DNA of 64,000 bases, from contig JAUIHI010000005.1 in NCBI GenBank assembly GCA_030432295.1, positions 186,001 through 250,000 of the forward strand, written 5' to 3'. A model generated the notes under the pieces. It did no database searches. It was not told where the DNA came from and saw only the letters and a list, made by a program, of their open reading frames with translations. Source of the stretch: Anaerolineae bacterium. Its GTDB lineage: Bacteria; Chloroflexota; Anaerolineae; Caldilineales; Caldilineaceae. This document shows positions 1 to 64,000 of this stretch, piece after piece (positions within the stretch are counted from its first letter, which is position 1; every line of letters begins with the position of its first letter). Made by a program: the position numbers and the translations under genes.

Positions 1-792
1 GACAGCCTGAGCGAAGAAGCAGCCCTGCTCTGCCTGGCCGCCTTGCCCGACGGTGGCATTCTGGTCGGCGATAGCGCGGGCGGATTGAGCCAATACGCGC
101 TGGAGACCGACGGCGGCTTTGCGCGCTCGGCTTTGCGTCTGGGCGAACAGCGGGGCAGCCTGCTGGCCGCGGCGGTTTCGCCCGATGGCTCGCTCGCTGC
201 GGTCGGAACCGATACCTGGGCGGTGGTGGTCTGGGAACTGGGCACAGGCCAACGGCGTCACGTCCTGGCCGGTCATCGGGGGGCAGTCTTGGCGGTGGCC
301 TTTCTGCCCGACGGCACAGGGCTGCTTTCAGCGGACGAGAATGGGGTGATTCGTCTGTGGGATGTCTCCACGGGTGTCGGCACACGCCTGGGCACAGCTT
401 TCGACGAGGCGGTGGAGACGCTGACTGTCGCGGCGGACGGTCGGCGAGTGGTGGCTGGTCTGGAGAGCGGTCGAATCGTCTGCCTCGCGCTGCCGGACGG
501 TGCAGAAGTGGCGGAGTGGCGTGGCCACGACGAATGGGTGGCCGGTGTTGTCCTTTTGTCCGCCGGTGCGCCACCAGCAGAAAGCGGTGGCCCACTGCTT
601 TCCGCGGGCGGGGATGGGGCCGTCTGTCTCTGGCGCGGGGCAGACGGGGAGGTGTTGTTGCGCCAGGAATTTGGCAATCCCTTTTCCCGGCTGGCCTCGG
701 CGGGCAATGGGTTTCTGGCCCTGGGAGACGAAGAGGGTTGTGTACAGGTATTGTCGTATCCAAAAAATTTACTTCAAGAAGGCAAACAATGA
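1..792 (+). CDS. WD40-repeat protein, C-terminal part (5' end outside window)
   Basis: The reading frame is open from the first base, so this is the C-terminal part (about 263 residues) of a longer protein. It shows at least four to five WD40-like blades, for example 'VAFLPDGTGLLSADENGVIR' followed by LWD, and 'LLSAGGDGAVCLW'. WD40 propellers are protein-interaction platforms with no catalysis of their own. The missing N-terminus could carry another domain, which cannot be judged here. The stop codon overlaps the start of the following oxidoreductase gene by four bases (ATGA), so the two are probably co-translated. Confidence 0.85.
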   Translation, partial: DSLSEEAALLCLAALPDGGILVGDSAGGLSQYALETDGGFARSALRLGEQRGSLLAAAVSPDGSLAAVGTDTWAVVVWELGTGQRRHVLAGHRGAVLAVAFLPDGTGLLSADENGVIRLWDVSTGVGTRLGTAFDEAVETLTVAADGRRVVAGLESGRIVCLALPDGAEVAEWRGHDEWVAGVVLLSAGAPPAESGGPLLSAGGDGAVCLWRGADGEVLLRQEFGNPFSRLASAGNGFLALGDEEGCVQVLSYPKNLLQEGKQ

Positions 793-1814
793 CAGACGCA
801 CGCAAACTAAAATTGGCACTGGTCGGTTGTGGTGGAATTGCCCAGGCCCACTGGAAGGGGATTCAGGCCCATTCACCCCGGATTGAGGTCACGACGGTTG
901 TGGACACCGACGCCGAACGGGCCAGAGCGATGGCCGAGCAGACGGGTGCAACGCCCTACACTTCTCTGGCAGAAGCCCTGGCCCAGGGGGATTTTGAGGC
1001 GGTGGATATTCTGTTGCCCCATTCTTTGCACGAGGAGGCCGCGGTGCTGGCCTTTGCCGCGGGCAAGCACGTCGTGCTGGAAAAACCGATGGCCCACAAT
1101 CTGGCCAGCGCTGCACGGATTCAGGCTGCGGCACAAAAGGCGGGTACAGTCTTTATGGTGGCGGAGCAGGCCCAATACTGGCCGGATGCACTGGCTGTGC
1201 GGGATTTGATTCAGGCCGGCGCGATTGGTGAAATCATCACCGCTCGCGCCTTTTTTGGTGGACCAACCAGACCGCTCGGCGAAGGACCCCGGCCCTGGCG
1301 CTATGACCTGGCGATGGCAGGCGGCGGCATCACAATGGACGGTGGCGCACACTGGATTCGTCCCCTGCGCATGTGGCTGGGCGAGATCGACGAAGTGGTG
1401 GCGGTGACCGGTCGACCCCTGGCCGAGATGGACGGGGAATCCCTTTCCCGCTCGATCCTGCGCTTCCGTTCGGGGACGGTGGCGATTCTCGACGCTATGA
1501 CGGCTGGCGTGGCGATGGGGCCGGGGGAGGAGTTCCGGGTCACCGGGACCGAAGGAGAGGTTCTGATCGAAAAGGGGCGGGGTGGACGGGTGCTGCTCTT
1601 CGACGCCGATCACCGGGACGGGAAAGTCATCCTCGACAATAAGGACGAGGGACGCGCCGCGGCCTTTGGCTATGAGCTGAACGATTTTGTCGGCGCGGTA
1701 CTGGACGGCACGCCCCTGGAAGCTGGCCCCGAATACTCACTGGGCGAACTGCGCACGGCCTTTGCCATCTATCGTTCGGCAGAGAGCCGCCAGTGGGAGA
1801 AGGTCTGGGCGTAG
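789..1814 (+). CDS. Gfo/Idh/MocA family NAD(P)-dependent oxidoreductase
   Basis: A 341-aa protein of normal family length. The N-terminal Rossmann fold starts with 'LALVGCGGIAQAHWKG', and the family motif EKPMAHNL lies near residue 95. Members oxidise or reduce sugars and cyclitols, or act as dehydrogenases or hydratases; the substrate cannot be told from sequence alone. The start is set at the ATG that overlaps the upstream WD40 stop (ATGA). The frame is open far upstream, but that part is antisense-like to the WD40 reading and lacks family similarity. A hairpin follows the stop codon. Confidence 0.9.
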   Translation: MTDARKLKLALVGCGGIAQAHWKGIQAHSPRIEVTTVVDTDAERARAMAEQTGATPYTSLAEALAQGDFEAVDILLPHSLHEEAAVLAFAAGKHVVLEKPMAHNLASAARIQAAAQKAGTVFMVAEQAQYWPDALAVRDLIQAGAIGEIITARAFFGGPTRPLGEGPRPWRYDLAMAGGGITMDGGAHWIRPLRMWLGEIDEVVAVTGRPLAEMDGESLSRSILRFRSGTVAILDAMTAGVAMGPGEEFRVTGTEGEVLIEKGRGGRVLLFDADHRDGKVILDNKDEGRAAAFGYELNDFVGAVLDGTPLEAGPEYSLGELRTAFAIYRSAESRQWEKVWA

Positions 1815-1824
1815 GGACGTACCC

Positions 1825-1888
1825 GATTCCGGGAATCGGCCAGGCAATTGAGGGAACGCCAGAAATATTGTGGCCGATTCCCGGAATC
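1825..1888. repeat. Inverted repeat after the oxidoreductase gene
   Basis: Arms at 1825-1842 and 1871-1888 are exact complements (18 bp, core GATTCCGGGAATCGG), with a 28-base loop. Each arm is itself almost palindromic. There is no T-run, so it is a REP-like hairpin rather than a classic terminator, although it sits at the end of a transcription unit. Confidence 0.75.
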
Positions 1889-1962
1889 AGAACTCCCCTT
1901 CAGTAATCGATAACCTTTTGGCAAGGTTTGGGCGGCGCGGGCCGGGTATACTGGGGATACTT

Positions 1963-2138
1963 CTCGCTATGCTACAGTTTTACTCTCGACTAGCGACGCC
2001 GGTTGAGCCTGTCGAAACCCAGGAGCGGGTCAACGATTAATCTCCGCCTGACCCGCTGGTTTCGACAAGCTCAACCGACGCTCTCTGACTGGACTGACAC
2101 GATTTGTGCGCCTGTGTCACAAACTGTTGGGTAGTCAG
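1963..2138. mobile_element. MITE-like element, family 1, copy 1 (176 bp)
   Basis: The element lies between 9-bp direct repeats GGGATACTT (1954-1962 and 2139-2147). Its 18-bp ends are degenerate inverted repeats; the left end matches the intact end of copy 2 at 14 of 18 positions. Inside is a second palindrome built from GGTTGAGCCTGTCGAAACC and its near-complement GGTTTCGACAAGCTCAACC. It has no coding capacity. The second copy at 27221-27396 is the same length. It occupies most of the 360-base gap before the spondin-domain gene. Confidence 0.85.
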
Positions 2139-2174
2139 GGGATACTTCAAAACCCATTGCCCAGGAGGTGAACT

Positions 2175-2927
2175 GTGATACGCCGAGCCATTGCCCTTTC
2201 CATCTTTTTTCTGCTGACGTTGACGGCCACCCTGGCCGCGCAGCGACCCCAGCCGTCCCAGCCCAACGGGACGATTCCCACAGCCACAGCCCGCTACGAC
2301 ATTGTCTTCGAGGGACTGTGGAGCCAGGCAACCCATCCCCACCCGGATGGCGCGGGCGCGTTTCCCGGCGGTGCGCATTGGTCGCCGCTGGTGGGTGCGC
2401 TGCACAAGAGTGGCCTGGAACTGTGGAGTTCTGGCAGTTTGGCATCCGCGGGTGTGGAGCAGGTGGCCGAAACTGGCGGGACAACGCTTTTCGACGGGGA
2501 GATCGACACTGCGATTGGCGTCGGCACAGCGGGAAGCCGTCTCAACGGAGCGGGCCTGCTTTCACCCGCGGTCGTCACAATGACCGATGTGCTGGTGGAC
2601 GGCAACTTCCCCTACCTGACCCTGATTTCGATGGTTGCGCCCAGCCCGGACTGGTTTGCTGGGGTCTCTGGCCTGGCCCTGCGGGACAGTCAGGGCCAGT
2701 GGAAGCAGCAAATCGTCGTTGATCTTTACCCCTACGACGCGGGGACGGAGGATGGCAGCGGCTACTCCACATCCAACCCGGAGACAGTCCCCCACCAGCC
2801 CATACAAGCGCTGACCGGTGTCAGTCCCTTCTCTGCCCAGCCCGTAGCCCGGCTGACCCTCATCCGGCGGGATAGGCCGCAATTGCTGCTACTCCCCCTC
2901 ATTTTTGGAGCAACCAATGAGTTCTGA
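2175..2927 (+). CDS. Secreted spondin-domain protein
   Basis: A 250-aa protein with a clear signal peptide (residues 1 to about 22, hydrophobic, ending TLAAQ). Spondin-N hallmarks follow: 'YDIVFEGLWSQATHP', 'FPGGAHWSPLVGALH' and 'MVAPSPDWFAGVSGL'. Spondin-N domains occur in extracellular matrix and bacterial surface proteins and often bind a metal ion. The GTG start is chosen because AGGAGGT lies at 2163-2169 with ideal spacing. The C-terminus contains 'LLLLPLIF', loosely like the FLP tails of other secreted proteins here. Its last 11 bases overlap the next gene. Confidence 0.88.
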   Translation: MIRRAIALSIFFLLTLTATLAAQRPQPSQPNGTIPTATARYDIVFEGLWSQATHPHPDGAGAFPGGAHWSPLVGALHKSGLELWSSGSLASAGVEQVAETGGTTLFDGEIDTAIGVGTAGSRLNGAGLLSPAVVTMTDVLVDGNFPYLTLISMVAPSPDWFAGVSGLALRDSQGQWKQQIVVDLYPYDAGTEDGSGYSTSNPETVPHQPIQALTGVSPFSAQPVARLTLIRRDRPQLLLLPLIFGATNEF

Positions 2928-3240
2928 CTTTTACTGCGACGAAGTATTGAGTGGTCGAACATCTGTGGAGCGGGTGTTGGAGACGGTCAATGTACTGGCC
3001 TATCATCACACCCGCCCCTTCTATCCGGTGCATATTGTCGTCTTTCCCAAACGCCATGTGGATTCTCTGCTGACTCTGGACGATTCCGATCTGTTGGCAG
3101 AATTGATAGATGTGATTCAGAAGGTAGCCGAGCAGGTTGTGGCAGAGTACGGCGCGTGCCGGGTTCTCACAAACCTGGGCGACTATCAGGACTCCAAACA
3201 TCTGCACTGGCACGTCATCCACGGGGAAGCGTTGAGGTGA
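2917..3240 (+). CDS. HIT-family nucleotide-binding protein
   Basis: A 107-aa protein, the usual size of histidine-triad hydrolases. The triad is seen as HLHWHV near the C-terminus, preceded by a typical 'HIVVFPKRHVDSLLTL'. Family members hydrolyse nucleoside phosphoramidates or adenylated compounds in the cytosol. The ATG at 2917 is preferred to the in-frame TTG at 2905 because GGAG at 2907-2910 is a well-spaced ribosome-binding site. The gene overlaps the spondin gene start-to-stop, and its 3' end overlaps the convergent CBM9-like gene by 26 bases. Confidence 0.9.
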   Translation: MSSDFYCDEVLSGRTSVERVLETVNVLAYHHTRPFYPVHIVVFPKRHVDSLLTLDDSDLLAELIDVIQKVAEQVVAEYGACRVLTNLGDYQDSKHLHWHVIHGEALR

Positions 3241-4063
3241 CCTGCGTCCCCACAATCTCCTCGGAAAAATGGATATAGGCAAAACATTCCGGTATGTGGG
3301 AATCCCAGACGCCGTGGGACGTCCAGGCCCAGCCGCTGGAGTCCTCGGCTGGAGGCGCTTCTTTGTACTGATTGAAGCGGGAGAAGTCCATGCGCCAGAC
3401 ATCCCCCTGGAGGGGCGGCAGGGAACGGCCATCGGCCGCGGCCAGCACATCCATCCCCGCCCAGGGGAATGCCAGTTCGACTGTCCAGCCCCGGTCCCGA
3501 TCCTCGTGCTGATTGATTGTGCCATCCACGTACACTGCTGTTTGCAGGCCGGGGAAGTCCCATTGGGCAAAGCCCAGGCGGGGTCCACGGGGATGCTCAG
3601 TGAAGCCCACGCCATTGAATGGGTGGATGCCGGGGCTGTTCCGTTGCAGGCCGGGAAAGCGCTGGAAATTGCCCCGCTCGTAGGCTTCCTCCCAGATGTA
3701 AAAGACTTCGAAGACTGTGCCGAAGGCGTTGATCTCAAATTCGTAGTAGCTGTCTTTGCCCGCGATAAAGACCTCCACATCGTTGTCGGTGTAGATGAGA
3801 TCGTCCCGCTCGGTGAGGAAAGCGCTGACGAACGGCTCTTCCACCCAGAAGCCCACGTAGAGATTGACGTCGTCCCAGAGCACCGCTGCGTGGGTGTCGT
3901 GGATGGGTGCGCGCCCGCTGATCAGATCGACGAAACGGGGGGAGCGGGGCGCATTGCGCCAGCAGGCTTCGTCCAGTTTGCCGTCGATAGTCGGCGGGCT
4001 GTCCACCCGGTAGGCGGTGTAACGGGCGATCTTCTCGTCGGGACAGGGGAATGGGGATGGCAT
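3215..4063 (-). CDS. CBM9-like carbohydrate-binding protein
   Basis: A 282-aa protein beginning almost directly with 'PPTIDGKLDEACWRNAPR', the classic start of a family 9 carbohydrate-binding module. It is followed by 'HDTHAAVLWDDVNLYVGF', 'TDNDVEVFI', 'YYEFEINAFGTVFEVFY' and 'GWTVELAFPWAGM'. No signal peptide or catalytic domain is seen. Stand-alone proteins of this type are common, and their ligands are mostly untested; sugar binding is inferred from the family. The 3' end runs 26 bases into the convergent HIT gene. Transcription is probably independent of the unknown-function gene upstream. Confidence 0.85.
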   Translation of the reverse strand: MPSPFPCPDEKIARYTAYRVDSPPTIDGKLDEACWRNAPRSPRFVDLISGRAPIHDTHAAVLWDDVNLYVGFWVEEPFVSAFLTERDDLIYTDNDVEVFIAGKDSYYEFEINAFGTVFEVFYIWEEAYERGNFQRFPGLQRNSPGIHPFNGVGFTEHPRGPRLGFAQWDFPGLQTAVYVDGTINQHEDRDRGWTVELAFPWAGMDVLAAADGRSLPPLQGDVWRMDFSRFNQYKEAPPAEDSSGWAWTSHGVWDSHIPECFAYIHFSEEIVGTQVTSTLPRG

Positions 4064-4377
4064 AGAAAACGGCTCCTTTTATTTGGTCTGCTCCCTGGGA
4101 AAGCCAGTGGAGCCACTGGTAAACTCTGATGAACTCTGATAACAGCGAAGGTCTTTGGAACGCAGATTTTCGCAGATGTCCGCAGATTACGCAGAGAAAT
4201 TTGTAGAATTTGTAGTAGTCAAGAAGATGGTGGAATTTTCAACGCAAAGAGGCAAAGGAGCAGAGACGCAAAGAAATTGCTTTTCTCTCTGTGCCTTTGC
4301 CTCTTTGCATCTTTGCGTTAAGAAATAGCCATTCCACCATCCCGTTGACCAATACAGTTTCTGCGAAATCTGCGTTC
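4064..4377. other. Intergenic repeat cluster (314 bp)
   Basis: No gene is seen. The stretch holds a word seen elsewhere in the window ('gagccactggtaaactctga' type; compare about 27150 and 36478). It also holds a split hairpin with arms 4157-4175 and 4361-4378 (GGAACGCAGATTTTCGCAG and near-complement), and the family-2 MITE copy sitting in that hairpin's loop. Confidence 0.8.
4211..4356. mobile_element. MITE-like element, family 2, copy A (146 bp)
   Basis: The ends are inverted repeats of about 24 bp (TGTAGTAGTCAAGAAGATGG against TGTATTGGTCAACGGGATGG on the other strand; about 19 of 24 match). The inside is a long hairpin of A/C-rich 'acgcaaagaggcaaagg' words. Copy B at 24921-25066 has the same length and over 90% identity by eye. 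No clear target duplication flanks this copy. It lies within the loop of an older palindromic repeat. Confidence 0.8.
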
Positions 4378-6081
4378 CTAACGTATCCCCCGGAAGGCCC
4401 GAATTTGAAAGTGGAAGTCCACCGGCGTCCAAAGGGTGAGCAGGACCCGCGTGTGATTGGGCGCTGGTTCTGCCTCGCGCATAGGCCACATAAAATGGGC
4501 TGCCGGTTTGTGATCTGCCGGACCGGGACCGATGCGGATGACATCGCTGCCGTAGCGCATCTGGCCGAAGCCCCGTTTGAGAAAGATCGGCTGGCCCGCG
4601 GCAGGGATTGTGCGGATGTCGTCGCTCTCCCAAACCCCGCCGGGAGGGAAGTCAAAGGCGATCTGCACGGCCACTTTGTCCAGACTCTCGATGTTTTGGT
4701 AGTGAAAGTCCAGCCCGCCCTCTGCTTCGCTGATCGTCAGCGTACTGCGGGCGGCGGGCAATTCGTATAGTCCACGCTGGGCAAAGCTGGCGTTCCACTC
4801 CTCTGGCGAGACAGGATGGCCTATCGGTAGCTCGTAGCCGGGCCGCCGGGGCCGACGCAATCCCCCAGACAACAGGACGCCCCGCCCATTTTCCACCGTC
4901 AACTCTTCCCCATAGAAATGACCGCACGCGCCGCCAAAATAGGTCTGGCTGATCTTCAGGCTGGTCAGTTCGGCCTGGCCGTGGACGAGAGATAGTAGGC
5001 GGGTAGCGTCCTGGAATATAGAGGCGCTCAGCCGCTCCTGGCGGATGCGCCAGAGGCCGTTATTTGGGAAGTGGCGGCTGTAGCGGGTGGGCAGTGGGAC
5101 AGCCGCCGGGGCTGGCTCGCCACATTTGAGCAGGGCGTAGACCGTCCAGAGCAGATTCTCCCCCGCGGCGCTGGCGTCCCCCTGCAAGCGGTCCCACAGC
5201 CAGTGGGCCGCGGCCACAAACTGCTCTGTGGGTGCGAAGTGATTGTGGAGCAGATAGCAGTGGACCAGCCCCGCGGCGACCGTGCGTGTGCCGTAGTCCT
5301 GGCGGCGGGAGAGACCGGTCTCGGCTGTACCGTCGGCGTGGATCAGGTGCAGGCAGAAGTCCAAATTGCGGGCGGTGGCTTCCAGCGCGGCTGGGGAATC
5401 CCAGTGCTCCTGAATAAAGAGCAGGGAACGGTCGTTCACCGCGTCATAGACGCCCACACTGCGCTCGATAAATGCGCCTTCGCTGTCGATGTCGTAGCCC
5501 TCGGCCAGATAGCTTTCCACGACTTCGGCCACATCCAAATCGGGGAAAAGTGTCTTGGCCTGGGTCAGAGCCGAACAGATAACCCAGCGGTGGTTGGGGG
5601 TGTGGAAGCCGCCGATCTTCATCCCTTCCACGGCCCGGCGGATGAAGCGCTCCAACTTTGCCAGCACTGGCTGCCAGTCGCCGCCTGTGCGTCCCTCCCG
5701 CCGTGCTAACTCGAAAATTGTGCAAAGCTGCTGCACAGTGAAACCCGTGTCTGGGCCAGAGTCGATATTGACAGAGTGCAGGTCGATGTTGCCGCTGGGC
5801 CGCTGGGAAATGAGCAGATAGGCAGCGGCTGCGTCCATCCGCGCCAGCAGGCCGGCGGCGTCGGCGTCGGCAGCGGTCGCCAGGAGGAGATAGGCGGCCT
5901 GGGCGACAAAGGCGCTGGTCGCTTTGTTGTCGGCGCAGCCATAGCCGGGGTTGATCAGCGCGCCCACATCCGGGCTGGCTGGGTCGAGAATCTGCCAGTG
6001 GCGTAGTTCGTCCACCTGGGCGGCGAGGACGGGGAGGAGAGCGGAGAGGCGCAGGGAATGGGCATTCGAGAGTTCTGGCAT
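4378..6081 (-). CDS. Protein of unknown function, possible (alpha/alpha)-toroid fold
   Basis: A 567-aa protein with no signal peptide. I do not recognise a named family. The first 330 residues are helix-rich and contain 'GFHTPNHRWVICSAL', 'SGNIDLHSVNIDSGPDT' and 'LSRRQDYGTRTV'. The HTPNHRW segment recalls heparinase II/III-type and other polysaccharide lyases or glycosidases with helical toroids. The C-terminal 200 residues look beta-rich ('SLDKVAVQIAFDFPPGGVWE'), as in lyases that add a beta-sandwich. A role in uronic-acid or glycan metabolism is inference only. Neighbouring oxidoreductase and CBM9-like genes are compatible with carbohydrate use. Confidence 0.6.
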   Translation of the reverse strand: MPELSNAHSLRLSALLPVLAAQVDELRHWQILDPASPDVGALINPGYGCADNKATSAFVAQAAYLLLATAADADAAGLLARMDAAAAYLLISQRPSGNIDLHSVNIDSGPDTGFTVQQLCTIFELARREGRTGGDWQPVLAKLERFIRRAVEGMKIGGFHTPNHRWVICSALTQAKTLFPDLDVAEVVESYLAEGYDIDSEGAFIERSVGVYDAVNDRSLLFIQEHWDSPAALEATARNLDFCLHLIHADGTAETGLSRRQDYGTRTVAAGLVHCYLLHNHFAPTEQFVAAAHWLWDRLQGDASAAGENLLWTVYALLKCGEPAPAAVPLPTRYSRHFPNNGLWRIRQERLSASIFQDATRLLSLVHGQAELTSLKISQTYFGGACGHFYGEELTVENGRGVLLSGGLRRPRRPGYELPIGHPVSPEEWNASFAQRGLYELPAARSTLTISEAEGGLDFHYQNIESLDKVAVQIAFDFPPGGVWESDDIRTIPAAGQPIFLKRGFGQMRYGSDVIRIGPGPADHKPAAHFMWPMREAEPAPNHTRVLLTLWTPVDFHFQIRAFRGIR

Positions 6082-6161
6082 TAGAATTGATCCTTTGGGA
6101 AGGGTGTCGAGTGTCGGGTCTCACTCGTTTGATTGTATCCCACAGGGGGAGAGGAAAGCCA

Positions 6162-6698
6162 ATGACGAAGGGAATTCGTGCCATTTTTCTGGACTGCGGC
6201 GACACACTGATCGACGAAGCGACGGAAGTGAAAACCGTCGGGGACGTGAGTCTGCGCGCCGATCTGATTCCCGGCGCGGCGGAGAGTGTGCGGACGCTGA
6301 AGGCACTGGGCTATCCTCTGGCCCTAGTGGCGGACGGTCCCGCGGCCACATTTGCCAACAATCTCGGCCCCTACGGGCTGTATGAACTTTTCGATGCCTA
6401 CGCCATTTCGGAAGAAGTCGGCGTCTCGAAGCCCGACGCCCGGATGTTCACCCGCGCGCTCGAAGCGTTGGGCATCGGGCCGGACGACTACCACCGGGTG
6501 GTGATGGTGGGCAACCATCTGGGCCGGGACATCGCCGGGGCCAACCGGCTGGGGCTGGTCAGCGTCTGGCTGGACTGGTCGCCGCGGCGGTCGAAGGTTC
6601 CCGCGGATGCGTGGGAGCAGCCGGACTATACGATTCACACGCCGCTGGAATTGGTGGCGCTGGTGGAACGGTTGGAAAAAGAATGGATGACGGGTTGA
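6162..6698 (+). CDS. HAD-superfamily hydrolase
   Basis: A 178-aa protein with HAD motif I 'AIFLDCGDTLID', though the usual DxD is DCGD, so the acid/base Asp is shifted or replaced. Motif III lysine is in 'EVGVSKPDARMF', and motif IV is near 'VVMVGNHLGRDIAGA', where Asn takes the usual first Asp position. HAD enzymes are mostly phosphatases; the altered acidic residues make the reaction uncertain. The start is the ATG preceded by GGGGAGAGGAAAG. An in-frame start 75 bases upstream overlaps the divergent gene's promoter region and is less likely. Confidence 0.85.
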   Translation: MTKGIRAIFLDCGDTLIDEATEVKTVGDVSLRADLIPGAAESVRTLKALGYPLALVADGPAATFANNLGPYGLYELFDAYAISEEVGVSKPDARMFTRALEALGIGPDDYHRVVMVGNHLGRDIAGANRLGLVSVWLDWSPRRSKVPADAWEQPDYTIHTPLELVALVERLEKEWMTG

Positions 6699-6757
6699 GG
6701 TGGTTCGCATAATATCGACTGACGGTTTGGCGTAGGGTATACTGATTGTGTAATCGT

Positions 6758-6791
6758 AGAAGTTCGACTTTTTCCGAAAAATTGAACTTCT
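6758..6791. repeat. Small hairpin before the cupin gene
   Basis: Arms AGAAGTTC (6758-6765) and GAACTTCT (6784-6791) continue inward as an imperfect stem. It ends about 10 bases before the ribosome-binding site of the cupin gene, so it may lie in the 5' untranslated region. A terminator for the HAD gene is the alternative. Confidence 0.5.
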
Positions 6792-6814
6792 GTCCATCAG
6801 CAAAGGAGAATCCG

Positions 6815-7126
6815 ATGAGCAATTTCACCGACTACCGCGGCCTGGTGGGCCAGCGGGCCGATAAGCACTACAAAGCCACTCTCTACCAGTCCGAGCGGCT
6901 GCTGCTGGGGCTAAATTGTCTGGAACCGGGCCAGGAGCAGCACGTTCACAGCCACGACGACCAGGACAAATTCTACTTTGTGCTGGAAGGCGCGGGGGAA
7001 TTTACAGTGGGCGATGAGACCCGAAGCGCCGGGCCGGGCGTGACCGTCTGGGCCGCGGCGGGCGTGCCCCACGGCGTCGTCAACCGGGGCAGCGAGCGGC
7101 TGGTGATTTTGATGGGGATTGCGTAA
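6815..7126 (+). CDS. Small single-domain cupin protein
   Basis: A 103-aa conserved-barrel protein. Cupin motif 1 reads 'EPGQEQHVHSHDDQDKFYFVLEG', with two metal-type histidines and a Glu-like position; motif 2 is 'AAGVPHGVVNRG'. A bound divalent metal is likely, but the reaction or ligand is unknown. The ATG has AAAGGAG at 6802-6808. The frame extends upstream through a hairpin, which is unlikely to be translated. A 67-base hairpin follows the gene. Confidence 0.88.
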   Translation: MSNFTDYRGLVGQRADKHYKATLYQSERLLLGLNCLEPGQEQHVHSHDDQDKFYFVLEGAGEFTVGDETRSAGPGVTVWAAAGVPHGVVNRGSERLVILMGIA

Positions 7127-7130
7127 GCCA

Positions 7131-7197
7131 GTGAGAAGTAATCGGTAAATGGTGCCGGTTCGACACGACTGGTAACTGTTTACTGATTGCTTCTCAC
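7131..7197. repeat. Inverted repeat between cupin and ptrB
   Basis: Arms GTGAGAAGTAATCGGTAA (7131-7148) and its near-complement (7180-7197) match at 16 of 18 positions. Related words ('gtgagg...gtaagcggtaatcagta') occur near 47638. There is no strong T-run. Confidence 0.65.
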
Positions 7198-7238
7198 TTC
7201 CCGACCGAATCGTTTCACACACAAGGAATCAAAACGAA

Positions 7239-9296
7239 ATGACTACCCCCACACCTCCTATCGCAACCGTCAAGCCGGTGGAATTTGTCAACCACGGCGA
7301 CCGGCGCGTGGATTCCTATTATTGGCTGCGGGAGCGGGACAACCCGGAGACGATCGCCTATCTGGAGGCGGAAAACGCCTACACCAGCGCATCGATGGCC
7401 CATACGGATGGGCTGCAAAAGACGCTCTTTGCTGAGATGAAAGGGCGCATCAAAGAGACCGACGAATCTGTACCTGTGGAGAAGAGTGGCTTCTTCTACT
7501 ACCGGCGCACGGAAGAGGGCAAGCAGTACGCTATCTATTGCCGCAAAGCGGGCAGCCTGGACGCGCCGGAACAGGTGTTGCTAGACCTGAACCGGGAGGC
7601 CGAGGGCAAGAAATATATGCGTCTGGGCAACTTCGCGGTCAGCCCGGACCAGCGGCTGCTGGCCTATGGCCTGGACGACAACGGCTCAGAAAACTACACT
7701 TTGCGCATCAAAAATTTGGAAACGGGCGAACTCCTGCCGGATGTGGTGACGAAAACCTATTACGGGCTGGAATGGAGCAATGACAATTCCGCGCTATACT
7801 ACACCGTTCTAGACGCGGCTATGCGTCCCCACAAGCTCTTCCGCCACCAGCTCGGCAGCGATCCGTCCACAGACGAACTGCTCTTCCACGAGCCGGACGA
7901 GAGCTTTTTTCTCAGCCTTCACAAAACCAAAAGCGAGTGTTTTGTCATTCTGCATCTGCACAGCGCAGTCACTCAGGAGGTCCATCTGCTCGACGCCGAC
8001 GACCCCAACGCCCAGCATCGGGTGGTCCAACCCCGCATCCACCAGATGGAGTACAATGTCGAGCATCACCGGGACGCGGCTGGCAACGAAAAATTGTACA
8101 TTACCACCAACTGGGAAGCCGAGAACTTCCGAGTGATGACTGCGCCGGTGGATGCGCCGGGCCGGGAGAACTGGCGGGAGTTCATCCCCCACCGGCCTGC
8201 CGTGAAGGTGGATCGGGTGGAAGCCTTCCGGGATTTTCTCGTCATCCACGAACGGGAAGCCGGACTGCGCCAGATTCGGGTGCAGAACGCCCAGAGCGGA
8301 GCGCATCACCGCATCGAACAGCCCGAACCGGTCTACACCGTTGGCTCCAGCGAGAACCCCAACTACGACAGCCGGGTGCTGCGCTACGGCTACACTTCGC
8401 TGGTCTCCCCGCCGACGGTTTTTGACTACGCAATGGACAGCCGCCAGCGGGAGATGAAGAAGCAGGACGAAGTGAAGGGCTACAACCCGGATGACTACCG
8501 ATCCGAGCGGGTGTGGGCCACGGCCAGCGATGGGACGCAGGTTCCGGTCTCACTCGTCTACCCCAAAGGCATCGCCCTGGACGGCAGCAGCCCGACCCTT
8601 CTCTACGGCTACGGCTCCTACGGATATAGCATCGATCCCGGCTTCAACAGCAGCCGGGTGAGTCTGTTGCAACGGGGCTTCGTCTTTGCCATTGCCCACA
8701 TCCGTGGCGGTGGCGAGATGGGCCGGGCCTGGAAGGAAAAGGGCAAGTTTCTGCACAAAAAGAATACCTTCACCGATTTCATTGCGGCTGCCGAACATCT
8801 GATCGCAGCTGGCTTTACCCGGCCCGAAAAGTTGGCCGCAATGGGTGGCAGTGCGGGCGGTCTGTTGATGGGCGCGGTTGTCAACCTGCGCCCGGACCTC
8901 TTCCGGGCGGTCGCCGCCCACGTGCCCTTTGTGGATGTGATCAACACAATGCTGGACCCGACGATTCCCCTGACTGTCATCGAATGGGAGGAGTGGGGCA
9001 ATCCCGCTGACCCGGAATTCTACAGCTATATGAAGAGCTATTCGCCCTATGACAATGTGGAGGCGAAAGCGTACCCGGCCATTCTGGCGACGGCAGGGCT
9101 GAACGATCCCCGGGTCCAATATTGGGAACCGGCCAAGTGGGTGGCCCTGCTGCGCACCCGCAAAACCGACGACAATCCGCTCCTGCTCAAGACGAATATG
9201 GGTGCGGGCCACGGTGGCGCGTCGGGCCGCTACGACTATCTGGAAGAGACCGCGTTTGAGTACGCGTTTTTGATCGATCAGGTAGCGGCGCGTTAA
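7239..9296 (+). CDS. ptrB: Oligopeptidase B (S9A serine peptidase)
   Basis: At 685 aa this has the usual family length. An N-terminal seven-bladed propeller (about residues 75-400) is followed by an alpha/beta-hydrolase domain. The predicted triad is Ser538 (GGSAGG), Asp623 (LNDPRV) and His658 (GAGHGG). 'LLYGYGSYGYSIDPGF' and 'EWEEWGNP', with its acidic pair, are typical of oligopeptidase B rather than prolyl oligopeptidase. They imply cleavage after Arg or Lys in short peptides. There is no signal peptide, so it is cytosolic. It has its own hairpin at the end, whose left arm includes the stop codon. Confidence 0.93.
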   Translation: MTTPTPPIATVKPVEFVNHGDRRVDSYYWLRERDNPETIAYLEAENAYTSASMAHTDGLQKTLFAEMKGRIKETDESVPVEKSGFFYYRRTEEGKQYAIYCRKAGSLDAPEQVLLDLNREAEGKKYMRLGNFAVSPDQRLLAYGLDDNGSENYTLRIKNLETGELLPDVVTKTYYGLEWSNDNSALYYTVLDAAMRPHKLFRHQLGSDPSTDELLFHEPDESFFLSLHKTKSECFVILHLHSAVTQEVHLLDADDPNAQHRVVQPRIHQMEYNVEHHRDAAGNEKLYITTNWEAENFRVMTAPVDAPGRENWREFIPHRPAVKVDRVEAFRDFLVIHEREAGLRQIRVQNAQSGAHHRIEQPEPVYTVGSSENPNYDSRVLRYGYTSLVSPPTVFDYAMDSRQREMKKQDEVKGYNPDDYRSERVWATASDGTQVPVSLVYPKGIALDGSSPTLLYGYGSYGYSIDPGFNSSRVSLLQRGFVFAIAHIRGGGEMGRAWKEKGKFLHKKNTFTDFIAAAEHLIAAGFTRPEKLAAMGGSAGGLLMGAVVNLRPDLFRAVAAHVPFVDVINTMLDPTIPLTVIEWEEWGNPADPEFYSYMKSYSPYDNVEAKAYPAILATAGLNDPRVQYWEPAKWVALLRTRKTDDNPLLLKTNMGAGHGGASGRYDYLEETAFEYAFLIDQVAAR

Positions 9297-9344
9297 AACG
9301 TTGAAGCGTTCGAACAGATCACCGCTCGAACGCTTCAACGTTTT
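9295..9344. terminator. Hairpin shared by convergent ptrB and arsM ends
   Basis: The two 19-base arms are perfect complements (9295-9313 and 9326-9344; AAAACGTTGAAGCGTTCGA). The left arm begins inside the ptrB stop codon. The stem ends in TTTT on the plus strand and, read the other way, also in TTTT, so it could serve both convergent genes. Confidence 0.6.
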
Positions 9345-9358
9345 AACGCTTTATTGTT

Positions 9359-10228
9359 CTATTGCTTCTTCGCCCGCACTGCGCTGCTGGTGAAGCGGCC
9401 CACGAGATTCTGCACGACTGTCGGTTCCAGGCTGCTCAGTTCGGTGGGCAGATCGCCCAGGAAATCGTCCAGATTGTAGCGGTGCTGGATTTCGATGTCG
9501 ATCTCCGAGAAGCCAGCGCTCTCCAGCAGATGGGTGAACTGGTCAATCGTCAGCGCACCGGCGATGCAGCCCGCCCAGCTCAACCCAGCCCGAATCTGGG
9601 CTTCGGAGACGGGAAAGCCGCTCAGGTCGCCGTCCACCACAATGTCGGAGATGGCGAGACGCCCGCCCGGTTTGAGCACCCGGAAGGCTTCGCTCAACGC
9701 GTTTTCCTTCTCCGGCGAGAGGTTGACCACACAGTTGGAGATAATCACATCCACCGAATTGTCGGGCAGGGGCAGATTCTCCAACTCCCCTTTGCGGAAC
9801 TCCACATTTGTCGCCCCGATTTTGGCCGCGTTGGTGCGGGCCAGTTCCAGCATTTTATCGGTCATATCCACGCCATAGACAAAGCCCGTCGGGCCCACCT
9901 GGCGGGCAGCCAGCAGCACATCCAGTCCGCCGCCGGAGCCGAGGTCCAGCACAACTTCACCGGTTTGCAAGGCAGCGATGGCCTGGGGATTGCCACAGCC
10001 CAGAGAGCTGGAGACTGCGGCTTCCGGCAGTTCGGTCAAGTCCTCGCCCAGATAGAGTGGGCTGCCACAACTGCCGCTGCTGTCTGTGCTGCAACAACTG
10101 CTGGCACTGCTGCTTGGCCCGCAGCAACTGTCCGCCACTGCGATCTGCAAATTCTCGTCGGCGATCTGTCCGTAGCGATTTTGCACTTCCGATTTGATGG
10201 CGTCGGGTGTGCGAAGTAGTGTAGACAT
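9359..10228 (-). CDS. arsM: Arsenite S-adenosylmethionine methyltransferase
   Basis: A 289-aa SAM-dependent methyltransferase. SAM-binding motif I is '[17 protein letters not shown]'. Three conserved cysteines match the known As(III)-binding trio of ArsM: Cys78 (LGCGNP), Cys166 (SNCVVNLS) and Cys221 (AGCIAG). It converts arsenite to methylated, volatile or less retained forms. An extra Cys/Ser-rich stretch at residues 35-54 ([17 protein letters not shown]) could bind more arsenic. It is the last gene of the arsR-arsN-arsM operon, 72 bases after arsN. Confidence 0.95.
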
Positions 10229-10300
10229 ACGATTCTCCTCTGAAAGTATTGAAATGGAACGATAGGAAGACAGGATGTGCTGAATTGGGGGCGACGGCCG

Positions 10301-10765
10301 TCACGATTCTCCCAGATTCATCAAATCCTTCTTCATAGCCTGCGCACTGTCGGGACACGCAGAGGTGAATTCTATAGAAGCCTGCACTGCCGGGTCTACG
10401 GCAGAACGTTCAGCAGGCACAAAACCAAAGCGGGGAAACCATTCCGCCGCGGTTTCCGTGAGCAGATAGAGCCGCTGCACCCGCTGTCTGCGGGCCAAAT
10501 CAAACGCCGACTCGACCAGTTGGCGTCCCAGCCCTGTGCCTCGCAGCGGCTCTGCTACAGCCACCGAACGGAGCAGGGCCGAATGGCCGTAGCGTTCCAA
10601 TGCAGCGCTGCCAACGACCAGTCCGTTCGCTTTGGCGACGAGTGTATCCGTCAGATGGGTGGACAACCCATCGATGGGCAGATTGGATGCCCGCAGCAGA
10701 TTGTAGAGAGCGGGCACGTCACTGGGGGCAACGACTTCAATCGACAGCGTAATTTCTGGTTGCAT
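10301..10765 (-). CDS. arsN2: GNAT acetyltransferase of the arsenic-associated ArsN2 type
   Basis: A 154-aa GNAT-fold protein. The acetyl-CoA motif is 'LRSVAVAEPLRGTGLGRQLV', and the C-terminal 'LYLLTETAAEWFPRFGFVPAERS' is typical of the ArsN2 group found in ars operons. Its acceptor is unknown; the related but distinct ArsN1 acetylates arsinothricin. It sits between arsR and arsM on the same strand, with 77- and 72-base gaps, so it is very probably co-expressed and arsenic-induced. Confidence 0.88.
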   Translation of the reverse strand: MQPEITLSIEVVAPSDVPALYNLLRASNLPIDGLSTHLTDTLVAKANGLVVGSAALERYGHSALLRSVAVAEPLRGTGLGRQLVESAFDLARRQRVQRLYLLTETAAEWFPRFGFVPAERSAVDPAVQASIEFTSACPDSAQAMKKDLMNLGES

Positions 10766-10842
10766 TTTTCTCTCCTGACTCTACATCGAAAAACATCAAT
10801 ATAGTGGGCAAAAAAAGAGACCGACTCTCTTCCCATCCGCGT

Positions 10843-11244
10843 TTACGCGCGTTTGTCTGTGGCTATGCCAGCCAGCCAGCCCCGCAGTTGCTCCAACGCG
10901 GCCGGGCGCACAAAATAGAAAGCCCACAGTCCTCGCTGCTCACTCTCGATCAGACCAGCCTTGCGCAGCACGCCCAGGTGGTGGGAGATGGTCGGCTGGG
11001 AGAGATCGAACTGGTTTTCGATGTCGCAGACGCAGACCTCCCCGGCGTAGCGGCTGAGGATGTCGAGCATCTGTACCCGCACCGGGCTGCTAATGGCTTT
11101 GAAAAGGTGAGCCAGGGTTTCCGCCGATTCTACCGCCATCCCTATCACCGGGCCGGGCGCACAGCAGCCACCGGTTCCAGAATCAGCGGTCGTGCAGCAT
11201 TCGCCAGCTTCGATTTCCTGTGTCAACAGACTTTCCAACGCCAC
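10843..11244 (-). CDS. arsR: ArsR-family As(III)-responsive repressor
   Basis: A 133-aa winged-helix repressor. The metalloid-sensing motif 'GEVCVCDIENQFDLSQPT' carries the CVC of classic ArsR proteins, and ISHHLGVLRKAGL is the recognition helix. A 25-residue N-terminal extension adds two more cysteine pairs (ECC and GGCC). The GTG start is chosen because AAGGAG lies just before it. The longer frame runs back through the promoter and operator and a repeat hairpin. It probably autoregulates the arsR-arsN-arsM operon by binding the palindrome at 11260-11277. Confidence 0.93.
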   Translation of the reverse strand: MALESLLTQEIEAGECCTTADSGTGGCCAPGPVIGMAVESAETLAHLFKAISSPVRVQMLDILSRYAGEVCVCDIENQFDLSQPTISHHLGVLRKAGLIESEQRGLWAFYFVRPAALEQLRGWLAGIATDKRA

Positions 11245-11259
11245 GGCTTGCTCCTTTTC

Positions 11260-11277
11260 TTCATCACTGATGATGAA
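11260..11277. promoter_or_regulatory. Probable ArsR operator
   Basis: The palindrome TTCATCA-CTGA-TGATGAA closely resembles known ArsR operators (ATTCATCA/TGATGAAT half-sites). It begins at the last bases of the -10 box and covers the expected transcription start, so bound ArsR would block initiation. Confidence 0.8.
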
Positions 11278-11304
11278 TATATCATGTACATTGAAGTTTG
11301 TCAA
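11276..11304 (-). promoter_or_regulatory. Sigma-70 type promoter of the ars operon
   Basis: Read on the minus strand, TTGACA (11304-11299) is followed after 17 bases by TATATT (11281-11276). Both are near-consensus with ideal spacing. The operator overlaps the -10 end. Confidence 0.82.
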
Positions 11305-11337
11305 TATAGATTTGCCATGAATTTTGAAAATTGTCGT

Positions 11338-11376
11338 GCTAGACCTGCCAGGTTTCCCAAACCTGGCAGGTCTAGC
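11338..11376. repeat. REP-like hairpin, AGACCTGCCAGGTTT family
   Basis: The 18-bp arms are perfect (11338-11355 and 11359-11376) with a 3-base loop CCC. The same word forms a hairpin inside a coding sequence at 21276-21309. It lies between divergent arsR and xseA. Confidence 0.85.
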
Positions 11377-11423
11377 GTCGCGGGGCACTTGCAACCTTTC
11401 CGTGCCTGTGGTCAAATAGGCGT

Positions 11424-12635
11424 ATGAACCCAATTACAATTTCTGCCGTCACTACCCATATTGTCAATATTTTCGAAGGCGACGAACTTCTGCGGGATGT
11501 CTGGCTGCTGGGTGAAGTAAGCAACTGGAAGAAAGCCGCCAGCGGTCACATCTATTTCAGCCTGAAGGATGCCGGGGCCAGCCTGAGCGGGGTGATGTGG
11601 AAGGGCAACGCCTTCCGCCACACCTGGCTGCCGAGAGAGGGCGATCAGGTGATGGCCCACGGTTATGTGGGCGTCTACCCGGAGCGGGGCAGCTATCAGT
11701 TCTACGCCGATGAAATCCGGCCCGCGGGCCGGGGCCAGCTCTACGCCCAGTTTGAAATGCTGAAGGAGCAACTCGCCGGGGAGGGACTCTTTGACGCCGA
11801 GCGCAAGCGCCCCATTCCGGCAAACCCTCGACGGCTGGGCGTCGTCACCAGTGCGGGCGCGGCGGCCCTGCGCGATGTGCTGCGGGTGCTCTCCCAGCGC
11901 TGGCCCCTGGTGGAGGTGATCCTCTTCCCTACGCTGGTCCAGGGCGGTGATGCGCCGGGCCAGATTGTGGCTGCGCTGGAGGCCGCCAACCGTTTTGGCA
12001 ACGGCGGCACGCTCTTTGACGGCGATCCGCTGGATACAATTCTGCTGGTGCGGGGCGGCGGCAGCATTGAGGATTTGTGGGCCTTCAACGACGAGGGGGT
12101 GGCCCGTGCCGTCGCGGCCAGCCGGGTTCCGGTCATCGCCGGGGTGGGCCATGAGACCGATTTTACGATTGTGGATTTTGTGGCAGACCTGCGCGCGCCC
12201 ACCCCGTCCGCTGCGGCTGCTGCGGCTGTGCCCGACCGCTGGGAGTTGATCGAACAGTTGCGGGCTGTCCAGGCCGGACTGGTCCAGCGGGCAGCGGGGG
12301 AGATCGACTGGCAGCGGGAGCGGCTGGACGGGCTGCGCTCCCGCCTGCACCGGGCCTCGCCCCAGCGCCAGATCGACCTGGCCCGTCAGCGGCTGCTGGA
12401 CCGGGAAGAGCGGCTGCACCGGCAGATGGCCCAACGCTTGGCCGGGTTGAAAGAGCGGCTGGCCTTTGGGCAGGTGCGGCTGGAAAGCCTCAACCCGACG
12501 GCGGTCCTGGGTAGGGGCTACAGTATTGTCCAGCAGGCCGACGGCCGGGTCGTCACTGGGCCGGCGGCCGCGGCCGCGGGTGATCTGTTACGCGTCCGGG
12601 GTGCAAGCGGGGAGTACGACGTGCGGCGGGAGTAG
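11424..12635 (+). CDS. xseA: Exodeoxyribonuclease VII large subunit
   Basis: At 403 aa it is close to the usual size. An N-terminal OB fold (residues about 5-100) contains '[20 protein letters not shown]'. The catalytic domain has hallmarks '[17 protein letters not shown]', '[17 protein letters not shown]' and '[20 protein letters not shown]'. A charged helical segment (residues about 270-355) and '[13 protein letters not shown]' complete it. With XseB it degrades single-stranded DNA. No xseB lies next to it in this window. The next gene, a TIR protein, begins 26 bases after the stop, so read-through into that cluster is likely. Confidence 0.95.
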
Positions 12636-12661
12636 AGTGTGTGTGATGGAGGAATGTGGCG

Positions 12662-14323
12662 ATGGCGGAAAAGCGTAACATCGAGTACGACAGCGATGCG
12701 GTTTTCATTAGCTATAGCCCGGAAGACATCGACTGGGCAGAGGACGAGCTGCGCCCGCGCCTGGAAAAGTCCGGTGTCAAAGTCATCACCGGTGAAGACC
12801 TGACCGGTGGCGCAACCGTCTCCCTGAACCGAGAACGGGCGATTGCCGACACCCGACGCACGATTGTGGTGCTGTCGCCTGAATGGGTGGCGAACAGTTG
12901 GAACGGCTTTGAAGCGGATATGCTGATCCATCTGGACCCAGCCGCCATCAAACGCAAACTGCTGCCTGTCCTCCTGCGCAAGACGGAAATTCCCCCTCGC
13001 ATTGCCCGCCTCACCGTCCGTGACTTGACCGACAAGAAGCGCTACGAATCACGCTTGGCCCAGTTGATCCGGGACGTGGAAGATTCTGTGCCGCCACCCC
13101 CGCCCGAAGCATTCCCCAACCGTTGGGAGTGGTATTGGCGGCAGGCGCGGCGGCGGGGCGCGACGCCGAGACGGGTGGCTGTGGTTGTGGCGCTGCTTCT
13201 GTTCGTCCTTCTCTCTCTTTTGCAGATTTGGCCCTTCCAGCCCAGAGATGTCTGGCTGGCCCAGGACGACCTGCCCGGTCTGGTGGTGATGCACAACACT
13301 GGTGCGGGGCTGGTGGCCGGGGCGCGCCACGATCTGGACAATTGCCCGACCGGAGAGGTCTATCGGGGGCTGGCCTTCCGCACTTTTGCGCCCGATGCCA
13401 CTTGGCAGTCCAGCCGGGTTCCCGACGATCTCCTCTGCCTACGGGATCTGAACGACCTGACTGATATTGTGGCCTTTGCTTCCTTTCCAGCTGCTCCCCA
13501 GTCAGTCTATGCGCTGACCCGTCAAAAGGGGATTGTTGTCAGTCGGGATGGGGGCGAGTCCTATGCGTCCCTGCGTAGCCTGCCGACGGAGCATTCCGGG
13601 AACAATGACCTTGCCCTGTTGGCTCTGTCGGGTAGCCCGGAGGCTCCGCTTTTTTGGGTGGCCGGGGCTAAAGGTGGGCTGTGGCGGGTGTCCGGAGAAA
13701 CGTGGAAGACCGTTGGGGCAGGGGAGGGTTGCGCTCTGCCCGACCGTCTAATCGCAAAGTCCTTGTGGGTGGAAGGGGCGCGGCTTCTGGTCGGGAGCGA
13801 GCGCCAGGGACTCTGGCTGATCGACGGGGATCGTTGCAGTCGGATGGACTCAGACGAGGCAAGCAGGCGCTGGGAGTATCTCCACCTCGCCTCTGCTTCC
13901 CATAGCGAAACGCGCTATATCGCTCTCGTACGGGATCGGGAACTATCGCCTCAATTCCGACTGGTCGTTCTCTGCCCCCTGACTGACGATTGCCAGAATA
14001 CCCCCTGGCCCTATAGCCAGCCTCTGTGGGTAGGTTCCCGACCTGTGACAGACCTTCTCGTAACCCCGCACCCCACTGGAGATGTGGTCTGGGTGCTAGC
14101 TGATGCACTGGGTTATGTGGTGGAGGGCGATCTGAACGGCATCACCCGCCACTACCCGCGTCTAAACCGCTGTCTGGTCAGTTGTCTGATAGACCTGGAC
14201 TGGCTGCCCACCGGCGAACTCTATCTCCTGGTCAATCCCCGCTACCTGCCCACTGCAAAAGTCACGGATGGCCATTTCTACACCTTTGGCAAAGGAGCCT
14301 GGCAGCGCCGTATTTGGCCCTGA
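12662..14323 (+). CDS. TIR domain - transmembrane - propeller-like protein
   Basis: A 553-aa protein. The TIR domain spans residues 12-142: 'DAVFISYSPEDIDWAEDEL' opens it, and 'WVANSWNGFEADM' keeps a Glu (Glu84) at the position used by NAD-cleaving TIR enzymes. One membrane helix follows (about 171-191) after RRRGATPRR, so the TIR end should be cytosolic and the rest outside. The outer part (about 195-553) has irregular blades such as 'LLVGSERQGLWLI'. The ATG is chosen for the GGAGGA at 12648-12653. It is a candidate membrane sensor with a TIR effector or adaptor; no partner is proven. Confidence 0.85.
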   Translation: MAEKRNIEYDSDAVFISYSPEDIDWAEDELRPRLEKSGVKVITGEDLTGGATVSLNRERAIADTRRTIVVLSPEWVANSWNGFEADMLIHLDPAAIKRKLLPVLLRKTEIPPRIARLTVRDLTDKKRYESRLAQLIRDVEDSVPPPPPEAFPNRWEWYWRQARRRGATPRRVAVVVALLLFVLLSLLQIWPFQPRDVWLAQDDLPGLVVMHNTGAGLVAGARHDLDNCPTGEVYRGLAFRTFAPDATWQSSRVPDDLLCLRDLNDLTDIVAFASFPAAPQSVYALTRQKGIVVSRDGGESYASLRSLPTEHSGNNDLALLALSGSPEAPLFWVAGAKGGLWRVSGETWKTVGAGEGCALPDRLIAKSLWVEGARLLVGSERQGLWLIDGDRCSRMDSDEASRRWEYLHLASASHSETRYIALVRDRELSPQFRLVVLCPLTDDCQNTPWPYSQPLWVGSRPVTDLLVTPHPTGDVVWVLADALGYVVEGDLNGITRHYPRLNRCLVSCLIDLDWLPTGELYLLVNPRYLPTAKVTDGHFYTFGKGAWQRRIWP

Positions 14324-14344
14324 GTTTCTGAATGGAGTTGCCCC

Positions 14345-17300
14345 ATGGCAGAAGAATTTACCTTTCCCAACCCGGCTACATTGCTGATCGGGCAGGTTTG
14401 GCTGGAGCAGCCACTGCCCCCGGGCGCACGTATCCGTCTGCGTCGGCGTCTTGCCGGGGCGATTGATAGTCTGACAGAGGGCGAAATCGGCGTGAATGGT
14501 CTCTTTCGCCTGGACTATACGCGGCCGGACATCTCTGGGCAGGTTCTGGTAGAGGTGGTGGACAGGGCTGGCAATCTGCTGGTTCCCACAATGCCTCTGC
14601 CTAGGGAAGGACTGACGCATCCCCAAATTGTGACCCCGGATGGCATGCGTCCTCTGGGTGAAGGGGAAGGCTTTGGTATCCCCACAACTCTGCCCCAGCC
14701 AGAAGTGTACTGGCGGGCCAGATACGAAATCCCCTCAGAACAGTTGAACCGTTCCCAGGACGCCTTGCTACAGCTACGCAATGCCTACGAGGCAGACGGC
14801 AGGGATATTGGCGCCCCGGAGCAGCCTGCGGATTATCCCTGGCGGCTGCAAGTTAACCCCACCACCGGCCTGCCCAAACTCTTGCGTAATCGTCTGCCCC
14901 AAGCCCTGCCCCCTATGGAAGAGGTGGAAGCTGTGCGAGAAGTGGTCACAAGTACGAATTTCTCCCATGCTGTCTTTGGCGTCGATCTGAGCGACTCTTT
15001 TGACGAGAATTTCCGCGCCCAGCCTACCATTCGCCTGGATGGTGGCGGGGGTGGAACAAGAGGATTGGAGCAAAACAGTCACCTGAGTTGGAGTCAGGTC
15101 TATCGGGGTGCAAACGGCAAGGAATACCCAGTGCTGGGTGGCGGCTTTCGTATACACGGACGCACTAGCACCACCGATATCGCCATCACCAGCAGCTATT
15201 TCCCCTTGAAAGCGGGGGCTGTAGATGTTCATGTGGTACTGAGCGAAGAGGAGATTCTGGATAGGGCAATGGCTGCATTGCTGGCCCTGCCAGAGATGCG
15301 TGCCAAGGCCTCTCTATTGATCAATCTATTGGCACGCCTGGAGCAGCGTAGGGGAATGCTGGCGTTTTTGGATCGCTTGCAGCCTCTGTTGCGCTGGCTG
15401 GGTCTGGCACAGGCTGCGCACACCCTTGTGCAGGTGAACCGGGAATCATATTTCATCACGGACGGGGAAACGGATCGGGCCTATCCGTTGGCAATTGTTC
15501 CCTACGCCGGTGCCTATCATCTGTCAGCCCGGGTCAGCGTGGCGCTGGACGAGCCGAGCATCTGGTATGTGGATGTGGATGTGCAGTCCGGGCTGATCGT
15601 CGGACGGCCCTGGCAGCCTGTGACCCATGCCCCGTTTTACGTGAATTCCGCCAATGCAGCGGATGGACCGCCGCCTGGAGGGGATTTTGGGAATGCCCCT
15701 TTCGGTTTTGGCGCGGAGCCGTCGCCGCCGCTGCTGATTCTGCCGCAGGCCAGTGGGACGAATGGAGAGGAGCGGGCGACGGTGGCGGTCCATTGTCAGC
15801 GTATTTACGATCATTTCCGTGACACCTGCGGCGCGGCCCAACGTCTGGATAGCCAGTTGCAGGCAGGCCAGCGTATCAGAATTGTGTTGGGGTCAAACGA
15901 GCGTACCCAATTCAACTATCGGCGCAATCTGAGCCAGAAGGAGATTCACTTCGAGCAAGGCCAGGAGTTGGGCATTCAACTGAATGCGGCGGGCAGCCTC
16001 TTGCGAGTCTTTTTTCCGGCTCGGGACCCGGAGGTGATATTGCACGAGATGGCTCACGCGCTTTTCTGGCTGATCAACAAAGAGCCGTGGGAAGATCAGG
16101 ATGTGGTCAGCCCGTTCGGTCGGGCGCTGCACGAGGGCTATGCCATCTATCTGGCCCGCTCGGTGGCGGCGGGCAACGACGCCACCGAGCGGAATCAGCC
16201 CTGGGCCAGGGGGATGTACCGGACTACCGATTGGGGGGATCGCTGGCGGCTGGCCCGACCTCAACGAGAGGTCGGTGCCGACTTTTTGCGTATGCCCAAT
16301 CAATTCCCGGCCCACAGCTTTGTACAGGGCTTTCATAACATCAGTCTGGAAGATTACGATATCGGGATGATCTGGGCCAGGGCCTTGTGGGATTTGCGTA
16401 CAATACTCGGCCCGGAACGGACGGATTATTTAGCTGTGCAGGCCTATCCCTATTTGTACGGTTCGATTGTCAATTTCGAGTCTGCGGCCGACGGGTTGAT
16501 CGAAGCAGACGTACGGGGAGAAAAGCTCAACGTCGGCGCGGCTGTGAACCCCATCTTTAGTACCCGGGGATTGGTGAGCAACGATGGGGTTTTCAGCTTT
16601 GTGCAAACCCCAGGTGGCACACTGGCCGCGGCCACAGATGGGGGGGCTAGGATACGGGATGCGGTTGGTTGGGTCAAAGACAGCACACCGGGAGCCGAGG
16701 CGATTGCCGGTGTGGTCTCTTTGGCAGGGGATGGAGAGACTCTGTACGCTGTTGCCATCCCGCCCCGATCCGCGCAGATGAACGGTCTGCCTGCGTGGCG
16801 GGTGGGATTGTACCGACGCCAAAACGATCAGTGGGCGGAGTTGGCCGGGCCGGGTGCAACTTTGCTTGGCGTCTATGTCCTGCGCCGGGCCGATGTAAAC
16901 GAGCTTTTCTTGACCACCACTAGCGGCGTCTACTGGGCGGGGGGCGGCGTGCCGGTGCCCTTGGGACAAAATGTCGGGGACCAGTTGCCCGCTCACGACC
17001 TGGTTATCTATGAGCAGGCTGGTGGACAACCCCGGCTGTTGGTGGCTGCCCGGTCCGCCAGCCTGGCCGTCCTGCGGGTGGATGAATATCTGGCCGGGAT
17101 TCCTGCTGCTGTCTGGAAGACATTGCCGACATTCGGCAACAGTCCTCGACTTGCGGCCCTGGCCGTCCGCAGCCGAGCCACACCGGCAGGTCCGGTGGAT
17201 GAACTGTATGTGGGTACACTGGGACAGGGGATTTGGCGGTTTGGCGTCAATAGTCAATTTCAATCCGCCAATCTGACCCAACGTTTGGAGGCCACTATCC

Positions 17301-17818
17301 TTGCTCTCAAGGCCAACGGCTCTCGACTGGTCTGGTCTACGCCGGAAGAGGTGGGTTGGAGTGAGGATGGGGTACTTGCCCGGCGGTTGGAACCGCCCTG
17401 CCCTGGCGCGTTGGTGGTCAGCCTGCTGCCTGCCGCCGACGGAACCCTCTACGCGGGGACGTTGGCCCACGGCATCTGGCGGCTGGATCTGCTGGCAGTT
17501 GCCCCGTCCTGGCAGGTGGAGGAGTTGCCATATTTCCAGGAACCAGTGGAAATTCCCGCTGGGGAGGAGCGATTAGTCAGCTATTTTCATGCCAACGCGA
17601 ACCAGGCCGCCCAACTGATTGTGCAGGCAGGTATAACGGTCAAAAGGCTGGCTCAGCCGGGTTTTCCTCTGGTTTTGCTCCAACCCAATGCCAATCAACG
17701 CTATGAGATCAGCCAGGGCTGGGTAGTTTTGCTTGTGAAAAATGAAACGACTGGCCTTCTACATGTGTTGGCCCTTCAGGACGCAAATGACAATCTGGCA
17801 GTTATTGCTGTGGGGTGA
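14345..17818 (+). CDS. Large HExxH (gluzincin-like) metalloprotease with C-terminal propeller
   Basis: A 1157-aa protein with no visible signal peptide. The first 90 residues resemble a carboxypeptidase-regulatory-like beta-sandwich. A zinc-protease core shows His567-Glu-x2-His571 ('VILHEMAHALFWLI') and a third-ligand candidate Glu597 in 'ALHEGYAIYLARS', a gluzincin arrangement. From about residue 720 onward come propeller blades, including 'LYVGTLGQGIWRFGV' and 'TLYAGTLAHGIWRLDLL', related to those of the TIR protein upstream. Gaps to its neighbours are 21 and 23 bases, implying one transcript. Substrate and location are unknown. Confidence 0.8.
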   Translation: MAEEFTFPNPATLLIGQVWLEQPLPPGARIRLRRRLAGAIDSLTEGEIGVNGLFRLDYTRPDISGQVLVEVVDRAGNLLVPTMPLPREGLTHPQIVTPDGMRPLGEGEGFGIPTTLPQPEVYWRARYEIPSEQLNRSQDALLQLRNAYEADGRDIGAPEQPADYPWRLQVNPTTGLPKLLRNRLPQALPPMEEVEAVREVVTSTNFSHAVFGVDLSDSFDENFRAQPTIRLDGGGGGTRGLEQNSHLSWSQVYRGANGKEYPVLGGGFRIHGRTSTTDIAITSSYFPLKAGAVDVHVVLSEEEILDRAMAALLALPEMRAKASLLINLLARLEQRRGMLAFLDRLQPLLRWLGLAQAAHTLVQVNRESYFITDGETDRAYPLAIVPYAGAYHLSARVSVALDEPSIWYVDVDVQSGLIVGRPWQPVTHAPFYVNSANAADGPPPGGDFGNAPFGFGAEPSPPLLILPQASGTNGEERATVAVHCQRIYDHFRDTCGAAQRLDSQLQAGQRIRIVLGSNERTQFNYRRNLSQKEIHFEQGQELGIQLNAAGSLLRVFFPARDPEVILHEMAHALFWLINKEPWEDQDVVSPFGRALHEGYAIYLARSVAAGNDATERNQPWARGMYRTTDWGDRWRLARPQREVGADFLRMPNQFPAHSFVQGFHNISLEDYDIGMIWARALWDLRTILGPERTDYLAVQAYPYLYGSIVNFESAADGLIEADVRGEKLNVGAAVNPIFSTRGLVSNDGVFSFVQTPGGTLAAATDGGARIRDAVGWVKDSTPGAEAIAGVVSLAGDGETLYAVAIPPRSAQMNGLPAWRVGLYRRQNDQWAELAGPGATLLGVYVLRRADVNELFLTTTSGVYWAGGGVPVPLGQNVGDQLPAHDLVIYEQAGGQPRLLVAARSASLAVLRVDEYLAGIPAAVWKTLPTFGNSPRLAALAVRSRATPAGPVDELYVGTLGQGIWRFGVNSQFQSANLTQRLEATILALKANGSRLVWSTPEEVGWSEDGVLARRLEPPCPGALVVSLLPAADGTLYAGTLAHGIWRLDLLAVAPSWQVEELPYFQEPVEIPAGEERLVSYFHANANQAAQLIVQAGITVKRLAQPGFPLVLLQPNANQRYEISQGWVVLLVKNETTGLLHVLALQDANDNLAVIAVG

Positions 17819-17841
17819 TGGGTTTGGGGAAGGAGACTGAG

Positions 17842-18897
17842 ATGAAGCGTATAGGAATCGCGTCGATCGTTTGTGTGGAATTGCTCTTCTTGATGTGGTT
17901 GGGGATGGGCCAGGGGTTAGCCGGAGTGGACTGCCATGTGACACACACAGTGCAGGCCGGGGAGACGTTGACGGCCATTGCCGTCCGGTATGACGTGACA
18001 GTGGCGAAACTGTTCGAGCGCAACGCCATCCCCAACCCAAATCTGATACGTGTCGGACAAAAATTGTGTGTGCCTGTGCTGCTGCTGCCTACGGTTGAGA
18101 GTAGTGGCAGCCAGCCAGCAACGGGCACGACAGGAACCACACGCGCTCTGGACCCATCCCCGGCTGGTGTGCTGGACCTGGTGGCCGAGTTTCGCCTGAC
18201 AGATGCCACCCCGTCTGATCAAAAAGCCAGTCGCTGGCTGCTAATGCACACCCAGCCTCTGGGCGTGCGCTACCGGCTACCGGTGGTAGCGGGCAGCCCG
18301 GAGCAGGTGGCCGGAGCGGTCTTTACAAATGCTCTGACTTTGCAGGCTGCCAGCGCCGCCGACGCGCCCTTCCTTTGGTTGATTCCCAATGTCCTGAATC
18401 CGACCGATTCCGCTTCACCGACCTATACGCTCGCTCTCGTAGGCGACCAAACGCCACTGCTGAGGCTGCAATTTGGGATGACACCCACAGCTACGATCAG
18501 CGATCTGCTGATTCTCAGCGACAACACCGGCGGTGGGCTGGAAAGCGGCAGTTGTCAGGTTATCGGTAATCCCGTAGGTGTGTTAGGACGCTCCGCTGGA
18601 GCAGAAGTGCAAATGCGGGTGGAGCTGGGAGCAGGCAATGGGGCCTATGTGGGCTATGACGTGACCAGTCTAGCCTACTGGTCCAGCCCCGACGATCTGG
18701 CCGCCTGCACCACGACACCTGTGGCGCTGGCCTTGCAGTCGGCACCGACGCAGGTGGGCTACCGTCTGCTGTTGTCCCTGCCCAGCTCCACCGGTGGCCC
18801 GACCGCAGGGGAAGGCACAGACGCAGATTGCCAGGATTGGGAAGGCGTGGGGGGCGTCTTTGCTTTGTTGCGCATCCTGTGGGGGTGTCCTGAGTAG
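17842..18897 (+). CDS. Secreted LysM-domain protein
   Basis: A 351-aa protein. A signal peptide or N-terminal anchor (residues 1-30) precedes one LysM repeat, 'HTVQAGETLTAIAVRYDVTV' through GQKLCVP (about residues 34-77), which binds peptidoglycan or chitin-like glycans. A low-complexity linker and a beta-rich domain of unknown type follow (about 105-330). The ATG has GGAGA a few bases before it, and the frame upstream overlaps the previous stop. As third gene of the TIR-protease group it would place part of the system at the cell wall. Confidence 0.85.
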   Translation: MKRIGIASIVCVELLFLMWLGMGQGLAGVDCHVTHTVQAGETLTAIAVRYDVTVAKLFERNAIPNPNLIRVGQKLCVPVLLLPTVESSGSQPATGTTGTTRALDPSPAGVLDLVAEFRLTDATPSDQKASRWLLMHTQPLGVRYRLPVVAGSPEQVAGAVFTNALTLQAASAADAPFLWLIPNVLNPTDSASPTYTLALVGDQTPLLRLQFGMTPTATISDLLILSDNTGGGLESGSCQVIGNPVGVLGRSAGAEVQMRVELGAGNGAYVGYDVTSLAYWSSPDDLAACTTTPVALALQSAPTQVGYRLLLSLPSSTGGPTAGEGTDADCQDWEGVGGVFALLRILWGCPE

Positions 18898-19055
18898 GCT
18901 AGCCGCTAAAGTTCACCCCATTTGTGTACGGGTTTCCCTGAAATACAAAACCGCATTAGAATAGAGGCTGTCAGCAACCGCTGTCCCCAGCCGCTTGCTG
19001 ATGGCTTTATTGCTCGCGCCCATTCCCCCACATACCAAAGAGGAGCCACACCCCA

Positions 19056-20441
19056 ATGTCAACCCCCATCCGTATCAGCGTAATCGGCGCAGGCAGCGCC
19101 CAATTTTCTCTCGGCCTGGTCAAGGACATCTGCCTTACCGCGTCCCTTTCCGGCAGCCTGATCAATTTTATGGACATCGACCCGGAACGGCTGGATATGA
19201 TCCACAAGCTGGGCCAGCGCTATGCCAAGGAACTGGGCACAGACCTGCGCTTTGAATCCACCACCAGCCTGCGGGACAGTTTGCAGGACGCAGATTTCGT
19301 CATCAACACTGCCAGCGCCAGCCCCCACGGCAAGCAGGCCGACAGCCGGGAAGTCGCGGCCAAGTACGGCTACTATCACGGCGGCGGCATCGGAACCGGC
19401 GGCTTCGCCAACCTGGACCTGATGCTGGGCGTGGCCCGCACAATGGAGGAAATCTGCCCGGACGCCTGGCTCATCCAGTCCGGCAATCCGGTCTACGAAG
19501 GCTGTACGCTGATGACCCGCGAGACGAGCATCAAAGTCTGCGGACTCTGCCACGGCCACTACGGCGTCTACAGCATTGGCCGGGTGCTGGGAATGGATGA
19601 AGCGGACATCACCTGGCAGGCGCCGGGGCTGAACCACAACATTTGGCTCACCCACTTCTACTACAAAGGCGAGGAAGCCTATCCTCTGTTGGACGAGTGG
19701 ATTGCCAGCCAGGGCGAGGAATACTGGAACAACCACATTGCCGAGCGCACCCACGACATTCAGATGAGCCGGGGCACGATCCACCAGTACCGGATGTTTG
19801 GCCTGATGCCTATCGGCGACACTCCCCGTCGCGGCGGCTGGTGGTATCACACGGACATTGAGACAAAGATGCACTGGTTCGGCCAGCCCTGGGGCGGCCC
19901 GGACACCCACCTGGCCCGGCCTCTCTTTGTGAAAAACCTGGAGCAGCGCCTGGCCGAGATGACCCGGCTTGCCAACGATCCCCAGGCCAGTCTGGTCGAA
20001 TCTTTGGGCGGCGAGAAGACCCGGGAGCAGCAGGTGCCGATTATCGACGGGCTGGTCAACAACAACGAAGGCCAGTTCCAGGTGAACGTGCCTAACTACG
20101 GCGCGCTGGCCGGTGTCCCGGACGATGTGGTGGTGGAAGTGCCCGCGATTGTCAACAAAAAGGGTATCCAGCCCATCCGGGTGGAACCCCTGCCCGAAAA
20201 GATTATGTACACCCAAATCCTGCCCGAATGGCTGGATATGGAGCGGGACCTGTTGGCCTATCACACCGGCGACCGTTCCCTGCTTCTGTGGAATGCGTTG
20301 CAGGCGGGCCAGACCAATTCCTACGATCAGGCGACCGCCGCCTTTGAGGACCTGATGGCGATGGCAGGCAACGAAGCGTCCAACGAGCACTACGGTTGGG
20401 AGATGGGCCAGGAGATGCTGCTGGAGAAGGTGAAGAAATAG
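19056..20441 (+). CDS. Family 4 glycosidase (alpha-glucosidase/alpha-galactosidase, NAD and Mn dependent)
   Basis: A 461-aa protein. The N-terminal NAD-binding site is 'ISVIGAGSAQFSLGLVKDI'. Metal-site residues are Cys165-His166 in 'VCGLCHGHYG' and His194 in 'GLNHNIWLT'; 'LIQSGNPVYEG' is also a GH4 hallmark. These enzymes split glycosides by an oxidation-elimination mechanism in the cytosol. The CHG pattern fits the alpha-glucosidase/galactosidase/glucuronidase group rather than 6-phospho-glycosidases, but the substrate is not certain. AGAGGAG precedes the ATG. A 20-bp-arm hairpin follows the gene. Confidence 0.92.
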   Translation: MSTPIRISVIGAGSAQFSLGLVKDICLTASLSGSLINFMDIDPERLDMIHKLGQRYAKELGTDLRFESTTSLRDSLQDADFVINTASASPHGKQADSREVAAKYGYYHGGGIGTGGFANLDLMLGVARTMEEICPDAWLIQSGNPVYEGCTLMTRETSIKVCGLCHGHYGVYSIGRVLGMDEADITWQAPGLNHNIWLTHFYYKGEEAYPLLDEWIASQGEEYWNNHIAERTHDIQMSRGTIHQYRMFGLMPIGDTPRRGGWWYHTDIETKMHWFGQPWGGPDTHLARPLFVKNLEQRLAEMTRLANDPQASLVESLGGEKTREQQVPIIDGLVNNNEGQFQVNVPNYGALAGVPDDVVVEVPAIVNKKGIQPIRVEPLPEKIMYTQILPEWLDMERDLLAYHTGDRSLLLWNALQAGQTNSYDQATAAFEDLMAMAGNEASNEHYGWEMGQEMLLEKVKK

Positions 20442-20450
20442 GAGAAGGGA

Positions 20451-20501
20451 TGACAGGATGAAGGGATGATGGGAGTGTGTTATCATCCCTTCATCCTGTC
20501 A
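20451..20501. repeat. Perfect 20-bp-arm hairpin after the GH4 gene
   Basis: Arms 20451-20470 and 20482-20501 (TGACAGGATGAAGGGATGAT and complement) enclose an 11-base loop. There is no T-run. The left arm lies 10 bases after the stop codon. Confidence 0.8.
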
Positions 20502-20523
20502 GTGACATAAAGGAAGGTGTGAG

Positions 20524-20748
20524 ATGGAAGACTATCGCTCTCGAATTACGTTGGAACCAGGCAAAAGAAGTGGTAAGCCCTGTGTGCGCGGGATGCGGAT
20601 TACAGTTTATGACGTACTATCCTATCTCGCTGCCGGTATGAGTATCCCGGAGATTCTGGATGATTTCCCATATCTTACCATTGAAGACATCCTCGCCTGT
20701 TTGGGCTACGCGGCTGACCGAGAACGACAGGTGTTAGTCGCACAATGA
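20524..20748 (+). CDS. DUF433 antitoxin-like protein
   Basis: A 74-aa protein with the DUF433 pattern: 'KPCVRGMRITVYDVLSYLAAG', then 'PEILDDFPYLTIEDILACLGYAA'. DUF433 proteins are small helix-turn-helix antitoxins usually paired with a PIN-like toxin, as here. AAGGAAGGTG precedes the ATG. The stop overlaps the toxin start by four bases (ATGA). Confidence 0.9.
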   Translation: MEDYRSRITLEPGKRSGKPCVRGMRITVYDVLSYLAAGMSIPEILDDFPYLTIEDILACLGYAADRERQVLVAQ

Positions 20749-21077
20749 AACTTCTTCTCGACCAGAATCTTTCACCACAATTGGTCTATCGTTTGGCTGA
20801 TCTGTTCCCTGGCTCACTCCACGTATCGACTGCTGGTTTGGGAAGCGCGGATGACAAAGATGTCTGGCACTACGCCGAGGCAGAAGGATTCACGATCGTA
20901 ACCAAAGATGCCGATTTCAACGATCTGGCTGTTATACTTGCCTCGCCTCCACAAGTGATCTGGCTACGTTTGGGAAACTGCACAACAAAGCAGGTCGAGA
21001 CCCATCTCAGAGCGAATGTCGAGATAATCGAAGCATTCTCCCTCAACCCAGATGCAGGTGTATTGGAACTCTCTTGA
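20745..21077 (+). CDS. DUF5615 PIN-like toxin
   Basis: A 110-aa protein with 'MKLLLDQNLSPQLVYRLAD' and 'TIVTKDADFNDLA', whose acidic residues match the PIN-like DUF5615/Mut7-C nuclease fold. With the upstream DUF433 gene it forms a probable type II toxin-antitoxin pair, the toxin being an RNase by family inference. Its stop codon lies within or next to the start of a third gene. Confidence 0.9.
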   Translation: MKLLLDQNLSPQLVYRLADLFPGSLHVSTAGLGSADDKDVWHYAEAEGFTIVTKDADFNDLAVILASPPQVIWLRLGNCTTKQVETHLRANVEIIEAFSLNPDAGVLELS

Positions 21078-21085
21078 GCAGAACA

Positions 21086-21919
21086 ATGAATCCACTTCCA
21101 GATACCATCCCCACCGGCCACATCGACGACGCAAACTCCATGCGCGGGGTGATCGACGCGCTGCGGGCACTCCACGGCCCGGACTACGATTTTGCTGTGC
21201 GTAGCTGGCGCGGGATGATCACTTTTGGTTCGTCGCCGGGACGGACGCGCCACTTCTTTGTGGTGAAGGCGAGCCAGACCTGCCAGGTTTTCCGAAACCT
21301 GGCAGGTCTTTCCAGCGCGCTCTGGCCCGGTGACGTTTTCTGCGTCAACGCAGGCGACGAGCCGATCCGGGTGGAGGGGGACTGCGTCGCCTTTGAGGTG
21401 GCGACGGAAGCCACGGGCTACCCCGCGCCCCGTGTCGTCCATCTGCGCGAACTGGGTGATTTCCCCGGCGGCTGTGCGGCCTATCCCGGCGCGTTCCGGC
21501 GGGAAGCGCTGCCCCCCGTGCGCCCGGCAGCAAATGCTTCGGACCGCCGGGGCGTCAACCGGGTCAACGAACACACCCTGGACATGCGCATCGACCGCAC
21601 ACCGCCGCCCATCCGCCACTGCCACGGGCCGGTGGCGATCGGCCCGGACGCGACAGTCAACCACTCGGAGACGGCGATTCTCCTGCCCCGCTCGCGTTAC
21701 AATCTGCCCGAAGTGGACAGAACGGACGGGGGCCACGTCGTCATCTACACCGCTCCATTGGGCGACCCATCCGCGCAGGTGACGATTCCTGTGCGCCCCG
21801 GCTCGGTGATTGTCACCCCGGCCAGCGATGGGCAGGTGATGGGCCACGCTTTCGAGAACGCTTTTGCTATGCTCATCGCCATCCCCGGTTTCGTCGCGCC
21901 CTATCATATGCTGGAATAA
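21086..21919 (+). CDS. Cupin-like protein of unknown function with an intragenic repeat
   Basis: A 277-aa protein with no clear named family; beta-rich segments and 'ALLPRSRYNLPEV'-like and 'PVRPGSVIVTPASDGQVMGH' stretches suggest a bicupin fold, comparable to sugar-isomerase-like cupins. The ATG at 21086 is chosen; a TTG at 21074 overlapping the toxin stop (TTGA) is possible and would couple translation. A perfect 34-base REP-like hairpin (21276-21309) is translated as part of residues 64-75 (QTCQVFRNLAGL), an insertion relative to the likely ancestral gene. Function is unknown. Confidence 0.7.
   Translation: MNPLPDTIPTGHIDDANSMRGVIDALRALHGPDYDFAVRSWRGMITFGSSPGRTRHFFVVKASQTCQVFRNLAGLSSALWPGDVFCVNAGDEPIRVEGDCVAFEVATEATGYPAPRVVHLRELGDFPGGCAAYPGAFRREALPPVRPAANASDRRGVNRVNEHTLDMRIDRTPPPIRHCHGPVAIGPDATVNHSETAILLPRSRYNLPEVDRTDGGHVVIYTAPLGDPSAQVTIPVRPGSVIVTPASDGQVMGHAFENAFAMLIAIPGFVAPYHMLE
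21276..21309. repeat. REP-like hairpin inside a coding sequence
   Basis: The 15-bp arms AGACCTGCCAGGTTT (21276-21290) and complement (21295-21309) enclose the loop TCCG. It is the same family as the intergenic hairpin at 11338-11376. The reading frame stays open through it. Confidence 0.88.
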
Positions 21920-21925
21920 TCGCTG

Positions 21926-21991
21926 AACCACAAAGGCACAAAAGCACAAAGAAAATGACGAATAATTGCTTTTCTTCGTGCCTTTGTGGTT
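21926..21991. repeat. CACAAAGGCAC-type hairpin repeat
   Basis: Arms AACCACAAAGGCAC (21926-21939) and complement (21978-21991). Near-identical words occur at 63453-63523 and partly at 48329-48345. It lies just after the cupin-like gene, before the permease. Confidence 0.75.
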
Positions 21992-22035
21992 GAACAGTCA
22001 GTTGTCCACAGCTACTTCTCAAAAGGACTTTGGTA

Positions 22036-24882
22036 GTGTCTTTTTTTTCTCGCTTTGTTATCCGCCCCCTGCGCATCTTCGGCGGTCTGGTGGTTCTTAC
22101 CCTGAAACGTCTGCGCAGCCAACCGGGGCTGGCTACCCTGGCTGTATTGCAGATTATTCTTTCTGTGGGGCTGCTGACCAGCGCTGGCTTCTTTGCCCAG
22201 GCCGTGGACCGGGTGATTCTGCAGCAGGAGTTGGACCGGTTGAGCCGCGCCACGGGCAGACCGCCCTTCTCCACCCGTGTCTACTACTTCCCCTCCTCCC
22301 GCAAACCGATGGATGTGGCCGCAGCCGAAGCCGCCGGGCGCAGCATTGCCGAAACCCTCTCCGCGGAGATCGGTCTGCCTATCGGCCAGGCCATTACCCA
22401 ACTGGAAAGCGGCAATATGATGCTGCTGCCGCCGCCCAACGATACCCGCTATGACAGCACCAGCGCGTTTCTGGCGACAACCAACCTGATCTTTATCCAG
22501 GAAGTGGGCCAGCATATGGAAATTCTGGCGGGCGACCCCCTGGACGACGGCGGTCGCTCCAGCGGGGATGTGCTGGATGTCTGGATGCACCGGGAAATGG
22601 CGGCGTCCCTGGGCATGAATGTGGGGGAGATGTTTACGATTGCGCCCACAATCAACCAATTGCCCACACTGATTCGGGTGCAGGGGGTCTGGCAGGCTAC
22701 CGACGCCAGTGAAGCCTACTGGTTTCGCAACCCGGACACGACGCTGAAAGATGCCCTGCTCGTGCGCGGCCAGGACTACGTGGACCGAATCCAGCCCCTG
22801 ATCGCGGGCGGCTCCCGTTTTGCCAGTTGGCAGATCGCCCTGGACGACAGTCAACTGAACCCTGCCTCCGCCCGGGCCTATGCCCTGGGCTTCGAGCGGG
22901 GTATGGCTGTGATCAACAAATATGTGCCCGGGGCCAAACTGGACGTCTCCGCGCTGGATTCTCTGAAGGATTTTGTGGGGCGCAAGACCGCGCTGACTGT
23001 TCTGCTGCTCGGCTTCAATATCCCGGCTCTGGGTTTTCTGCTCTACTTTCTGATTCTGCTTTCGGCTATCATTGCCCGCTCTCAGCAGCGGGAAACGTCC
23101 CTGATGGTGAGCCGGGGTGCCCGGGTGGTGGATGTGTTGGGGCTGGTGATGGTGGAGGAGTTCCTGCTCTTTGTGGTGGGCACGCCTCTGGGCATCGGCG
23201 CGGGTATGGCCCTGGCCTGGGGAATGGGCTATACAGACAGTTTCCTCACTTTCACCGAACGCCCGCTCCTGCCCGTCTCGCTCCAGGGGATCGACTACAC
23301 CCTCATCGGCGTGGCTCTGGTCGTCTCTCTGCTGGCCCGGCTGCTGCCTGCCCTGCGCTCCACCCGCAAAAGCATTGTGGAGTACGAATCCAGCTATGGC
23401 CGCCCCCAGGAGTCACCCCTGTGGCGACGGGCCTATCTGGACTTTCTGCTGATTGTACCGACGGTCTACGCCTATCAACAATTGTCCAACCGGGAAGCGC
23501 TGGTTCTGCTGGTCCAGGACAATACGGACGAACTTTTCCAGGACCCGCTGCTCCTGCTCGTGCCCGCGCTCTTTATCTTCACCGCCTCCCTGCTGGTCAT
23601 GCGCTTCTTCCCCCTGCTGATGAATCTGCTCGACGCCATCGCCAGTAGCCTGCCCTGGACCGCGCCCCACTTGGCCCTGCGCCAGTTGGGACGCTACAGC
23701 CACAGCTATCTCAACCCGCTTCTGCTCGTCGTTATCTGTCTGGGGCTGGGCATCTACACCCATTCGATGGCCGCCAGCCTGGACCAGTGGCTGGTGGACC
23801 GGATGTATTATCAGGTGGGCGCGGATGTGGCCTTCACCCCCTATTCCGAAGCCACCGCGGACGCAGTGGGCGGGGAGTGGATTCCCCCGATTTCGGACTT
23901 TGCCCAGTTGCCCGGGGTGGAGCGGGCTACCCGGGTGGGGGATTATGACGCGCGTATGGAAGTGGGCGGCGGGCGCAGCGCGTCTGTGCGCTTTCTGGCC
24001 GTAGACCGGGCAGAGTTTGCACCTGTGGCCTGGTTTCGGCGGGACTTTGCCGGTGAATCCCTGGGCAGTCTGATGAATCGGCTGGCGACTTCACCGGACA
24101 GCATTCTGGTCGCCCAGCACTTTATGGCCCAAAATTTATTAAAAGTGGGCGATGTCATCCCCCTGTGGGTGACCCTGGATACGGGTTTTCGCTTCCAGTC
24201 CCAATTTACGATTGTGGGGGTCTACTCGCTCTTTCCCACCACCGAAGAAGCAGAAAACGCGGTCATCGGCAATATGGACTATCTGGCGCTGCTGGCCGGG
24301 GCCACCTTCCCCCACAACATCTGGCTGCAGGTGCAGGAGGGGACCGACAGCAAAAAGCTGCTGAAAGCGGTCGAGTCCCTGGGGGTAGACGGGGCCAAAT
24401 GGCATGACAGCCGGGCGCTGATCGCTGAGGAGAAGGCCAAGACCGAGCGGGTGGGCATCTTTGGAACCCTCACTGTCGGTTTTCTGGCTGCGGCGCTGAT
24501 GGCGGTGCTGGCCCTGCTTGTGCATAGCTACGCCTCGCTGCAGGAGCGGCTCTTTCAGTTCGGGGTGCTGCGGGCCATCGGCGCGCAGCGTCGTCAACTG
24601 ATGGCTCAACTGACGATTGAGTACGGCCTGCTCGTCGTCTACGGCACAATCGCTGGCTCGTTTATCGGCGCGTATGCGTCGGAACTCTTCACCCCCTTCT
24701 TCCGTTCGGCTTCCCAGTCCAAAGTGATGCTCCCGCCCCTGATGCCCATCATCGCCCAGGACGAGGTGATCCGCCTGACTCTTATTTTCGGCCTCATCAT
24801 CATTTTCGTCGAACTGGCCGCCACAGCCCAGGCTATGCAGCGGCGGCTGTTTGAAATTATGCGGATGGGGAATCAGGGATAG
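22036..24882 (+). CDS. FtsX/MacB-type ABC permease protein (large, no ATPase next to it)
   Basis: A 948-aa membrane protein. One helix lies near residues 25-50, with a large extracytoplasmic domain after it. A first FtsX domain follows (helices around 320-445, including 'GFNIPALGFLLYFLILLSAI'), then a second extracytoplasmic domain, and a second FtsX domain (about 805-935, 'GTLTVGFLAAALMAVLALLVHSYA'). Such permeases work in lipoprotein or substrate export or as mechanical signal transducers together with an ATPase. No ATPase gene is adjacent. GTG at 22036 is chosen for AAAAGGA at 22021-22027; an in-frame TTG lies six bases upstream. Confidence 0.85.
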   Translation: MSFFSRFVIRPLRIFGGLVVLTLKRLRSQPGLATLAVLQIILSVGLLTSAGFFAQAVDRVILQQELDRLSRATGRPPFSTRVYYFPSSRKPMDVAAAEAAGRSIAETLSAEIGLPIGQAITQLESGNMMLLPPPNDTRYDSTSAFLATTNLIFIQEVGQHMEILAGDPLDDGGRSSGDVLDVWMHREMAASLGMNVGEMFTIAPTINQLPTLIRVQGVWQATDASEAYWFRNPDTTLKDALLVRGQDYVDRIQPLIAGGSRFASWQIALDDSQLNPASARAYALGFERGMAVINKYVPGAKLDVSALDSLKDFVGRKTALTVLLLGFNIPALGFLLYFLILLSAIIARSQQRETSLMVSRGARVVDVLGLVMVEEFLLFVVGTPLGIGAGMALAWGMGYTDSFLTFTERPLLPVSLQGIDYTLIGVALVVSLLARLLPALRSTRKSIVEYESSYGRPQESPLWRRAYLDFLLIVPTVYAYQQLSNREALVLLVQDNTDELFQDPLLLLVPALFIFTASLLVMRFFPLLMNLLDAIASSLPWTAPHLALRQLGRYSHSYLNPLLLVVICLGLGIYTHSMAASLDQWLVDRMYYQVGADVAFTPYSEATADAVGGEWIPPISDFAQLPGVERATRVGDYDARMEVGGGRSASVRFLAVDRAEFAPVAWFRRDFAGESLGSLMNRLATSPDSILVAQHFMAQNLLKVGDVIPLWVTLDTGFRFQSQFTIVGVYSLFPTTEEAENAVIGNMDYLALLAGATFPHNIWLQVQEGTDSKKLLKAVESLGVDGAKWHDSRALIAEEKAKTERVGIFGTLTVGFLAAALMAVLALLVHSYASLQERLFQFGVLRAIGAQRRQLMAQLTIEYGLLVVYGTIAGSFIGAYASELFTPFFRSASQSKVMLPPLMPIIAQDEVIRLTLIFGLIIIFVELAATAQAMQRRLFEIMRMGNQG

Positions 24883-24905
24883 GAACAACAGATATTGGGT
24901 ATTGG

Positions 24906-24920
24906 ATATTGTGAAGTGGT
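24906..24920. repeat. 15-bp direct repeat flanking MITE family 2, left
   Basis: ATATTGTGAAGTGGT ends exactly where the element begins and is repeated exactly at 25067-25081, directly after its other end. Confidence 0.85.
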
Positions 24921-25066
24921 TGTAGTAGTCAAGAAGATGGTGGAAGTTTCAACGCAAAGAGGCAAAGGAGCAGAGACGCAAAGAAATCGCTTTTTTCTCT
25001 GTGCCTTTGCCTCTTTGCATCTTTGCGTTAAGAAATAGCCATTCCACCATCCCGTTGACCAGTACA
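24921..25066. mobile_element. MITE-like element, family 2, copy B (146 bp)
   Basis: The length and ends are the same as copy A at 4211-4356, with the same internal hairpin. It is bordered on both sides by the 15-bp direct repeat ATATTGTGAAGTGGT, taken as a target duplication. There is no coding capacity. It is inserted between the permease gene and a cupin gene. Confidence 0.85.
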
Positions 25067-25081
25067 ATATTGTGAAGTGGT
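25067..25081. repeat. 15-bp direct repeat flanking MITE family 2, right
   Basis: An exact copy of 24906-24920. Confidence 0.85.
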
Positions 25082-25158
25082 GCTGTGCGCGACGAACGAT
25101 CAATACCCAATACCTACTATCCAATATCTTCTACCCGATCCTAAAGGAGTACTCTGTC

Positions 25159-25464
25159 ATGCCCTTTATCTCTCTCCCCACCAAAGGCATCCCCGGCAAT
25201 CTGATCGAAGATGGATTGGACGGCGAGCCGATCCACATGCACATCTCCGCGGTCGGACCCGGCCAGCGCTCCCACCCGCCCCACCAGCACGGCGGCTGGG
25301 AAGCCTTCTACATTTTCGAGGGGGAAGGCACACTGGAAATTGAGGACGAGCGCCAGGTCATCCGGGCTGGGGAGTCGATTGTCTTTGACCCCCGGCGGAT
25401 GCACGGGCTGGTCAATACGGGAAATGTGGAGATGAAATATATGGTTGTGTTGGCGAAAGAGTGA
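25159..25464 (+). CDS. Small single-domain cupin protein
   Basis: A 101-aa protein. The metal-binding cupin motif 'RSHPPHQHGGWEAFYIFEG' and second motif 'FDPRRMHGLVNTG' are both present, so a metal ion is likely. The ligand or reaction is unknown. AAAGGAG lies at 25143-25149 before the ATG. The upstream in-frame extension is built from repeat words and is not expected to be translated. Confidence 0.88.
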   Translation: MPFISLPTKGIPGNLIEDGLDGEPIHMHISAVGPGQRSHPPHQHGGWEAFYIFEGEGTLEIEDERQVIRAGESIVFDPRRMHGLVNTGNVEMKYMVVLAKE

Positions 25465-25532
25465 ATCAGTAACTCAGCCCGGAGGCGACAAGCTATTACA
25501 GCCTGGCGGAACTAGCGAGGGTGTCTCTGCCC

Positions 25533-25572
25533 TAGTGCGTAGTCCGTGTACCAGTACACGGACTACGCACTA
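25533..25572. repeat. Perfect 18-bp-arm hairpin
   Basis: Arms TAGTGCGTAGTCCGTGTA (25533-25550) and complement (25555-25572) with loop CCAG. The stem is unusually long, the loop short, and there is no T-run. Confidence 0.85.
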
Positions 25573-25630
25573 CGAAAAACGCGAGCAAACTTCCGCCCTA
25601 CTGTACTTAGGATTGGCAATCAAATAAGTT

Positions 25631-25727
25631 GACGATTTGGACCTTCCGGGAAGAGGCCAAATCTTCTTCCGCACTCTCTGATTTCGTGGCCTCTTCCCGG
25701 AAGGCTGTCGCGCATTATTAAATCGTC
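25631..25727. repeat. Nested inverted repeat before the laminin-B gene end
   Basis: Inner arms CCTTCCGGGAAGAGGCCA (25642-25659) and complement (25687-25704), and outer arms near 25631-25638 and 25720-25727 (GACGATTT and AAATCGTC). It lies between the convergent cupin and laminin-B genes and may end both transcripts. Confidence 0.75.
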
Positions 25728-25732
25728 GTTCC

Positions 25733-26944
25733 TTAGCGCGTCATCAGTGGCAGGAATATCTCGTCCTGCAGCGCACCGAACAGAGCAAATTCTGTCAGGT
25801 GATCGAGGGTGGCGGTGAGCAGGCCGGTGGCCGGGTCGAGTACAGTAGGAATCGCTTCCCACGCGCTTTTGCCTTTATCCCAGTAGGCCAGGCTGGGGCT
25901 AAAGATGTGGAAGCCCTGCGGCTCCACCCTGTCTGTGGAAAGGGTAATGGTAAAGGGTTGGAGAAATTGATGCACCTGTTCACCGCCGCTCGTGTACGCG
26001 TCGATGTAGAAACTGTTGCCCATCTGTCCCATACCTTCTGGCCCAGCGTGGCCTGTGCTAACTCCACTGCGCAGATAGAGGGTTTCGCTCACAGCGCCGC
26101 CGGGAAACTCCATCAGCAAGGAGAGATCGCCCAACGTCAGTTGGGTCTGTAACCCGTTTAGCACATCTATCCGTGGCTGTTCGGCCTCCCCTCCCAGCAC
26201 AACATTGTCCAAAAATCCCTCGTCCACCCCATTCTCAAACTCGCCGCGGATGCGCAGATTGCGCACATCCTGCAAGACAGCCTGTATGTCCTCGGCGCTG
26301 GCCCGTACCCCCACCGCTGTGGAGATGGGTTCCGTCAAGCCGATCTTCATCCAGCCCGCTCCTGCGCTCAAAGGAATTCCATATGTAGTCCACAGTTTGC
26401 GGGGGTTGAAGGCAGTGTTGTAGATGAGGGCGCTGGTGCCTCCGCTGATAATCACATCTGGTGCGTTGAATTGGCTATTCATCTCCGAGTCCTGACGCAG
26501 ATCGAAGCGCAGAGTTCGGGAATAGGCCGCAGAGATATCGCCCAGGAATTTGGCCGGGGCCTCCCAATACCAGGTGCCGCCTTCCACATCATCCGCGGCC
26601 CGCAGATGACCGCCGGGATGACCAGCCTGGGGCAACCAGACGGGCACGCCCGATCCGGCCTGCACATCCCCATCCACCCGCCAGCCCTCTCGGCCTGTGT
26701 CGAAGTAACTGGCCGCCATCGGTTCGGTCTGGGCTGGGGGTGGGGAAGAATCATCGCTTGGGTTAGCCGGGATGCTGGTGGCAGCCGACAAACGGGAGTT
26801 GACGGCTGCGGCTTGGGCTGGTCCCAGCGAGGCAACCAGCCCAGCGGTCAGCGTCAGGGCGACCAGCAGTGTGGAGACCAGCCAGCGCAAATTGTGGCTG
26901 CGCCGTGGGAACGAACGGGCATAGAGGGATGTGGGGAATTTCAT
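25733..26944 (-). CDS. Secreted laminin-B-domain protein with FLP tail
   Basis: A 403-aa protein. A signal peptide (about residues 1-43, RRSHNLRWLVSTLLVALT onward, ending AQAA) precedes a laminin B (IV) domain: 'YFDTGREGWRVDGD', then 'GTWYWEAPAKFLGDISAAYS' and 'LRIRGEFENGVDEGFLDNV'. The C-terminus reads LDHLTEFALFGALQDEIFLPLMTR. The end IFLPLMTR resembles that of the giant C25 protease (LFLPSVQR). A surface, adhesive role is inferred. The second of two tandem ATGs is chosen for spacing from AAAGGAG. Confidence 0.88.
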   Translation of the reverse strand: MKFPTSLYARSFPRRSHNLRWLVSTLLVALTLTAGLVASLGPAQAAAVNSRLSAATSIPANPSDDSSPPPAQTEPMAASYFDTGREGWRVDGDVQAGSGVPVWLPQAGHPGGHLRAADDVEGGTWYWEAPAKFLGDISAAYSRTLRFDLRQDSEMNSQFNAPDVIISGGTSALIYNTAFNPRKLWTTYGIPLSAGAGWMKIGLTEPISTAVGVRASAEDIQAVLQDVRNLRIRGEFENGVDEGFLDNVVLGGEAEQPRIDVLNGLQTQLTLGDLSLLMEFPGGAVSETLYLRSGVSTGHAGPEGMGQMGNSFYIDAYTSGGEQVHQFLQPFTITLSTDRVEPQGFHIFSPSLAYWDKGKSAWEAIPTVLDPATGLLTATLDHLTEFALFGALQDEIFLPLMTR

Positions 26945-27640
26945 CATTTGCTCCTTTGACATTCGAATGCAGAATCCGCAAAGGCCGACCGTCTGCTTTG
27001 GGTTATTGTGTGTCGGCAGGAACAATATAAGGCAAACGCGCACCCAGAACAGCCTGCAAAAGTAGGCTATCGAGAGGGTTCAAAAGTAGGCATCCTGCCT
27101 GCTCGCCAGAATTCCAGTCCAATAACCGACTTTCCTGCAAAAAACATTTGAGCCACTGATAAACGCTGATGAACTCTGCGCTGCCCTGCGCCTGTCGAAG
27201 GGATAAATGCGAATTTCTTTCTAGCTACCCGACAGTTTCAATTTAGACTAGCGACGCCGGTTGAGCCTGTCGAAACCCAGGAGCGGGTCTACGAGAGATC
27301 GCCGTCTGATCCGCTGGTTTCGACAAGCTCAACCGACGCTCTCTGAATGGGCTGACACAATTTGTGCTCCTGTGCCGCAAACTGTCGGGTAGCTAGAATT
27401 TCTTTCCTGAAGTTCTCTGCGTTCCTGCGACTCTGCGGGAGAATTTGACCTTTTTGCAGTGGGGTCGTGTATACAACATTTTTCCATCAGCGGGTTTCTT
27501 ACCTGCCATCAGTGGCGGCTACGGGTAAGCAAGTGAGCAGCGCAGAAAACGGCAATTTCTTCGCATCTGTGGCCCTTTTGTGGTAGAGTTCTATATTTGT
27601 TCAACCCCTTGCCAAAGCCACCTACGGAAGCCTTCACTCT
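26945..27640. other. Long intergenic region (696 bp) with MITE copy 2
   Basis: No gene is seen. It contains the upstream region of the laminin-B gene, a dispersed word ('gagccactgataaacgctga' near 27150), the family-1 MITE at 27221-27396, and the 5' region of the MFS gene. A weak promoter candidate for the MFS gene is TTGACC, 19 bases, TATACA (about 27446-27476). Confidence 0.7.
27221..27396. mobile_element. MITE-like element, family 1, copy 2 (176 bp)
   Basis: Perfect 18-bp terminal inverted repeats CTAGCTACCCGACAGTTT (27221-27238) and complement (27379-27396). Exact 9-bp direct repeats AATTTCTTT flank it (27212-27220 and 27397-27405). The internal palindrome is the same as in copy 1. It has no open reading frame of note, so it would need a transposase from elsewhere. 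Confidence 0.92.
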
Positions 27641-28831
27641 ATGCGCAACGGACGCCAACTGGCGATTATTTTTCTGATTATCTTTGTCAACCTGCTCGGT
27701 TTTGGCATTATCATTCCTCTGCTCCCCTTCTACGGCGACGCGGTGGGTGCGTCGCCCATGCAAATCGGGCTGATCTTCGCCTCCTACTCGCTCTGTCAGA
27801 TTGTGGCCTCGCCCGTGCTGGGCCATCTCTCCGACCAGCACGGGCGGCGACCAATTCTCATCTTCAGCCTGATCGGGACTGTCGCCAGCTTTGCTCTGCT
27901 GGCCGTCGCTAATACCCTCTTTCTGCTCTTTGCCGCCCGCATCATCGACGGTCTCTCCGGCGGCAATATCTCCACGGCCCGGGCCTATATCAGCGACATC
28001 ACTGAAGAGAAAGACCGGGCGCGAGCTTACGGGATTATCGGCGCGGCTTTCGGGTTGGGTTTTATCTTTGGGCCAGCTTTGGGCGGGGTGCTGGGACGTT
28101 ATGGCTATGCCGCACCGGCCTGGGCCGCGGCCATTTTGGCGGGCGTGGCGCTGGTCATGACGATCCTTTGGCTGCCGGAAACCAACCGCAGCAGCCGGGC
28201 AGCCCGGGGCAATCCCTGGCGGGAGATGCCCCTTCTGCTGCGTCGTCCGGTGCTGGGGCGTCTGCTCACACTGGATTTTCTCTACTGGGCCAGCCTTTCG
28301 GTCTACCAGACCACCTTTGCCCTCTTTGGCAAAATTCGTTTTGGCTGGGAGATCGCCGAGGTGGGCTATGTGCTGGCGATGGTGGGCTTCATCGGGGCCT
28401 TCATTCAGGGGGGCGCGGTGGGGCCGATTGTCAAGCGTTTTGGCGAGAAGCCGGTCTTTGTCTTTGGCCTCTTTCTCACCGCGCTGGGTCTGGGCGCGGC
28501 TTCCTTCGCCTACGATCCCACCTTTTTCATAATTGCGCTGATTCCCGCCGCGATTGGGGGCGCGCTCTCTGGCCCGACGCTGATTGCGATGATTAGCCAG
28601 AACGGGGCTGCGGGGGAACAGGGCCGGGTGCAGGGGGTCAGCGGCGCGCTGGAAAGTCTGGGGCGCACAGTTGGTCCAGTCTGGGGCAATGGGATGTTGG
28701 GCGCAGTGGGCGAAGGCGCGGCCTATCTCTCGGCCGCGGTGGTGCTGTTGTTGGTGGGGGTGGCTGGTCTGGGAATTAAGGCCCTGCCACACTGGGCAGG
28801 AAAAGCCGAAAGCGTCTCTCCGCGTGCCTGA
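27641..28831 (+). CDS. MFS drug-efflux-type transporter (TetA-like)
   Basis: A 396-aa, 12-helix protein. Motif A, 'GHLSDQHGRRP', follows helix 2. 'NLLGFGIIIPLLPFYGDAVG' in helix 1 and 'RIIDGLSGGNISTARAYISD' are characteristic of the TetA-like drug:proton antiporter group. It sits in the cytoplasmic membrane, and its substrate is unknown. A MITE lies 245 bases upstream and could affect expression. Confidence 0.88.
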   Translation: MRNGRQLAIIFLIIFVNLLGFGIIIPLLPFYGDAVGASPMQIGLIFASYSLCQIVASPVLGHLSDQHGRRPILIFSLIGTVASFALLAVANTLFLLFAARIIDGLSGGNISTARAYISDITEEKDRARAYGIIGAAFGLGFIFGPALGGVLGRYGYAAPAWAAAILAGVALVMTILWLPETNRSSRAARGNPWREMPLLLRRPVLGRLLTLDFLYWASLSVYQTTFALFGKIRFGWEIAEVGYVLAMVGFIGAFIQGGAVGPIVKRFGEKPVFVFGLFLTALGLGAASFAYDPTFFIIALIPAAIGGALSGPTLIAMISQNGAAGEQGRVQGVSGALESLGRTVGPVWGNGMLGAVGEGAAYLSAAVVLLLVGVAGLGIKALPHWAGKAESVSPRA

Positions 28832-28857
28832 AGCCCATTCGTCTGTTTATCTATCGG

Positions 28858-31800
28858 CTAATAGATGTCTGCAAACTTGTGGATCCGATTGTCTCTTCGC
28901 AGCGATACGAAAACCTGATTTGTCACCGGATTCACCGCCACATCAAATGGCTCCTCACCGGTCGGTACAGTTGCCACCACCCCATTGTTCGGGCCGATGA
29001 CTGTCACTGTGCGATCAGCCGTATCGGCCACAAAGACGTTGTTAGTCACCGGATCAACCACAATGCCTGCACCACCCACATTCGGGTCCCGATCCGAACC
29101 GCTGCTGCCCACATCGACAGTTGCCAGTGTCACCAGGGAAGTCATAGACTGCTTTTCGATGACATCCACAAACCAGGTACCGTTCGGACGCATGGAAATC
29201 ACGTAGATTCGGTTGTTGTTTGGATTGTAGGCGATCTCGAAGGGTCCAGTCCGCTCCATGCCGCCAAAGTTCTTCATCTCGGACCCGCCGTTGAGGCGCC
29301 ATTCCCCCCCATCCTTGTAGATAACCCAAGCGTTGCCCGTGTCGCGGTTGCCGACGATCAGTTGCTTGTTGACCTGATCGGAAGCCAGGCCAAATGCTCC
29401 TGTGCCACCAGTAGGCATATATTGCGCTACAGTGCTGTTCTCGATGATGGCAATGCCGTTGAGCCCGCGCACAATCACGGCGACAGTGTTGATGTCCGGG
29501 AATATCTCCATCATCATCGGGTTTGGGCCCACGTGAATCTTCGTATCGATGGCCAATGTGGTGGCATCGTAGACCCAGACATCTTTGCTGGCATAGTTGC
29601 TGACATAGACCCGGTTGGTGTTCTGGTTGATCACCACATCCCACGGCTCGGCGCCTGTATCCACAGTCGTGATGGGGGCCAGTGTGCGGGCGTCCAACAC
29701 AATCAGTTGATTGGTGTCCCGGCTGCTGATGTACAGTCGGTTCAGCTCTGTATGTACCGCCATACCATTGGGATGGCGCAGGCCACCGACGGGACAACCC
29801 GGCACAGGGCAGGGCATCTCTTCGATCTCTGCTGCGACATAACCGCTGATGTTCGGCATATAGACTTCGTAAATGGGCGGGGCGACCGGAATCACCTCCA
29901 CGCTGCCGGCTCCCTGGACGGGCGGCACCGCGTCCCCGTTGGCATCTATCACCTGGCCCACCTGTGCCAGATTGATTGTGCTGCGAGAGGCAATCATCTT
30001 GAATGTAGCCGTAAATTGTACCGCTTCTCCCGGAGCCAGCTCCCCCAAGTCGTCGGTGATGTCCTCCCAGAAGAGTTCGCCTGCCCCATCCGCCAGGGCC
30101 GTTCGGGGGCTGCTGATGTTCGTGCTCAGAAATCGAAGCACATCTGCTTCGTATCGATTGTAGACGGGCACGTGGGCCAGGCTCACCTCGCCCACGTTTT
30201 CCACGCGAATGTTAAAGGTGATGTCAACCCCCGCGCCGACGGCTGACAGATCCGGCGCGGCAATCTCGTTTTCCACAAGCACCACGGAACGTGCCACCCG
30301 CACCTGGGCGGTGGCTCTCTGCGCGGGGGGTAGCTGGCCCATTTCGTCCCGGACATTGGACACCTGGGCCAGATTGGCTGTCTGACGATTGGGCAGGTCG
30401 TCGGTGGTGGCGCGTGTCAGAAATGTGGCCGTGACTGTAAGCGCCGAACCGGGGGATAGCATCCCGGAAGCGGTTAGATTGGACCATTGAAGAGTGTCGG
30501 TTGACACGGTATCCGGCGCTGGATTGGACCGCACAAAAGTCATATAGGTGGAGTCGTAGCTATCTTCCAGGGGGACGAGGGAGAGAGCCGTTGTGCCTGT
30601 ATTTGTGATGCGGATGGTAAAGCCAATCTCCTCACCCACAGCCGCCACGCCAGGCGCATCTGTAGCCGATTGGAGCAATTGTGTGTCCACAACCAATTCG
30701 GGACGGGCTGTTGGAGCCAATTCGGCCAGGGCAGCGACAATATCGATGCGCCCGAAGCCGCTGAATTCGTCCCACCCAGGCGACTGTACATCCACCGCGC
30801 TGCTGGTAATCATTTCTGTCAACTGATCAGGCGTGAGCGTAGGGTCCAGCCCCAGAAGCAACCCGGCCAGCCCGGCCACGTGGGGCGCGGCCTGGCTGGT
30901 CCCGCTGAGCCAGGCGTAGGAGATGTCGGACCCGCGCCAGTAGGCGCCCGGAATCCAGTGGCGGCTGTCGGCGTCGCTGGAACCGGATGGATCGCCACCG
31001 GGCGCGGCCACATCCACATAGCTGCCACTGTTGGAATAGCTGGCGTGGCCGTCCGTATCGTTGACCGCGGCCACCCCTATCACGTGGTCGTAGGCCGCCG
31101 GATAGCTGGTCTGATTGCCATCCAGATAGGCATTGCCCGCGGCGGCAATCAGAAGCACCCCCTGCTCATAGGCGTATTGGATCGCATTGGCCACAACCGA
31201 CGAGGAATTGCTGCTGGCAAGGCTCATATTCAAAATATCTGCGCCGTTATCAGCAGCCCAGGTGATACCGGCAGCCACTTGGGAACTGCTGCCGCTTCCC
31301 GCAGCGTTCAAGACTTTGACGGGCATAATCTGGGCGTTCCAGTTGACACCAGCAAGGCCCGCACGATTGTTGCCCAAGGCAGCGGCAATGCTTGCCACGT
31401 GGGTTCCGTGGCCGCGGTCGTCCTGGGCGTCGAAGTCGTCGTTCACCGTATCAATGCCGCCGACAATTTTCCCCACAAATTCTGGATGGCCCAAATCGAC
31501 CCCTGTATCCACAACGCCAATCACAACCTGTGGGCTGCCGATTGTGCGGTCCCAGCCAAGATTGGCGTTGATATGGGACAGGTTCCACTGATAGCGGCTG
31601 TAGAGCGGATCGTTGGGGATTGTCTCTGTCAGGTAGTAGAGGTAGTCCGGCTCTGCAAAGAGAACGTCGGGCCGGGAGGCGAGCAGAGCGGCACTGCTTT
31701 CTTCCTCGCCGCTGGGGACCGCCAGTCGGTAGAGCGCGCTTTGGCCGGAAATGGAAAGGGGGGAGAGCGCTTCGTCTGCCACGCCCAGTCTACTGGCAGC

Positions 31801-32052
31801 GTCGGCGGCGCGGGCTGTGCCACCCGTTAGCTGCACCAGCACCACACCGGGCACAAACGAAGGGGCGTCTGCGTCTGGCTGGTTCGGCAGCAAGCGGGCA
31901 GGCGGGTCATCTGTACGCTGGGCGCGGCTTTGCCCCACCCAAAGGGCCATCAAAGCCAGGGCCAAAAGCAGACCACAGGCCGCCCGCACAGTCCGCCAAT
32001 TTCGGATTTTCAAGATACGCTTCCCAACTGCCATAGATCGCCGCATAGCCAT
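28858..32052 (-). CDS. Secreted subtilisin-like protease with repeat domains and YVTN propeller
   Basis: A 1064-aa protein counted from the ATG. N-terminal signal or anchor (about 23-45), an inhibitor-like propeptide (65-140), and an S8 catalytic domain with predicted triad Asp182 (VVDTGVD), His215 (GHGTHV) and Ser386 (SGTSQAAP). Two DUF11-like beta domains follow (about 450-720). Then comes 'PPIYEVYMPNISGYV', which resembles the FLP tail of other secreted proteins, and a C-terminal YVTN-type propeller ('NRVYVSNYASKDVWVYD'). A GTG start 12 bases upstream is possible; neither has a clear ribosome-binding site. Confidence 0.9.
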   Translation of the reverse strand: MAMRRSMAVGKRILKIRNWRTVRAACGLLLALALMALWVGQSRAQRTDDPPARLLPNQPDADAPSFVPGVVLVQLTGGTARAADAASRLGVADEALSPLSISGQSALYRLAVPSGEEESSAALLASRPDVLFAEPDYLYYLTETIPNDPLYSRYQWNLSHINANLGWDRTIGSPQVVIGVVDTGVDLGHPEFVGKIVGGIDTVNDDFDAQDDRGHGTHVASIAAALGNNRAGLAGVNWNAQIMPVKVLNAAGSGSSSQVAAGITWAADNGADILNMSLASSNSSSVVANAIQYAYEQGVLLIAAAGNAYLDGNQTSYPAAYDHVIGVAAVNDTDGHASYSNSGSYVDVAAPGGDPSGSSDADSRHWIPGAYWRGSDISYAWLSGTSQAAPHVAGLAGLLLGLDPTLTPDQLTEMITSSAVDVQSPGWDEFSGFGRIDIVAALAELAPTARPELVVDTQLLQSATDAPGVAAVGEEIGFTIRITNTGTTALSLVPLEDSYDSTYMTFVRSNPAPDTVSTDTLQWSNLTASGMLSPGSALTVTATFLTRATTDDLPNRQTANLAQVSNVRDEMGQLPPAQRATAQVRVARSVVLVENEIAAPDLSAVGAGVDITFNIRVENVGEVSLAHVPVYNRYEADVLRFLSTNISSPRTALADGAGELFWEDITDDLGELAPGEAVQFTATFKMIASRSTINLAQVGQVIDANGDAVPPVQGAGSVEVIPVAPPIYEVYMPNISGYVAAEIEEMPCPVPGCPVGGLRHPNGMAVHTELNRLYISSRDTNQLIVLDARTLAPITTVDTGAEPWDVVINQNTNRVYVSNYASKDVWVYDATTLAIDTKIHVGPNPMMMEIFPDINTVAVIVRGLNGIAIIENSTVAQYMPTGGTGAFGLASDQVNKQLIVGNRDTGNAWVIYKDGGEWRLNGGSEMKNFGGMERTGPFEIAYNPNNNRIYVISMRPNGTWFVDVIEKQSMTSLVTLATVDVGSSGSDRDPNVGGAGIVVDPVTNNVFVADTADRTVTVIGPNNGVVATVPTGEEPFDVAVNPVTNQVFVSLRRDNRIHKFADIY

Positions 32053-32087
32053 GCGGTTCGACACGGATACTACTCAGATTACACCCG

Positions 32088-33293
32088 TCAAATTATACCT
32101 GCCTGGCGCAATTCTTCGATCTTCTCACTGGAGAAACCCAATTTCTCAGCCAGGACTTCCGCTGTCTGTTCCCCCAGAAAGGGTGGAGCACTGGTGATCT
32201 CTGGGGGGGTCTCGCTCATTTTGATCACCGGTCCCACCAGCGAGAATGCATCCCCGGCGGAATCGACCACTGGCTGGACCATCCGTCGGGCCTGGGCCTG
32301 AGGGGTTGCCAGCGCGTCGGGAATGCTGTTCACCGGGCCGCAGGGCACATCCACATCCAGCAACTGCTCGATCCAGCGTCGGGTGGGCTGCCGGCGAAAG
32401 CGCTCGGCCAGCAACGGGACGAGGCTCTCCCGGTTTTCCACCCGGGCCGGATTGGTGGCAAAGCGGATATCCGCGGCCAATTTACCCAGGCCTATTGCTT
32501 CGCATAGAGAGCGAAACTGGTTGTCGTTCCCCACCGCCAGCATCAGATGGCCGTCCGCAGTGGGGAATGTCTGGTAAGGAACAATCGTGCCGTGGGCGTT
32601 GGCATAGCGGCCCGGCTTCTGGCCGGAGACCAGATAGTTGCTGGCGACGTTGGCCAGCCAGCCCAGTTGGGCGTCGAAGAGGGCGATGTCGATCTGCTGC
32701 CCCTGGCCCGTGCGCTGGCGGTGGTGCAGGGCTGCCAGAATGCCGATAACGGCAAAGAGTCCCGCGCTCACATCCACAATCGCCACGCCTACTTTGAAGG
32801 GGTCGCCGTCGCTGCCGTCCGTCGTCGGCCCGGTGATGCTCATCAGCCCCCCTTGGGCCTGAATCACTGTATCATATCCTGGGCGCTCTTTATAGGGGCC
32901 AGTTTGCCCATATCCGGTGATGGAGCAGTAGATCAGCCCCGGATTGACTTCCCGCAGGGTTGCGTATCCCAGCCCTAGCCGCTCCATTGTGCCCACTTTG
33001 AAGTTTTCGATCAGCACATCGGCCTGGGCTGCCAGTTCGCGCAGGATGGCCCGGCCCTCTTCGCTTTTCAGGTTCAGGGTGATGCTGCGTTTGTTGCGGT
33101 TGACGCTGACAAAGTAGGCGCTCTGGCCGTGGGGGGTGAAGGGCGGTCCCCACTGGCGGGTGTCGTCGCCCCGGCCCGGCTGCTCCACTTTGATAATCTG
33201 CGCGCCAAAATCGCCCAGCACCATTGTGCCATAGGGGCCAGCCAGCACCCGGGAAAGGTCCAACACAGTCAGATCGGCCAACGCCTTGTCCAT
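32088..33293 (-). CDS. CaiB/BaiF family III CoA-transferase
   Basis: A 401-aa protein of the usual length. 'VLDLSRVLAGPYGTMVLGD', 'SVNRNKRSITLNLKSEEG' and the catalytic aspartate, predicted as Asp141 in 'RPGYDTVIQAQGG', identify the family. It moves CoA between carboxylic acids; which acids cannot be told. The start is the ATG with AAGGA nearby. The frame continues open upstream through the divergent cyclophilin gene, but that part is antisense. It is divergent from the cyclophilin gene. Confidence 0.92.
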   Translation of the reverse strand: MDKALADLTVLDLSRVLAGPYGTMVLGDFGAQIIKVEQPGRGDDTRQWGPPFTPHGQSAYFVSVNRNKRSITLNLKSEEGRAILRELAAQADVLIENFKVGTMERLGLGYATLREVNPGLIYCSITGYGQTGPYKERPGYDTVIQAQGGLMSITGPTTDGSDGDPFKVGVAIVDVSAGLFAVIGILAALHHRQRTGQGQQIDIALFDAQLGWLANVASNYLVSGQKPGRYANAHGTIVPYQTFPTADGHLMLAVGNDNQFRSLCEAIGLGKLAADIRFATNPARVENRESLVPLLAERFRRQPTRRWIEQLLDVDVPCGPVNSIPDALATPQAQARRMVQPVVDSAGDAFSLVGPVIKMSETPPEITSAPPFLGEQTAEVLAEKLGFSSEKIEELRQAGII

Positions 33294-33437
33294 TGCAAAT
33301 CCTTCTGAAAAAAGAGAAATTGAGCGGTTGATTGTCATCTGTGGTACAGTAGCTGTGGCTCTTTGCCGATTAGTATACCAGAGGTTCCGTAGCAGTACGG
33401 AAGCTAAGTTTTCAGCAACGAAGGAAAGGAACCATTC

Positions 33438-33920
33438 GTGAAACAGTACCCCAGCGCACCCGCAATGCAGATTGACAGCAAAAAGTCGTATACTGCAACG
33501 ATCAAGACCAACCGGGGCGATATTATCATCGACCTCTACGCTGACAAGACACCCAAGACGGTCAATAATTTCGTCTTTCTGGCCAAGGATGGCTACTACA
33601 ACGGTGTGACATTCCATCGGGTAATCCCCGATTTTATGGTCCAGACTGGCGACCCCACGGGCACAGGTCGGGGCGGCCCCGGCTACAAATTTGCCGATGA
33701 ATTTCACTCGGATCTGCGCCACACCGGCCCCGGCATTCTGAGCATGGCCAACGCTGGCCCCGGCACAAATGGCAGCCAGTTTTTCATCACCCACATCAAG
33801 ACCGACTGGCTGGACGGCAAGCACAGCGTCTTTGGCAAAGTGCGGGAAGGCCAGGATGTGGTCAACGCCATCCAGCAGGGCGATGTGATGAACGAAGTGG
33901 TGATTGAAGAGAGCGAATAG
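33438..33920 (+). CDS. Cyclophilin-type peptidyl-prolyl cis-trans isomerase
   Basis: A 160-aa single-domain cyclophilin. '[20 protein letters not shown]' contains the catalytic Arg, and 'NGSQFFIT', '[12 protein letters not shown]' complete the active site. There is no signal peptide, so it is cytosolic and helps protein folding. The start codon is GTG, with AAAGGAACC before it. A 23-bp-arm hairpin follows the gene. Confidence 0.94.
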
Positions 33921-33953
33921 GACGTAGCGCCAGGCTCCTGTTATTTGTAGAAA

Positions 33954-34006
33954 CGTGAAACGTAAAACGTGAGATCACTGTTCGATCTCACGTTTTACGT
34001 TTCACG
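33954..34006. repeat. Perfect 23-bp-arm hairpin after the cyclophilin gene
   Basis: Arms 33954-33976 and 33984-34006 are exact complements, and each carries the tandem word CGTGAAACGTAAAACGTGAG. The loop is 7 bases. It separates the cyclophilin gene from the metal transporter genes and could act as a terminator despite lacking a T-run. Confidence 0.85.
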
Positions 34007-34046
34007 CATCTGTTGTCAATGATGCGGTTTTAACGACTGGAATTCT

Positions 34047-34850
34047 ATGCAACCCCTCGTCGAACTGTCCGATGTCACCTTTGGCTATGCAGGCCAGCCC
34101 GTGCTGGAAAGCATCGATCTGCACCTGCACGAGGGCCAGTTTGCCGCGGTGGTGGGACCCAGCGGCGCGGGCAAGACCAGTCTGCTGCGGCTGCTCCTGG
34201 GCACGCTCCAGCCCAGCCGGGGCAAGATTTCCCTACATCGCAACGGGCGCGCCCTGCAAGTCAGCTATGTGCCCCAGATCGAATCGGTGGACTGGAACTT
34301 CCCGGTGACGGTGGAACAGGTGGTGTTGATGGGCCGGGTGCGCCGTTCCGGTCCCTGGCCCTGGCCCAGCGCAGATGAACGGCAACGGATGGCCGCTGTA
34401 TTGGATGAATTGGGCATCGGCGATCTGGCCAAGCGGCACATCCGGGAGCTTTCGGGCGGCCAGCAGCAGCGGGTCTTTCTGGCCCGTGCCCTCATCGCCG
34501 AGCCGGACCTGCTGGTGCTGGACGAGCCGACCACTGGCCTGGACCTGCGCACCGCCGAGACGATTTTGCATCTGCTGGCCCATCTGAACCAGCACGGGAT
34601 GACGATTCTGCTCAGCTCCCACGACCTGAACGCGGTGGCCGCGCATCTGCCCTGGGTCATCTGTCTGAACCGGCGGGTGATCGCCGAGGGGCCGCCGGAG
34701 CAGATATTCACCGAAGAAAATCTCAACCGCACCTATCGGGGGGATATGCTGGTGGTGCGCCAGGATGGAATGCTGCTCGTCCAGCAGCGCCCCCACCCCC
34801 ACACCGTCCATGACATTCTGCACGACCCCGTACTGGGGCACTTGGAGTAG
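34047..34850 (+). CDS. Metal (Zn/Mn-type) ABC transporter ATPase
   Basis: A 267-aa ATPase. Walker A '[15 protein letters not shown]', signature '[15 protein letters not shown]' and Walker B '[12 protein letters not shown]' are all intact. '[20 protein letters not shown]' is a hallmark of the metal-chelate group (ZnuC/MntA/SitB). It drives uptake of zinc or manganese across the cytoplasmic membrane. The permease gene begins two bases after the stop. No substrate-binding protein gene is adjacent. Confidence 0.92.
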
Positions 34851-34852
34851 GA

Positions 34853-35698
34853 ATGGAATTTTTGCTGGAACCCTTTGCGTTTGAATTTTTCCGCAACGGA
34901 ACCCTGGCCGCGGTGCTGGCCGGCGCGCTCTGTGGAATGGTGGGTGTCTATATCGTCCTGCGGGGGATGAGCTACATCGGCCACGGGCTCTCCCACGCCA
35001 TCTTTGGGGGCGCTGTCGTCTCCTTTGTGCTCCAGTGGAATTTCTATCTGGGCGCGGGACTGTGGGGCTTTCTGGCCGCGCTGCTCATCAACCAGACCGT
35101 GCGCCGCACAAAAATTCCCGCAGACGCGGCCATCGGCGTCATCACTACCGCCAGCTTTGCCGTGGGCGTGGCACTGATCAGCCGCTATCGGGGCTTTACC
35201 CGCTCTTTTGACGCCGCGCTTTTCGGCAACATTTTGGGCGTCACCCGCCAGGATGTGTGGATTGTGGCCGGGGTGGGCGTGGCTGCGGCTGCGGCCATTT
35301 TCTTCCTCTACAAACAACTACTCTTCACCACTTTCGACCCGGAGGTGGCCCAGGTCTACGGCGTGCGCACGGAATGGGTCGACACGGCCTTTGCCCTGAT
35401 TTTGGCTTCTGTGCTGATTGTCTCTATGCAGATTCTGGGCGTCACCCTCATTGCGGCCGCGCTGGTCACACCGGCCATCATAGCCCGGTTGCTCACCGAC
35501 AGTTTTAACCGGATGATTCTGCTTTCCACAGCCATCGGCGGGCTGACGGGCTTTGGCGGAATGTATCTGAGCTTCTATGTGGATGTGGCGTCCGGGGCGA
35601 CGATTGTCCTGTTGCAGGCGTCTGTCTTTGTTGTGGTGCTGGGGGTGATGGCCTTGCGCAATCAGGCCGGAAAACGACTGGTGGCCTTTGATGTGTAA
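34853..35698 (+). CDS. Metal ABC transporter permease (ABC-3 family)
   Basis: A 281-aa protein with about eight membrane helices. 'YIVLRGMSYIGHGLSHAIFG' and 'AALVTPAIIARLLTDSF' are typical of ZnuB/MntB-type permeases. It forms a two-gene unit with the ATPase. The binding protein must be encoded elsewhere, and the metal cannot be decided between Zn and Mn. Confidence 0.92.
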   Translation: MEFLLEPFAFEFFRNGTLAAVLAGALCGMVGVYIVLRGMSYIGHGLSHAIFGGAVVSFVLQWNFYLGAGLWGFLAALLINQTVRRTKIPADAAIGVITTASFAVGVALISRYRGFTRSFDAALFGNILGVTRQDVWIVAGVGVAAAAAIFFLYKQLLFTTFDPEVAQVYGVRTEWVDTAFALILASVLIVSMQILGVTLIAAALVTPAIIARLLTDSFNRMILLSTAIGGLTGFGGMYLSFYVDVASGATIVLLQASVFVVVLGVMALRNQAGKRLVAFDV

Positions 35699-35716
35699 GA
35701 TATTTAAGGTTTGAGT

Positions 35717-35779
35717 TATCCACAGTTTTCGCAGATTTTCACAGAGCGAATCGGTGAAAATCTGCAATATCTGTGGATA
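35717..35779. repeat. Imperfect hairpin between permease and DUF2231 genes
   Basis: Outer arms TATCCACAG/CTGTGGATA and inner arms CAGATTTTCAC/GTGAAAATCTG surround the loop. It lies between convergent genes. Confidence 0.65.
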
Positions 35780-35787
35780 GCTATGTG

Positions 35788-36273
35788 CTATAACCCCACA
35801 TTCACGCCCCAGATGTAGACCAGTTCCCCCCCCAGCCAGCCGCTCAGAATCACTATTACAATCCCCAACAGCAGTTGAATCGTCAGCGGCCATTTACGCC
35901 CTGGCTGGTCGAGTAAGTCGCCGGTTGGGACTTCCCGGCCCGGTTTTCTGCTTCCACTCTTTTGCCGTGACCAGTGCAGCCAGCCCCGATAGAGCAGATC
36001 GCCGTAGAGCAGGGCCAGCACCAGCCCGCTGGTTGTGTGCAAATTGAGTAGCGTGCGATAGGGCGCGTCCGGGGGCAGGCCGCCCTGATCGATGATGCCG
36101 GTGATGATTGTCACCAGCAGGGAGAACCAGCCCGCGGGCAGCATCCACCAGGTCAACGTACGCAGTTCGGGCCGGGATTGCCAATGCAAATAGGCCAGGG
36201 CCGCCGCGCTGGATGCGATGAGAAAGACGATGGGGAAATGGACAAAGATGGGGTGAATGATGGGAAGGTTCAT
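35788..36273 (-). CDS. DUF2231 membrane protein
   Basis: A 161-aa protein with four membrane helices. 'IHPIFVHFPIVFLIASSAA' and 'LPAGWFSLLVTIITGIID' mark the DUF2231 family. The paired histidines of 'HPIFVHFP' and 'LLNLHTTSG' may bind heme or metal in some relatives, but no function is established. It ends convergently with the metal permease gene. Confidence 0.85.
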   Translation of the reverse strand: MNLPIIHPIFVHFPIVFLIASSAAALAYLHWQSRPELRTLTWWMLPAGWFSLLVTIITGIIDQGGLPPDAPYRTLLNLHTTSGLVLALLYGDLLYRGWLHWSRQKSGSRKPGREVPTGDLLDQPGRKWPLTIQLLLGIVIVILSGWLGGELVYIWGVNVGL

Positions 36274-36598
36274 TGGGTTTAGTCAGTCCAAGCAGTTTGT
36301 GTCAGGTGGGAAAGAAGTATAGCACATCACAGACCGCTTGTTGAGATTGACCGAAAATGGATATCTGTAACCATTTGATAAGAGATCGACAAGAAAAAAG
36401 CGAGAGAATTCGGCTATTCTGAGAGGGCAGCGAATTCTATTTCGTTTCCGTCAACAGGTTCAGTGCAAGAAGGTTTTGAGCCACTGATAAACACGCATGA
36501 ACGCGGATTCTTCTCCTGTATTTCTTTGTTTCCTTTGTGGTTCTAATTTTTACCCGGTCGGCGTTGCAACTGCCGGGTACTTTTGAAAGGTGAGAAAA
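36274..36598. other. Intergenic region (325 bp) upstream of msrP
   Basis: No gene is seen. It holds the divergent 5' regions of the DUF2231 and msrP genes and a dispersed word ('gagccactgataaacacgca' near 36479). A hairpin with arms TACCCGG/CCGGGTA and palindromic core GTTGCAAC (36551-36579) ends 6 bases before the msrP ribosome-binding site. Confidence 0.7.
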
Positions 36599-37594
36599 AT
36601 GAGCAGACTTCCCAAAATTCCCTGGTACGAAATCACGTCCGAGAGTACCTATCTCAACCGGCGACAGTTGATGGTGGGTGCAGGCGCAGCGCTGAGTCTG
36701 GCCGCGCTGGCCGCCTGTGGCATGGAAGCCCCGGCTGCTCCCGCTGCGGCCCCGAGCGAGGCCGCAGCCGCAGATGCGTCCCCGACCGCCACACCGGATA
36801 CCCGGGAGCCAATGGCCAGCGCCACCGCTGATGAGTTGGGCGACCCACTCAACAGCTTCGAGCAGATCACCAATTACAACAATTTTTACGAGTTCAGCAC
36901 AGACAAGGAAGCGGTGGCACGGGTTGCCAAAGATTTTCCCATTTCGCCCTGGACAGTGACCGTCGGCGGGTTGGTGGATAATCCGGGAACCTACGATATG
37001 GACGACATCCGTGGGATGTTCGACATCGAGGAGCGCATCTACCGGCTGCGTTGTGTGGAGGCCTGGTCGATGGTCATCCCCTGGCAGGGCTTTCCTTTGG
37101 GCAAACTCTTGGCCGCGGCCGGGCCAAAGTCCGAGGCCAAATATGTGCGCTTTAAGACCCTGCACGATCCGGTGCTGATGCCCGGTCAGACCAGCACCTG
37201 GTATAGCTGGCCCTATACCGAAGGGTTGCGTATGGACGAGGCGATGAACGATCTGGCGATACTCTCCACCGGTCTCTACGGCAAGGACCTGCTGCCCCAG
37301 AGTGGAGCGCCCCTGCGGCTGGTTGTGCCCTGGAAATATGGATTCAAGAGCATCAAATCGATTGTGAGCATCGATCTGGTGGCCGAGCAGCCCAGTTCCC
37401 TGTGGATGGACGCCGCGCCCAATGAGTACGGCTTCTATGCCAATGTGAACCCGGACGTGAACCACCCCCGCTGGTCCCAGGCCAGCGAGCGGCGCATCGG
37501 TGAATCGGGGCGACGGGAGACCCTCCCCTTCAACGGTTACGCCGAACAGGTGGCGGGTCTGTACGACGGGATGGATTTGAGCAAGAACTTTTAA
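36599..37594 (+). CDS. msrP: Periplasmic/extracytoplasmic methionine sulfoxide reductase, molybdopterin subunit
   Basis: A 331-aa protein of the YedY/MsrP family. The Tat motif lies at Arg21-Arg22 ('[20 protein letters not shown]'), and a lipobox LAAC has Cys40. Predicted Mo-ligand Cys152 is in '[14 protein letters not shown]'. '[20 protein letters not shown]' is typical. It repairs oxidised methionine in exported proteins using electrons from MsrQ. The Ala/Pro/Thr-rich linker (41-80) fits a surface-tethered lipoprotein, unlike the soluble E. coli form. AAAGG precedes the ATG. Confidence 0.93.
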
Positions 37595-37680
37595 GATATT
37601 GGGTATTGGATATTTGGTGGTGACGTCGATAGCTCATCACAGCGAAATATCCAATATCCAATATCCGCTACCCAATATTT
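37595..37680. repeat. ATATCCAATATCC/TACCCAATA hairpin between msrP and msrQ
   Basis: The left side reads GATATTGGGTATTGGATATT (from 37595) and the right side holds its complement words (37645-37680). The same word family occurs at about 24894-24910, 25100-25135 and 55620-55650. It fills nearly the whole gap inside the msrPQ operon. Confidence 0.75.
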
Positions 37681-37693
37681 CAGAAATCTGATT

Positions 37694-38392
37694 ATGCCCA
37701 CACTTTCCCGCATTCTCACCAAAAACCGCATCCTCTGGCTGACCCACATCGGGTCCCTGCTGCCCTTTGCCCTGCTCCTGTGGGACTATTTCACCAACAA
37801 TCTGACGGTGAATCCGATCCAGGACATTACCTTCCGCACGGGCAAACCTGCGCTGGTGCTGCTGGTGCTCTCCCTGGCCGTGACGCCGTTGAACACAATC
37901 TTCGGCTGGCGGGAGATTATCCCGGCCCGCAAATGGTTGGGGCTGTACGCCTGGGGCTATGTGTCGGTCCACTTTCTGGTCTTCATCGGGCTGGACTACG
38001 GCTTCGACTGGGGGCTGCTGTATGAGGCTGTATTTGAGAAGCGCTATGCACTGGTGGGTTTTCTGGCTCTGCTGATTCTGACGCCTCTGGCCCTCACCTC
38101 CACCAAAGGCTGGCAGAAGCGACTGGGCAAAAAGTGGAAGCGGCTGCACCAGTTGGTCTACGCCGCGGGGCTGCTGGGCGTCTTCCACTACCTCTGGCTG
38201 GTGAAATCGGACATTCGGGAGCCGGTCGCCTGGGGTGTGGTCGTCGTGCTGTTGCTGGTGGCGCGGATTCCCCGGGTGCGCAAGGCGCTGGTGGGCTGGC
38301 GGATGCGGTTGACGGGGAAGAATGCGCCGCCGTCTACATCCCGCTCCCAACGACGGGCCGATTCCCGGCGAATCACAACGGGCGAACTGTAG
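37694..38392 (+). CDS. msrQ: Heme membrane subunit of the MsrPQ methionine sulfoxide reductase
   Basis: A 232-aa protein with about six membrane helices (ferric-reductase-like). 'DITFRTGKPALVLLVLSLAV', 'YAWGYVSVHFLVFIGLDYG' and 'RLHQLVYAAGLLGVFHYLW' contain the heme-ligand histidines. It passes electrons from the cytosol or quinone pool to MsrP. It is separated from msrP by a 99-base repeat-filled gap, so it is still probably in the same operon. A terminator follows at 38433. Confidence 0.93.
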   Translation: MPTLSRILTKNRILWLTHIGSLLPFALLLWDYFTNNLTVNPIQDITFRTGKPALVLLVLSLAVTPLNTIFGWREIIPARKWLGLYAWGYVSVHFLVFIGLDYGFDWGLLYEAVFEKRYALVGFLALLILTPLALTSTKGWQKRLGKKWKRLHQLVYAAGLLGVFHYLWLVKSDIREPVAWGVVVVLLLVARIPRVRKALVGWRMRLTGKNAPPSTSRSQRRADSRRITTGEL

Positions 38393-38432
38393 ACCGGCAA
38401 CGGGTCCGGTTCTACCGATAGAATTCTTGCAA

Positions 38433-38469
38433 GACGCCGAGTTTCCAGGAAGGAACTCGGCGTCTTTTT
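38433..38469 (+). terminator. Rho-independent terminator after msrQ
   Basis: The stem GACGCCGAGTT / AACTCGGCGTC (38433-38443 and 38454-38464), loop of 10 bases, is followed by TTTTT. Confidence 0.85.
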
Positions 38470-38599
38470 GTCGGTGGACTGCCAAATCAGTCCACTCAGA
38501 TTGCCTGTCGGCTTGGCGCGAATCGTTTGATCAATAGACTCTTTCTGTTTATACTAATGACATCGCAGACGCTATCTGAGATGGAAAGAAGGTGAAACC

Positions 38600-38989
38600 T
38601 TGAGCACGCAAGTCCTGCTGGATGTCCCTGATGACCTGTACAGCCACGTGAAAAGTGTGGCCGCACGTACGCATCGCGCTGTCACGGATGTACTGCTGGA
38701 TTCGATCGCCGATTCCTTTGCACCCTTTCCCGTCGATCCAAGACGGGCAGAAATGTCCCAAAATGTGGATGCATTCACTGCAATGCACCCGAAACTGGTG
38801 GAAACATATTTGGGAGAAACGGTCGCCATTTGTGATGGTCGTCTGGTGGATCGCGACGCTGATCCCATCGCTCTGCTGCACAGGATTCGTCGCGATTATC
38901 CGAATCGGGTCGTGCTGCGACGCAAAGTCGAAACGATCCCTGAACGCGAGTTGCGCATCCGACATCCGCGTATCACACCAGCCCTATGA
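38600..38989 (+). CDS. Two-part small protein: antitoxin-like N-terminus and DUF5678-like C-terminus
   Basis: A 129-aa protein. Residues 1-45 ('VLLDVPDDLYSHVKSVAART') look like the ribbon-helix-helix-type N-terminus of many antitoxins. Residues 65-125 ('LVETYLGETVAICDGRLVDR' onward) resemble DUF5678, a domain often next to retropepsin-like proteases. The start is TTG, with AAGGTG before it. The stop overlaps the next gene's start by four bases (ATGA), so translation is coupled. Function is inferred, not known. Confidence 0.75.
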   Translation: MSTQVLLDVPDDLYSHVKSVAARTHRAVTDVLLDSIADSFAPFPVDPRRAEMSQNVDAFTAMHPKLVETYLGETVAICDGRLVDRDADPIALLHRIRRDYPNRVVLRRKVETIPERELRIRHPRITPAL

Positions 38990-39381
38990 ACCGCTTACTC
39001 TCCTATGATTACAACCGGGACTATTTTCCATCTGCCCCGTTTATTCCCATCACAATCGACGGATATGATGACAGCAAATCATCTATCACCATTCCCGCGT
39101 TTGTGGACACGGGAGCGGATGGCACACTTCTGCCCCGGGACATTCTGACAGCCGTTGGCGCTGAATACGAAGATACTGTACTCCTGCGGGGTACAACCGG
39201 AATTGCCCAACGATTGGATCGATATACCGTGCGTATACGGGTTGGCGAAGTGACAATCTTTTCGGTGGCAGCGGTGGCTGTTGCTCCGGGCACTGAGCCA
39301 ATCATCGGTCGCGATGTGCTGAATTACCTCGTATTGACGCTCAACGGTGTGATCGGCATCGTCGAGATCGAACTGGAATAG
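38986..39381 (+). CDS. Retropepsin-like aspartic protease
   Basis: A 131-aa protein. 'PAFVDTGADGTLLP' is the catalytic DTGA motif of single-domain retroviral-type aspartic proteases, which act as dimers; 'EPIIGRDVLNYLVLTLNG' is the matching hydrophobic-Gly (flap/dimer core) end. There is no signal peptide, so it is cytosolic. It is coupled to the antitoxin-like gene by ATGA overlap and followed 8 bases later by a CopG-type antitoxin gene, so it may belong to a regulated protease module. Confidence 0.88.
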   Translation: MNRLLSYDYNRDYFPSAPFIPITIDGYDDSKSSITIPAFVDTGADGTLLPRDILTAVGAEYEDTVLLRGTTGIAQRLDRYTVRIRVGEVTIFSVAAVAVAPGTEPIIGRDVLNYLVLTLNGVIGIVEIELE

Positions 39382-39389
39382 ACGCCGGT

Positions 39390-39608
39390 ATGGACGCAAG
39401 TAACCTGAGCAGCATCTCAAAGACACAAAGTCTGGAAGAAATGGGCGAGTTCTGGGACACCCACGACTTCACCGAATTCGACACAGATAAACCCGACATT
39501 GAGTTCACGGTTGCTAATACTGTGGCGATTGAGGCGGAATTGTTCCTGGCAGTAGAAGATCAGGCACGCCGCCGGGGTGTTTCGGCGGAGACGCTTGTCA
39601 ATCTTTGA
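39390..39608 (+). CDS. CopG-family antitoxin-like protein
   Basis: A 72-aa protein. 'LEEMGEFWDTHDFTEFD' is the characteristic start of CopG-type antitoxins of type II modules, followed by a ribbon-helix-helix ('AIEAELFLAVEDQARRRGVS'). No toxin gene (BrnT-like or other) is next to it; the downstream DNA is hairpins and the convergent protease gene. It may serve the retropepsin-like gene or be an orphan. Confidence 0.82.
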   Translation: MDASNLSSISKTQSLEEMGEFWDTHDFTEFDTDKPDIEFTVANTVAIEAELFLAVEDQARRRGVSAETLVNL

Positions 39609-39623
39609 CTACAGGAGAAGCTG

Positions 39624-39758
39624 GCGGAACAAACAGCGTTGGCCTCGACCTAACACTGTTTGTTCCGCAAAAAGAAGCGGGCGCATCTGAGTGGATGCGC
39701 CCGCTTCTTTCATTCTGTGTCGATGAGAAGCTGAGTTTCTCGGAAGAAACTCAGCTTC
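39624..39758. terminator. Three consecutive hairpins between antitoxin and C25 genes
   Basis: Hairpin 1: GCGGAACAAACAG (39624-39636) with complement 39656-39668. Hairpin 2: AAAGAAGCGGGCGCATC (39671-39687) with complement 39694-39710; A- and T-rich ends make it a bidirectional terminator. Hairpin 3: GAAGCTGAGTTTC (39727-39739) with complement 39746-39758. All arms are perfect. Confidence 0.85.
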
Positions 39759-39764
39759 CCGCGT

Positions 39765-42700
39765 CTAGCGTTGCACCGATGGCAGGAACAACTGCATCAT
39801 CGGGGCTGTCGGCTCTGTATCACTCAGCACTGCGAACTCGGTGAAGTGGTCCAGTTTGATGAGCAGGCATTTGCCGCTCTCATCCACTTTCGTCTCCACA
39901 GAGACCCACTCCTGCTTTTCCTCGTCGAAGAAGGCCAGTTCCAGCTTGGACAGATCGCCCAGTTCCTTCAATTCCTCGTCGCTGAAACAGACTTTCATCA
40001 CATAGAAATCCTTGAACTGGCGGATTTCGTTGCCTTCGCCATCACTGGCATCCAGCAGGAAGCTGCGCAGGGGTGTCTTGCCTTCGGGCACATCCACCGT
40101 CGGGCTGACCAGTTGTGTGTGTACAATTTCCACATTCTCGTCCACCGCGTTGGGCGGGAACTCGATGGAGAAGTCCTTCTCTTCGTTCTCCACTGTGCCG
40201 CCCTGCTCCGGTGTCACATCACCGCTGCTCTGCTTCACTCGCAGTTTCACAGGAATCGCACCGGGCATATCCGCCGAGAACTGCACCGGGCGGTCCGGGT
40301 CCCGGTCGCCCAGGAAGCGCAGGCTGGCCATGCCCTTTTCCACAGTGCCGCGGGCCAAGGGTTTGCCGTCCTGCAGAGCGGTGATGACCGCGCCTTCGAC
40401 CGGGTATTTCAGATTCCACAGCTTCGGCCCCACCCGTTCGGGGATGGCCTCCCACGGCAGGATGATGCGGTAGGGGTTGCCCGTGTGCATCTCCATTGTG
40501 GCGTCGCCGAAGAGGTGATAGATGATCAGATTCGTGTCCGAGGCGCTGGTGCTGACGCTGCCTGCGGTCTGGGCCACGCCGATCTGGCTGACCATATAGG
40601 CCTTGCCGTAGTTCAGGATGTCGCCCAGGCGGGTGATGGATGTGCTGCCGCCGTAGCCAGGCACAACATCGCTCCAGGTGGCGTCGAAGAGGCCACGGGT
40701 CAGGGCGTTGTTGGCCCAGGTCGGGCTGACCCGGCTGGCTGCAAAGACACCCGCCGCGCCGCCGTCGGCCAGCCGCAGAATCTGCTCGGCGAAGTAGCTG
40801 CCGTTGGCCCCGCTGCCGTCGGTCTCGTTGTCGAAGTAGCCGGTGGAGCAGTTGATGCTGTAGACAACCGGCGTCTTGCTGCCGTTGGTCAGGCTGCCCA
40901 GATTGCTTGCCTTGAAGCTGGGGTGTGCCCAACCGCTGGAGGAGCCGTGATCCCGGTGGTAGACCAGTGTCCGGCCCGCGTTGATGGCGTCGATCACATC
41001 GGTGGTGTCGCCGTCCCAGGCATAGCCGCTGGCTGCGTTCAGGTCCGCGGGCAGGCCGGCGCCGTTGTAGTAGTAGTTGGGCGTGTCGCTGGCCCCTGCG
41101 TTCGTCGTGTAGATGCGTTCGACGGTGTAGCTGCCCATCAGCTCGTCCCGCACGAACTCGGAAGTCTCCACATAGCCCCGTGAGTCCGTGCCAGCACTGG
41201 CTCCACTCTTGCAGCATTGGAAGTAGCTGGCAAAGGTCATTGTGTTGTAGTAGCTGGCATTGGGCGCAAAGAAGAGTGGCGGGTGCTGCTCGTAGGCCAC
41301 GATTTTATTGACCACTGCCTCGGCTTCCGCCAGTGTGTCCACCGGAATGCGGCCCAGGGCCAGGTCGGGCATCAGATCCGCGTTGTCCATCAGACTGTAG
41401 TCCAGGTCCGTGCCCGCTGCTGCTGTGTAGGCTGTGGCCCGGTAGAAGGGCGGGATGTGTTCGGCGTCGCCGATCAGGTCCACGTAGGACGGACGCACCA
41501 GACAGTTGTTGTATTTGTTGCGGATGTACTCCTGAATCTCCTCTTTGGTCACGCCTGCTTTGCCTGCGCCGGTCTCGACCACAAGGGTGGAGATGCCGCT
41601 CGTGCGCTTCCAGTCGGCCAGTGTATCAGCCGCGCTGCGGAAGGCCGGGTCGGTGATGATCAGCAGCTCGGCACCGATGCAGATGATGGGCGTGGGAATC
41701 TTCCACTCGCCGACAAAGATCGGCACGGCCTGCCAGTTGAGCACCTGGGCGTAGGCCGACTTGCCACTCTCGAAGGGATTGCGACTTTCGCCGGGCAGGA
41801 AGATGCCCTCGCCGCCCTCGAACTGCACCCGGAATTCCAGGCCGGTGTAGGAGATGTAGCGCTGACTAGCCGGGTCATACTGGCCCGCGGCCATCTCGAT
41901 CTGCACCAGGTCCAGGTCCCGCATCCGTCCCACTTTCTGGATGCTCACCGGCTGGGCAGGGAAGGGATCCTTGCCGCTATAGGCTTCTTTGTCAAAGGCC
42001 CAATCCGGGTTGCCAAAGACAGACTCATCCGGTTCGCCCTTGTCGTGGGGCGGATCGCCAGGGTGATTGCCTTCCACCAGGCCGCTGTCCACGGGGGAGG
42101 GCTGGCTGGGGTAGAGGATCACTTGGGTCATGGACGTGCCGGCCTGCACCTTCGGTGTTTCCAGCATCACTTTTGCGCCCCGGGGCACAGCCAGCAGACG
42201 GCGATAGACAGGCACGTCGGGCTGACCGATTCCAGCGGTGTTGGGTTCCAGACCAGAGATGCCCAGTTGGACGTATTGGCGCTGGTCGCCGCCGATGGCG
42301 GGCCAGTATTGCAGGGGCGGGAACTGAATCTGGGCGGCAAAGCCTTTGTTGTCGGATTGGACAACTTCGACAGCTACCTGATCCTTGCGATTGAAGACAG
42401 GTCGGTCCACATTCGTCTGGCCTTCCTGGCGCAGCTTGACAGAGACCGCACCGGGCAGGCTGGCCGACCACTCCACTGGCTTGCCCTTCTCCGGCTCCTG
42501 GACGAATTTGACGTCCGCTTTGCCGTCCTGCACAACCGCACGCCCGATGGGCAGGCCGTCTTGCAGAGCGGTCAGCGTCGCCCCGTTGACCGGATATCGT
42601 ACCCGCCAGCCAAAGGGATTGTACTCTTCGATGATGAAAATCTCGCCCAGCCAGAATTTGTGGGGGTCTTTCGTCCACATTTCCATTGTGGGGTCGCCGT

Positions 42701-45700
42701 AGACGTGATAGAGAATCACATCCATTGTGGCGCTGTTGGTGCTGACGCTACCCGCGGTCTGGGCCACGCCGATCTGCCCCCACAGGTAGCCTTTGGCGTA
42801 GTTGAGAATGTCGCCCAGGCGGGTGATGGAGGTGTTGCTGCCTTCTGGGGCTGTGCCCGGCCAGGTGGCGTCGAAGAGGCCACGAGAGAGGGCGCTGTTG
42901 GCCCAGGTCGGGCTGTTGCGCACATCGCCGATGATGCCCACCGCGCCGTCTTCCTGGCGCAGGAGAGATTCGGCCCAGTAGACGCCGCCGTTGCTGGTGC
43001 TGTAGGTGTAGTCGTCGTTGGCCGCGCTGCGGGTTTCGTTGTCAAAAAGGCCCGTGGCGCAATTGATGCTGTAGACCACCGGTGTCAGGTTGCCATTGTT
43101 CAGGCTGCCGAAGTTGCCCGTGCTGAAGCTGGGGTCGCCCCAGCGGGTGATGGAGCCGTGATCCCGATGGAAGATCAGGAAGTTGCCGTCGTTGAAGGCA
43201 TCGACCACATCGTTGGTGTCGCCGTCCCAGGCAAAGCCGCTGCCATCCCGCAGGTCCACAGGCAGGCGTGCGCCGTTGTTGTAGTAGTCGGGCGTCGTGT
43301 CCCGTGTGCCTGCGTTGTAGTAGCCGCTCTTTGTGGGATCGTCGTGATAGTCGTCGTCGCTGGTGTAGATGCGCTCGACGGTATAGCCTTCGCTGGTCAT
43401 TTCGTCCCGCACGAACTCGGCGGTTTCGGTGAAGCTGCGCACGGCCGTGCCGTCGTTGGCCGCGCTGGCGCTGCAACACTGGAAGTAGGCGGCGAAGGCC
43501 ATCTTGCTGTAGAAGCTGTGATTGTTGGGCGGGTTCTGCTCGTAGTTGACGATTTTGTTGATAACCGTCTCGGCGTCGGCCAGGGTGTCCACAGGAATGC
43601 GGCCCAGGGCCAGGTCGGGCAGAATGTCGCCCGCATCCATCAGCGAATATTCCAGGTCCGAGCCGGGGGTATCGGCAAAGTCGTCGGCTGTGGTGGCTGT
43701 GCCGTTGTCGTCCCAAGTGATCACCCGGTTGTACCAGGGCGGGATGTGTTCGGCGTCGCCCAGTAGCAGAACGTAGCTGGGGCGGATCAGACAGTCGTCG
43801 TACTTCTTTTCGATGGTGGCTTTGATCTCGACGGCAGTCGTGCCCGCCTTGCCTGCGCCGGTTTCCAGCACAGTCGTGGAGATGCCTTTGGAGCGCTTCC
43901 AGGTGGCTAATGTATCAGCCGCCGTGCGGAAGGCCGGGTCGGTGATGATAATATATTCGGTACCGATGCAGAGCCACGAAGTGATGTCGCCGGGCAGGAT
44001 GAATTTGTCCAGAATCCCGTAGTTCAGGACCAGACCTTCCACACCGGTCGTCTGTTTGTTGAAGGGGTTCAGGTCTCGCTCTGTGCGGAAGTAGCCCTTG
44101 CCGCCCTCAAACCGGAAGGCCACATCTACGCTGTCGAAGAGTGTGAGTATCTGCTTGGCCGGGTCGTATTGGCCCGCGGCAATCGATACCTGCCAGAGTT
44201 CCAGATCGCGCATTGTACCCAGCCGGTGAATCTCTACCGGGTTTTCGGGGAAGAGCTTTTCGCTGGCGTAGGCTTTCTCGTCAAAGGCGAAGGGGCGATC
44301 CCGGAAGTCGTCCACCGGGAATTCGTCCTTCTCCTGGCTGGCCGCCACGTCGGCAGGTTCAGGCTGGACAGGGGCCAAGAGCAGGCTATTGCGCTGACGC
44401 ACGTTGGGTGTAGATTTGTCCAGCAGCAGCGTTGCGCCCACAGGCACGGCAATCAGCCGGGTGTAGATGGGCACATTGGGCAGACCGGGACGCATACCCG
44501 CCTGGTCGATGCCGGGCACACCCACTTGGCCGAATTCCTGCTTCTCCGGGCCTTGCACCTTCCAGAAGTGGGCTTCGGGGAACTTGAACAGACCCTGCAA
44601 GCCTTTGTCGTCGTTCTGGTCCAGTTGGATGCGCACAAATTCTTCCCGATTGACAATCGGGAATTTGGGCGGATCGTAGCTGGGCGGGGTGGCTTCCTCC
44701 GGCACGATGGGTGCTGATTTGTCATCGGAGAAGTAGAGGTCGTCGATGACTTCGCTGAGTGTCGTGTCGCCATAGTTCAGTGTCACACGGGCAATGCGGC
44801 CCGCGCTGTCGTACATCCCGATAAACTCGGTGTAGGCTTCGGGCACGGGAGTGTTCGTCACCTGGCAGATGACATTGCCCGCGGCGTCGTAGCCCACCAT
44901 TGCGCCGGGTAGATTATTGGTTTCACCGTTGCCCATATAGAAACCCACGTGGGCCTTCGGGCTGTCAAACCAGAATGTCATCGGGACGTTGGCACTGGTG
45001 TTGGGGTGCACAGCGTCGTTGATCGCCACATTCGGCGCAGAACGGGCCGTCGTTGGGTCGGCTGTGCGGTCGCCGTAGGTGATGACCCGTGTCTCTTTGT
45101 TGTCCATAAAGTGCAGGCCGTGGGCCGGGACGTAATGTTCGCCAATCGTCACGGCGTCGTCCAGATCGTCGAAATTCACCAGCACTCGGTTGGGAATCTG
45201 ATTTTCGTGGAAGAGTTCCACGCAGGAGCCGGGCTGGATGGGCGGGTTCTTGTCGCCGGAAAAGGTCAGGTTGTCGATAGACTCGGAAAGCACTGTGTCG
45301 CCGTAGTCCAGTTCCACCCGTGCGATGCGAACTGCGCTGTCATAGACGCCGATGAAGAGCGGATGGGAGGCGGGCACGGGCGAGAATGTCTCGGTGCAGA
45401 GCAGGTTGCCCGCCCGGTCATAGGCCCGCAGAATACCGCCCAGGTCCGGCCCATTGCCCTGGCTGCCCTTGCCGTTGCCGGGGCGCATGCCCACATAGGC
45501 CTGGTCCGTATCAAAGCGGATGACCATCGGCACGTTGGCGCTGGTGTTGGGGGATTGGGCCGAGTTGGTCGCCACATTGGGCTCGGAGAAGGACTTGCCC
45601 ACGTCGTTGGGGTGGTCGGCGTAGGTGATGGCCCGTGTCGTCTGGTTGTCGTCAAAGACGACGCCGTGGGCAGCCTGGTAGTGGTTGCCCAATGTAAATG

Positions 45701-45929
45701 CGTTGGACAGTTCGTCGAAGTGCAGGACTGTCTTGCTGGGGACCTGCGCTTCGTTGGTGATGCGGACACAGGTGGCGGCTGCCTCCTGCATTGCCCGCTG
45801 GGGTGTAGCCGCCACTGGTGCGGCGGACGCGGGCAGGGCGCTGAGCAATGCAGAGAGCATCAGCGCCATCACCAGCATATAGGAGAGAAATCTTTCTCGC
45901 CATCGGTGTCGGTGAATGGGTGTTGTCAT
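39765..45929 (-). CDS. Giant secreted protein with two peptidase C25 (gingipain-like) domains
   Basis: A 2054-aa protein. A signal peptide (residues 1-36) is followed by two related beta domains ('NFDDLDDAVTIGEHY' type), then two copies of a C25 module about 737 residues apart. Each has 'GDAEHIPP', 'PDLALGRIPVDTL', HRDHGS and 'PVVYSINC'. Predicted catalytic pairs are His924/Cys957 and His1661/Cys1694, each 33 residues apart as in RgpB (211/244). The end has a beta domain and tail FLPSVQR. It is likely a surface or released cysteine protease. Confidence 0.9.
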   Translation of the reverse strand: MTTPIHRHRWRERFLSYMLVMALMLSALLSALPASAAPVAATPQRAMQEAAATCVRITNEAQVPSKTVLHFDELSNAFTLGNHYQAAHGVVFDDNQTTRAITYADHPNDVGKSFSEPNVATNSAQSPNTSANVPMVIRFDTDQAYVGMRPGNGKGSQGNGPDLGGILRAYDRAGNLLCTETFSPVPASHPLFIGVYDSAVRIARVELDYGDTVLSESIDNLTFSGDKNPPIQPGSCVELFHENQIPNRVLVNFDDLDDAVTIGEHYVPAHGLHFMDNKETRVITYGDRTADPTTARSAPNVAINDAVHPNTSANVPMTFWFDSPKAHVGFYMGNGETNNLPGAMVGYDAAGNVICQVTNTPVPEAYTEFIGMYDSAGRIARVTLNYGDTTLSEVIDDLYFSDDKSAPIVPEEATPPSYDPPKFPIVNREEFVRIQLDQNDDKGLQGLFKFPEAHFWKVQGPEKQEFGQVGVPGIDQAGMRPGLPNVPIYTRLIAVPVGATLLLDKSTPNVRQRNSLLLAPVQPEPADVAASQEKDEFPVDDFRDRPFAFDEKAYASEKLFPENPVEIHRLGTMRDLELWQVSIAAGQYDPAKQILTLFDSVDVAFRFEGGKGYFRTERDLNPFNKQTTGVEGLVLNYGILDKFILPGDITSWLCIGTEYIIITDPAFRTAADTLATWKRSKGISTTVLETGAGKAGTTAVEIKATIEKKYDDCLIRPSYVLLLGDAEHIPPWYNRVITWDDNGTATTADDFADTPGSDLEYSLMDAGDILPDLALGRIPVDTLADAETVINKIVNYEQNPPNNHSFYSKMAFAAYFQCCSASAANDGTAVRSFTETAEFVRDEMTSEGYTVERIYTSDDDYHDDPTKSGYYNAGTRDTTPDYYNNGARLPVDLRDGSGFAWDGDTNDVVDAFNDGNFLIFHRDHGSITRWGDPSFSTGNFGSLNNGNLTPVVYSINCATGLFDNETRSAANDDYTYSTSNGGVYWAESLLRQEDGAVGIIGDVRNSPTWANSALSRGLFDATWPGTAPEGSNTSITRLGDILNYAKGYLWGQIGVAQTAGSVSTNSATMDVILYHVYGDPTMEMWTKDPHKFWLGEIFIIEEYNPFGWRVRYPVNGATLTALQDGLPIGRAVVQDGKADVKFVQEPEKGKPVEWSASLPGAVSVKLRQEGQTNVDRPVFNRKDQVAVEVVQSDNKGFAAQIQFPPLQYWPAIGGDQRQYVQLGISGLEPNTAGIGQPDVPVYRRLLAVPRGAKVMLETPKVQAGTSMTQVILYPSQPSPVDSGLVEGNHPGDPPHDKGEPDESVFGNPDWAFDKEAYSGKDPFPAQPVSIQKVGRMRDLDLVQIEMAAGQYDPASQRYISYTGLEFRVQFEGGEGIFLPGESRNPFESGKSAYAQVLNWQAVPIFVGEWKIPTPIICIGAELLIITDPAFRSAADTLADWKRTSGISTLVVETGAGKAGVTKEEIQEYIRNKYNNCLVRPSYVDLIGDAEHIPPFYRATAYTAAAGTDLDYSLMDNADLMPDLALGRIPVDTLAEAEAVVNKIVAYEQHPPLFFAPNASYYNTMTFASYFQCCKSGASAGTDSRGYVETSEFVRDELMGSYTVERIYTTNAGASDTPNYYYNGAGLPADLNAASGYAWDGDTTDVIDAINAGRTLVYHRDHGSSSGWAHPSFKASNLGSLTNGSKTPVVYSINCSTGYFDNETDGSGANGSYFAEQILRLADGGAAGVFAASRVSPTWANNALTRGLFDATWSDVVPGYGGSTSITRLGDILNYGKAYMVSQIGVAQTAGSVSTSASDTNLIIYHLFGDATMEMHTGNPYRIILPWEAIPERVGPKLWNLKYPVEGAVITALQDGKPLARGTVEKGMASLRFLGDRDPDRPVQFSADMPGAIPVKLRVKQSSGDVTPEQGGTVENEEKDFSIEFPPNAVDENVEIVHTQLVSPTVDVPEGKTPLRSFLLDASDGEGNEIRQFKDFYVMKVCFSDEELKELGDLSKLELAFFDEEKQEWVSVETKVDESGKCLLIKLDHFTEFAVLSDTEPTAPMMQLFLPSVQR

Positions 45930-46266
45930 GGGTTCCTCCTGGGTGGATTGGGGTTACCAGTGAAAAGGTGAACGTTCTGAGGTCAGTGTGACAGAGAATA
46001 GGACGGCGCGGGGTTGCCTGCTCCACAGGGGATGTGTGGTGTAGGGCACAAATGGATATGAGTGGTGGGGGGCGTCTGCCCGGCCCTAAAGCGACCGGGC
46101 TACAGGGCGACGCCCCCTGAACGGGGCTTTAGGAGGAAGAGAGAGACCGACAATCAGCCGGATTTATCCGGCGTTGCTCGGTAGCCGGGGGACTTTAGCC
46201 CCCGGCAGGTGAGTTCGGGTAAAATGACAGAAGAATCGTCTTCTTCCCCCACCGATGGAGCAACCG
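45930..46266. other. Intergenic region (337 bp) with three REP-like palindromes
   Basis: No gene is seen. Words with dyad symmetry: 'gcgacgccccctgaacgggg' region (46108-46130), GCCGGATTTATCCGGC (46157-46172) and GCCGGGGG/CCCCCGGC (46184-46206). They lie between divergent genes, so not at terminators. Confidence 0.75.
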
Positions 46267-47121
46267 ATGGAAACCGTACAATTGGGCAAGACCGGCGTAT
46301 CCGTCAGCCGCCTGGGATTCGGCGGCGCGCCCGCGGGATTGACGAACTATCTGGTGAATTCCTCGCCGGACGATGTAAACCAGCGCGAGCAGACTATCGC
46401 CGCTATCCACCGGGCCGCGGAGTTGGGCGTCACTTTTTTCGACACCGCGGCGGCCTACGGCAAAGGCGCAAGCGAGGAAATCTATGGCGAGGCTCTGGCG
46501 TCGGTGACGACGCCGGTCTTTGTGGCGACCAAAGCCATCCCCCAGGTGGAGAGTGTGCGGGGCAGCCTGGAAGCCAGTCTCAGTCGTCTACGCCGGGATC
46601 GGGTCGATCTCTTCCAGATTCACGGGATGACCTACGACGAAGAAACTGTCGATGGGATTCTGGCGCCGGGCGGGATACTGGAGCAGATGGAGTCATTGAA
46701 GGCCGAGGGGCTGACCCGTTTCATCGGCTTTACGACGGAGGACAACAATCCGCCGCTCTACCGGCTGATGCGAACGGGGCGCTTTGATGTGGTGCAGATG
46801 TGCTACAACTTCGCATTCCAACACCCCTACGACGCGGCCCGGCCCGCGGGCAGTCTGCTGGAAGCGGAGAAGCACGGCTTGGGCGTCATCACGATGCGGG
46901 CGCTCACATCGGGTCTGGTGCAAAAGTGGATACATAAGGTCAACCCGGCCAACACTTTCGACTACACACCGGCTCTGCTTCAGTACGTGCTGTCCAATCC
47001 GCTGGTCCACGTGGCCCTGGTGGGAATGCGCACGCCGGAGGAAGTGGAGAAGAATGTGGCGATTGTCAACGATCGCAGCGGGCGCATCGATCTGGTCGAA
47101 CTCAACCGGAAGTTTCTTTGA
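46267..47121 (+). CDS. Aldo/keto reductase
   Basis: A 284-aa (alpha/beta)8-barrel oxidoreductase. The predicted catalytic tetrad is Asp59 and Tyr64 ('FFDTAAAYGKG'), Lys89 ('FVATKA') and His119 ('LFQIHG'). It reduces aldehydes or ketones with NADPH; the substrate is unknown. The ATG at 46267 is chosen because GGAG at 46257-46260 is well placed. The same context, 'ggagcaacc' before an ATG, occurs at the HIT gene. Confidence 0.9.
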   Translation: METVQLGKTGVSVSRLGFGGAPAGLTNYLVNSSPDDVNQREQTIAAIHRAAELGVTFFDTAAAYGKGASEEIYGEALASVTTPVFVATKAIPQVESVRGSLEASLSRLRRDRVDLFQIHGMTYDEETVDGILAPGGILEQMESLKAEGLTRFIGFTTEDNNPPLYRLMRTGRFDVVQMCYNFAFQHPYDAARPAGSLLEAEKHGLGVITMRALTSGLVQKWIHKVNPANTFDYTPALLQYVLSNPLVHVALVGMRTPEEVEKNVAIVNDRSGRIDLVELNRKFL

Positions 47122-47138
47122 TAGAAAACCGGATGACC

Positions 47139-47200
47139 GTAGGGGCGCTTGCTTGCTGCGCCCGCTTCCGGAGACGGGCGCAGCAAGCAAGCGCCCCTAC
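47139..47200. repeat. Perfect 26-bp-arm hairpin (GTAGGGGCGC family)
   Basis: Arms 47139-47164 and 47175-47200 are exact complements, beginning GTAGGGGCGCTTGCTTGCTG, with a 10-base loop. It lies between two same-strand genes, 20 bases before the thioesterase start. Confidence 0.88.
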
Positions 47201-47220
47201 ACAAATTGGAAATTCAAGCA

Positions 47221-47640
47221 ATGTTTAATTCTGACCTTTCCATAGAAGCTCTCAACGCCTTTTCCGCGGATACCCTCGTTTCTCACTTGGGTATCGAATT
47301 CACGGAGATCGGCCCGGACTTTATGACGGCGCGGATGCCCGTGGACAGCCGCACGGTTCAGCCCTTTCGCCAGCTCCACGGCGGCGCGTCGGTCTCCCTG
47401 GCCGAGTCATTGGGCAGTGTGGCTTCCTTCGCCCTCATCGATCCGGCCACCCAGGCCGCGGTGGGGCTGGAGATCAATGCCAACCATCTGAGGGGGGTGC
47501 GCGCTGGCTTCGTGTATGCCACGGCCCGGCCCCTGCACATTGGCCGCCGCACCCACGTCTGGGATATTCGCATAGTCGATGATGCCGAGCGGTTGGTCTG
47601 TGTCTGCCGTCTGACAATGGCGATTGTGGATCGGGAGTGA
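47221..47640 (+). CDS. Hotdog-fold thioesterase (PaaI/MenI-like)
   Basis: A 139-aa single-hotdog protein. 'QLHGGASVSLAESLGSVAS' gives the HGG motif (His53) and candidate catalytic Glu62; 'GLEINANHLRGVRAGFVYA' is the usual substrate-tunnel strand. It probably hydrolyses acyl- or aryl-CoA such as 1,4-dihydroxy-2-naphthoyl-CoA (MenI-like), although the exact substrate is uncertain. The start is the ATG after a hairpin. Confidence 0.9.
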   Translation: MFNSDLSIEALNAFSADTLVSHLGIEFTEIGPDFMTARMPVDSRTVQPFRQLHGGASVSLAESLGSVASFALIDPATQAAVGLEINANHLRGVRAGFVYATARPLHIGRRTHVWDIRIVDDAERLVCVCRLTMAIVDRE

Positions 47641-47706
47641 GGAGAGTAAGCGGTAATCAGTAGCACTCGCCAGGAGGCACTGTTCACCGTCCGCCGTCCA
47701 CTACTT

Positions 47707-47736
47707 TTGACACGCCCTTTCCCGGACGCCTATAAT
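47707..47736 (+). promoter_or_regulatory. Sigma-70 type promoter of def
   Basis: TTGACA (47707-47712), an 18-base spacer and TATAAT (47731-47736) are both exact consensus boxes. The expected start of transcription near 47743 supports the def start at 47780. Confidence 0.85.
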
Positions 47737-47779
47737 AGTAGGGTTGTTGATGCAATTACGAGCGAGGAAAGAGAGTGGG

Positions 47780-48322
47780 ATGGCTTTACTGGAGATTGTG
47801 ACCCCCAAAAGTGCCAACGCAGCAATACTGCGCAACCCAACCAAACGGGTGCGCGTTTTTGACGCTGGGCTGCATAAATTGTTGGACGATATGGTTGTGA
47901 CCATGCGCGACGCCAATGGCGCAGGGTTGGCCGCACCGCAGATCGGCCTGGATCAGCGCATTTCGGTCATCGAATGGCCGGAGGACCCGGACAAACCGGA
48001 AGAGACCCTGCGGCGCTACGAAGTGATCAACCCGGAGATTGTTAAAGCGAAGGGCGCGGAGGAAGGGCAAGAGGGCTGTCTTAGCCTGCCCGGTATGGCC
48101 GCGGATGTGGTGCGCGCTACGTATTTGCTGGTGAAGTTCCAGGATCGCGATGGCAAGGAAGTGCGGCTGAAAGCCTACGACTGGCTGGCCCGCATCTTCC
48201 AGCACGAGATCGATCACCTGAACGGGGTGCTGATGACCGACCGGGCCGAGGTGCTCTATCGGGTGGTGGAGAACGACGAGGGCGAAGTCGAGTTGATTCC
48301 TCTGGAGCGGGTGGCCGCGTAG
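47780..48322 (+). CDS. def: Peptide deformylase
   Basis: A 180-aa metalloenzyme that removes the formyl group from new proteins. All three motifs are present: GAGLAAPQIG, EGCLSL with Cys100, and QHEIDHLNG with His142, Glu143 and His146. The Cys and two His bind iron or zinc. It has its own consensus promoter and a bidirectional terminator shared with mltG. Confidence 0.96.
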   Translation: MALLEIVTPKSANAAILRNPTKRVRVFDAGLHKLLDDMVVTMRDANGAGLAAPQIGLDQRISVIEWPEDPDKPEETLRRYEVINPEIVKAKGAEEGQEGCLSLPGMAADVVRATYLLVKFQDRDGKEVRLKAYDWLARIFQHEIDHLNGVLMTDRAEVLYRVVENDEGEVELIPLERVAA

Positions 48323-48353
48323 CAAAAGCCACGAAGGCACAAAGAAGAAAAAC

Positions 48354-48388
48354 GGCCCTGCAATTGTTTCGATTGCAGGGCCATTTTT
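48354..48388. terminator. Bidirectional terminator between def and mltG
   Basis: Arms GGCCCTGCAAT (48354-48364) and complement (48372-48382) are followed by TTTTT. On the other strand the stem is followed by a T-run as well (AAAAA precedes it), fitting convergent def and mltG. Confidence 0.85.
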
Positions 48389-48403
48389 GATTCAATAGTC
48401 TCC

Positions 48404-49522
48404 CTACGGGTTCAGATAACGCTGCACGTTCACCAGATGCTCGTCGTAGGTCTCGGCAAAGATGTGTGCGCCGCTTCCGTCCGGTGTGGCGACGAAGTAG
48501 ATGTAGTCGTGTTCGTCGGGATAGAGGACAGCCCGAATCGAGGCCAGACCGGGGGAGGCAATCGGGCCGGGGGGGATGCCTGTGTAGATGTACGTGTTGT
48601 AGGGGCTGACGACGCCGCTGTATTCTTCCAGAAAGACCGGTGTCTTCCACCACTGGCCTGTCGCAGGATGGTAGCCCATCGCATACTGCACAGTCGGATC
48701 CGCGTCCAGTTTGATGCCCGCGGCCAGCCGGTTTAGATAGACCGCGGCGATGGCGGGCCGCTCCTCCGGCAGTACAGCCTCCCGTTCCACAATGCTGGCC
48801 AGGGTGAGGGCCGCGTAGAGGTCCAGGTCTGTATCCCCCTGGGCCAACGCTGCCTCGTATACGGGCACAACCTGGGCCAGGAAGGCGTCCAACTGTCGAG
48901 TCAGCAGGTCAACGGCAGTGGTACCCTCGACAGGCAGTTCAAATGTGCTGGGGAAAAGATAGCCTTCCAGACTGGTCCCTGCTGGGCGGGTATTGAGAAA
49001 GGGGTAGCGGCTCACGTCCAGGCCGGTCAGATCGCCCGCCAGCGCCCGCTGCCGGTATTCATCGCCGTCGGTCAGAATCCCCTTCTCGGCCAGATAGTCG
49101 GCGATCTGCTCCAGCCGCCAGCCTTCGGGGATCGTCAGCCGGGTGCTGGACGCCCGAGAATTTTGCAGGGCCTCGGCGATCTCCACGGGGGTCATATTGG
49201 GGCGCAAATAGAACGTGCCCGCTTCCAGCCGTTGGGCGATTCCCTGCACCCGCACATAGGCCTCAAAGAGAGTGGCGTCGCCGATCAGCCCGGCTGTTGC
49301 CAACTGTTCAGCAATGCCGCGGGCCGTCGCGCCTGGGATGATTTCAAAGCGGATGGCGCGGCTGTCTACGCTGTGGGGACGCTGCAGGCTATCCTCGTTG
49401 CTGGCCAGATAGCCCTGCAACATATCCTCCCGTGTGCAGGCCGAGAAGACAAAGAACAGCGCGAAGAGCAGCGCTAGCAAGCCTATAGTGCGGAATTCCC
49501 GGTGTCGGAGAGGATCAGCCAT
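48404..49522 (-). CDS. mltG: Endolytic murein transglycosylase MltG
   Basis: A 372-aa protein. An N-terminal membrane segment (10-28) ends FSAC, a weak lipobox with Cys29. A LysM-like domain follows (about 55-120), then the YceG catalytic domain with predicted Glu246 in '[20 protein letters not shown]' and '[13 protein letters not shown]' and '[16 protein letters not shown]'. It cuts nascent glycan strands outside the membrane and ends chain growth. The start is the ATG in [10 protein letters not shown]. The upstream epimerase gene ends four bases before it. Confidence 0.94.
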
Positions 49523-49526
49523 TGAT

Positions 49527-50516
49527 TTAGCCGCCGCTGCTCCAAAGAGCAAAGCCAAGCATTCGGGCGGTGTTGACTTTGCGGCCGGTCTCTTTTTTAA
49601 AAAGGGGATCGTTGCGATAGAGGATTTCTAGCCCTTCCTCCAACTGAATCCGGGGTTTGTAGCCGAGCAGGGCCTGTGCTTTGGAGATGTCGGCCACCAG
49701 ACGCGCGGTGCCACCGCTCTTTTCCCGGTTGTGCAGCAGGCGGGGGCGTTTGCCCAAAACTTTTCCAATCGCAGCCGCGGCCTGATTGATGGAAGTCTCC
49801 TGGCCGCTGCCGATGTTGATGATCTGCCGGTCAATGCCGGAGGCAATCCCTGCCGCAGCCAGCCCCTGTATCACATCCTCAATAAAGACAAAATCACGGG
49901 TCTGCTCGCCATCGCCAAAGACAATCGCTGATCCGTTTTGAGCCGTCTGTTGCATCAGATAGGGGATGACTGGGCCGTGGGTGGGGGGCAGGGGCTGGCC
50001 GGGGCCATAGGCATTGAAGATGCGCAGGCTGACGGCTTCAAAACCGACCAGACCACCCATTGTAAAGAGGTATTGCTCCGCGGCCATCTTTGTCACTGCA
50101 TAGGGCGCGGCAGGGGAGGGCAGCGCGTTTTCGTTGACCGGCTGGGAGGGCTGCTCGCCATAGACAGTCGCGCTGCTGGCAAGGATCACCCGCCCTACGC
50201 CCACATCCCGGCAGGCCTCCAGCAGAGAGACAGTACCGCCTACATTGACGTCGTTGTAGTCCCTGGGATAGAGGATGGAAGCAGGCACGCTGACCAGCGC
50301 GGCCAGATGATAGACAACATCCACTCCTTGCAGCAGGGACCAGAGGGTAGGAACGTCCCGCACATCGCCCCGCTTTACATAGATATCCTGGTGCATCCGG
50401 TTCGGATCACCACTGGTCATGTCGTCCAAAACCCGCACATAATGGCCCTGCTCGTGCAGGAAATTTGCCAGATGGCTGCCAATAAAGCCGGCTCCACCAG
50501 TGATCAAAATTCGCAT
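49527..50516 (-). CDS. NAD-dependent sugar-nucleotide epimerase/dehydratase (UDP-glucose 4-epimerase-like)
   Basis: A 329-aa extended-SDR protein. NAD motif '[20 protein letters not shown]'; catalytic 'ASSATVYG' and '[12 protein letters not shown]' (YxxxK); '[12 protein letters not shown]'. It likely interconverts UDP-sugars at C4, but the exact substrate is not fixed. AAGGAG precedes the ATG. The gap to mltG on the same strand is four bases, so the two are co-transcribed. Confidence 0.88.
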
Positions 50517-50867
50517 ACTTCTCCTTTTCTCCTGCGGCGCATTCATCAAGAATTGCCACTTTTCATGCCGCGCAGTATAACACCCGGCTAACGATTTTGC
50601 CAACTGTTTTCGTCCCTGACCTGCTGTCGCAGTCACTACTATTCTAGCCAGATGCCGTTACAAAATCGTAACAGGCTATCAAAACTCCTGTCAGTCTGGT
50701 CTGCGCCCATCTTCCTGTCTGTGTTCTGCGTCACTTGGCTCCGGTCTACTGGGGCACAATCGTTTGGGTGTTATCCCCGTTTTTTTGCTATACTGCCCTG
50801 TCAGTTGCAGAGATCGTTTGTCCACAGCGAGGCTCTGCCCGCTCTACAATCACCTGCGAGAATTTCT
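50517..50867. other. Divergent intergenic region (351 bp) between epimerase and rmd
   Basis: No gene is seen, although the rmd frame stays open back to 50652. It holds the upstream sequence of the epimerase gene and a candidate rmd promoter. The few starts further upstream have no good ribosome-binding site. Confidence 0.6.
50786..50794 (+). promoter_or_regulatory. Candidate extended -10 promoter of rmd-gmd
   Basis: TGCTATACT is an extended -10 box, with a weak TTGGGT 19 bases upstream of TATACT. It would start transcription near 50802, inside the longer open frame, and so favours the GTG start at 50868. Confidence 0.5.
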
Positions 50868-51851
50868 GTGCGCGCTCTCATCACCGGTATTGCCGGATTC
50901 GCCGGTTCTGCCTTGGCCCAATCGTTGCTGGACAATCCCGACGTGGAAATCCACGGCATCATCCACCGCCACGACTGGCGAATTCGGGCTATACGCGGCC
51001 AGATTCATCTCCACAAAGGCGATCTGCGCAATCCTTCCTGGGTGGACGAGGTGATTCAGGCCGTACAGCCGGACCTGTTGCTGCATCTGGCCGCGTGGAG
51101 CGATGTGGGGGGGAGTTGGTCCCAGCCCTGGGTGGCCTACGAACTGAATATCCACTGCCAGCTCAATCTGCTGGAAGCCGTGCGCCGTTTTGTGCCTGCG
51201 TGTCGGGTGCTGGTGGTCGGCTCCAACGAAGTCTATGGACGGGTGCGCGCCGAAGATTTGCCCGTAAATGAGGATACGCCCTTTCGTCCCAACTCGCCCT
51301 ATGGGGTGAGCAAAATCGCCCAGGATATGATGGGCTATCAGTATTTTTGTAATTACGGGCTGCCGATTGTGCGGGTGCGCAGCTTCAATAATATCGGACC
51401 CGGCCAGGCCGACGATTTCGTCGCCAGCGCTTTCGCCCGCCAGATCGCGGAAATTGAGGCAGGCCAGCGGGAGCCAGTCTTACAGGTAGGCAATCTGACC
51501 ACCGTGAGGGACTTTACCGACGTGCGGGATGTGGTGGAGGCCTATTGGCTGGCTGTTCAGAAGGGTGAACCCGGCACTGTCTACAATGTGGGCAGCGGCC
51601 AGGGGTATACCATCCAGTCAATTTTGGACATCCTTTTGCAGATGAGTACAGTCGATATTCGGGTGGAGCAGGACCCATCCCGCCTGCGCCCCAGCGACGT
51701 GCCCGCGATGATCTGCGACAACCGCCGTTTGGTCGATGCCACGGGCTGGCAGCCCTGCTTTGCTCTACGCGATACACTTCAGGACGTACTCAATGGTTGG
51801 CGGCTGGATATTCTGGGGAACAGGGCCGCAGACCGAGGCGTTTCTGCCTAG
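50868..51851 (+). CDS. rmd: GDP-4-dehydro-6-deoxy-D-mannose reductase (Rmd-like)
   Basis: A 327-aa extended-SDR protein: 'ALITGIAGFAGSALAQSLL', 'VVGSNEVYGRV', 'SPYGVSKIAQDMMGYQYF' (YxxxK) and 'RSFNNIGPGQ'. The FNNIGPGQ motif and place before gmd indicate reduction of the Gmd product to GDP-D-rhamnose, a building block of surface glycans. GTG at 50868 is preferred; the longer N-terminus has no SDR-like sequence. It runs 42 bases before the gmd ATG. Confidence 0.85.
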   Translation: MRALITGIAGFAGSALAQSLLDNPDVEIHGIIHRHDWRIRAIRGQIHLHKGDLRNPSWVDEVIQAVQPDLLLHLAAWSDVGGSWSQPWVAYELNIHCQLNLLEAVRRFVPACRVLVVGSNEVYGRVRAEDLPVNEDTPFRPNSPYGVSKIAQDMMGYQYFCNYGLPIVRVRSFNNIGPGQADDFVASAFARQIAEIEAGQREPVLQVGNLTTVRDFTDVRDVVEAYWLAVQKGEPGTVYNVGSGQGYTIQSILDILLQMSTVDIRVEQDPSRLRPSDVPAMICDNRRLVDATGWQPCFALRDTLQDVLNGWRLDILGNRAADRGVSA

Positions 51852-51893
51852 TTGGACATTATTCACACCACACGCTCAAATGGAGAATCCTCT

Positions 51894-52883
51894 ATGCCAA
51901 CCGCACTCATCACCGGTATCACCGGCCAGGACGGCAGCTATCTGGCCGAACTGCTGCTCGAACAGGGTTATAAAGTCATCGGAATGGTGCGCCGTACCAG
52001 CACCATCAACTTCGACCGCATCCGCCACTTTCAGGAAAAGGTGGAGATCGTCCAAGGCGATCTGCTCGATCAGATGAGTCTGATCAGCATCCTGCAGGAG
52101 CATCGCCCTAGCGAAGTCTACAATCTGGCCGCGCAGAGTTTTGTGCCCACCAGCTTCACCCAGCCTGTGCTGACCGGCGAGTTCACCGCTCTTGGCGTTA
52201 CCCGAGTACTGGACGCCATCCGCATTGTGGACCCGTCCATCCGCTTCTATCAGGCCAGCAGCAGCGAAATGTTCGGCAAAGTCCAGGAAGTACCCCAGCG
52301 CGAATCGACCCCCTTCTATCCCCGCAGCCCCTACGGCGTCGCCAAGCTCTACGGCCACTGGATAACTGTCAACTATCGGGAAAGCTACGATATGTTCGCC
52401 TGCTCCGGGATTCTCTTCAACCACGAAAGTCCCCGGCGCGGGCTGGAATTTGTCACCCATAAAATCACCAATGCGGTGGCCCGTATCAAATTGGGGTTGG
52501 ACAAGGACCTGCATCTGGGCAATCTGGAAGCCCGCCGGGATTGGGGCTATGCGCCGGACTATGTGCGGGCCATGTGGCTGATGCTGCAACAAGACACACC
52601 CGACGATTACGTCGTCGCTACCGGCGAGACCCACAGCGTCCAGGAGTTTGTCGAAGAAGCCTTCGGCTATGTGGATATGGACTGGCGGGAGTTTGTGGTC
52701 CAGGACCCCAAATTCTACCGTCCGGCTGAGGTAGACTTGCTGGTGGGAGACCCGGTCAAAGCAGGCGAGAAGCTGGGGTGGGAACCCACCGTCAGCTTTC
52801 GGGAACTGGTGCGGCTGATGGTGCAGGCCGACCTGGAAGCTTGGGAACGCCGTCTCAAACAGGCTGCCGCGTTGTCTTCATAG
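51894..52883 (+). CDS. gmd: GDP-mannose 4,6-dehydratase
   Basis: A 329-aa protein close to bacterial Gmd length. '[20 protein letters not shown]', '[14 protein letters not shown]', '[10 protein letters not shown]', '[12 protein letters not shown]' and '[19 protein letters not shown]' are all hallmarks. It makes GDP-4-dehydro-6-deoxy-D-mannose from GDP-mannose. The ATG has TGGAG eight bases upstream. It is followed by the DUF4062 gene, 51 bases later. Confidence 0.95.
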
Positions 52884-52934
52884 ATCGGAATAATCAGCCA
52901 CTTTTGTTATTCGCCCTTTGATCGGTAGGAAGCT

Positions 52935-53510
52935 ATGTCCGAAACTTTACGTATCTTTGTCAGCGCCACCAACGATCTGGAAGCCGAGCGGGCCGCCATC
53001 GGTCAAACCCTGGCCGAACTGCCTGTGCAGGTCGGTGTGGAAATCCGCCGCAGCCCGGCCACAGGCATCAGCTATGACAATCTGTTCGAGTTGATTGCCA
53101 ATGTGGACCGCTTCTACTTTCTGATGGGGCGAGATATCACCGCGCCTGCCGGAGCCGAATGGCATCTGGCCCTGCAACTGGAACGCTCGATTTTCCCTCT
53201 GCGCATTGCCGGTTCCCGCACATCCGCAGGCCAGGAGTTTCTCCACTATTGGCCCCTGCGCTGGAAGACCTTCCAGAGCCGGGGCCACGTGGCCCAGTTG
53301 GTCGGCCTGGACCTGATCGAAATTCTGCTCCATCCCACCAATCGCTACGGCCTGTCCGTAACGGAGATGGCCGCGCTCCACGGCCACAAAAAGAAGCTCT
53401 CCGAAGGACTGGTGGTCCCCGTGGAAGAACCGGGCGGTGCAGGTGGCGGCGGCATTCTGTTGGACCCGACCCACCGGGATGAAATTGATTCCGAGTCAGT
53501 TTTTGCATAG
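52935..53510 (+). CDS. DUF4062 domain protein
   Basis: A 191-aa protein opening with 'LRIFVSATNDLEAERAAIGQ', the characteristic DUF4062 start (IFVSSTxxDLxxER). DUF4062 is a Rossmann-like domain usually at the N-terminus of STAND/NACHT ATPases or with TIR-type signalling. Here it stands alone, with no ATPase domain; the rest is of unknown fold and has a Gly-rich stretch (about 165-175). The role is unknown, and its position within the sugar-nucleotide cluster gives no direct hint. Confidence 0.78.
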   Translation: MSETLRIFVSATNDLEAERAAIGQTLAELPVQVGVEIRRSPATGISYDNLFELIANVDRFYFLMGRDITAPAGAEWHLALQLERSIFPLRIAGSRTSAGQEFLHYWPLRWKTFQSRGHVAQLVGLDLIEILLHPTNRYGLSVTEMAALHGHKKKLSEGLVVPVEEPGGAGGGGILLDPTHRDEIDSESVFA

Positions 53511-53520
53511 CAAAGGAAAA

Positions 53521-53991
53521 ATGATGGGACTGAAGGAAAAAGTTACTGGATTTGTGGCTGGCTTGCTTTTGGAGAGACCCATCGGGGACAAAAGCTATAC
53601 CGATATGGCTCAGCAGTTGGAGGAAGCGGGGCAGAGCATCGAGGCCCGTTTGTCTGGTAAAGAATACACTGAATTCAATCACCGGGTGCTGACCCACATC
53701 ATCGGCATCGAGCGCTGGGGACAGAGCCGTCTGCGTGTCTTTCTGGGCAATCCGTTTGTGCAGGATGAATACAACGGCTATCGTCCCGCACGGGATATGC
53801 CCTGGGAAGAATTGGTCGGGCAATTCAGCGCCACCCGAGCCGTGACAATCTCTCTGGCCCGCGCCCTGGGCGACGCGTTGATTGCGCCGGACAAAACCGT
53901 CCTCCACAACCAACTTGGCCCCCTCTCTGCCCGCGCCTGGCTGCGCTATCTGCAAACCCACGCCAGCCGGGAAATACTACAGGTCCGCTAG
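53521..53991 (+). CDS. DinB-like helical protein
   Basis: A 156-aa helical protein. 'HRVLTHIIGIERWGQSRLRV' and 'HNQLGPLSARAWLRYLQTHA' resemble the two helices of DinB/YfiT-type metal-binding four-helix bundles, although the usual His triad is only partly kept. AAAGGA precedes the first of two ATGs. Its stop overlaps the next gene's GTG by one base, so it is part of the operon. Function is unknown. Confidence 0.7.
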   Translation: MMGLKEKVTGFVAGLLLERPIGDKSYTDMAQQLEEAGQSIEARLSGKEYTEFNHRVLTHIIGIERWGQSRLRVFLGNPFVQDEYNGYRPARDMPWEELVGQFSATRAVTISLARALGDALIAPDKTVLHNQLGPLSARAWLRYLQTHASREILQVR

Positions 53992-55568
53992 TGTCTGTCT
54001 CTCCCTCTTCCGGCAAATCTGTGGGTCTGACCGGCCTGTGGGTGGTGCTGATCGCCAGTGCTTTTGCCTGGGCACCCGCCACCTATCCCGGCTACTGGCA
54101 GGCGCTAGAAGGCTTTGCACCCGTCTTCAATGCGCCCTACGCCGCGCCCATCGCCGATATTGCCAGCCAGTCCGACCTGTGGCGGGGCAGCGGCAGTGCC
54201 ACATTTCTCCTCACCCGCCCGCTGATTTTGCTCGGTATTGCGCCGGTTGTGGCTGTGCGCTCGGTCTTTGTTCTCGTCTTTGTACTGGGCAGCCTGGGCA
54301 TCTATTTTTGGCTGCGTCCCCGTTTCGGTGATCGGTCAGCCGGATTGGCGGGGCTGCTCTACGCACTGATGCCCCCCCTGCTGGCGACTGTCTATATCCG
54401 CGGCTCTTTGGCCGACGCGCTGGTCCTGGGACTCTGGCCGCTGGTTCTCTCCGGGCTGGCTGTCTACGTCCAATCCCGCAGCCCCGCGGCCATCGGCGTG
54501 GCGGTGATATCCCTGCTCTGGATTTGGCGCACCCAGGCCGGGCTGGCCGTTTTTATCACTCTTTTTGCTTTGGCCTATGTGCTGTGGGTGGAGCGGGACC
54601 GGCTGGCGCTGCTCACGACAGCAGTCACCGGGCTGGCCGGGCTGCTCAGTCTGCTGCCCCTGCGGGAGATTCAGGCCGATCCCCCCGTCGATTTCTACGC
54701 CCATTTCGTATACCTTTTTCAATACTTCGCGGGCCGCTGGCAGACTGCGCCCAGCATCCCCGGCTGGCAGGACGGCTATCCCTTTCAGTTGGGATTTGCG
54801 GCGCTGGCCTTTGCTTTTGTCTCCCTTTGGCTGCTCTGGCTGAAATATCGGGAAAATGTGGACCTGCCGCCGCTGATCGTGCGCCGCTCGCTGCTATTTT
54901 CCGCGGTGGCGGTTATTGTTCTGCTGCTGCTCACTCTTGGCCCGTCGGCTTTCCTTTGGCGATTGACCGGCGCAGATCGGCTGCTCACCTGGCCCTGGCA
55001 GGTGCTGCTGCCGGCGCTGCCCTTTCTGGCGCTGCTGGCGGGCAGCCTGCCCAGCTTGAACAGTCAACTGGCCTGCCGGGGCTATTGGGCGGCGCTGCTG
55101 GCCCTGGGCCTGATGAGCAGCTACCCGTATCTTACGGCAGATTTCACCCAATACACGCCGCCTGCCGCTCCGATGGCTGTCTACGGCGAGCGGGGCGAGA
55201 TTGTGCTGCTGGAGGCGACTCTCCACGAATCCAACGCGGGGGGGTACGACGCCACAGTGGAAGCTGTCTGGCAGCCGGTTCAACCCATCGACTTCGACTA
55301 CAATCTCTTCTTCCAGGCCTTGCGGCCCGGGGCCAACGGCACGGACTACGAAGTTGTGGCCCAACTGGACCAGCAGCCTCTGGCCCTGCGTCCTGCCACC
55401 ACCTGGCAGCCCGGCGAAATCCTGACCGGCACCTACACGCTTGCCTTGCCCGTCGATCCGGCCAGCGCCAGTTTGCGTTACTATTTTGGCTACTACAACT
55501 GGCAGGAGGGGACGCGTCTGCCTGTCAACAGTGGGCCGGACGACAAAATGGTGCTCTTTGGGCAATGA
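53991..55568 (+). CDS. Multi-pass membrane protein, possible GT-C glycosyltransferase
   Basis: A 525-aa protein with about 10-11 helices in residues 12-385 and an outside C-terminal beta domain (about 395-525). 'AIADIASQSDLWRGSGSATF' and 'GIYFWLRPRFGDRSAGLAGL' resemble the GT-C-like, PTPS-related membrane family shared with the next gene. It probably works on lipid-linked sugars, which fits rmd/gmd upstream. GTG start overlaps the previous stop. Function is inferred. Confidence 0.72.
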   Translation: MSVSPSSGKSVGLTGLWVVLIASAFAWAPATYPGYWQALEGFAPVFNAPYAAPIADIASQSDLWRGSGSATFLLTRPLILLGIAPVVAVRSVFVLVFVLGSLGIYFWLRPRFGDRSAGLAGLLYALMPPLLATVYIRGSLADALVLGLWPLVLSGLAVYVQSRSPAAIGVAVISLLWIWRTQAGLAVFITLFALAYVLWVERDRLALLTTAVTGLAGLLSLLPLREIQADPPVDFYAHFVYLFQYFAGRWQTAPSIPGWQDGYPFQLGFAALAFAFVSLWLLWLKYRENVDLPPLIVRRSLLFSAVAVIVLLLLTLGPSAFLWRLTGADRLLTWPWQVLLPALPFLALLAGSLPSLNSQLACRGYWAALLALGLMSSYPYLTADFTQYTPPAAPMAVYGERGEIVLLEATLHESNAGGYDATVEAVWQPVQPIDFDYNLFFQALRPGANGTDYEVVAQLDQQPLALRPATTWQPGEILTGTYTLALPVDPASASLRYYFGYYNWQEGTRLPVNSGPDDKMVLFGQ

Positions 55569-55569
55569 C

Positions 55570-55650
55570 GAACAGCGAATGGTGAACAGGGAATAGCGAA
55601 TGGCGATTGAGACGTCCCGGCCCGATACCCAATACCCAATACCCAATATC
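55570..55650. repeat. Dispersed repeat words at the start of a membrane-protein gene
   Basis: Words 'gaacagcgaatggtgaacag' and tandem TACCCAATACCCAATACCC (about 55624-55645). The second matches words near 24894, 25100 and 37595-37680. Both are within or directly before the coding start at 55600. Confidence 0.75.
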
Positions 55651-57474
55651 CCACTCCTGCGCGACGGCTTTCTCTGGCTCACCCTCGCCCTGACGATCTT
55701 TGCAGTCGCGCCCTTTGCCAAGCCCGGCTATTTCTGGGGGGCTAACGACGCCCGCCATCACGTCTACTTTCTCTTCGAGTTCGACAGGCTCTGGCAGGAC
55801 GGCGTCTGGTGGCCCCGCTGGAGTCCCGATTTTGCCTTTGGTTACGGCTATCCCTTTTTCAATATCTACGGCCCGTTCAGCCACTTCCTGGCCGAAATCC
55901 TCCATTACTTTGCCAAATTCGACTTTGTGCAATCGGTGGAGATCGTCTTCTCCCTGAGTATTGTCGCCAGCGCTGGCGCAATGTACGGCTACGTCCGCTC
56001 CTTGGCTGGCCGGGCTGCTGGGTTGCTGGCCGGGGTGGTCTACACCTACGCGCCGTATCATTTGATGGTTCTCTACGTGCGGGCCAATCTGGCCGAAAGT
56101 ATGGCCTTTGTTTGGCTGCCCCTCTGCCTGTGGAGCTTTCGGGCCTGTGTGCGTCGTCCTTCCCTGTGGGCGGTCATTGGCGCTGGGCTGGCCTATGCCG
56201 GGCTGATTCTGACCAGCAATCTGGTCTGGGTGCTCTTTACGCCGGTGCTGATGCTGTACATTCTGGTTTTACTTTTTTGGCAGGAGACTGGGGAACGGCG
56301 ATTAAAGCTTTGGACAATCCTCCGAGCCGCAATGGCCCCTTTGGTTGGGGCTGTGGCCGGGCTGGGGCTGAGTGCGATCTTCTGGCTACCGATGTTGCTG
56401 GAACGTCAATACGTGCGGGTGGACCAGTGGTTCGATGGCCGCTACAATTTCCGGGATGACTTCCTCTACTTCTTCCAATTCTTCAGCCCCCGCTGGGATT
56501 TCGGCGTCAGCCTGCCGGGACCCAACGACACCCTCAGCTTTCAGGTCGGGCCGGTGCTGCTGCTCTTTGCCCTATTGGGTGGACTGGCCGCCTGGCGACG
56601 CTATTCCCTGCGCCCGGAGGTGGCCGTTTTTGCCGTCGCTGGTCTGGGCGGGGCCGCGCTGGGATGGACTGTTTTCGCGCCCCTGTGGGATTGGCCGCTG
56701 ATTGGCGCGATTCTGCAATCGGCCCAATTCCCCTGGCGCTGGCTGCCGCTGACTGCCGTCGGTTTTTCTGTGCTGGCGGGCCTTCTCTTTGTGCCAGATT
56801 GGGGCGTGGAAGAAGAGGCAGGCCATCTCTCCCCGCCGCTTTTTGTGGTGATGGCTGTAGCGATTCTGGCCAGTTACCCGCTGCTGCAAGTCCAGACTGT
56901 AGAACCGGCGGAAGGACCTGTTGGGCTGGCCGCGCTTATGCGTTTTGAACGGGACGCCGACGAAATGACCGGCAGCACAGCCTGGGTGAAGGAGATTCCC
57001 ACCTGGAGTCCAATGGCCGAGTATTATATCAATCTGGATGAGGCAGGCCAGCCGGTGACGCCAGTCACCTCCAAAGTGGACTACAAAGCCCTGGACTATA
57101 GTAAGCTGGCCGTCGGCTCTGTCGTCAATAATACAGTGATGGAAGAAGTCTACTTCTGCACCGACCCCGGCGAGCGGCCAGGTGACTGCGGCTCCCGGGA
57201 CGACCAGCGCATCATCTTCAATCACTTCTACTACCCCGGCTGGCGGGCCTGGCTGCTGGACAGTAAAGGGGGGCAGCCCGTGCAGGAATTGCCGATTATC
57301 CCCGAAAGTGAGGGCACACTGGGCCGTATGACTGTGGCTGTGCCTGAAACTGGTGAAGGCTTTATTCTGCTGAAATATGGCGATACGTTGCCACGGATTG
57401 TGGGGCAGTGGCTTTCTCTGGCAACCCTGCTGATATTGCTGGGTGGCGGATTGTTCGCCTTTAGAAAGAAGTGA
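55600..57474 (+). CDS. Multi-pass membrane protein (PTPS-related/YfhO-like, GT-C fold)
   Basis: A 624-aa protein with about 12 helices (25-430) and a C-terminal extracytoplasmic domain with one last helix (about 600-620). 'GYPFFNIYGPFSHFLAEILH' is the hallmark of the 6-pyruvoyl-tetrahydropterin synthase-related membrane family. Residues 7-18 (RPDTQYPIPNIP) are encoded by a dispersed repeat, and the ATG itself also lies in repeat-like DNA. It probably attaches sugars outside the membrane; the acceptor is unknown. Confidence 0.78.
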   Translation: MAIETSRPDTQYPIPNIPLLRDGFLWLTLALTIFAVAPFAKPGYFWGANDARHHVYFLFEFDRLWQDGVWWPRWSPDFAFGYGYPFFNIYGPFSHFLAEILHYFAKFDFVQSVEIVFSLSIVASAGAMYGYVRSLAGRAAGLLAGVVYTYAPYHLMVLYVRANLAESMAFVWLPLCLWSFRACVRRPSLWAVIGAGLAYAGLILTSNLVWVLFTPVLMLYILVLLFWQETGERRLKLWTILRAAMAPLVGAVAGLGLSAIFWLPMLLERQYVRVDQWFDGRYNFRDDFLYFFQFFSPRWDFGVSLPGPNDTLSFQVGPVLLLFALLGGLAAWRRYSLRPEVAVFAVAGLGGAALGWTVFAPLWDWPLIGAILQSAQFPWRWLPLTAVGFSVLAGLLFVPDWGVEEEAGHLSPPLFVVMAVAILASYPLLQVQTVEPAEGPVGLAALMRFERDADEMTGSTAWVKEIPTWSPMAEYYINLDEAGQPVTPVTSKVDYKALDYSKLAVGSVVNNTVMEEVYFCTDPGERPGDCGSRDDQRIIFNHFYYPGWRAWLLDSKGGQPVQELPIIPESEGTLGRMTVAVPETGEGFILLKYGDTLPRIVGQWLSLATLLILLGGGLFAFRKK

Positions 57475-57579
57475 AACTGTAAGGCTGTATACATTGCATA
57501 TTGTGCGCGGCTCTGCTAGGATTCCCGTAACCACACCTCCACTCCAATCCCAAGACACCCCTTCCTGGGAGGCGCACGA

Positions 57580-58200
57580 ATGGAAACGCATACGCATATC
57601 GGCGCAGGCTGCTATCTCCCGACGGTTGACCCAATGGAGATGAGTATCCTGGCTGCCAAGTACGGTGAACCGGTTCGTCGGCGAGCAATTGTCGAGACCG
57701 ATGATTATCTGGCCGCGCAGCGCTGGCGGGCCGTGCCAGACCGGCGCGGCGAAGTCATCTTCATCATTCGCCAACCCAACGGCGAGATTCTGCTCCACAG
57801 CAAACAGCGCTACGGAGGGCCTATCTACCGGCTGCCCACAGGCGGCGTTGAGCCGAGCGAGGCGGTGGAGGATGCACTTCTGCGCGAGGTGGAAGAGGAG
57901 ACCGGCCAGTCGGTGATTGTACGTCGCTTTCTTGCCATCCTGAACTGCCATTTCCACCGAAACGGCTCCAGTGTGCCCTTCACCAGTTATCTCTTCTATC
58001 TGGAAAGCCGCACGATGCTAATCGAACCGGAAGAAGGCCACGAAGTCGCTGATTTCCGCACAGTGCCCGTGCAACGAATGGGACAGGTGGCCTCCCACCT
58101 TCGCTCCCTGAATGGCAAACGCCAGGGCTGGGGCTATTGGCGATCCCTGGCCCACGATCTGGTCCACGAACTGTTGGGGCAGAATTCCCAATTCAACTGA
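57580..58200 (+). CDS. NUDIX hydrolase
   Basis: A 206-aa protein. The Nudix box is complete: 'GGVEPSEAVEDALLREVEEE' followed by TGQ (about residues 87-109), giving the metal-binding REVEEE. An N-terminal extension (1-55) is of unknown role. It hydrolyses a nucleoside diphosphate-linked compound; the substrate is unknown. The ATG has GGGAGG a short distance upstream. Confidence 0.9.
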   Translation: METHTHIGAGCYLPTVDPMEMSILAAKYGEPVRRRAIVETDDYLAAQRWRAVPDRRGEVIFIIRQPNGEILLHSKQRYGGPIYRLPTGGVEPSEAVEDALLREVEEETGQSVIVRRFLAILNCHFHRNGSSVPFTSYLFYLESRTMLIEPEEGHEVADFRTVPVQRMGQVASHLRSLNGKRQGWGYWRSLAHDLVHELLGQNSQFN

Positions 58201-58294
58201 GAATCTACAATTCACCAAAAATCTGGTACAATGGCGTACCAGATTTTGACGCGTGTGGCAGGTGTAGCACAGGCTAGGGAAGGAAGATTATTGT

Positions 58295-58930
58295 ATGGAG
58301 GCTTTGACACTCGACCGTCCTATCGAATTGCCAGAATTGAAGGGGCCGATTACTTTTCAGGAGTTTCTGGCCCAGGTGGATGGAGGCGTCCACGCCGAAT
58401 TGGAAGATGGGGAGGTGATTTTTATGTCGCCAGCGTCACGAAAGCATCAGCACCTTTTTGGATGGCTCTACAGTATTCTTCGCCACCATACGCGCCACTT
58501 TTCTATCGGCGAGCTGTTGCCTGCGCCATTTTCGGTTCGCTTGGGCGAGACCGGGCAGGTTCGGGAGCCAGATATTCTCTTTGTCAGATCGGAAAATTTG
58601 GCGCGTATCAGAGAGACTTATGTAGACGGCCCGCCCGATCTGGTGGTAGAAATCATCTCGCCCGAAAGCATCGACCGGGACCGGGGCCGCAAGTTTGTCG
58701 AGTACGAGGCCGAGTCCATTACCGAATATTGGCTCGTCGATCCCATCCGGGAGCAGGCCGAGTTCTATCGCCTGGGCAGTGACAGCCGCTATCATCAGGC
58801 CCTGCCCGACGCCGACGGTATTTTCCACAGCGAATCTGTCCCCGGTTTCTGGCTGCGAACGGCCTGGATGTGGGAAGACCCCCTGCCCAATGAGTTGGAC
58901 GTTTTGCGGGAGTTGGGTGTGATTCAGTAG
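58295..58930 (+). CDS. Uma2 family (DUF820) restriction-endonuclease-like protein
   Basis: A 211-aa protein. 'ITFQEFLAQVDGGVHAELED', 'REPDILFV' and 'DGPPDLVVEIISPESIDRDRGRK' fit the PD-(D/E)xK fold of the Uma2 family, with catalytic residues around 'PDLVVEIISP' and following K. 'YEAESITEYWLVDP' is also characteristic. These genes are numerous in filamentous or complex bacteria and their role is unsettled. GGAAGGAAG precedes the ATG. Confidence 0.9.
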   Translation: MEALTLDRPIELPELKGPITFQEFLAQVDGGVHAELEDGEVIFMSPASRKHQHLFGWLYSILRHHTRHFSIGELLPAPFSVRLGETGQVREPDILFVRSENLARIRETYVDGPPDLVVEIISPESIDRDRGRKFVEYEAESITEYWLVDPIREQAEFYRLGSDSRYHQALPDADGIFHSESVPGFWLRTAWMWEDPLPNELDVLRELGVIQ

Positions 58931-58959
58931 TGGATGGGATGTTTGAAGGAGAAAAGCAT

Positions 58960-59133
58960 GTGAAATCTTCTATGCCGATTTCTATTGACGATGAGTGGAC
59001 AGAGACTGAATGGTTGCATCTGGCCGCTCATAACCCGGCTTTTGACTTTCTGGCTGACAGCGCCGACGACATTTATTCCGTGAATGATGGAAAGCGAATC
59101 GAAGCGGCAAATCATTGCCGCACGACTTCATAA
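58960..59133 (+). CDS. Small antitoxin-like protein, possibly truncated
   Basis: A 57-aa protein from a GTG preceded by AAGGAG. 'AAHNPAFDFLADSADDIYSV' matches the short antitoxin-like proteins that precede MazF/PemK-type toxins. The C-terminus diverges (RIEAANHCRTTS) and no toxin follows: pheT begins 35 bases on. It may be a remnant left after loss of the toxin. Confidence 0.6.
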   Translation: MKSSMPISIDDEWTETEWLHLAAHNPAFDFLADSADDIYSVNDGKRIEAANHCRTTS

Positions 59134-59168
59134 ATTATCAGGTCTTATAGCACTTTCAGGAGTACCCA

Positions 59169-61748
59169 ATGCTCGTCCCTATTTCGTGGCTCAAAGAATA
59201 TGTAGACATCACCCTCCCCATCGACGCCCTGGCCGAACGGATTACCCTGGCTGGGCTGGAAGTTGCATCGGTCAAGCGGCTGGGCGACTGGTGGGACGCG
59301 GACACACTCGTCGTCGGCCAGGTGATCGCCGTCAAACCTCACCCGGACGCGGACCGGTTGGTCCTGGTAGATGTGGAACACGGCGAGGCCGAACCCCAGC
59401 AGGTGGTGACAGGCGCGCCCAATCTCTTCCAATACAAAGGCCAGAGCGTAGCGGACGGCACACTGCCTGTCCTCAAAGTCGCTTTTGCCCGCCAGGGCGC
59501 GGTGCTGGTAGACGCCTACAGCGACGAGCACCCCCGTCCTTTCAAGAAACTCAAACCGGCCAAAATCCGCGGCATCCGCTCCTCCGGGATGGTCTGCTCG
59601 GAGCTGGAACTGGGACTGAGCGAGGAACACGAGGGCATTCTGCTTTTGCCCCTGGACGCGCCTCCCGGCGTCCCGCTGGCGGACTATCTGGGCGACGATG
59701 TGGTAGAAATCGAACTGACGCCGGATATGGCCCGCTGCCTGAGTATGAGCGGTGTGGCCCGGGAAGTCCACGCGCTGACCGGCGCGGCTCTGCACCTGCC
59801 TGCCGACGAATGGCAACCCAGTGGCGACGACAACGCCGCCGACTACACTGCCGTTGAAATTGAAGACCCGGCCCTCTGCAACCGCTACACCGCGACCCTC
59901 ATCCGGGATGTGACCGTCGGCCCGTCGCCCCTGTGGATGCAGGAACGGCTGCGCAAGGCCGGGATGCGCCCTATCAGCAATATCGTGGACATCACCAATT
60001 ATGTGATGCTGGAGATGGGCCAACCCCTCCACGCCTTCGACTACGACCTGCTGCTGGAACGGGCGCAGAAGAGCGGCGCTGCTACACCGACAGTCACTGT
60101 GCGCAGCGCCCGCCCCGGCGAGAAGATGACGACCCTCGACGGCCAGGCCCGCCAACTGGACGATTCGATGCTGCTGATCACCGACACGGCTGGGCCAATC
60201 GCCATCGCTGGTGTGATGGGCGGCGCAGAGACCGAAGTTCACGACGGCACGCGCCACATTCTGCTGGAATCCGCCACCTTCGAGGGCATCAACAACCGGC
60301 GCACCAGCCAGAAGCTCAAACTGCACAGCGAGGCCAGCCACCGCTTCACCCGCAGCGTGCCCGCCACCCTCAACGATCTGGCCGCCCGTCGTGCCGCTGA
60401 ATTGATGCGCCTCTACGCTGGTGGGCGCATCGTCCCCGGCATTGTGGACGCCTATCCCGCGTCCCAGGCCGAGACGACCGTCTACACCAGCGCCGGGGAT
60501 GTGCGCCGTCTGCTGGGGATGGATCTGAGCCGGGGTCAGATTGCCAGTGCGCTGGAAAAGCTCGACTTCCGGGTCAAGGAAATCCCCGTACCCCCTGCCG
60601 ACGCGCCGACGAATGCGGTCTTCGGCCTCTACCGGGCCGCGGATGAGCCGGTGCTGGCCGCCACTGTTCCCTGGCACAGGCTGGATGTGGCAATGCCCGC
60701 GGACCTGACCGAAGAGGTGGCCCGCATTGTGGGCTACGACAAAGTGGGCGTCACTCTACTCGACACGACCTTGCCGCCCCAGCGCCGCAACGAAGTGTTG
60801 GAAGCCGAGGAGAAGCTGCGGGATATTTTGGTGGCCTGTGGCCTGCAAGACACAATCGGATATGCCCTGACCACCCCGGAAAATCACCGCAAGCTGCTGG
60901 CGACAAACGGCGACCAGCCCGCCCCCAAATTCATCGAACTGGCGAACCCCCTTTCGATGGACCGCCGGGTCATGCGCCGGGATTTGATGGTCAGCGCGCT
61001 GGAAAATCTGGCCTACAACAGCCGCTACGCCGACCGCCAGGCCATCTTCGAGATTGGCCGGGTCTATCGCCCGGAGACCGGCGACGGCACACTGCCCGAA
61101 GAGGACCGCCGGGTCTGCATCGCGCTGACCGGCTCCCGCCAGCCGGTTAACTATCACAGCAGCGAGAGCGACAAAGAGAGCTTCGACTTCTTCGATCTGA
61201 AGGGGGTTGTGGAGACGCTCGTCAGCCGGATGGGCATTGAACCCGGTGCGCTGCGATTCGCCGCGCACCCGGATTCTCCTTCCTTCGGCCCCCGCTGCGC
61301 GCTGGTCAGCATCGGCGAGCAGAGTTTGGGAGTCCTGGGCGAACTGCACCCGAAAGTGCGGGCCGCCTTTGGCCTGGGTGATGAGCGGGTCTGCATCGCC
61401 GAACTGCATATCGGGCCGCTGGTTCGTCCCAGTTGGCAGCTTTCCAATATGCAGCCCATCAGCGTCTATCAGCCCGTGCGCGAGGACCTGGCCTTTGCCG
61501 TGGACGAGGAAGTGACTGTGCGTCGGGTGCGGGATGCGATTGTAGCTGGCGGTGGCGATCTACTGGTGGATGTGGAACTCTTCGACATCTACCGGGGCGC
61601 GCCTCTGCCTGTGGGACAGAAATCCCTGGCCTGGCGGGTCGCCTACCAGAGCGCCGAGCGCAACCTGGCCGAGAAGGAAGTCAACAGCCTGCGCGCCCGG
61701 ATTGTCAAAGCGGTGGAAGATGCGACGGGGGGGAGTTTGCGGGGGTAG
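59169..61748 (+). CDS. pheT: Phenylalanyl-tRNA synthetase beta subunit
   Basis: An 859-aa protein of normal domain order: '[20 protein letters not shown]', EMAP/OB-like tRNA-binding domain (about 40-160), B3/B4 ('[20 protein letters not shown]'), B5, core catalytic-like domain, and C-terminal anticodon-binding domain ('[20 protein letters not shown]'). It charges tRNA-Phe together with PheS. No pheS lies upstream; Uma2 and an antitoxin-like gene do, so the usual pheST operon is split. '[17 protein letters not shown]' differs from the usual NRPDCLS. Confidence 0.96.
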
Positions 61749-61816
61749 TAGGCAGCGTAAGGCAAAGAGATAAAATATCCCAGAGTTGATACACAACCTT
61801 CAAGGTAGCCTTGGCT

Positions 61817-62071
61817 ATGCCTTGTATCTGCGAATTTGATGGCATTCAAATTTATATGTACGTGCCAGACCATAACCCGCCGCACTTTCATGTGCGGGTA
61901 CACGGGTTGGAAGCCCAAATTACGATCACAGACCCAGACATTCTGCGTGGTAGCCTGGGCCGAACTGAACGGCGCAAGGTTATCGAGTGGGCACGCAAAC
62001 GGCAGTACGAGTTGGAAGCCAACTGGCACCGCATCGAGCAGTATTTACCGCCAGAGGAGATAGCGCCATGA
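61817..62071 (+). CDS. DUF4160 protein, probable toxin-antitoxin module partner
   Basis: An 84-aa protein. 'MPCICEFDGIQIYMYVPDHN' followed by PPHFHVRV is diagnostic of DUF4160. It is usually next to DUF2442, as here. The start is the ATG with the typical MPxI; a TTG six bases upstream is less typical. Its stop overlaps the DUF2442 start by four bases (ATGA). A type II toxin-antitoxin role is proposed for such pairs but not settled. Confidence 0.9.
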   Translation: MPCICEFDGIQIYMYVPDHNPPHFHVRVHGLEAQITITDPDILRGSLGRTERRKVIEWARKRQYELEANWHRIEQYLPPEEIAP

Positions 62072-62352
62072 CGCAACTTGGACCAATACCTCAAATACTT
62101 CGGGTGCTTGCGCGGCCGGAGGGAGTACTTGAAATTTATTTTACCAACGGCGATTCTGGAAACTTGCAACTGTCTAAGTATCTATCGCTGACGGGCTATT
62201 TTGCTCCGCTTGCCCAACAGGACTTCTTCCAGCAGGTGTTTGTGGATCACGGCACGCTCTGCTGGCCCAACAATATCGATCTGGACCCGGTTGTCGTCCA
62301 TGCCTGGACTCTCGGCGAGCCAATTGAGTTGGCCGAGATTGAACCCGCGTAA
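62068..62352 (+). CDS. DUF2442 protein, partner of DUF4160
   Basis: A 94-aa protein. 'VLARPEGVLEIYFTNGDSGN' and 'VDHGTLCWPNNIDLDPVVVH' are the DUF2442 core. It may bind DNA or its partner protein; by analogy it would be the antitoxin. It is coupled to the upstream gene by ATGA. Confidence 0.9.
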   Translation: MTQLGPIPQILRVLARPEGVLEIYFTNGDSGNLQLSKYLSLTGYFAPLAQQDFFQQVFVDHGTLCWPNNIDLDPVVVHAWTLGEPIELAEIEPA

Positions 62353-62399
62353 TACGCAGAGGGATTGGCATCGGTGTAGCATATCCAGCAAAAAACAAA

Positions 62400-62437
62400 C
62401 AGCCCGCCGGAAACTCCCCGACGGGCTGTGCCTTTTC
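62400..62437. terminator. Bidirectional terminator between DUF2442 and rnz
   Basis: Stem CAGCCCGCCGG (62400-62410) with near-complement (62418-62428), followed by CTTTTC; A-rich DNA precedes it, giving a T-run on the other strand. It lies between convergent genes. Confidence 0.75.
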
Positions 62438-62463
62438 TTTCTCCCTATCCGTGTACATCCGTC

Positions 62464-63405
62464 CTATCTCTTCACCACTTCCAATGGCTGATCCTTGCGC
62501 ACCCGGAAGTAGTCCAAGTCGTGGGCCACAATTGTATTGGGGAATTCGGCCTGGGCCTCGGCCAGCACATCCTGCGTGCGGTAGCGGCGGCTGAGGTGAT
62601 GGAGGATCAGCTGCTTGACGCCGGACTTGGCCGCTAGCCGGGCCGCGGCTTTGGCAGTGATGTGGCCGTGGGCCTTTGCCATCTCCGCTTCCTCCTCCAA
62701 ATACGTTGATTCAATCACCAGCAGGTCGGCGTCGGCCACAATTTTGTGCAGCGGACCCGTGCGTCCCACATCCCCGATGAAGCAGAACTTTGCGCCCCGC
62801 TGGGCCTCTCCCAACACGTCGTCAGGCTGAATCGTGCGTCCGTCGGCCAGGGTAATCGGCCTGCCTTCGACCAGCTCCCGGCGGGCGGGGCCGTTGGGAA
62901 CGCCGAGCGCTTCGGCAGCCGCGCTGTCGAAGGGGCGCCGGGTGCGCTCCTCGAAAGTAAAGCCGAAGCAGCCACCGCCCCGATGGGTCACGGGGAAGGC
63001 GGTGAGGGTGAAGTGGCGATCTTCAAAGAGCAGCCCCTCTTCCAGCAGGTTGAGGGTGACACCCGAATTGGGAATGTTATTGGCGCCAAAGACCACTTCC
63101 ATCAGCCCGCGCACCCGGCCAATCGCGGGCGCACCGCCGTAGATATTCAGTTCGTCCATCGCTTCCCAGTGGCCCAACGTACTGGCCAAACCACCCAGCC
63201 CCAGAATGTGGTCCAGATGGCCGTGGGTGAGGAGAATTTTGTCCAGGCGGCGAAAGCCCAGGCCGCTGCGTAGAATCTGGCGCTGGGTTCCCTCGCCGCA
63301 GTCGATGAGGAAGCGATGTTCGTTGACCATCACCAGCGCGGAGGAAAGCCCCCGGTGGGCCGAGGGCGCGCTGGCCGATGTACCGAAAAAGACGAGTTCA
63401 AACAC
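62464..63405 (-). CDS. rnz: Ribonuclease Z (tRNA 3'-end processing)
   Basis: A 313-aa metallo-beta-lactamase-fold protein of the usual length. '[17 protein letters not shown]' holds HxHxDH, '[20 protein letters not shown]' is the N-terminal RNase Z hallmark, and '[10 protein letters not shown]' is the third metal motif. It trims tRNA precursors at the 3' end. The ATG is at 63405. It is transcribed in the same direction as the topA gene to its right. Confidence 0.95.
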
Positions 63406-63452
63406 GGAAGTACCTCAGAAGTAGCTCACCGCGGAGGAAATGTAAAGGGCTT

Positions 63453-63523
63453 AACCACAAAGACACGAAGGCACAAAGAACTGCAAAAGCATTTTTCTTC
63501 GTGTCTTTGTGCCTTTGTGGTTT
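63453..63523. repeat. AACCACAAAGACACGAAGGCAC-type hairpin
   Basis: A/C-rich left arm (63453-63479) pairs with the T/G-rich right arm (63496-63523). The same word family as 21926-21991. It lies between topA and rnz. Confidence 0.75.
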
Positions 63524-63551
63524 TTCCTGTATTCCTACGCTGTGAGAAAAT

Positions 63552-64000
63552 TTAGCTGCGCCGTCGCCGTACGGTTTTCTTGGGCGCTTTTGCCTTCTCC
63601 GCCAGCATTGCCAACGCCTGTTCCAGGGTGACTTCCTCTGGTTTCTGCTCTTTGGGCAGGGTGGCGTTGACCTTTTTATGGTTGACGTATGGCCCGTAGC
63701 GTCCGTTTAGCACCTGAATTGGGCTACCGTCTTCCGGGTGTTCGCCCAGTTCTTTGATGACGCTTTTGGTGCTGCCCCGTTTGGCTGGCGCAGCGGCCAG
63801 GACTTCCAGCGCCCGTTCCAACTCCACTTCCAGCACATTGTCCGGCGCTTTCAGGCTGGCGAATTTGCCGTCGTGGACAATAAAGGGGCCGAAACGCCCC
63901 ACACCGGCCTTGACATCCTTCTCCGTCTCTGGATGGACCCCCAATGTGCGGGGCAGGCCGAGCAGTTTGAGTGCCAACTCCAAATCCACATCGCTTTTTT
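63552..64000 (-). CDS. topA: DNA topoisomerase I, C-terminal part (5' end outside window)
   Basis: The last 149 residues of a longer protein; the frame stays open to the right edge. Two or more topoisomerase C-terminal repeat units ('[20 protein letters not shown]' plus IVHDG, and '[12 protein letters not shown]') are present, then a lysine/arginine-rich tail (KKTVRRRRS). These repeats bind DNA. Catalysis lies in the missing N-terminal part. Confidence 0.9.

Follow-up and report, generated by a model that had tools for sequence, protein, structure and literature searches.

Positions 38600 to 39381 of the window (the whole analysed stretch of 64,000 nucleotides from an Anaerolineae bacterium, contig JAUIHI010000005.1) hold two overlapping genes, encoding an antitoxin-like protein and a single-domain retropepsin-like aspartic protease, which on balance probably form a toxin-antitoxin (TA)-like module; the protease would be the effector that inhibits growth, restrained by the C-terminal half of its partner, and the N-terminal half of the partner would autoregulate the operon. 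The pair itself, its recurrence, the swapping of partner domains, one-sided decay, presence or absence of the whole as a cassette and intact catalytic residues are read directly from the sequences. Layout, domain swapping, obligate pairing and one-sided decay are features by which type II TA modules are recognised in genomes, and their combination around the protease makes a TA-like reading the most likely one. The features of the locus are as follows.

38322 to 39670: cassette of approximately 1.35 kb, replaced by approximately 70 bases in a genome of the same genus (G005, contig C40)
38527 to 38555, forward strand: sigma-70-like candidate promoter TTGATC-17-TATACT, 45 bases 5' of the partner start (motif scan)
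38600 to 38989, forward strand: partner (antitoxin-like) gene, 129 amino acids, with RHH/CopG-like N-terminus, DUF5678 and conserved C-terminal tail
38600 to 38719, forward strand: RHH-like N-terminal segment of the partner, residues 1-40 (profile, AF2 helices, Foldseek)
38792 to 38917, forward strand: DUF5678 of the partner, residues 65-106 (Pfam)
38948 to 38986, forward strand: C-terminal tail of the partner, ELRIRHPRITPAL, which represents the family motif hRhxSPRL here (alignment, tail-only partners)
38986 to 38989, forward strand: ATGA, overlap of partner stop and protease start (translational coupling)
38986 to 39381, forward strand: retropepsin-like aspartic protease, single domain, 131 amino acids (Pfam, profile, AF2)
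39106 to 39120, forward strand: active-site motif DTGAD of the protease, residues 41-45 (alignment)
39390 to 39608, forward strand: CopG_antitoxin (PF12441) pseudogene, ORF of 72 amino acids, TGA at 39606-39608 (profile)
39671 to 39710, forward strand: strong stem-loop terminator, where the flanking sequence common to this locus and the empty site restarts

The sequence-only reading had described a DUF5678-like gene with an antitoxin-like N-terminus that overlaps by ATGA with a DTGA aspartic protease, and both ORFs were confirmed at their positions. The partner gene starts with TTG at 38600, immediately preceded by the ribosome binding site AGAAGG. The sigma-70-like motif, found once against 0.7 expected in shuffled sequences, is suggestive of a promoter of the pair. 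The surroundings in the window are metabolic (molybdopterin oxidoreductase, MsrQ-like protein, C25 peptidase). The protein encoded at 39765-45929 on the reverse strand (2054 amino acids) matches Peptidase_C25 (gingipain-type) twice and the C25 propeptide twice, apparently through a tandem duplication within the protein.

A CopG-type antitoxin without a toxin had also been placed 8 bases downstream of the protease. The position and the lack of an adjacent toxin stand; the gene itself is a truncated pseudogene, as its similarity to the family continues through an in-frame TGA (profile positions 5-79 of 79 aligned with the stop masked, with one internal TGA) and extends towards a stop at 39651-39653. 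With a domain match below the cut-off and interrupted by this TGA, the complete CopG_antitoxin domain and adjacent toxin of the BrnA/CopG type were not found here. In seven related genomes the other CopG genes all lie away from the protease loci. The CopG gene was ruled out as a third component of the module, being a pseudogene that does not recur beside the examined paralogues.

The window protease scored above the Pfam cut-offs for Asp_protease_2, gag-asp_proteas and RVP and below that for TIGR03698 (31 vs 57 bits), and its family profile matched HIV-1 protease at 1.5e-10. The AF2 model (pLDDT 95.4) has Rickettsia APRc (5c9f, TM 0.75) as its nearest structural neighbour, together with FIV, HTLV-1 and other retroviral proteases, and the protein carries the G-R-D helix motif of the retroviral type. 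D41 and G43 are invariant among 56 aligned relatives, and the D[T/S]G active site is present in 134 of 136 full-length relatives. The single-domain fold, the D-T/S-G site and the hydrophobic-hydrophobic-Gly motif place the window protease in clan AA; in Pfam, profile and structure comparisons it belonged to no known toxin family.

Regarding the partner, DUF5678 was found by Pfam at 22.9 bits, slightly below the cut-off of 23.2, and the window protein by itself had no Pfam match to RHH. In a profile of 57 partner relatives the N-terminus matched PDB entries for RHH regulators and antitoxins of the CopG type, including 6iya (4.5e-4) and EndoAI (4me7, 6e-3). The AF2 model (pLDDT 86.6, pTM 0.56) consists of two short helices (11-24 and 28-39), a long helix, a small alpha/beta DUF5678 unit and a less certain tail. 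RHH proteins ranked first in Foldseek (VapB26 and Arc at the top, with probability 1.0 and E about 0.2, then another VapB and AtaR), with E-values of 0.2 or more, so that this structural match is suggestive only. A DNA-binding domain of known antitoxin type is present across the partner family; for the window partner taken singly, the RHH assignment is weak.

The pair is an adjacent, co-directional two-gene operon that is conserved as a whole between genomes. Seven copies of the protease occur in the host genome (6.7 Mb, 61 contigs), six of them directly preceded by a DUF5678 gene and the seventh (contig C58) by a partner of a different antitoxin-like type. Among 64 protease matches, taken from 61 relatives plus a single outside record, a DUF5678 partner was directly upstream in 57; the other seven comprise one contig end, one broken protease with the partner present, two proteases with SPRL-tail partners lacking DUF5678, and three remote proteases of other families. 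Phylum- and class-wide searches agree with this pairing. An automatic rule applied to 136 non-redundant full-length proteases assigned 115 DUF5678 partners and 17 tail-only partners; the remaining four are a contig end (L054), a partner that is present and was missed through a mis-set start (L060), and two partners with a TPRL variant of the tail (L129 and L133). A partner was thus directly upstream in 135 of 135 evaluable proteases (136 minus L054), a count that speaks for one subfamily, as the set was chosen by score against a profile itself made from paired proteases. The proposed check on genomic co-occurrence beyond chance was passed very strongly in both samples.

The gap between partner and protease was 20 nt or less in 129 of 132 measured pairs, with the exact ATGA overlap in 54. 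The protease lies in the reading frame of its partner in only three of the 132, since the overlaps are -4, -1, -8 and -14. In contrast to this subfamily, weaker clan AA proteases of a solitary type (VDSGATYTLLP) from the same phylum have no such partner. These solitary proteases (L189-L192, L193-L195) directly follow a nuoE-like gene in L190-L192, and the family is possibly a housekeeping protease tied to complex I.

The protease family is patchy, occurring in 21 of 61 relatives and in 61 of 298 genomes of the class. In G005 both sides of the window locus are matched collinearly at 82-87% identity, and the approximately 70 bases in place of 38322-39670 mark an empty site: pair, promoter and CopG pseudogene are there or missing together, as one cassette. 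Plasmid and phage collections queried with either protein or with a tail-type protease gave zero matches. Such patchy, cassette-like presence, together with frequent decay, misfits an essential process and weighs against a housekeeping pair, in which the partner would be a chaperone, substrate adaptor or substrate of a physiological processing protease (compare Pseudomonas RimB and RloA). Operon-borne bacterial retropepsin-like proteases with physiological roles do exist (PMC12239564), and multiple paralogues per genome could act on different targets, but antitoxin-type N-termini are atypical of adaptors; this explanation is considered improbable.

DUF5678 was matched by 54 of the 57 partners in a Pfam scan, whereas the N-terminal matches were diverse and in part weak: RHH_1, RHH_5, PSK_trans_fac, PhdYefM, RelB-like and DUF2281, with RHH (PF01402) in 11 members, PSK_trans_fac in six and PhdYefM in six. 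The partner at L233 is a single ORF in which a full VapB_antitoxin domain (44 bits) is fused ahead of RHH-DUF5678. Tail-only partners, which lack DUF5678, have Phd N-termini (44 and 34 bits), AF2212/DUF104-like and DUF2281-like ones and, judged by eye, AbrB/MazE-like ones. The 17 listed partners of this kind, plus the two TPRL variants, have in common the tail hRhxSPRLxxxxQAxDFxxEV, the SPRL core of which also occurs in DUF5678 partners; SP[RQHKS] was found in the tails of 46 of the 115 DUF5678 partners, compared with a mean of five and a maximum of 12 in shuffled tails. As judged from sequence, this exchange of N-terminal antitoxin domains among partners that mostly share DUF5678 and/or the tail, beside a constant protease, is the architecture of type II modules. 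In a mirror-tree comparison the protease correlated at 0.55 and 0.56 with the two partner halves, equal values which show co-inheritance as a unit and are not informative as to which half binds. In several genomes (L093, L105, L106, L110, L111 and L117) a tRNA nucleotidyltransferase-like gene directly follows DUF5678 or is fused to it, a second context by which the domain is not specific to the protease.

Decay of the pair is one-sided. At nine loci from protease queries (L042, L066, L070, L077, L078, L151, L215, L225 and L230) the protease is broken and the partner intact, and the reverse was found at none (p 0.004); among the loci found, no intact protease had lost its partner. Most genomes are fragmented and may contain sequencing errors, which should hit two genes of similar length equally. 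Partner queries added five protease remnants (L098, L109, L115, L118 and L203) and 17 solitary partners with no recognisable protease nearby, and at L280 a second copy has both genes damaged. The earlier suggestion of a TA-like layout with a protease in the toxin position is thereby backed from three sides, namely domain swapping, one-sided decay and the empty site.

The solitary partners could equally reflect a repressor function of the partner itself, which leads to the main rival of the TA-like reading: a switch like that of ImmA and ImmR, in which the partner would be a repressor that the protease cleaves in response to a signal, so that the operon or other genes are derepressed, and the protease itself would be harmless. 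The solitary partners would then naturally be repressors that have lost the switch, and the conserved tail could serve as the cleavage site. The logic is a known one, COG2856 (ImmA) lying beside Xre/ImmR, and proteases are linked with antitoxins in PMC10440598 and in PMC2701414, where Makarova et al. (2009) predicted that COG2856 zinc proteases with Xre are TA-linked. ImmA proteases, however, often carry or are fused to an HTH, whereas here DNA-binding domains are found in the partner only; neither the absence of an intact partnerless protease nor the free exchange of DNA-binding types is explained by a switch alone. Such a switch is regarded as rather unlikely, if worth keeping in mind.

Under the favoured TA-like reading, the protease would be a cytoplasmic enzyme of the retropepsin type, acting as a homodimer with one catalytic Asp contributed by each chain. 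The partner would be the antitoxin: its N-terminal RHH domain, as a dimer, may bind the promoter of the pair, and its C-terminal half (DUF5678 and the SPRL-type tail) would bind the protease and keep it inactive, probably with the tail inserted as a strand into the substrate cleft or the dimer interface. On loss or degradation of the partner, free protease would be expected to cleave one or more cell proteins, by which growth would be slowed or stopped. More tentatively, the locus may represent a large undescribed TA family with a retropepsin-type toxin, whose antitoxins swap RHH, Phd, VapB, AbrB/DUF104-like and DUF2281-like N-termini and whose common SPRL tail blocks the protease by imitating a substrate.

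Single-domain retropepsins are known chiefly from retroviruses; if the TA-like reading is true, they would also have a widespread function within bacterial cells, in the control of growth or in defence. Were the protease the toxin, proteolysis by an aspartic protease would have to be added to RNA cleavage, phosphorylation and acetylation in the list of type II toxin activities, and HIV-protease-like enzymes would have, in the conserved SPRL tail, a natural peptide that inhibits them or serves as their substrate.

A term search of PMC2701414 and of the NetFlax survey PMC10440598 gave no aspartic protease toxin, and no description of DUF5678, or of a retropepsin with toxin-antitoxin, was found in a literature search whose coverage excluded preprints and most subscription papers. 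The nearest catalogued object is the PADLOC candidate PDC-M08, an uncharacterised candidate defence pair (according to PMC12988326, most PDCs lack validation) in which a small gene overlaps that for a single-domain retropepsin-like protease; a small gene with a retropepsin is thus already catalogued in another form. This resemblance, with weak matches of the window protease to PDC-M52B (2.8e-4) and M08B (1.6e-3, 16.5 bits, compared with 1.3e-36 for a genuine M08B), speaks for an anti-phage abortive-infection module, biochemically the same as the TA-like reading except that the protease would be released or activated by infection. Against it, the window neighbourhood is metabolic and has no defence island, and no PADLOC model matches the window partner; infection as the trigger is accordingly given little probability. 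The M08A component has no Pfam match, and a relation to the DUF5678 partner is not demonstrable (hhalign probability 0.6%), so that identity of the window pair with PDC-M08 was rejected on the side of the partner. A clear example of PDC-M08, from Bacillota, is carried by an Alicyclobacillus plasmid, where it neighbours an integrase (1.3e-36 and 1.5e-22). An M08A homologue without an adjoining protease occurs in the host genome (L207, 1501-1797; G000:C45:58806-59057) next to PEP-utiliser-like and cobS-like genes, and further homologues occur in four relatives.

In the ImmA/ImmR, COG2856-Xre and RosmerTA systems a protease likewise adjoins a DNA-binding regulator and is TA-linked (PMC2701414 and PMC10440598), but the ImmA/COG2856 enzyme is a Zn-dependent HEXXH protease serving as antirepressor or antitoxin, whereas the window protease is aspartic, lies in the toxin position and is paired with other DNA-binding types. 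Fold and catalytic motif are shared with the single-domain bacterial clan AA proteases (APRc of Rickettsia, RimB/RloA, COG5550/COG3577 and TIGR03698 clan_AA_DTGF), for which obligate pairing with antitoxin-like genes is not reported in the literature examined. The retroviral proteases of HIV-1, FIV and HTLV-1 resemble the window protease in the DTGAD site, the G-R-D/N helix motif, size and fold; the window protease differs in lying outside a polyprotein or retroelement and in an identity of approximately 20-25% in structural alignments. With the type II TA modules (VapBC, Phd-Doc, MazEF, RelBE) the pair shares two small overlapping genes with the DNA-binding, antitoxin-like gene first, N-termini swapped on a constant, putatively partner-binding C-terminus, multiple copies in a genome, presence or absence as a cassette, and one-sided decay; type II toxins are nucleases, kinases or acetyltransferases, whereas the second gene of the pair encodes a retropepsin-like protease of putative toxicity.
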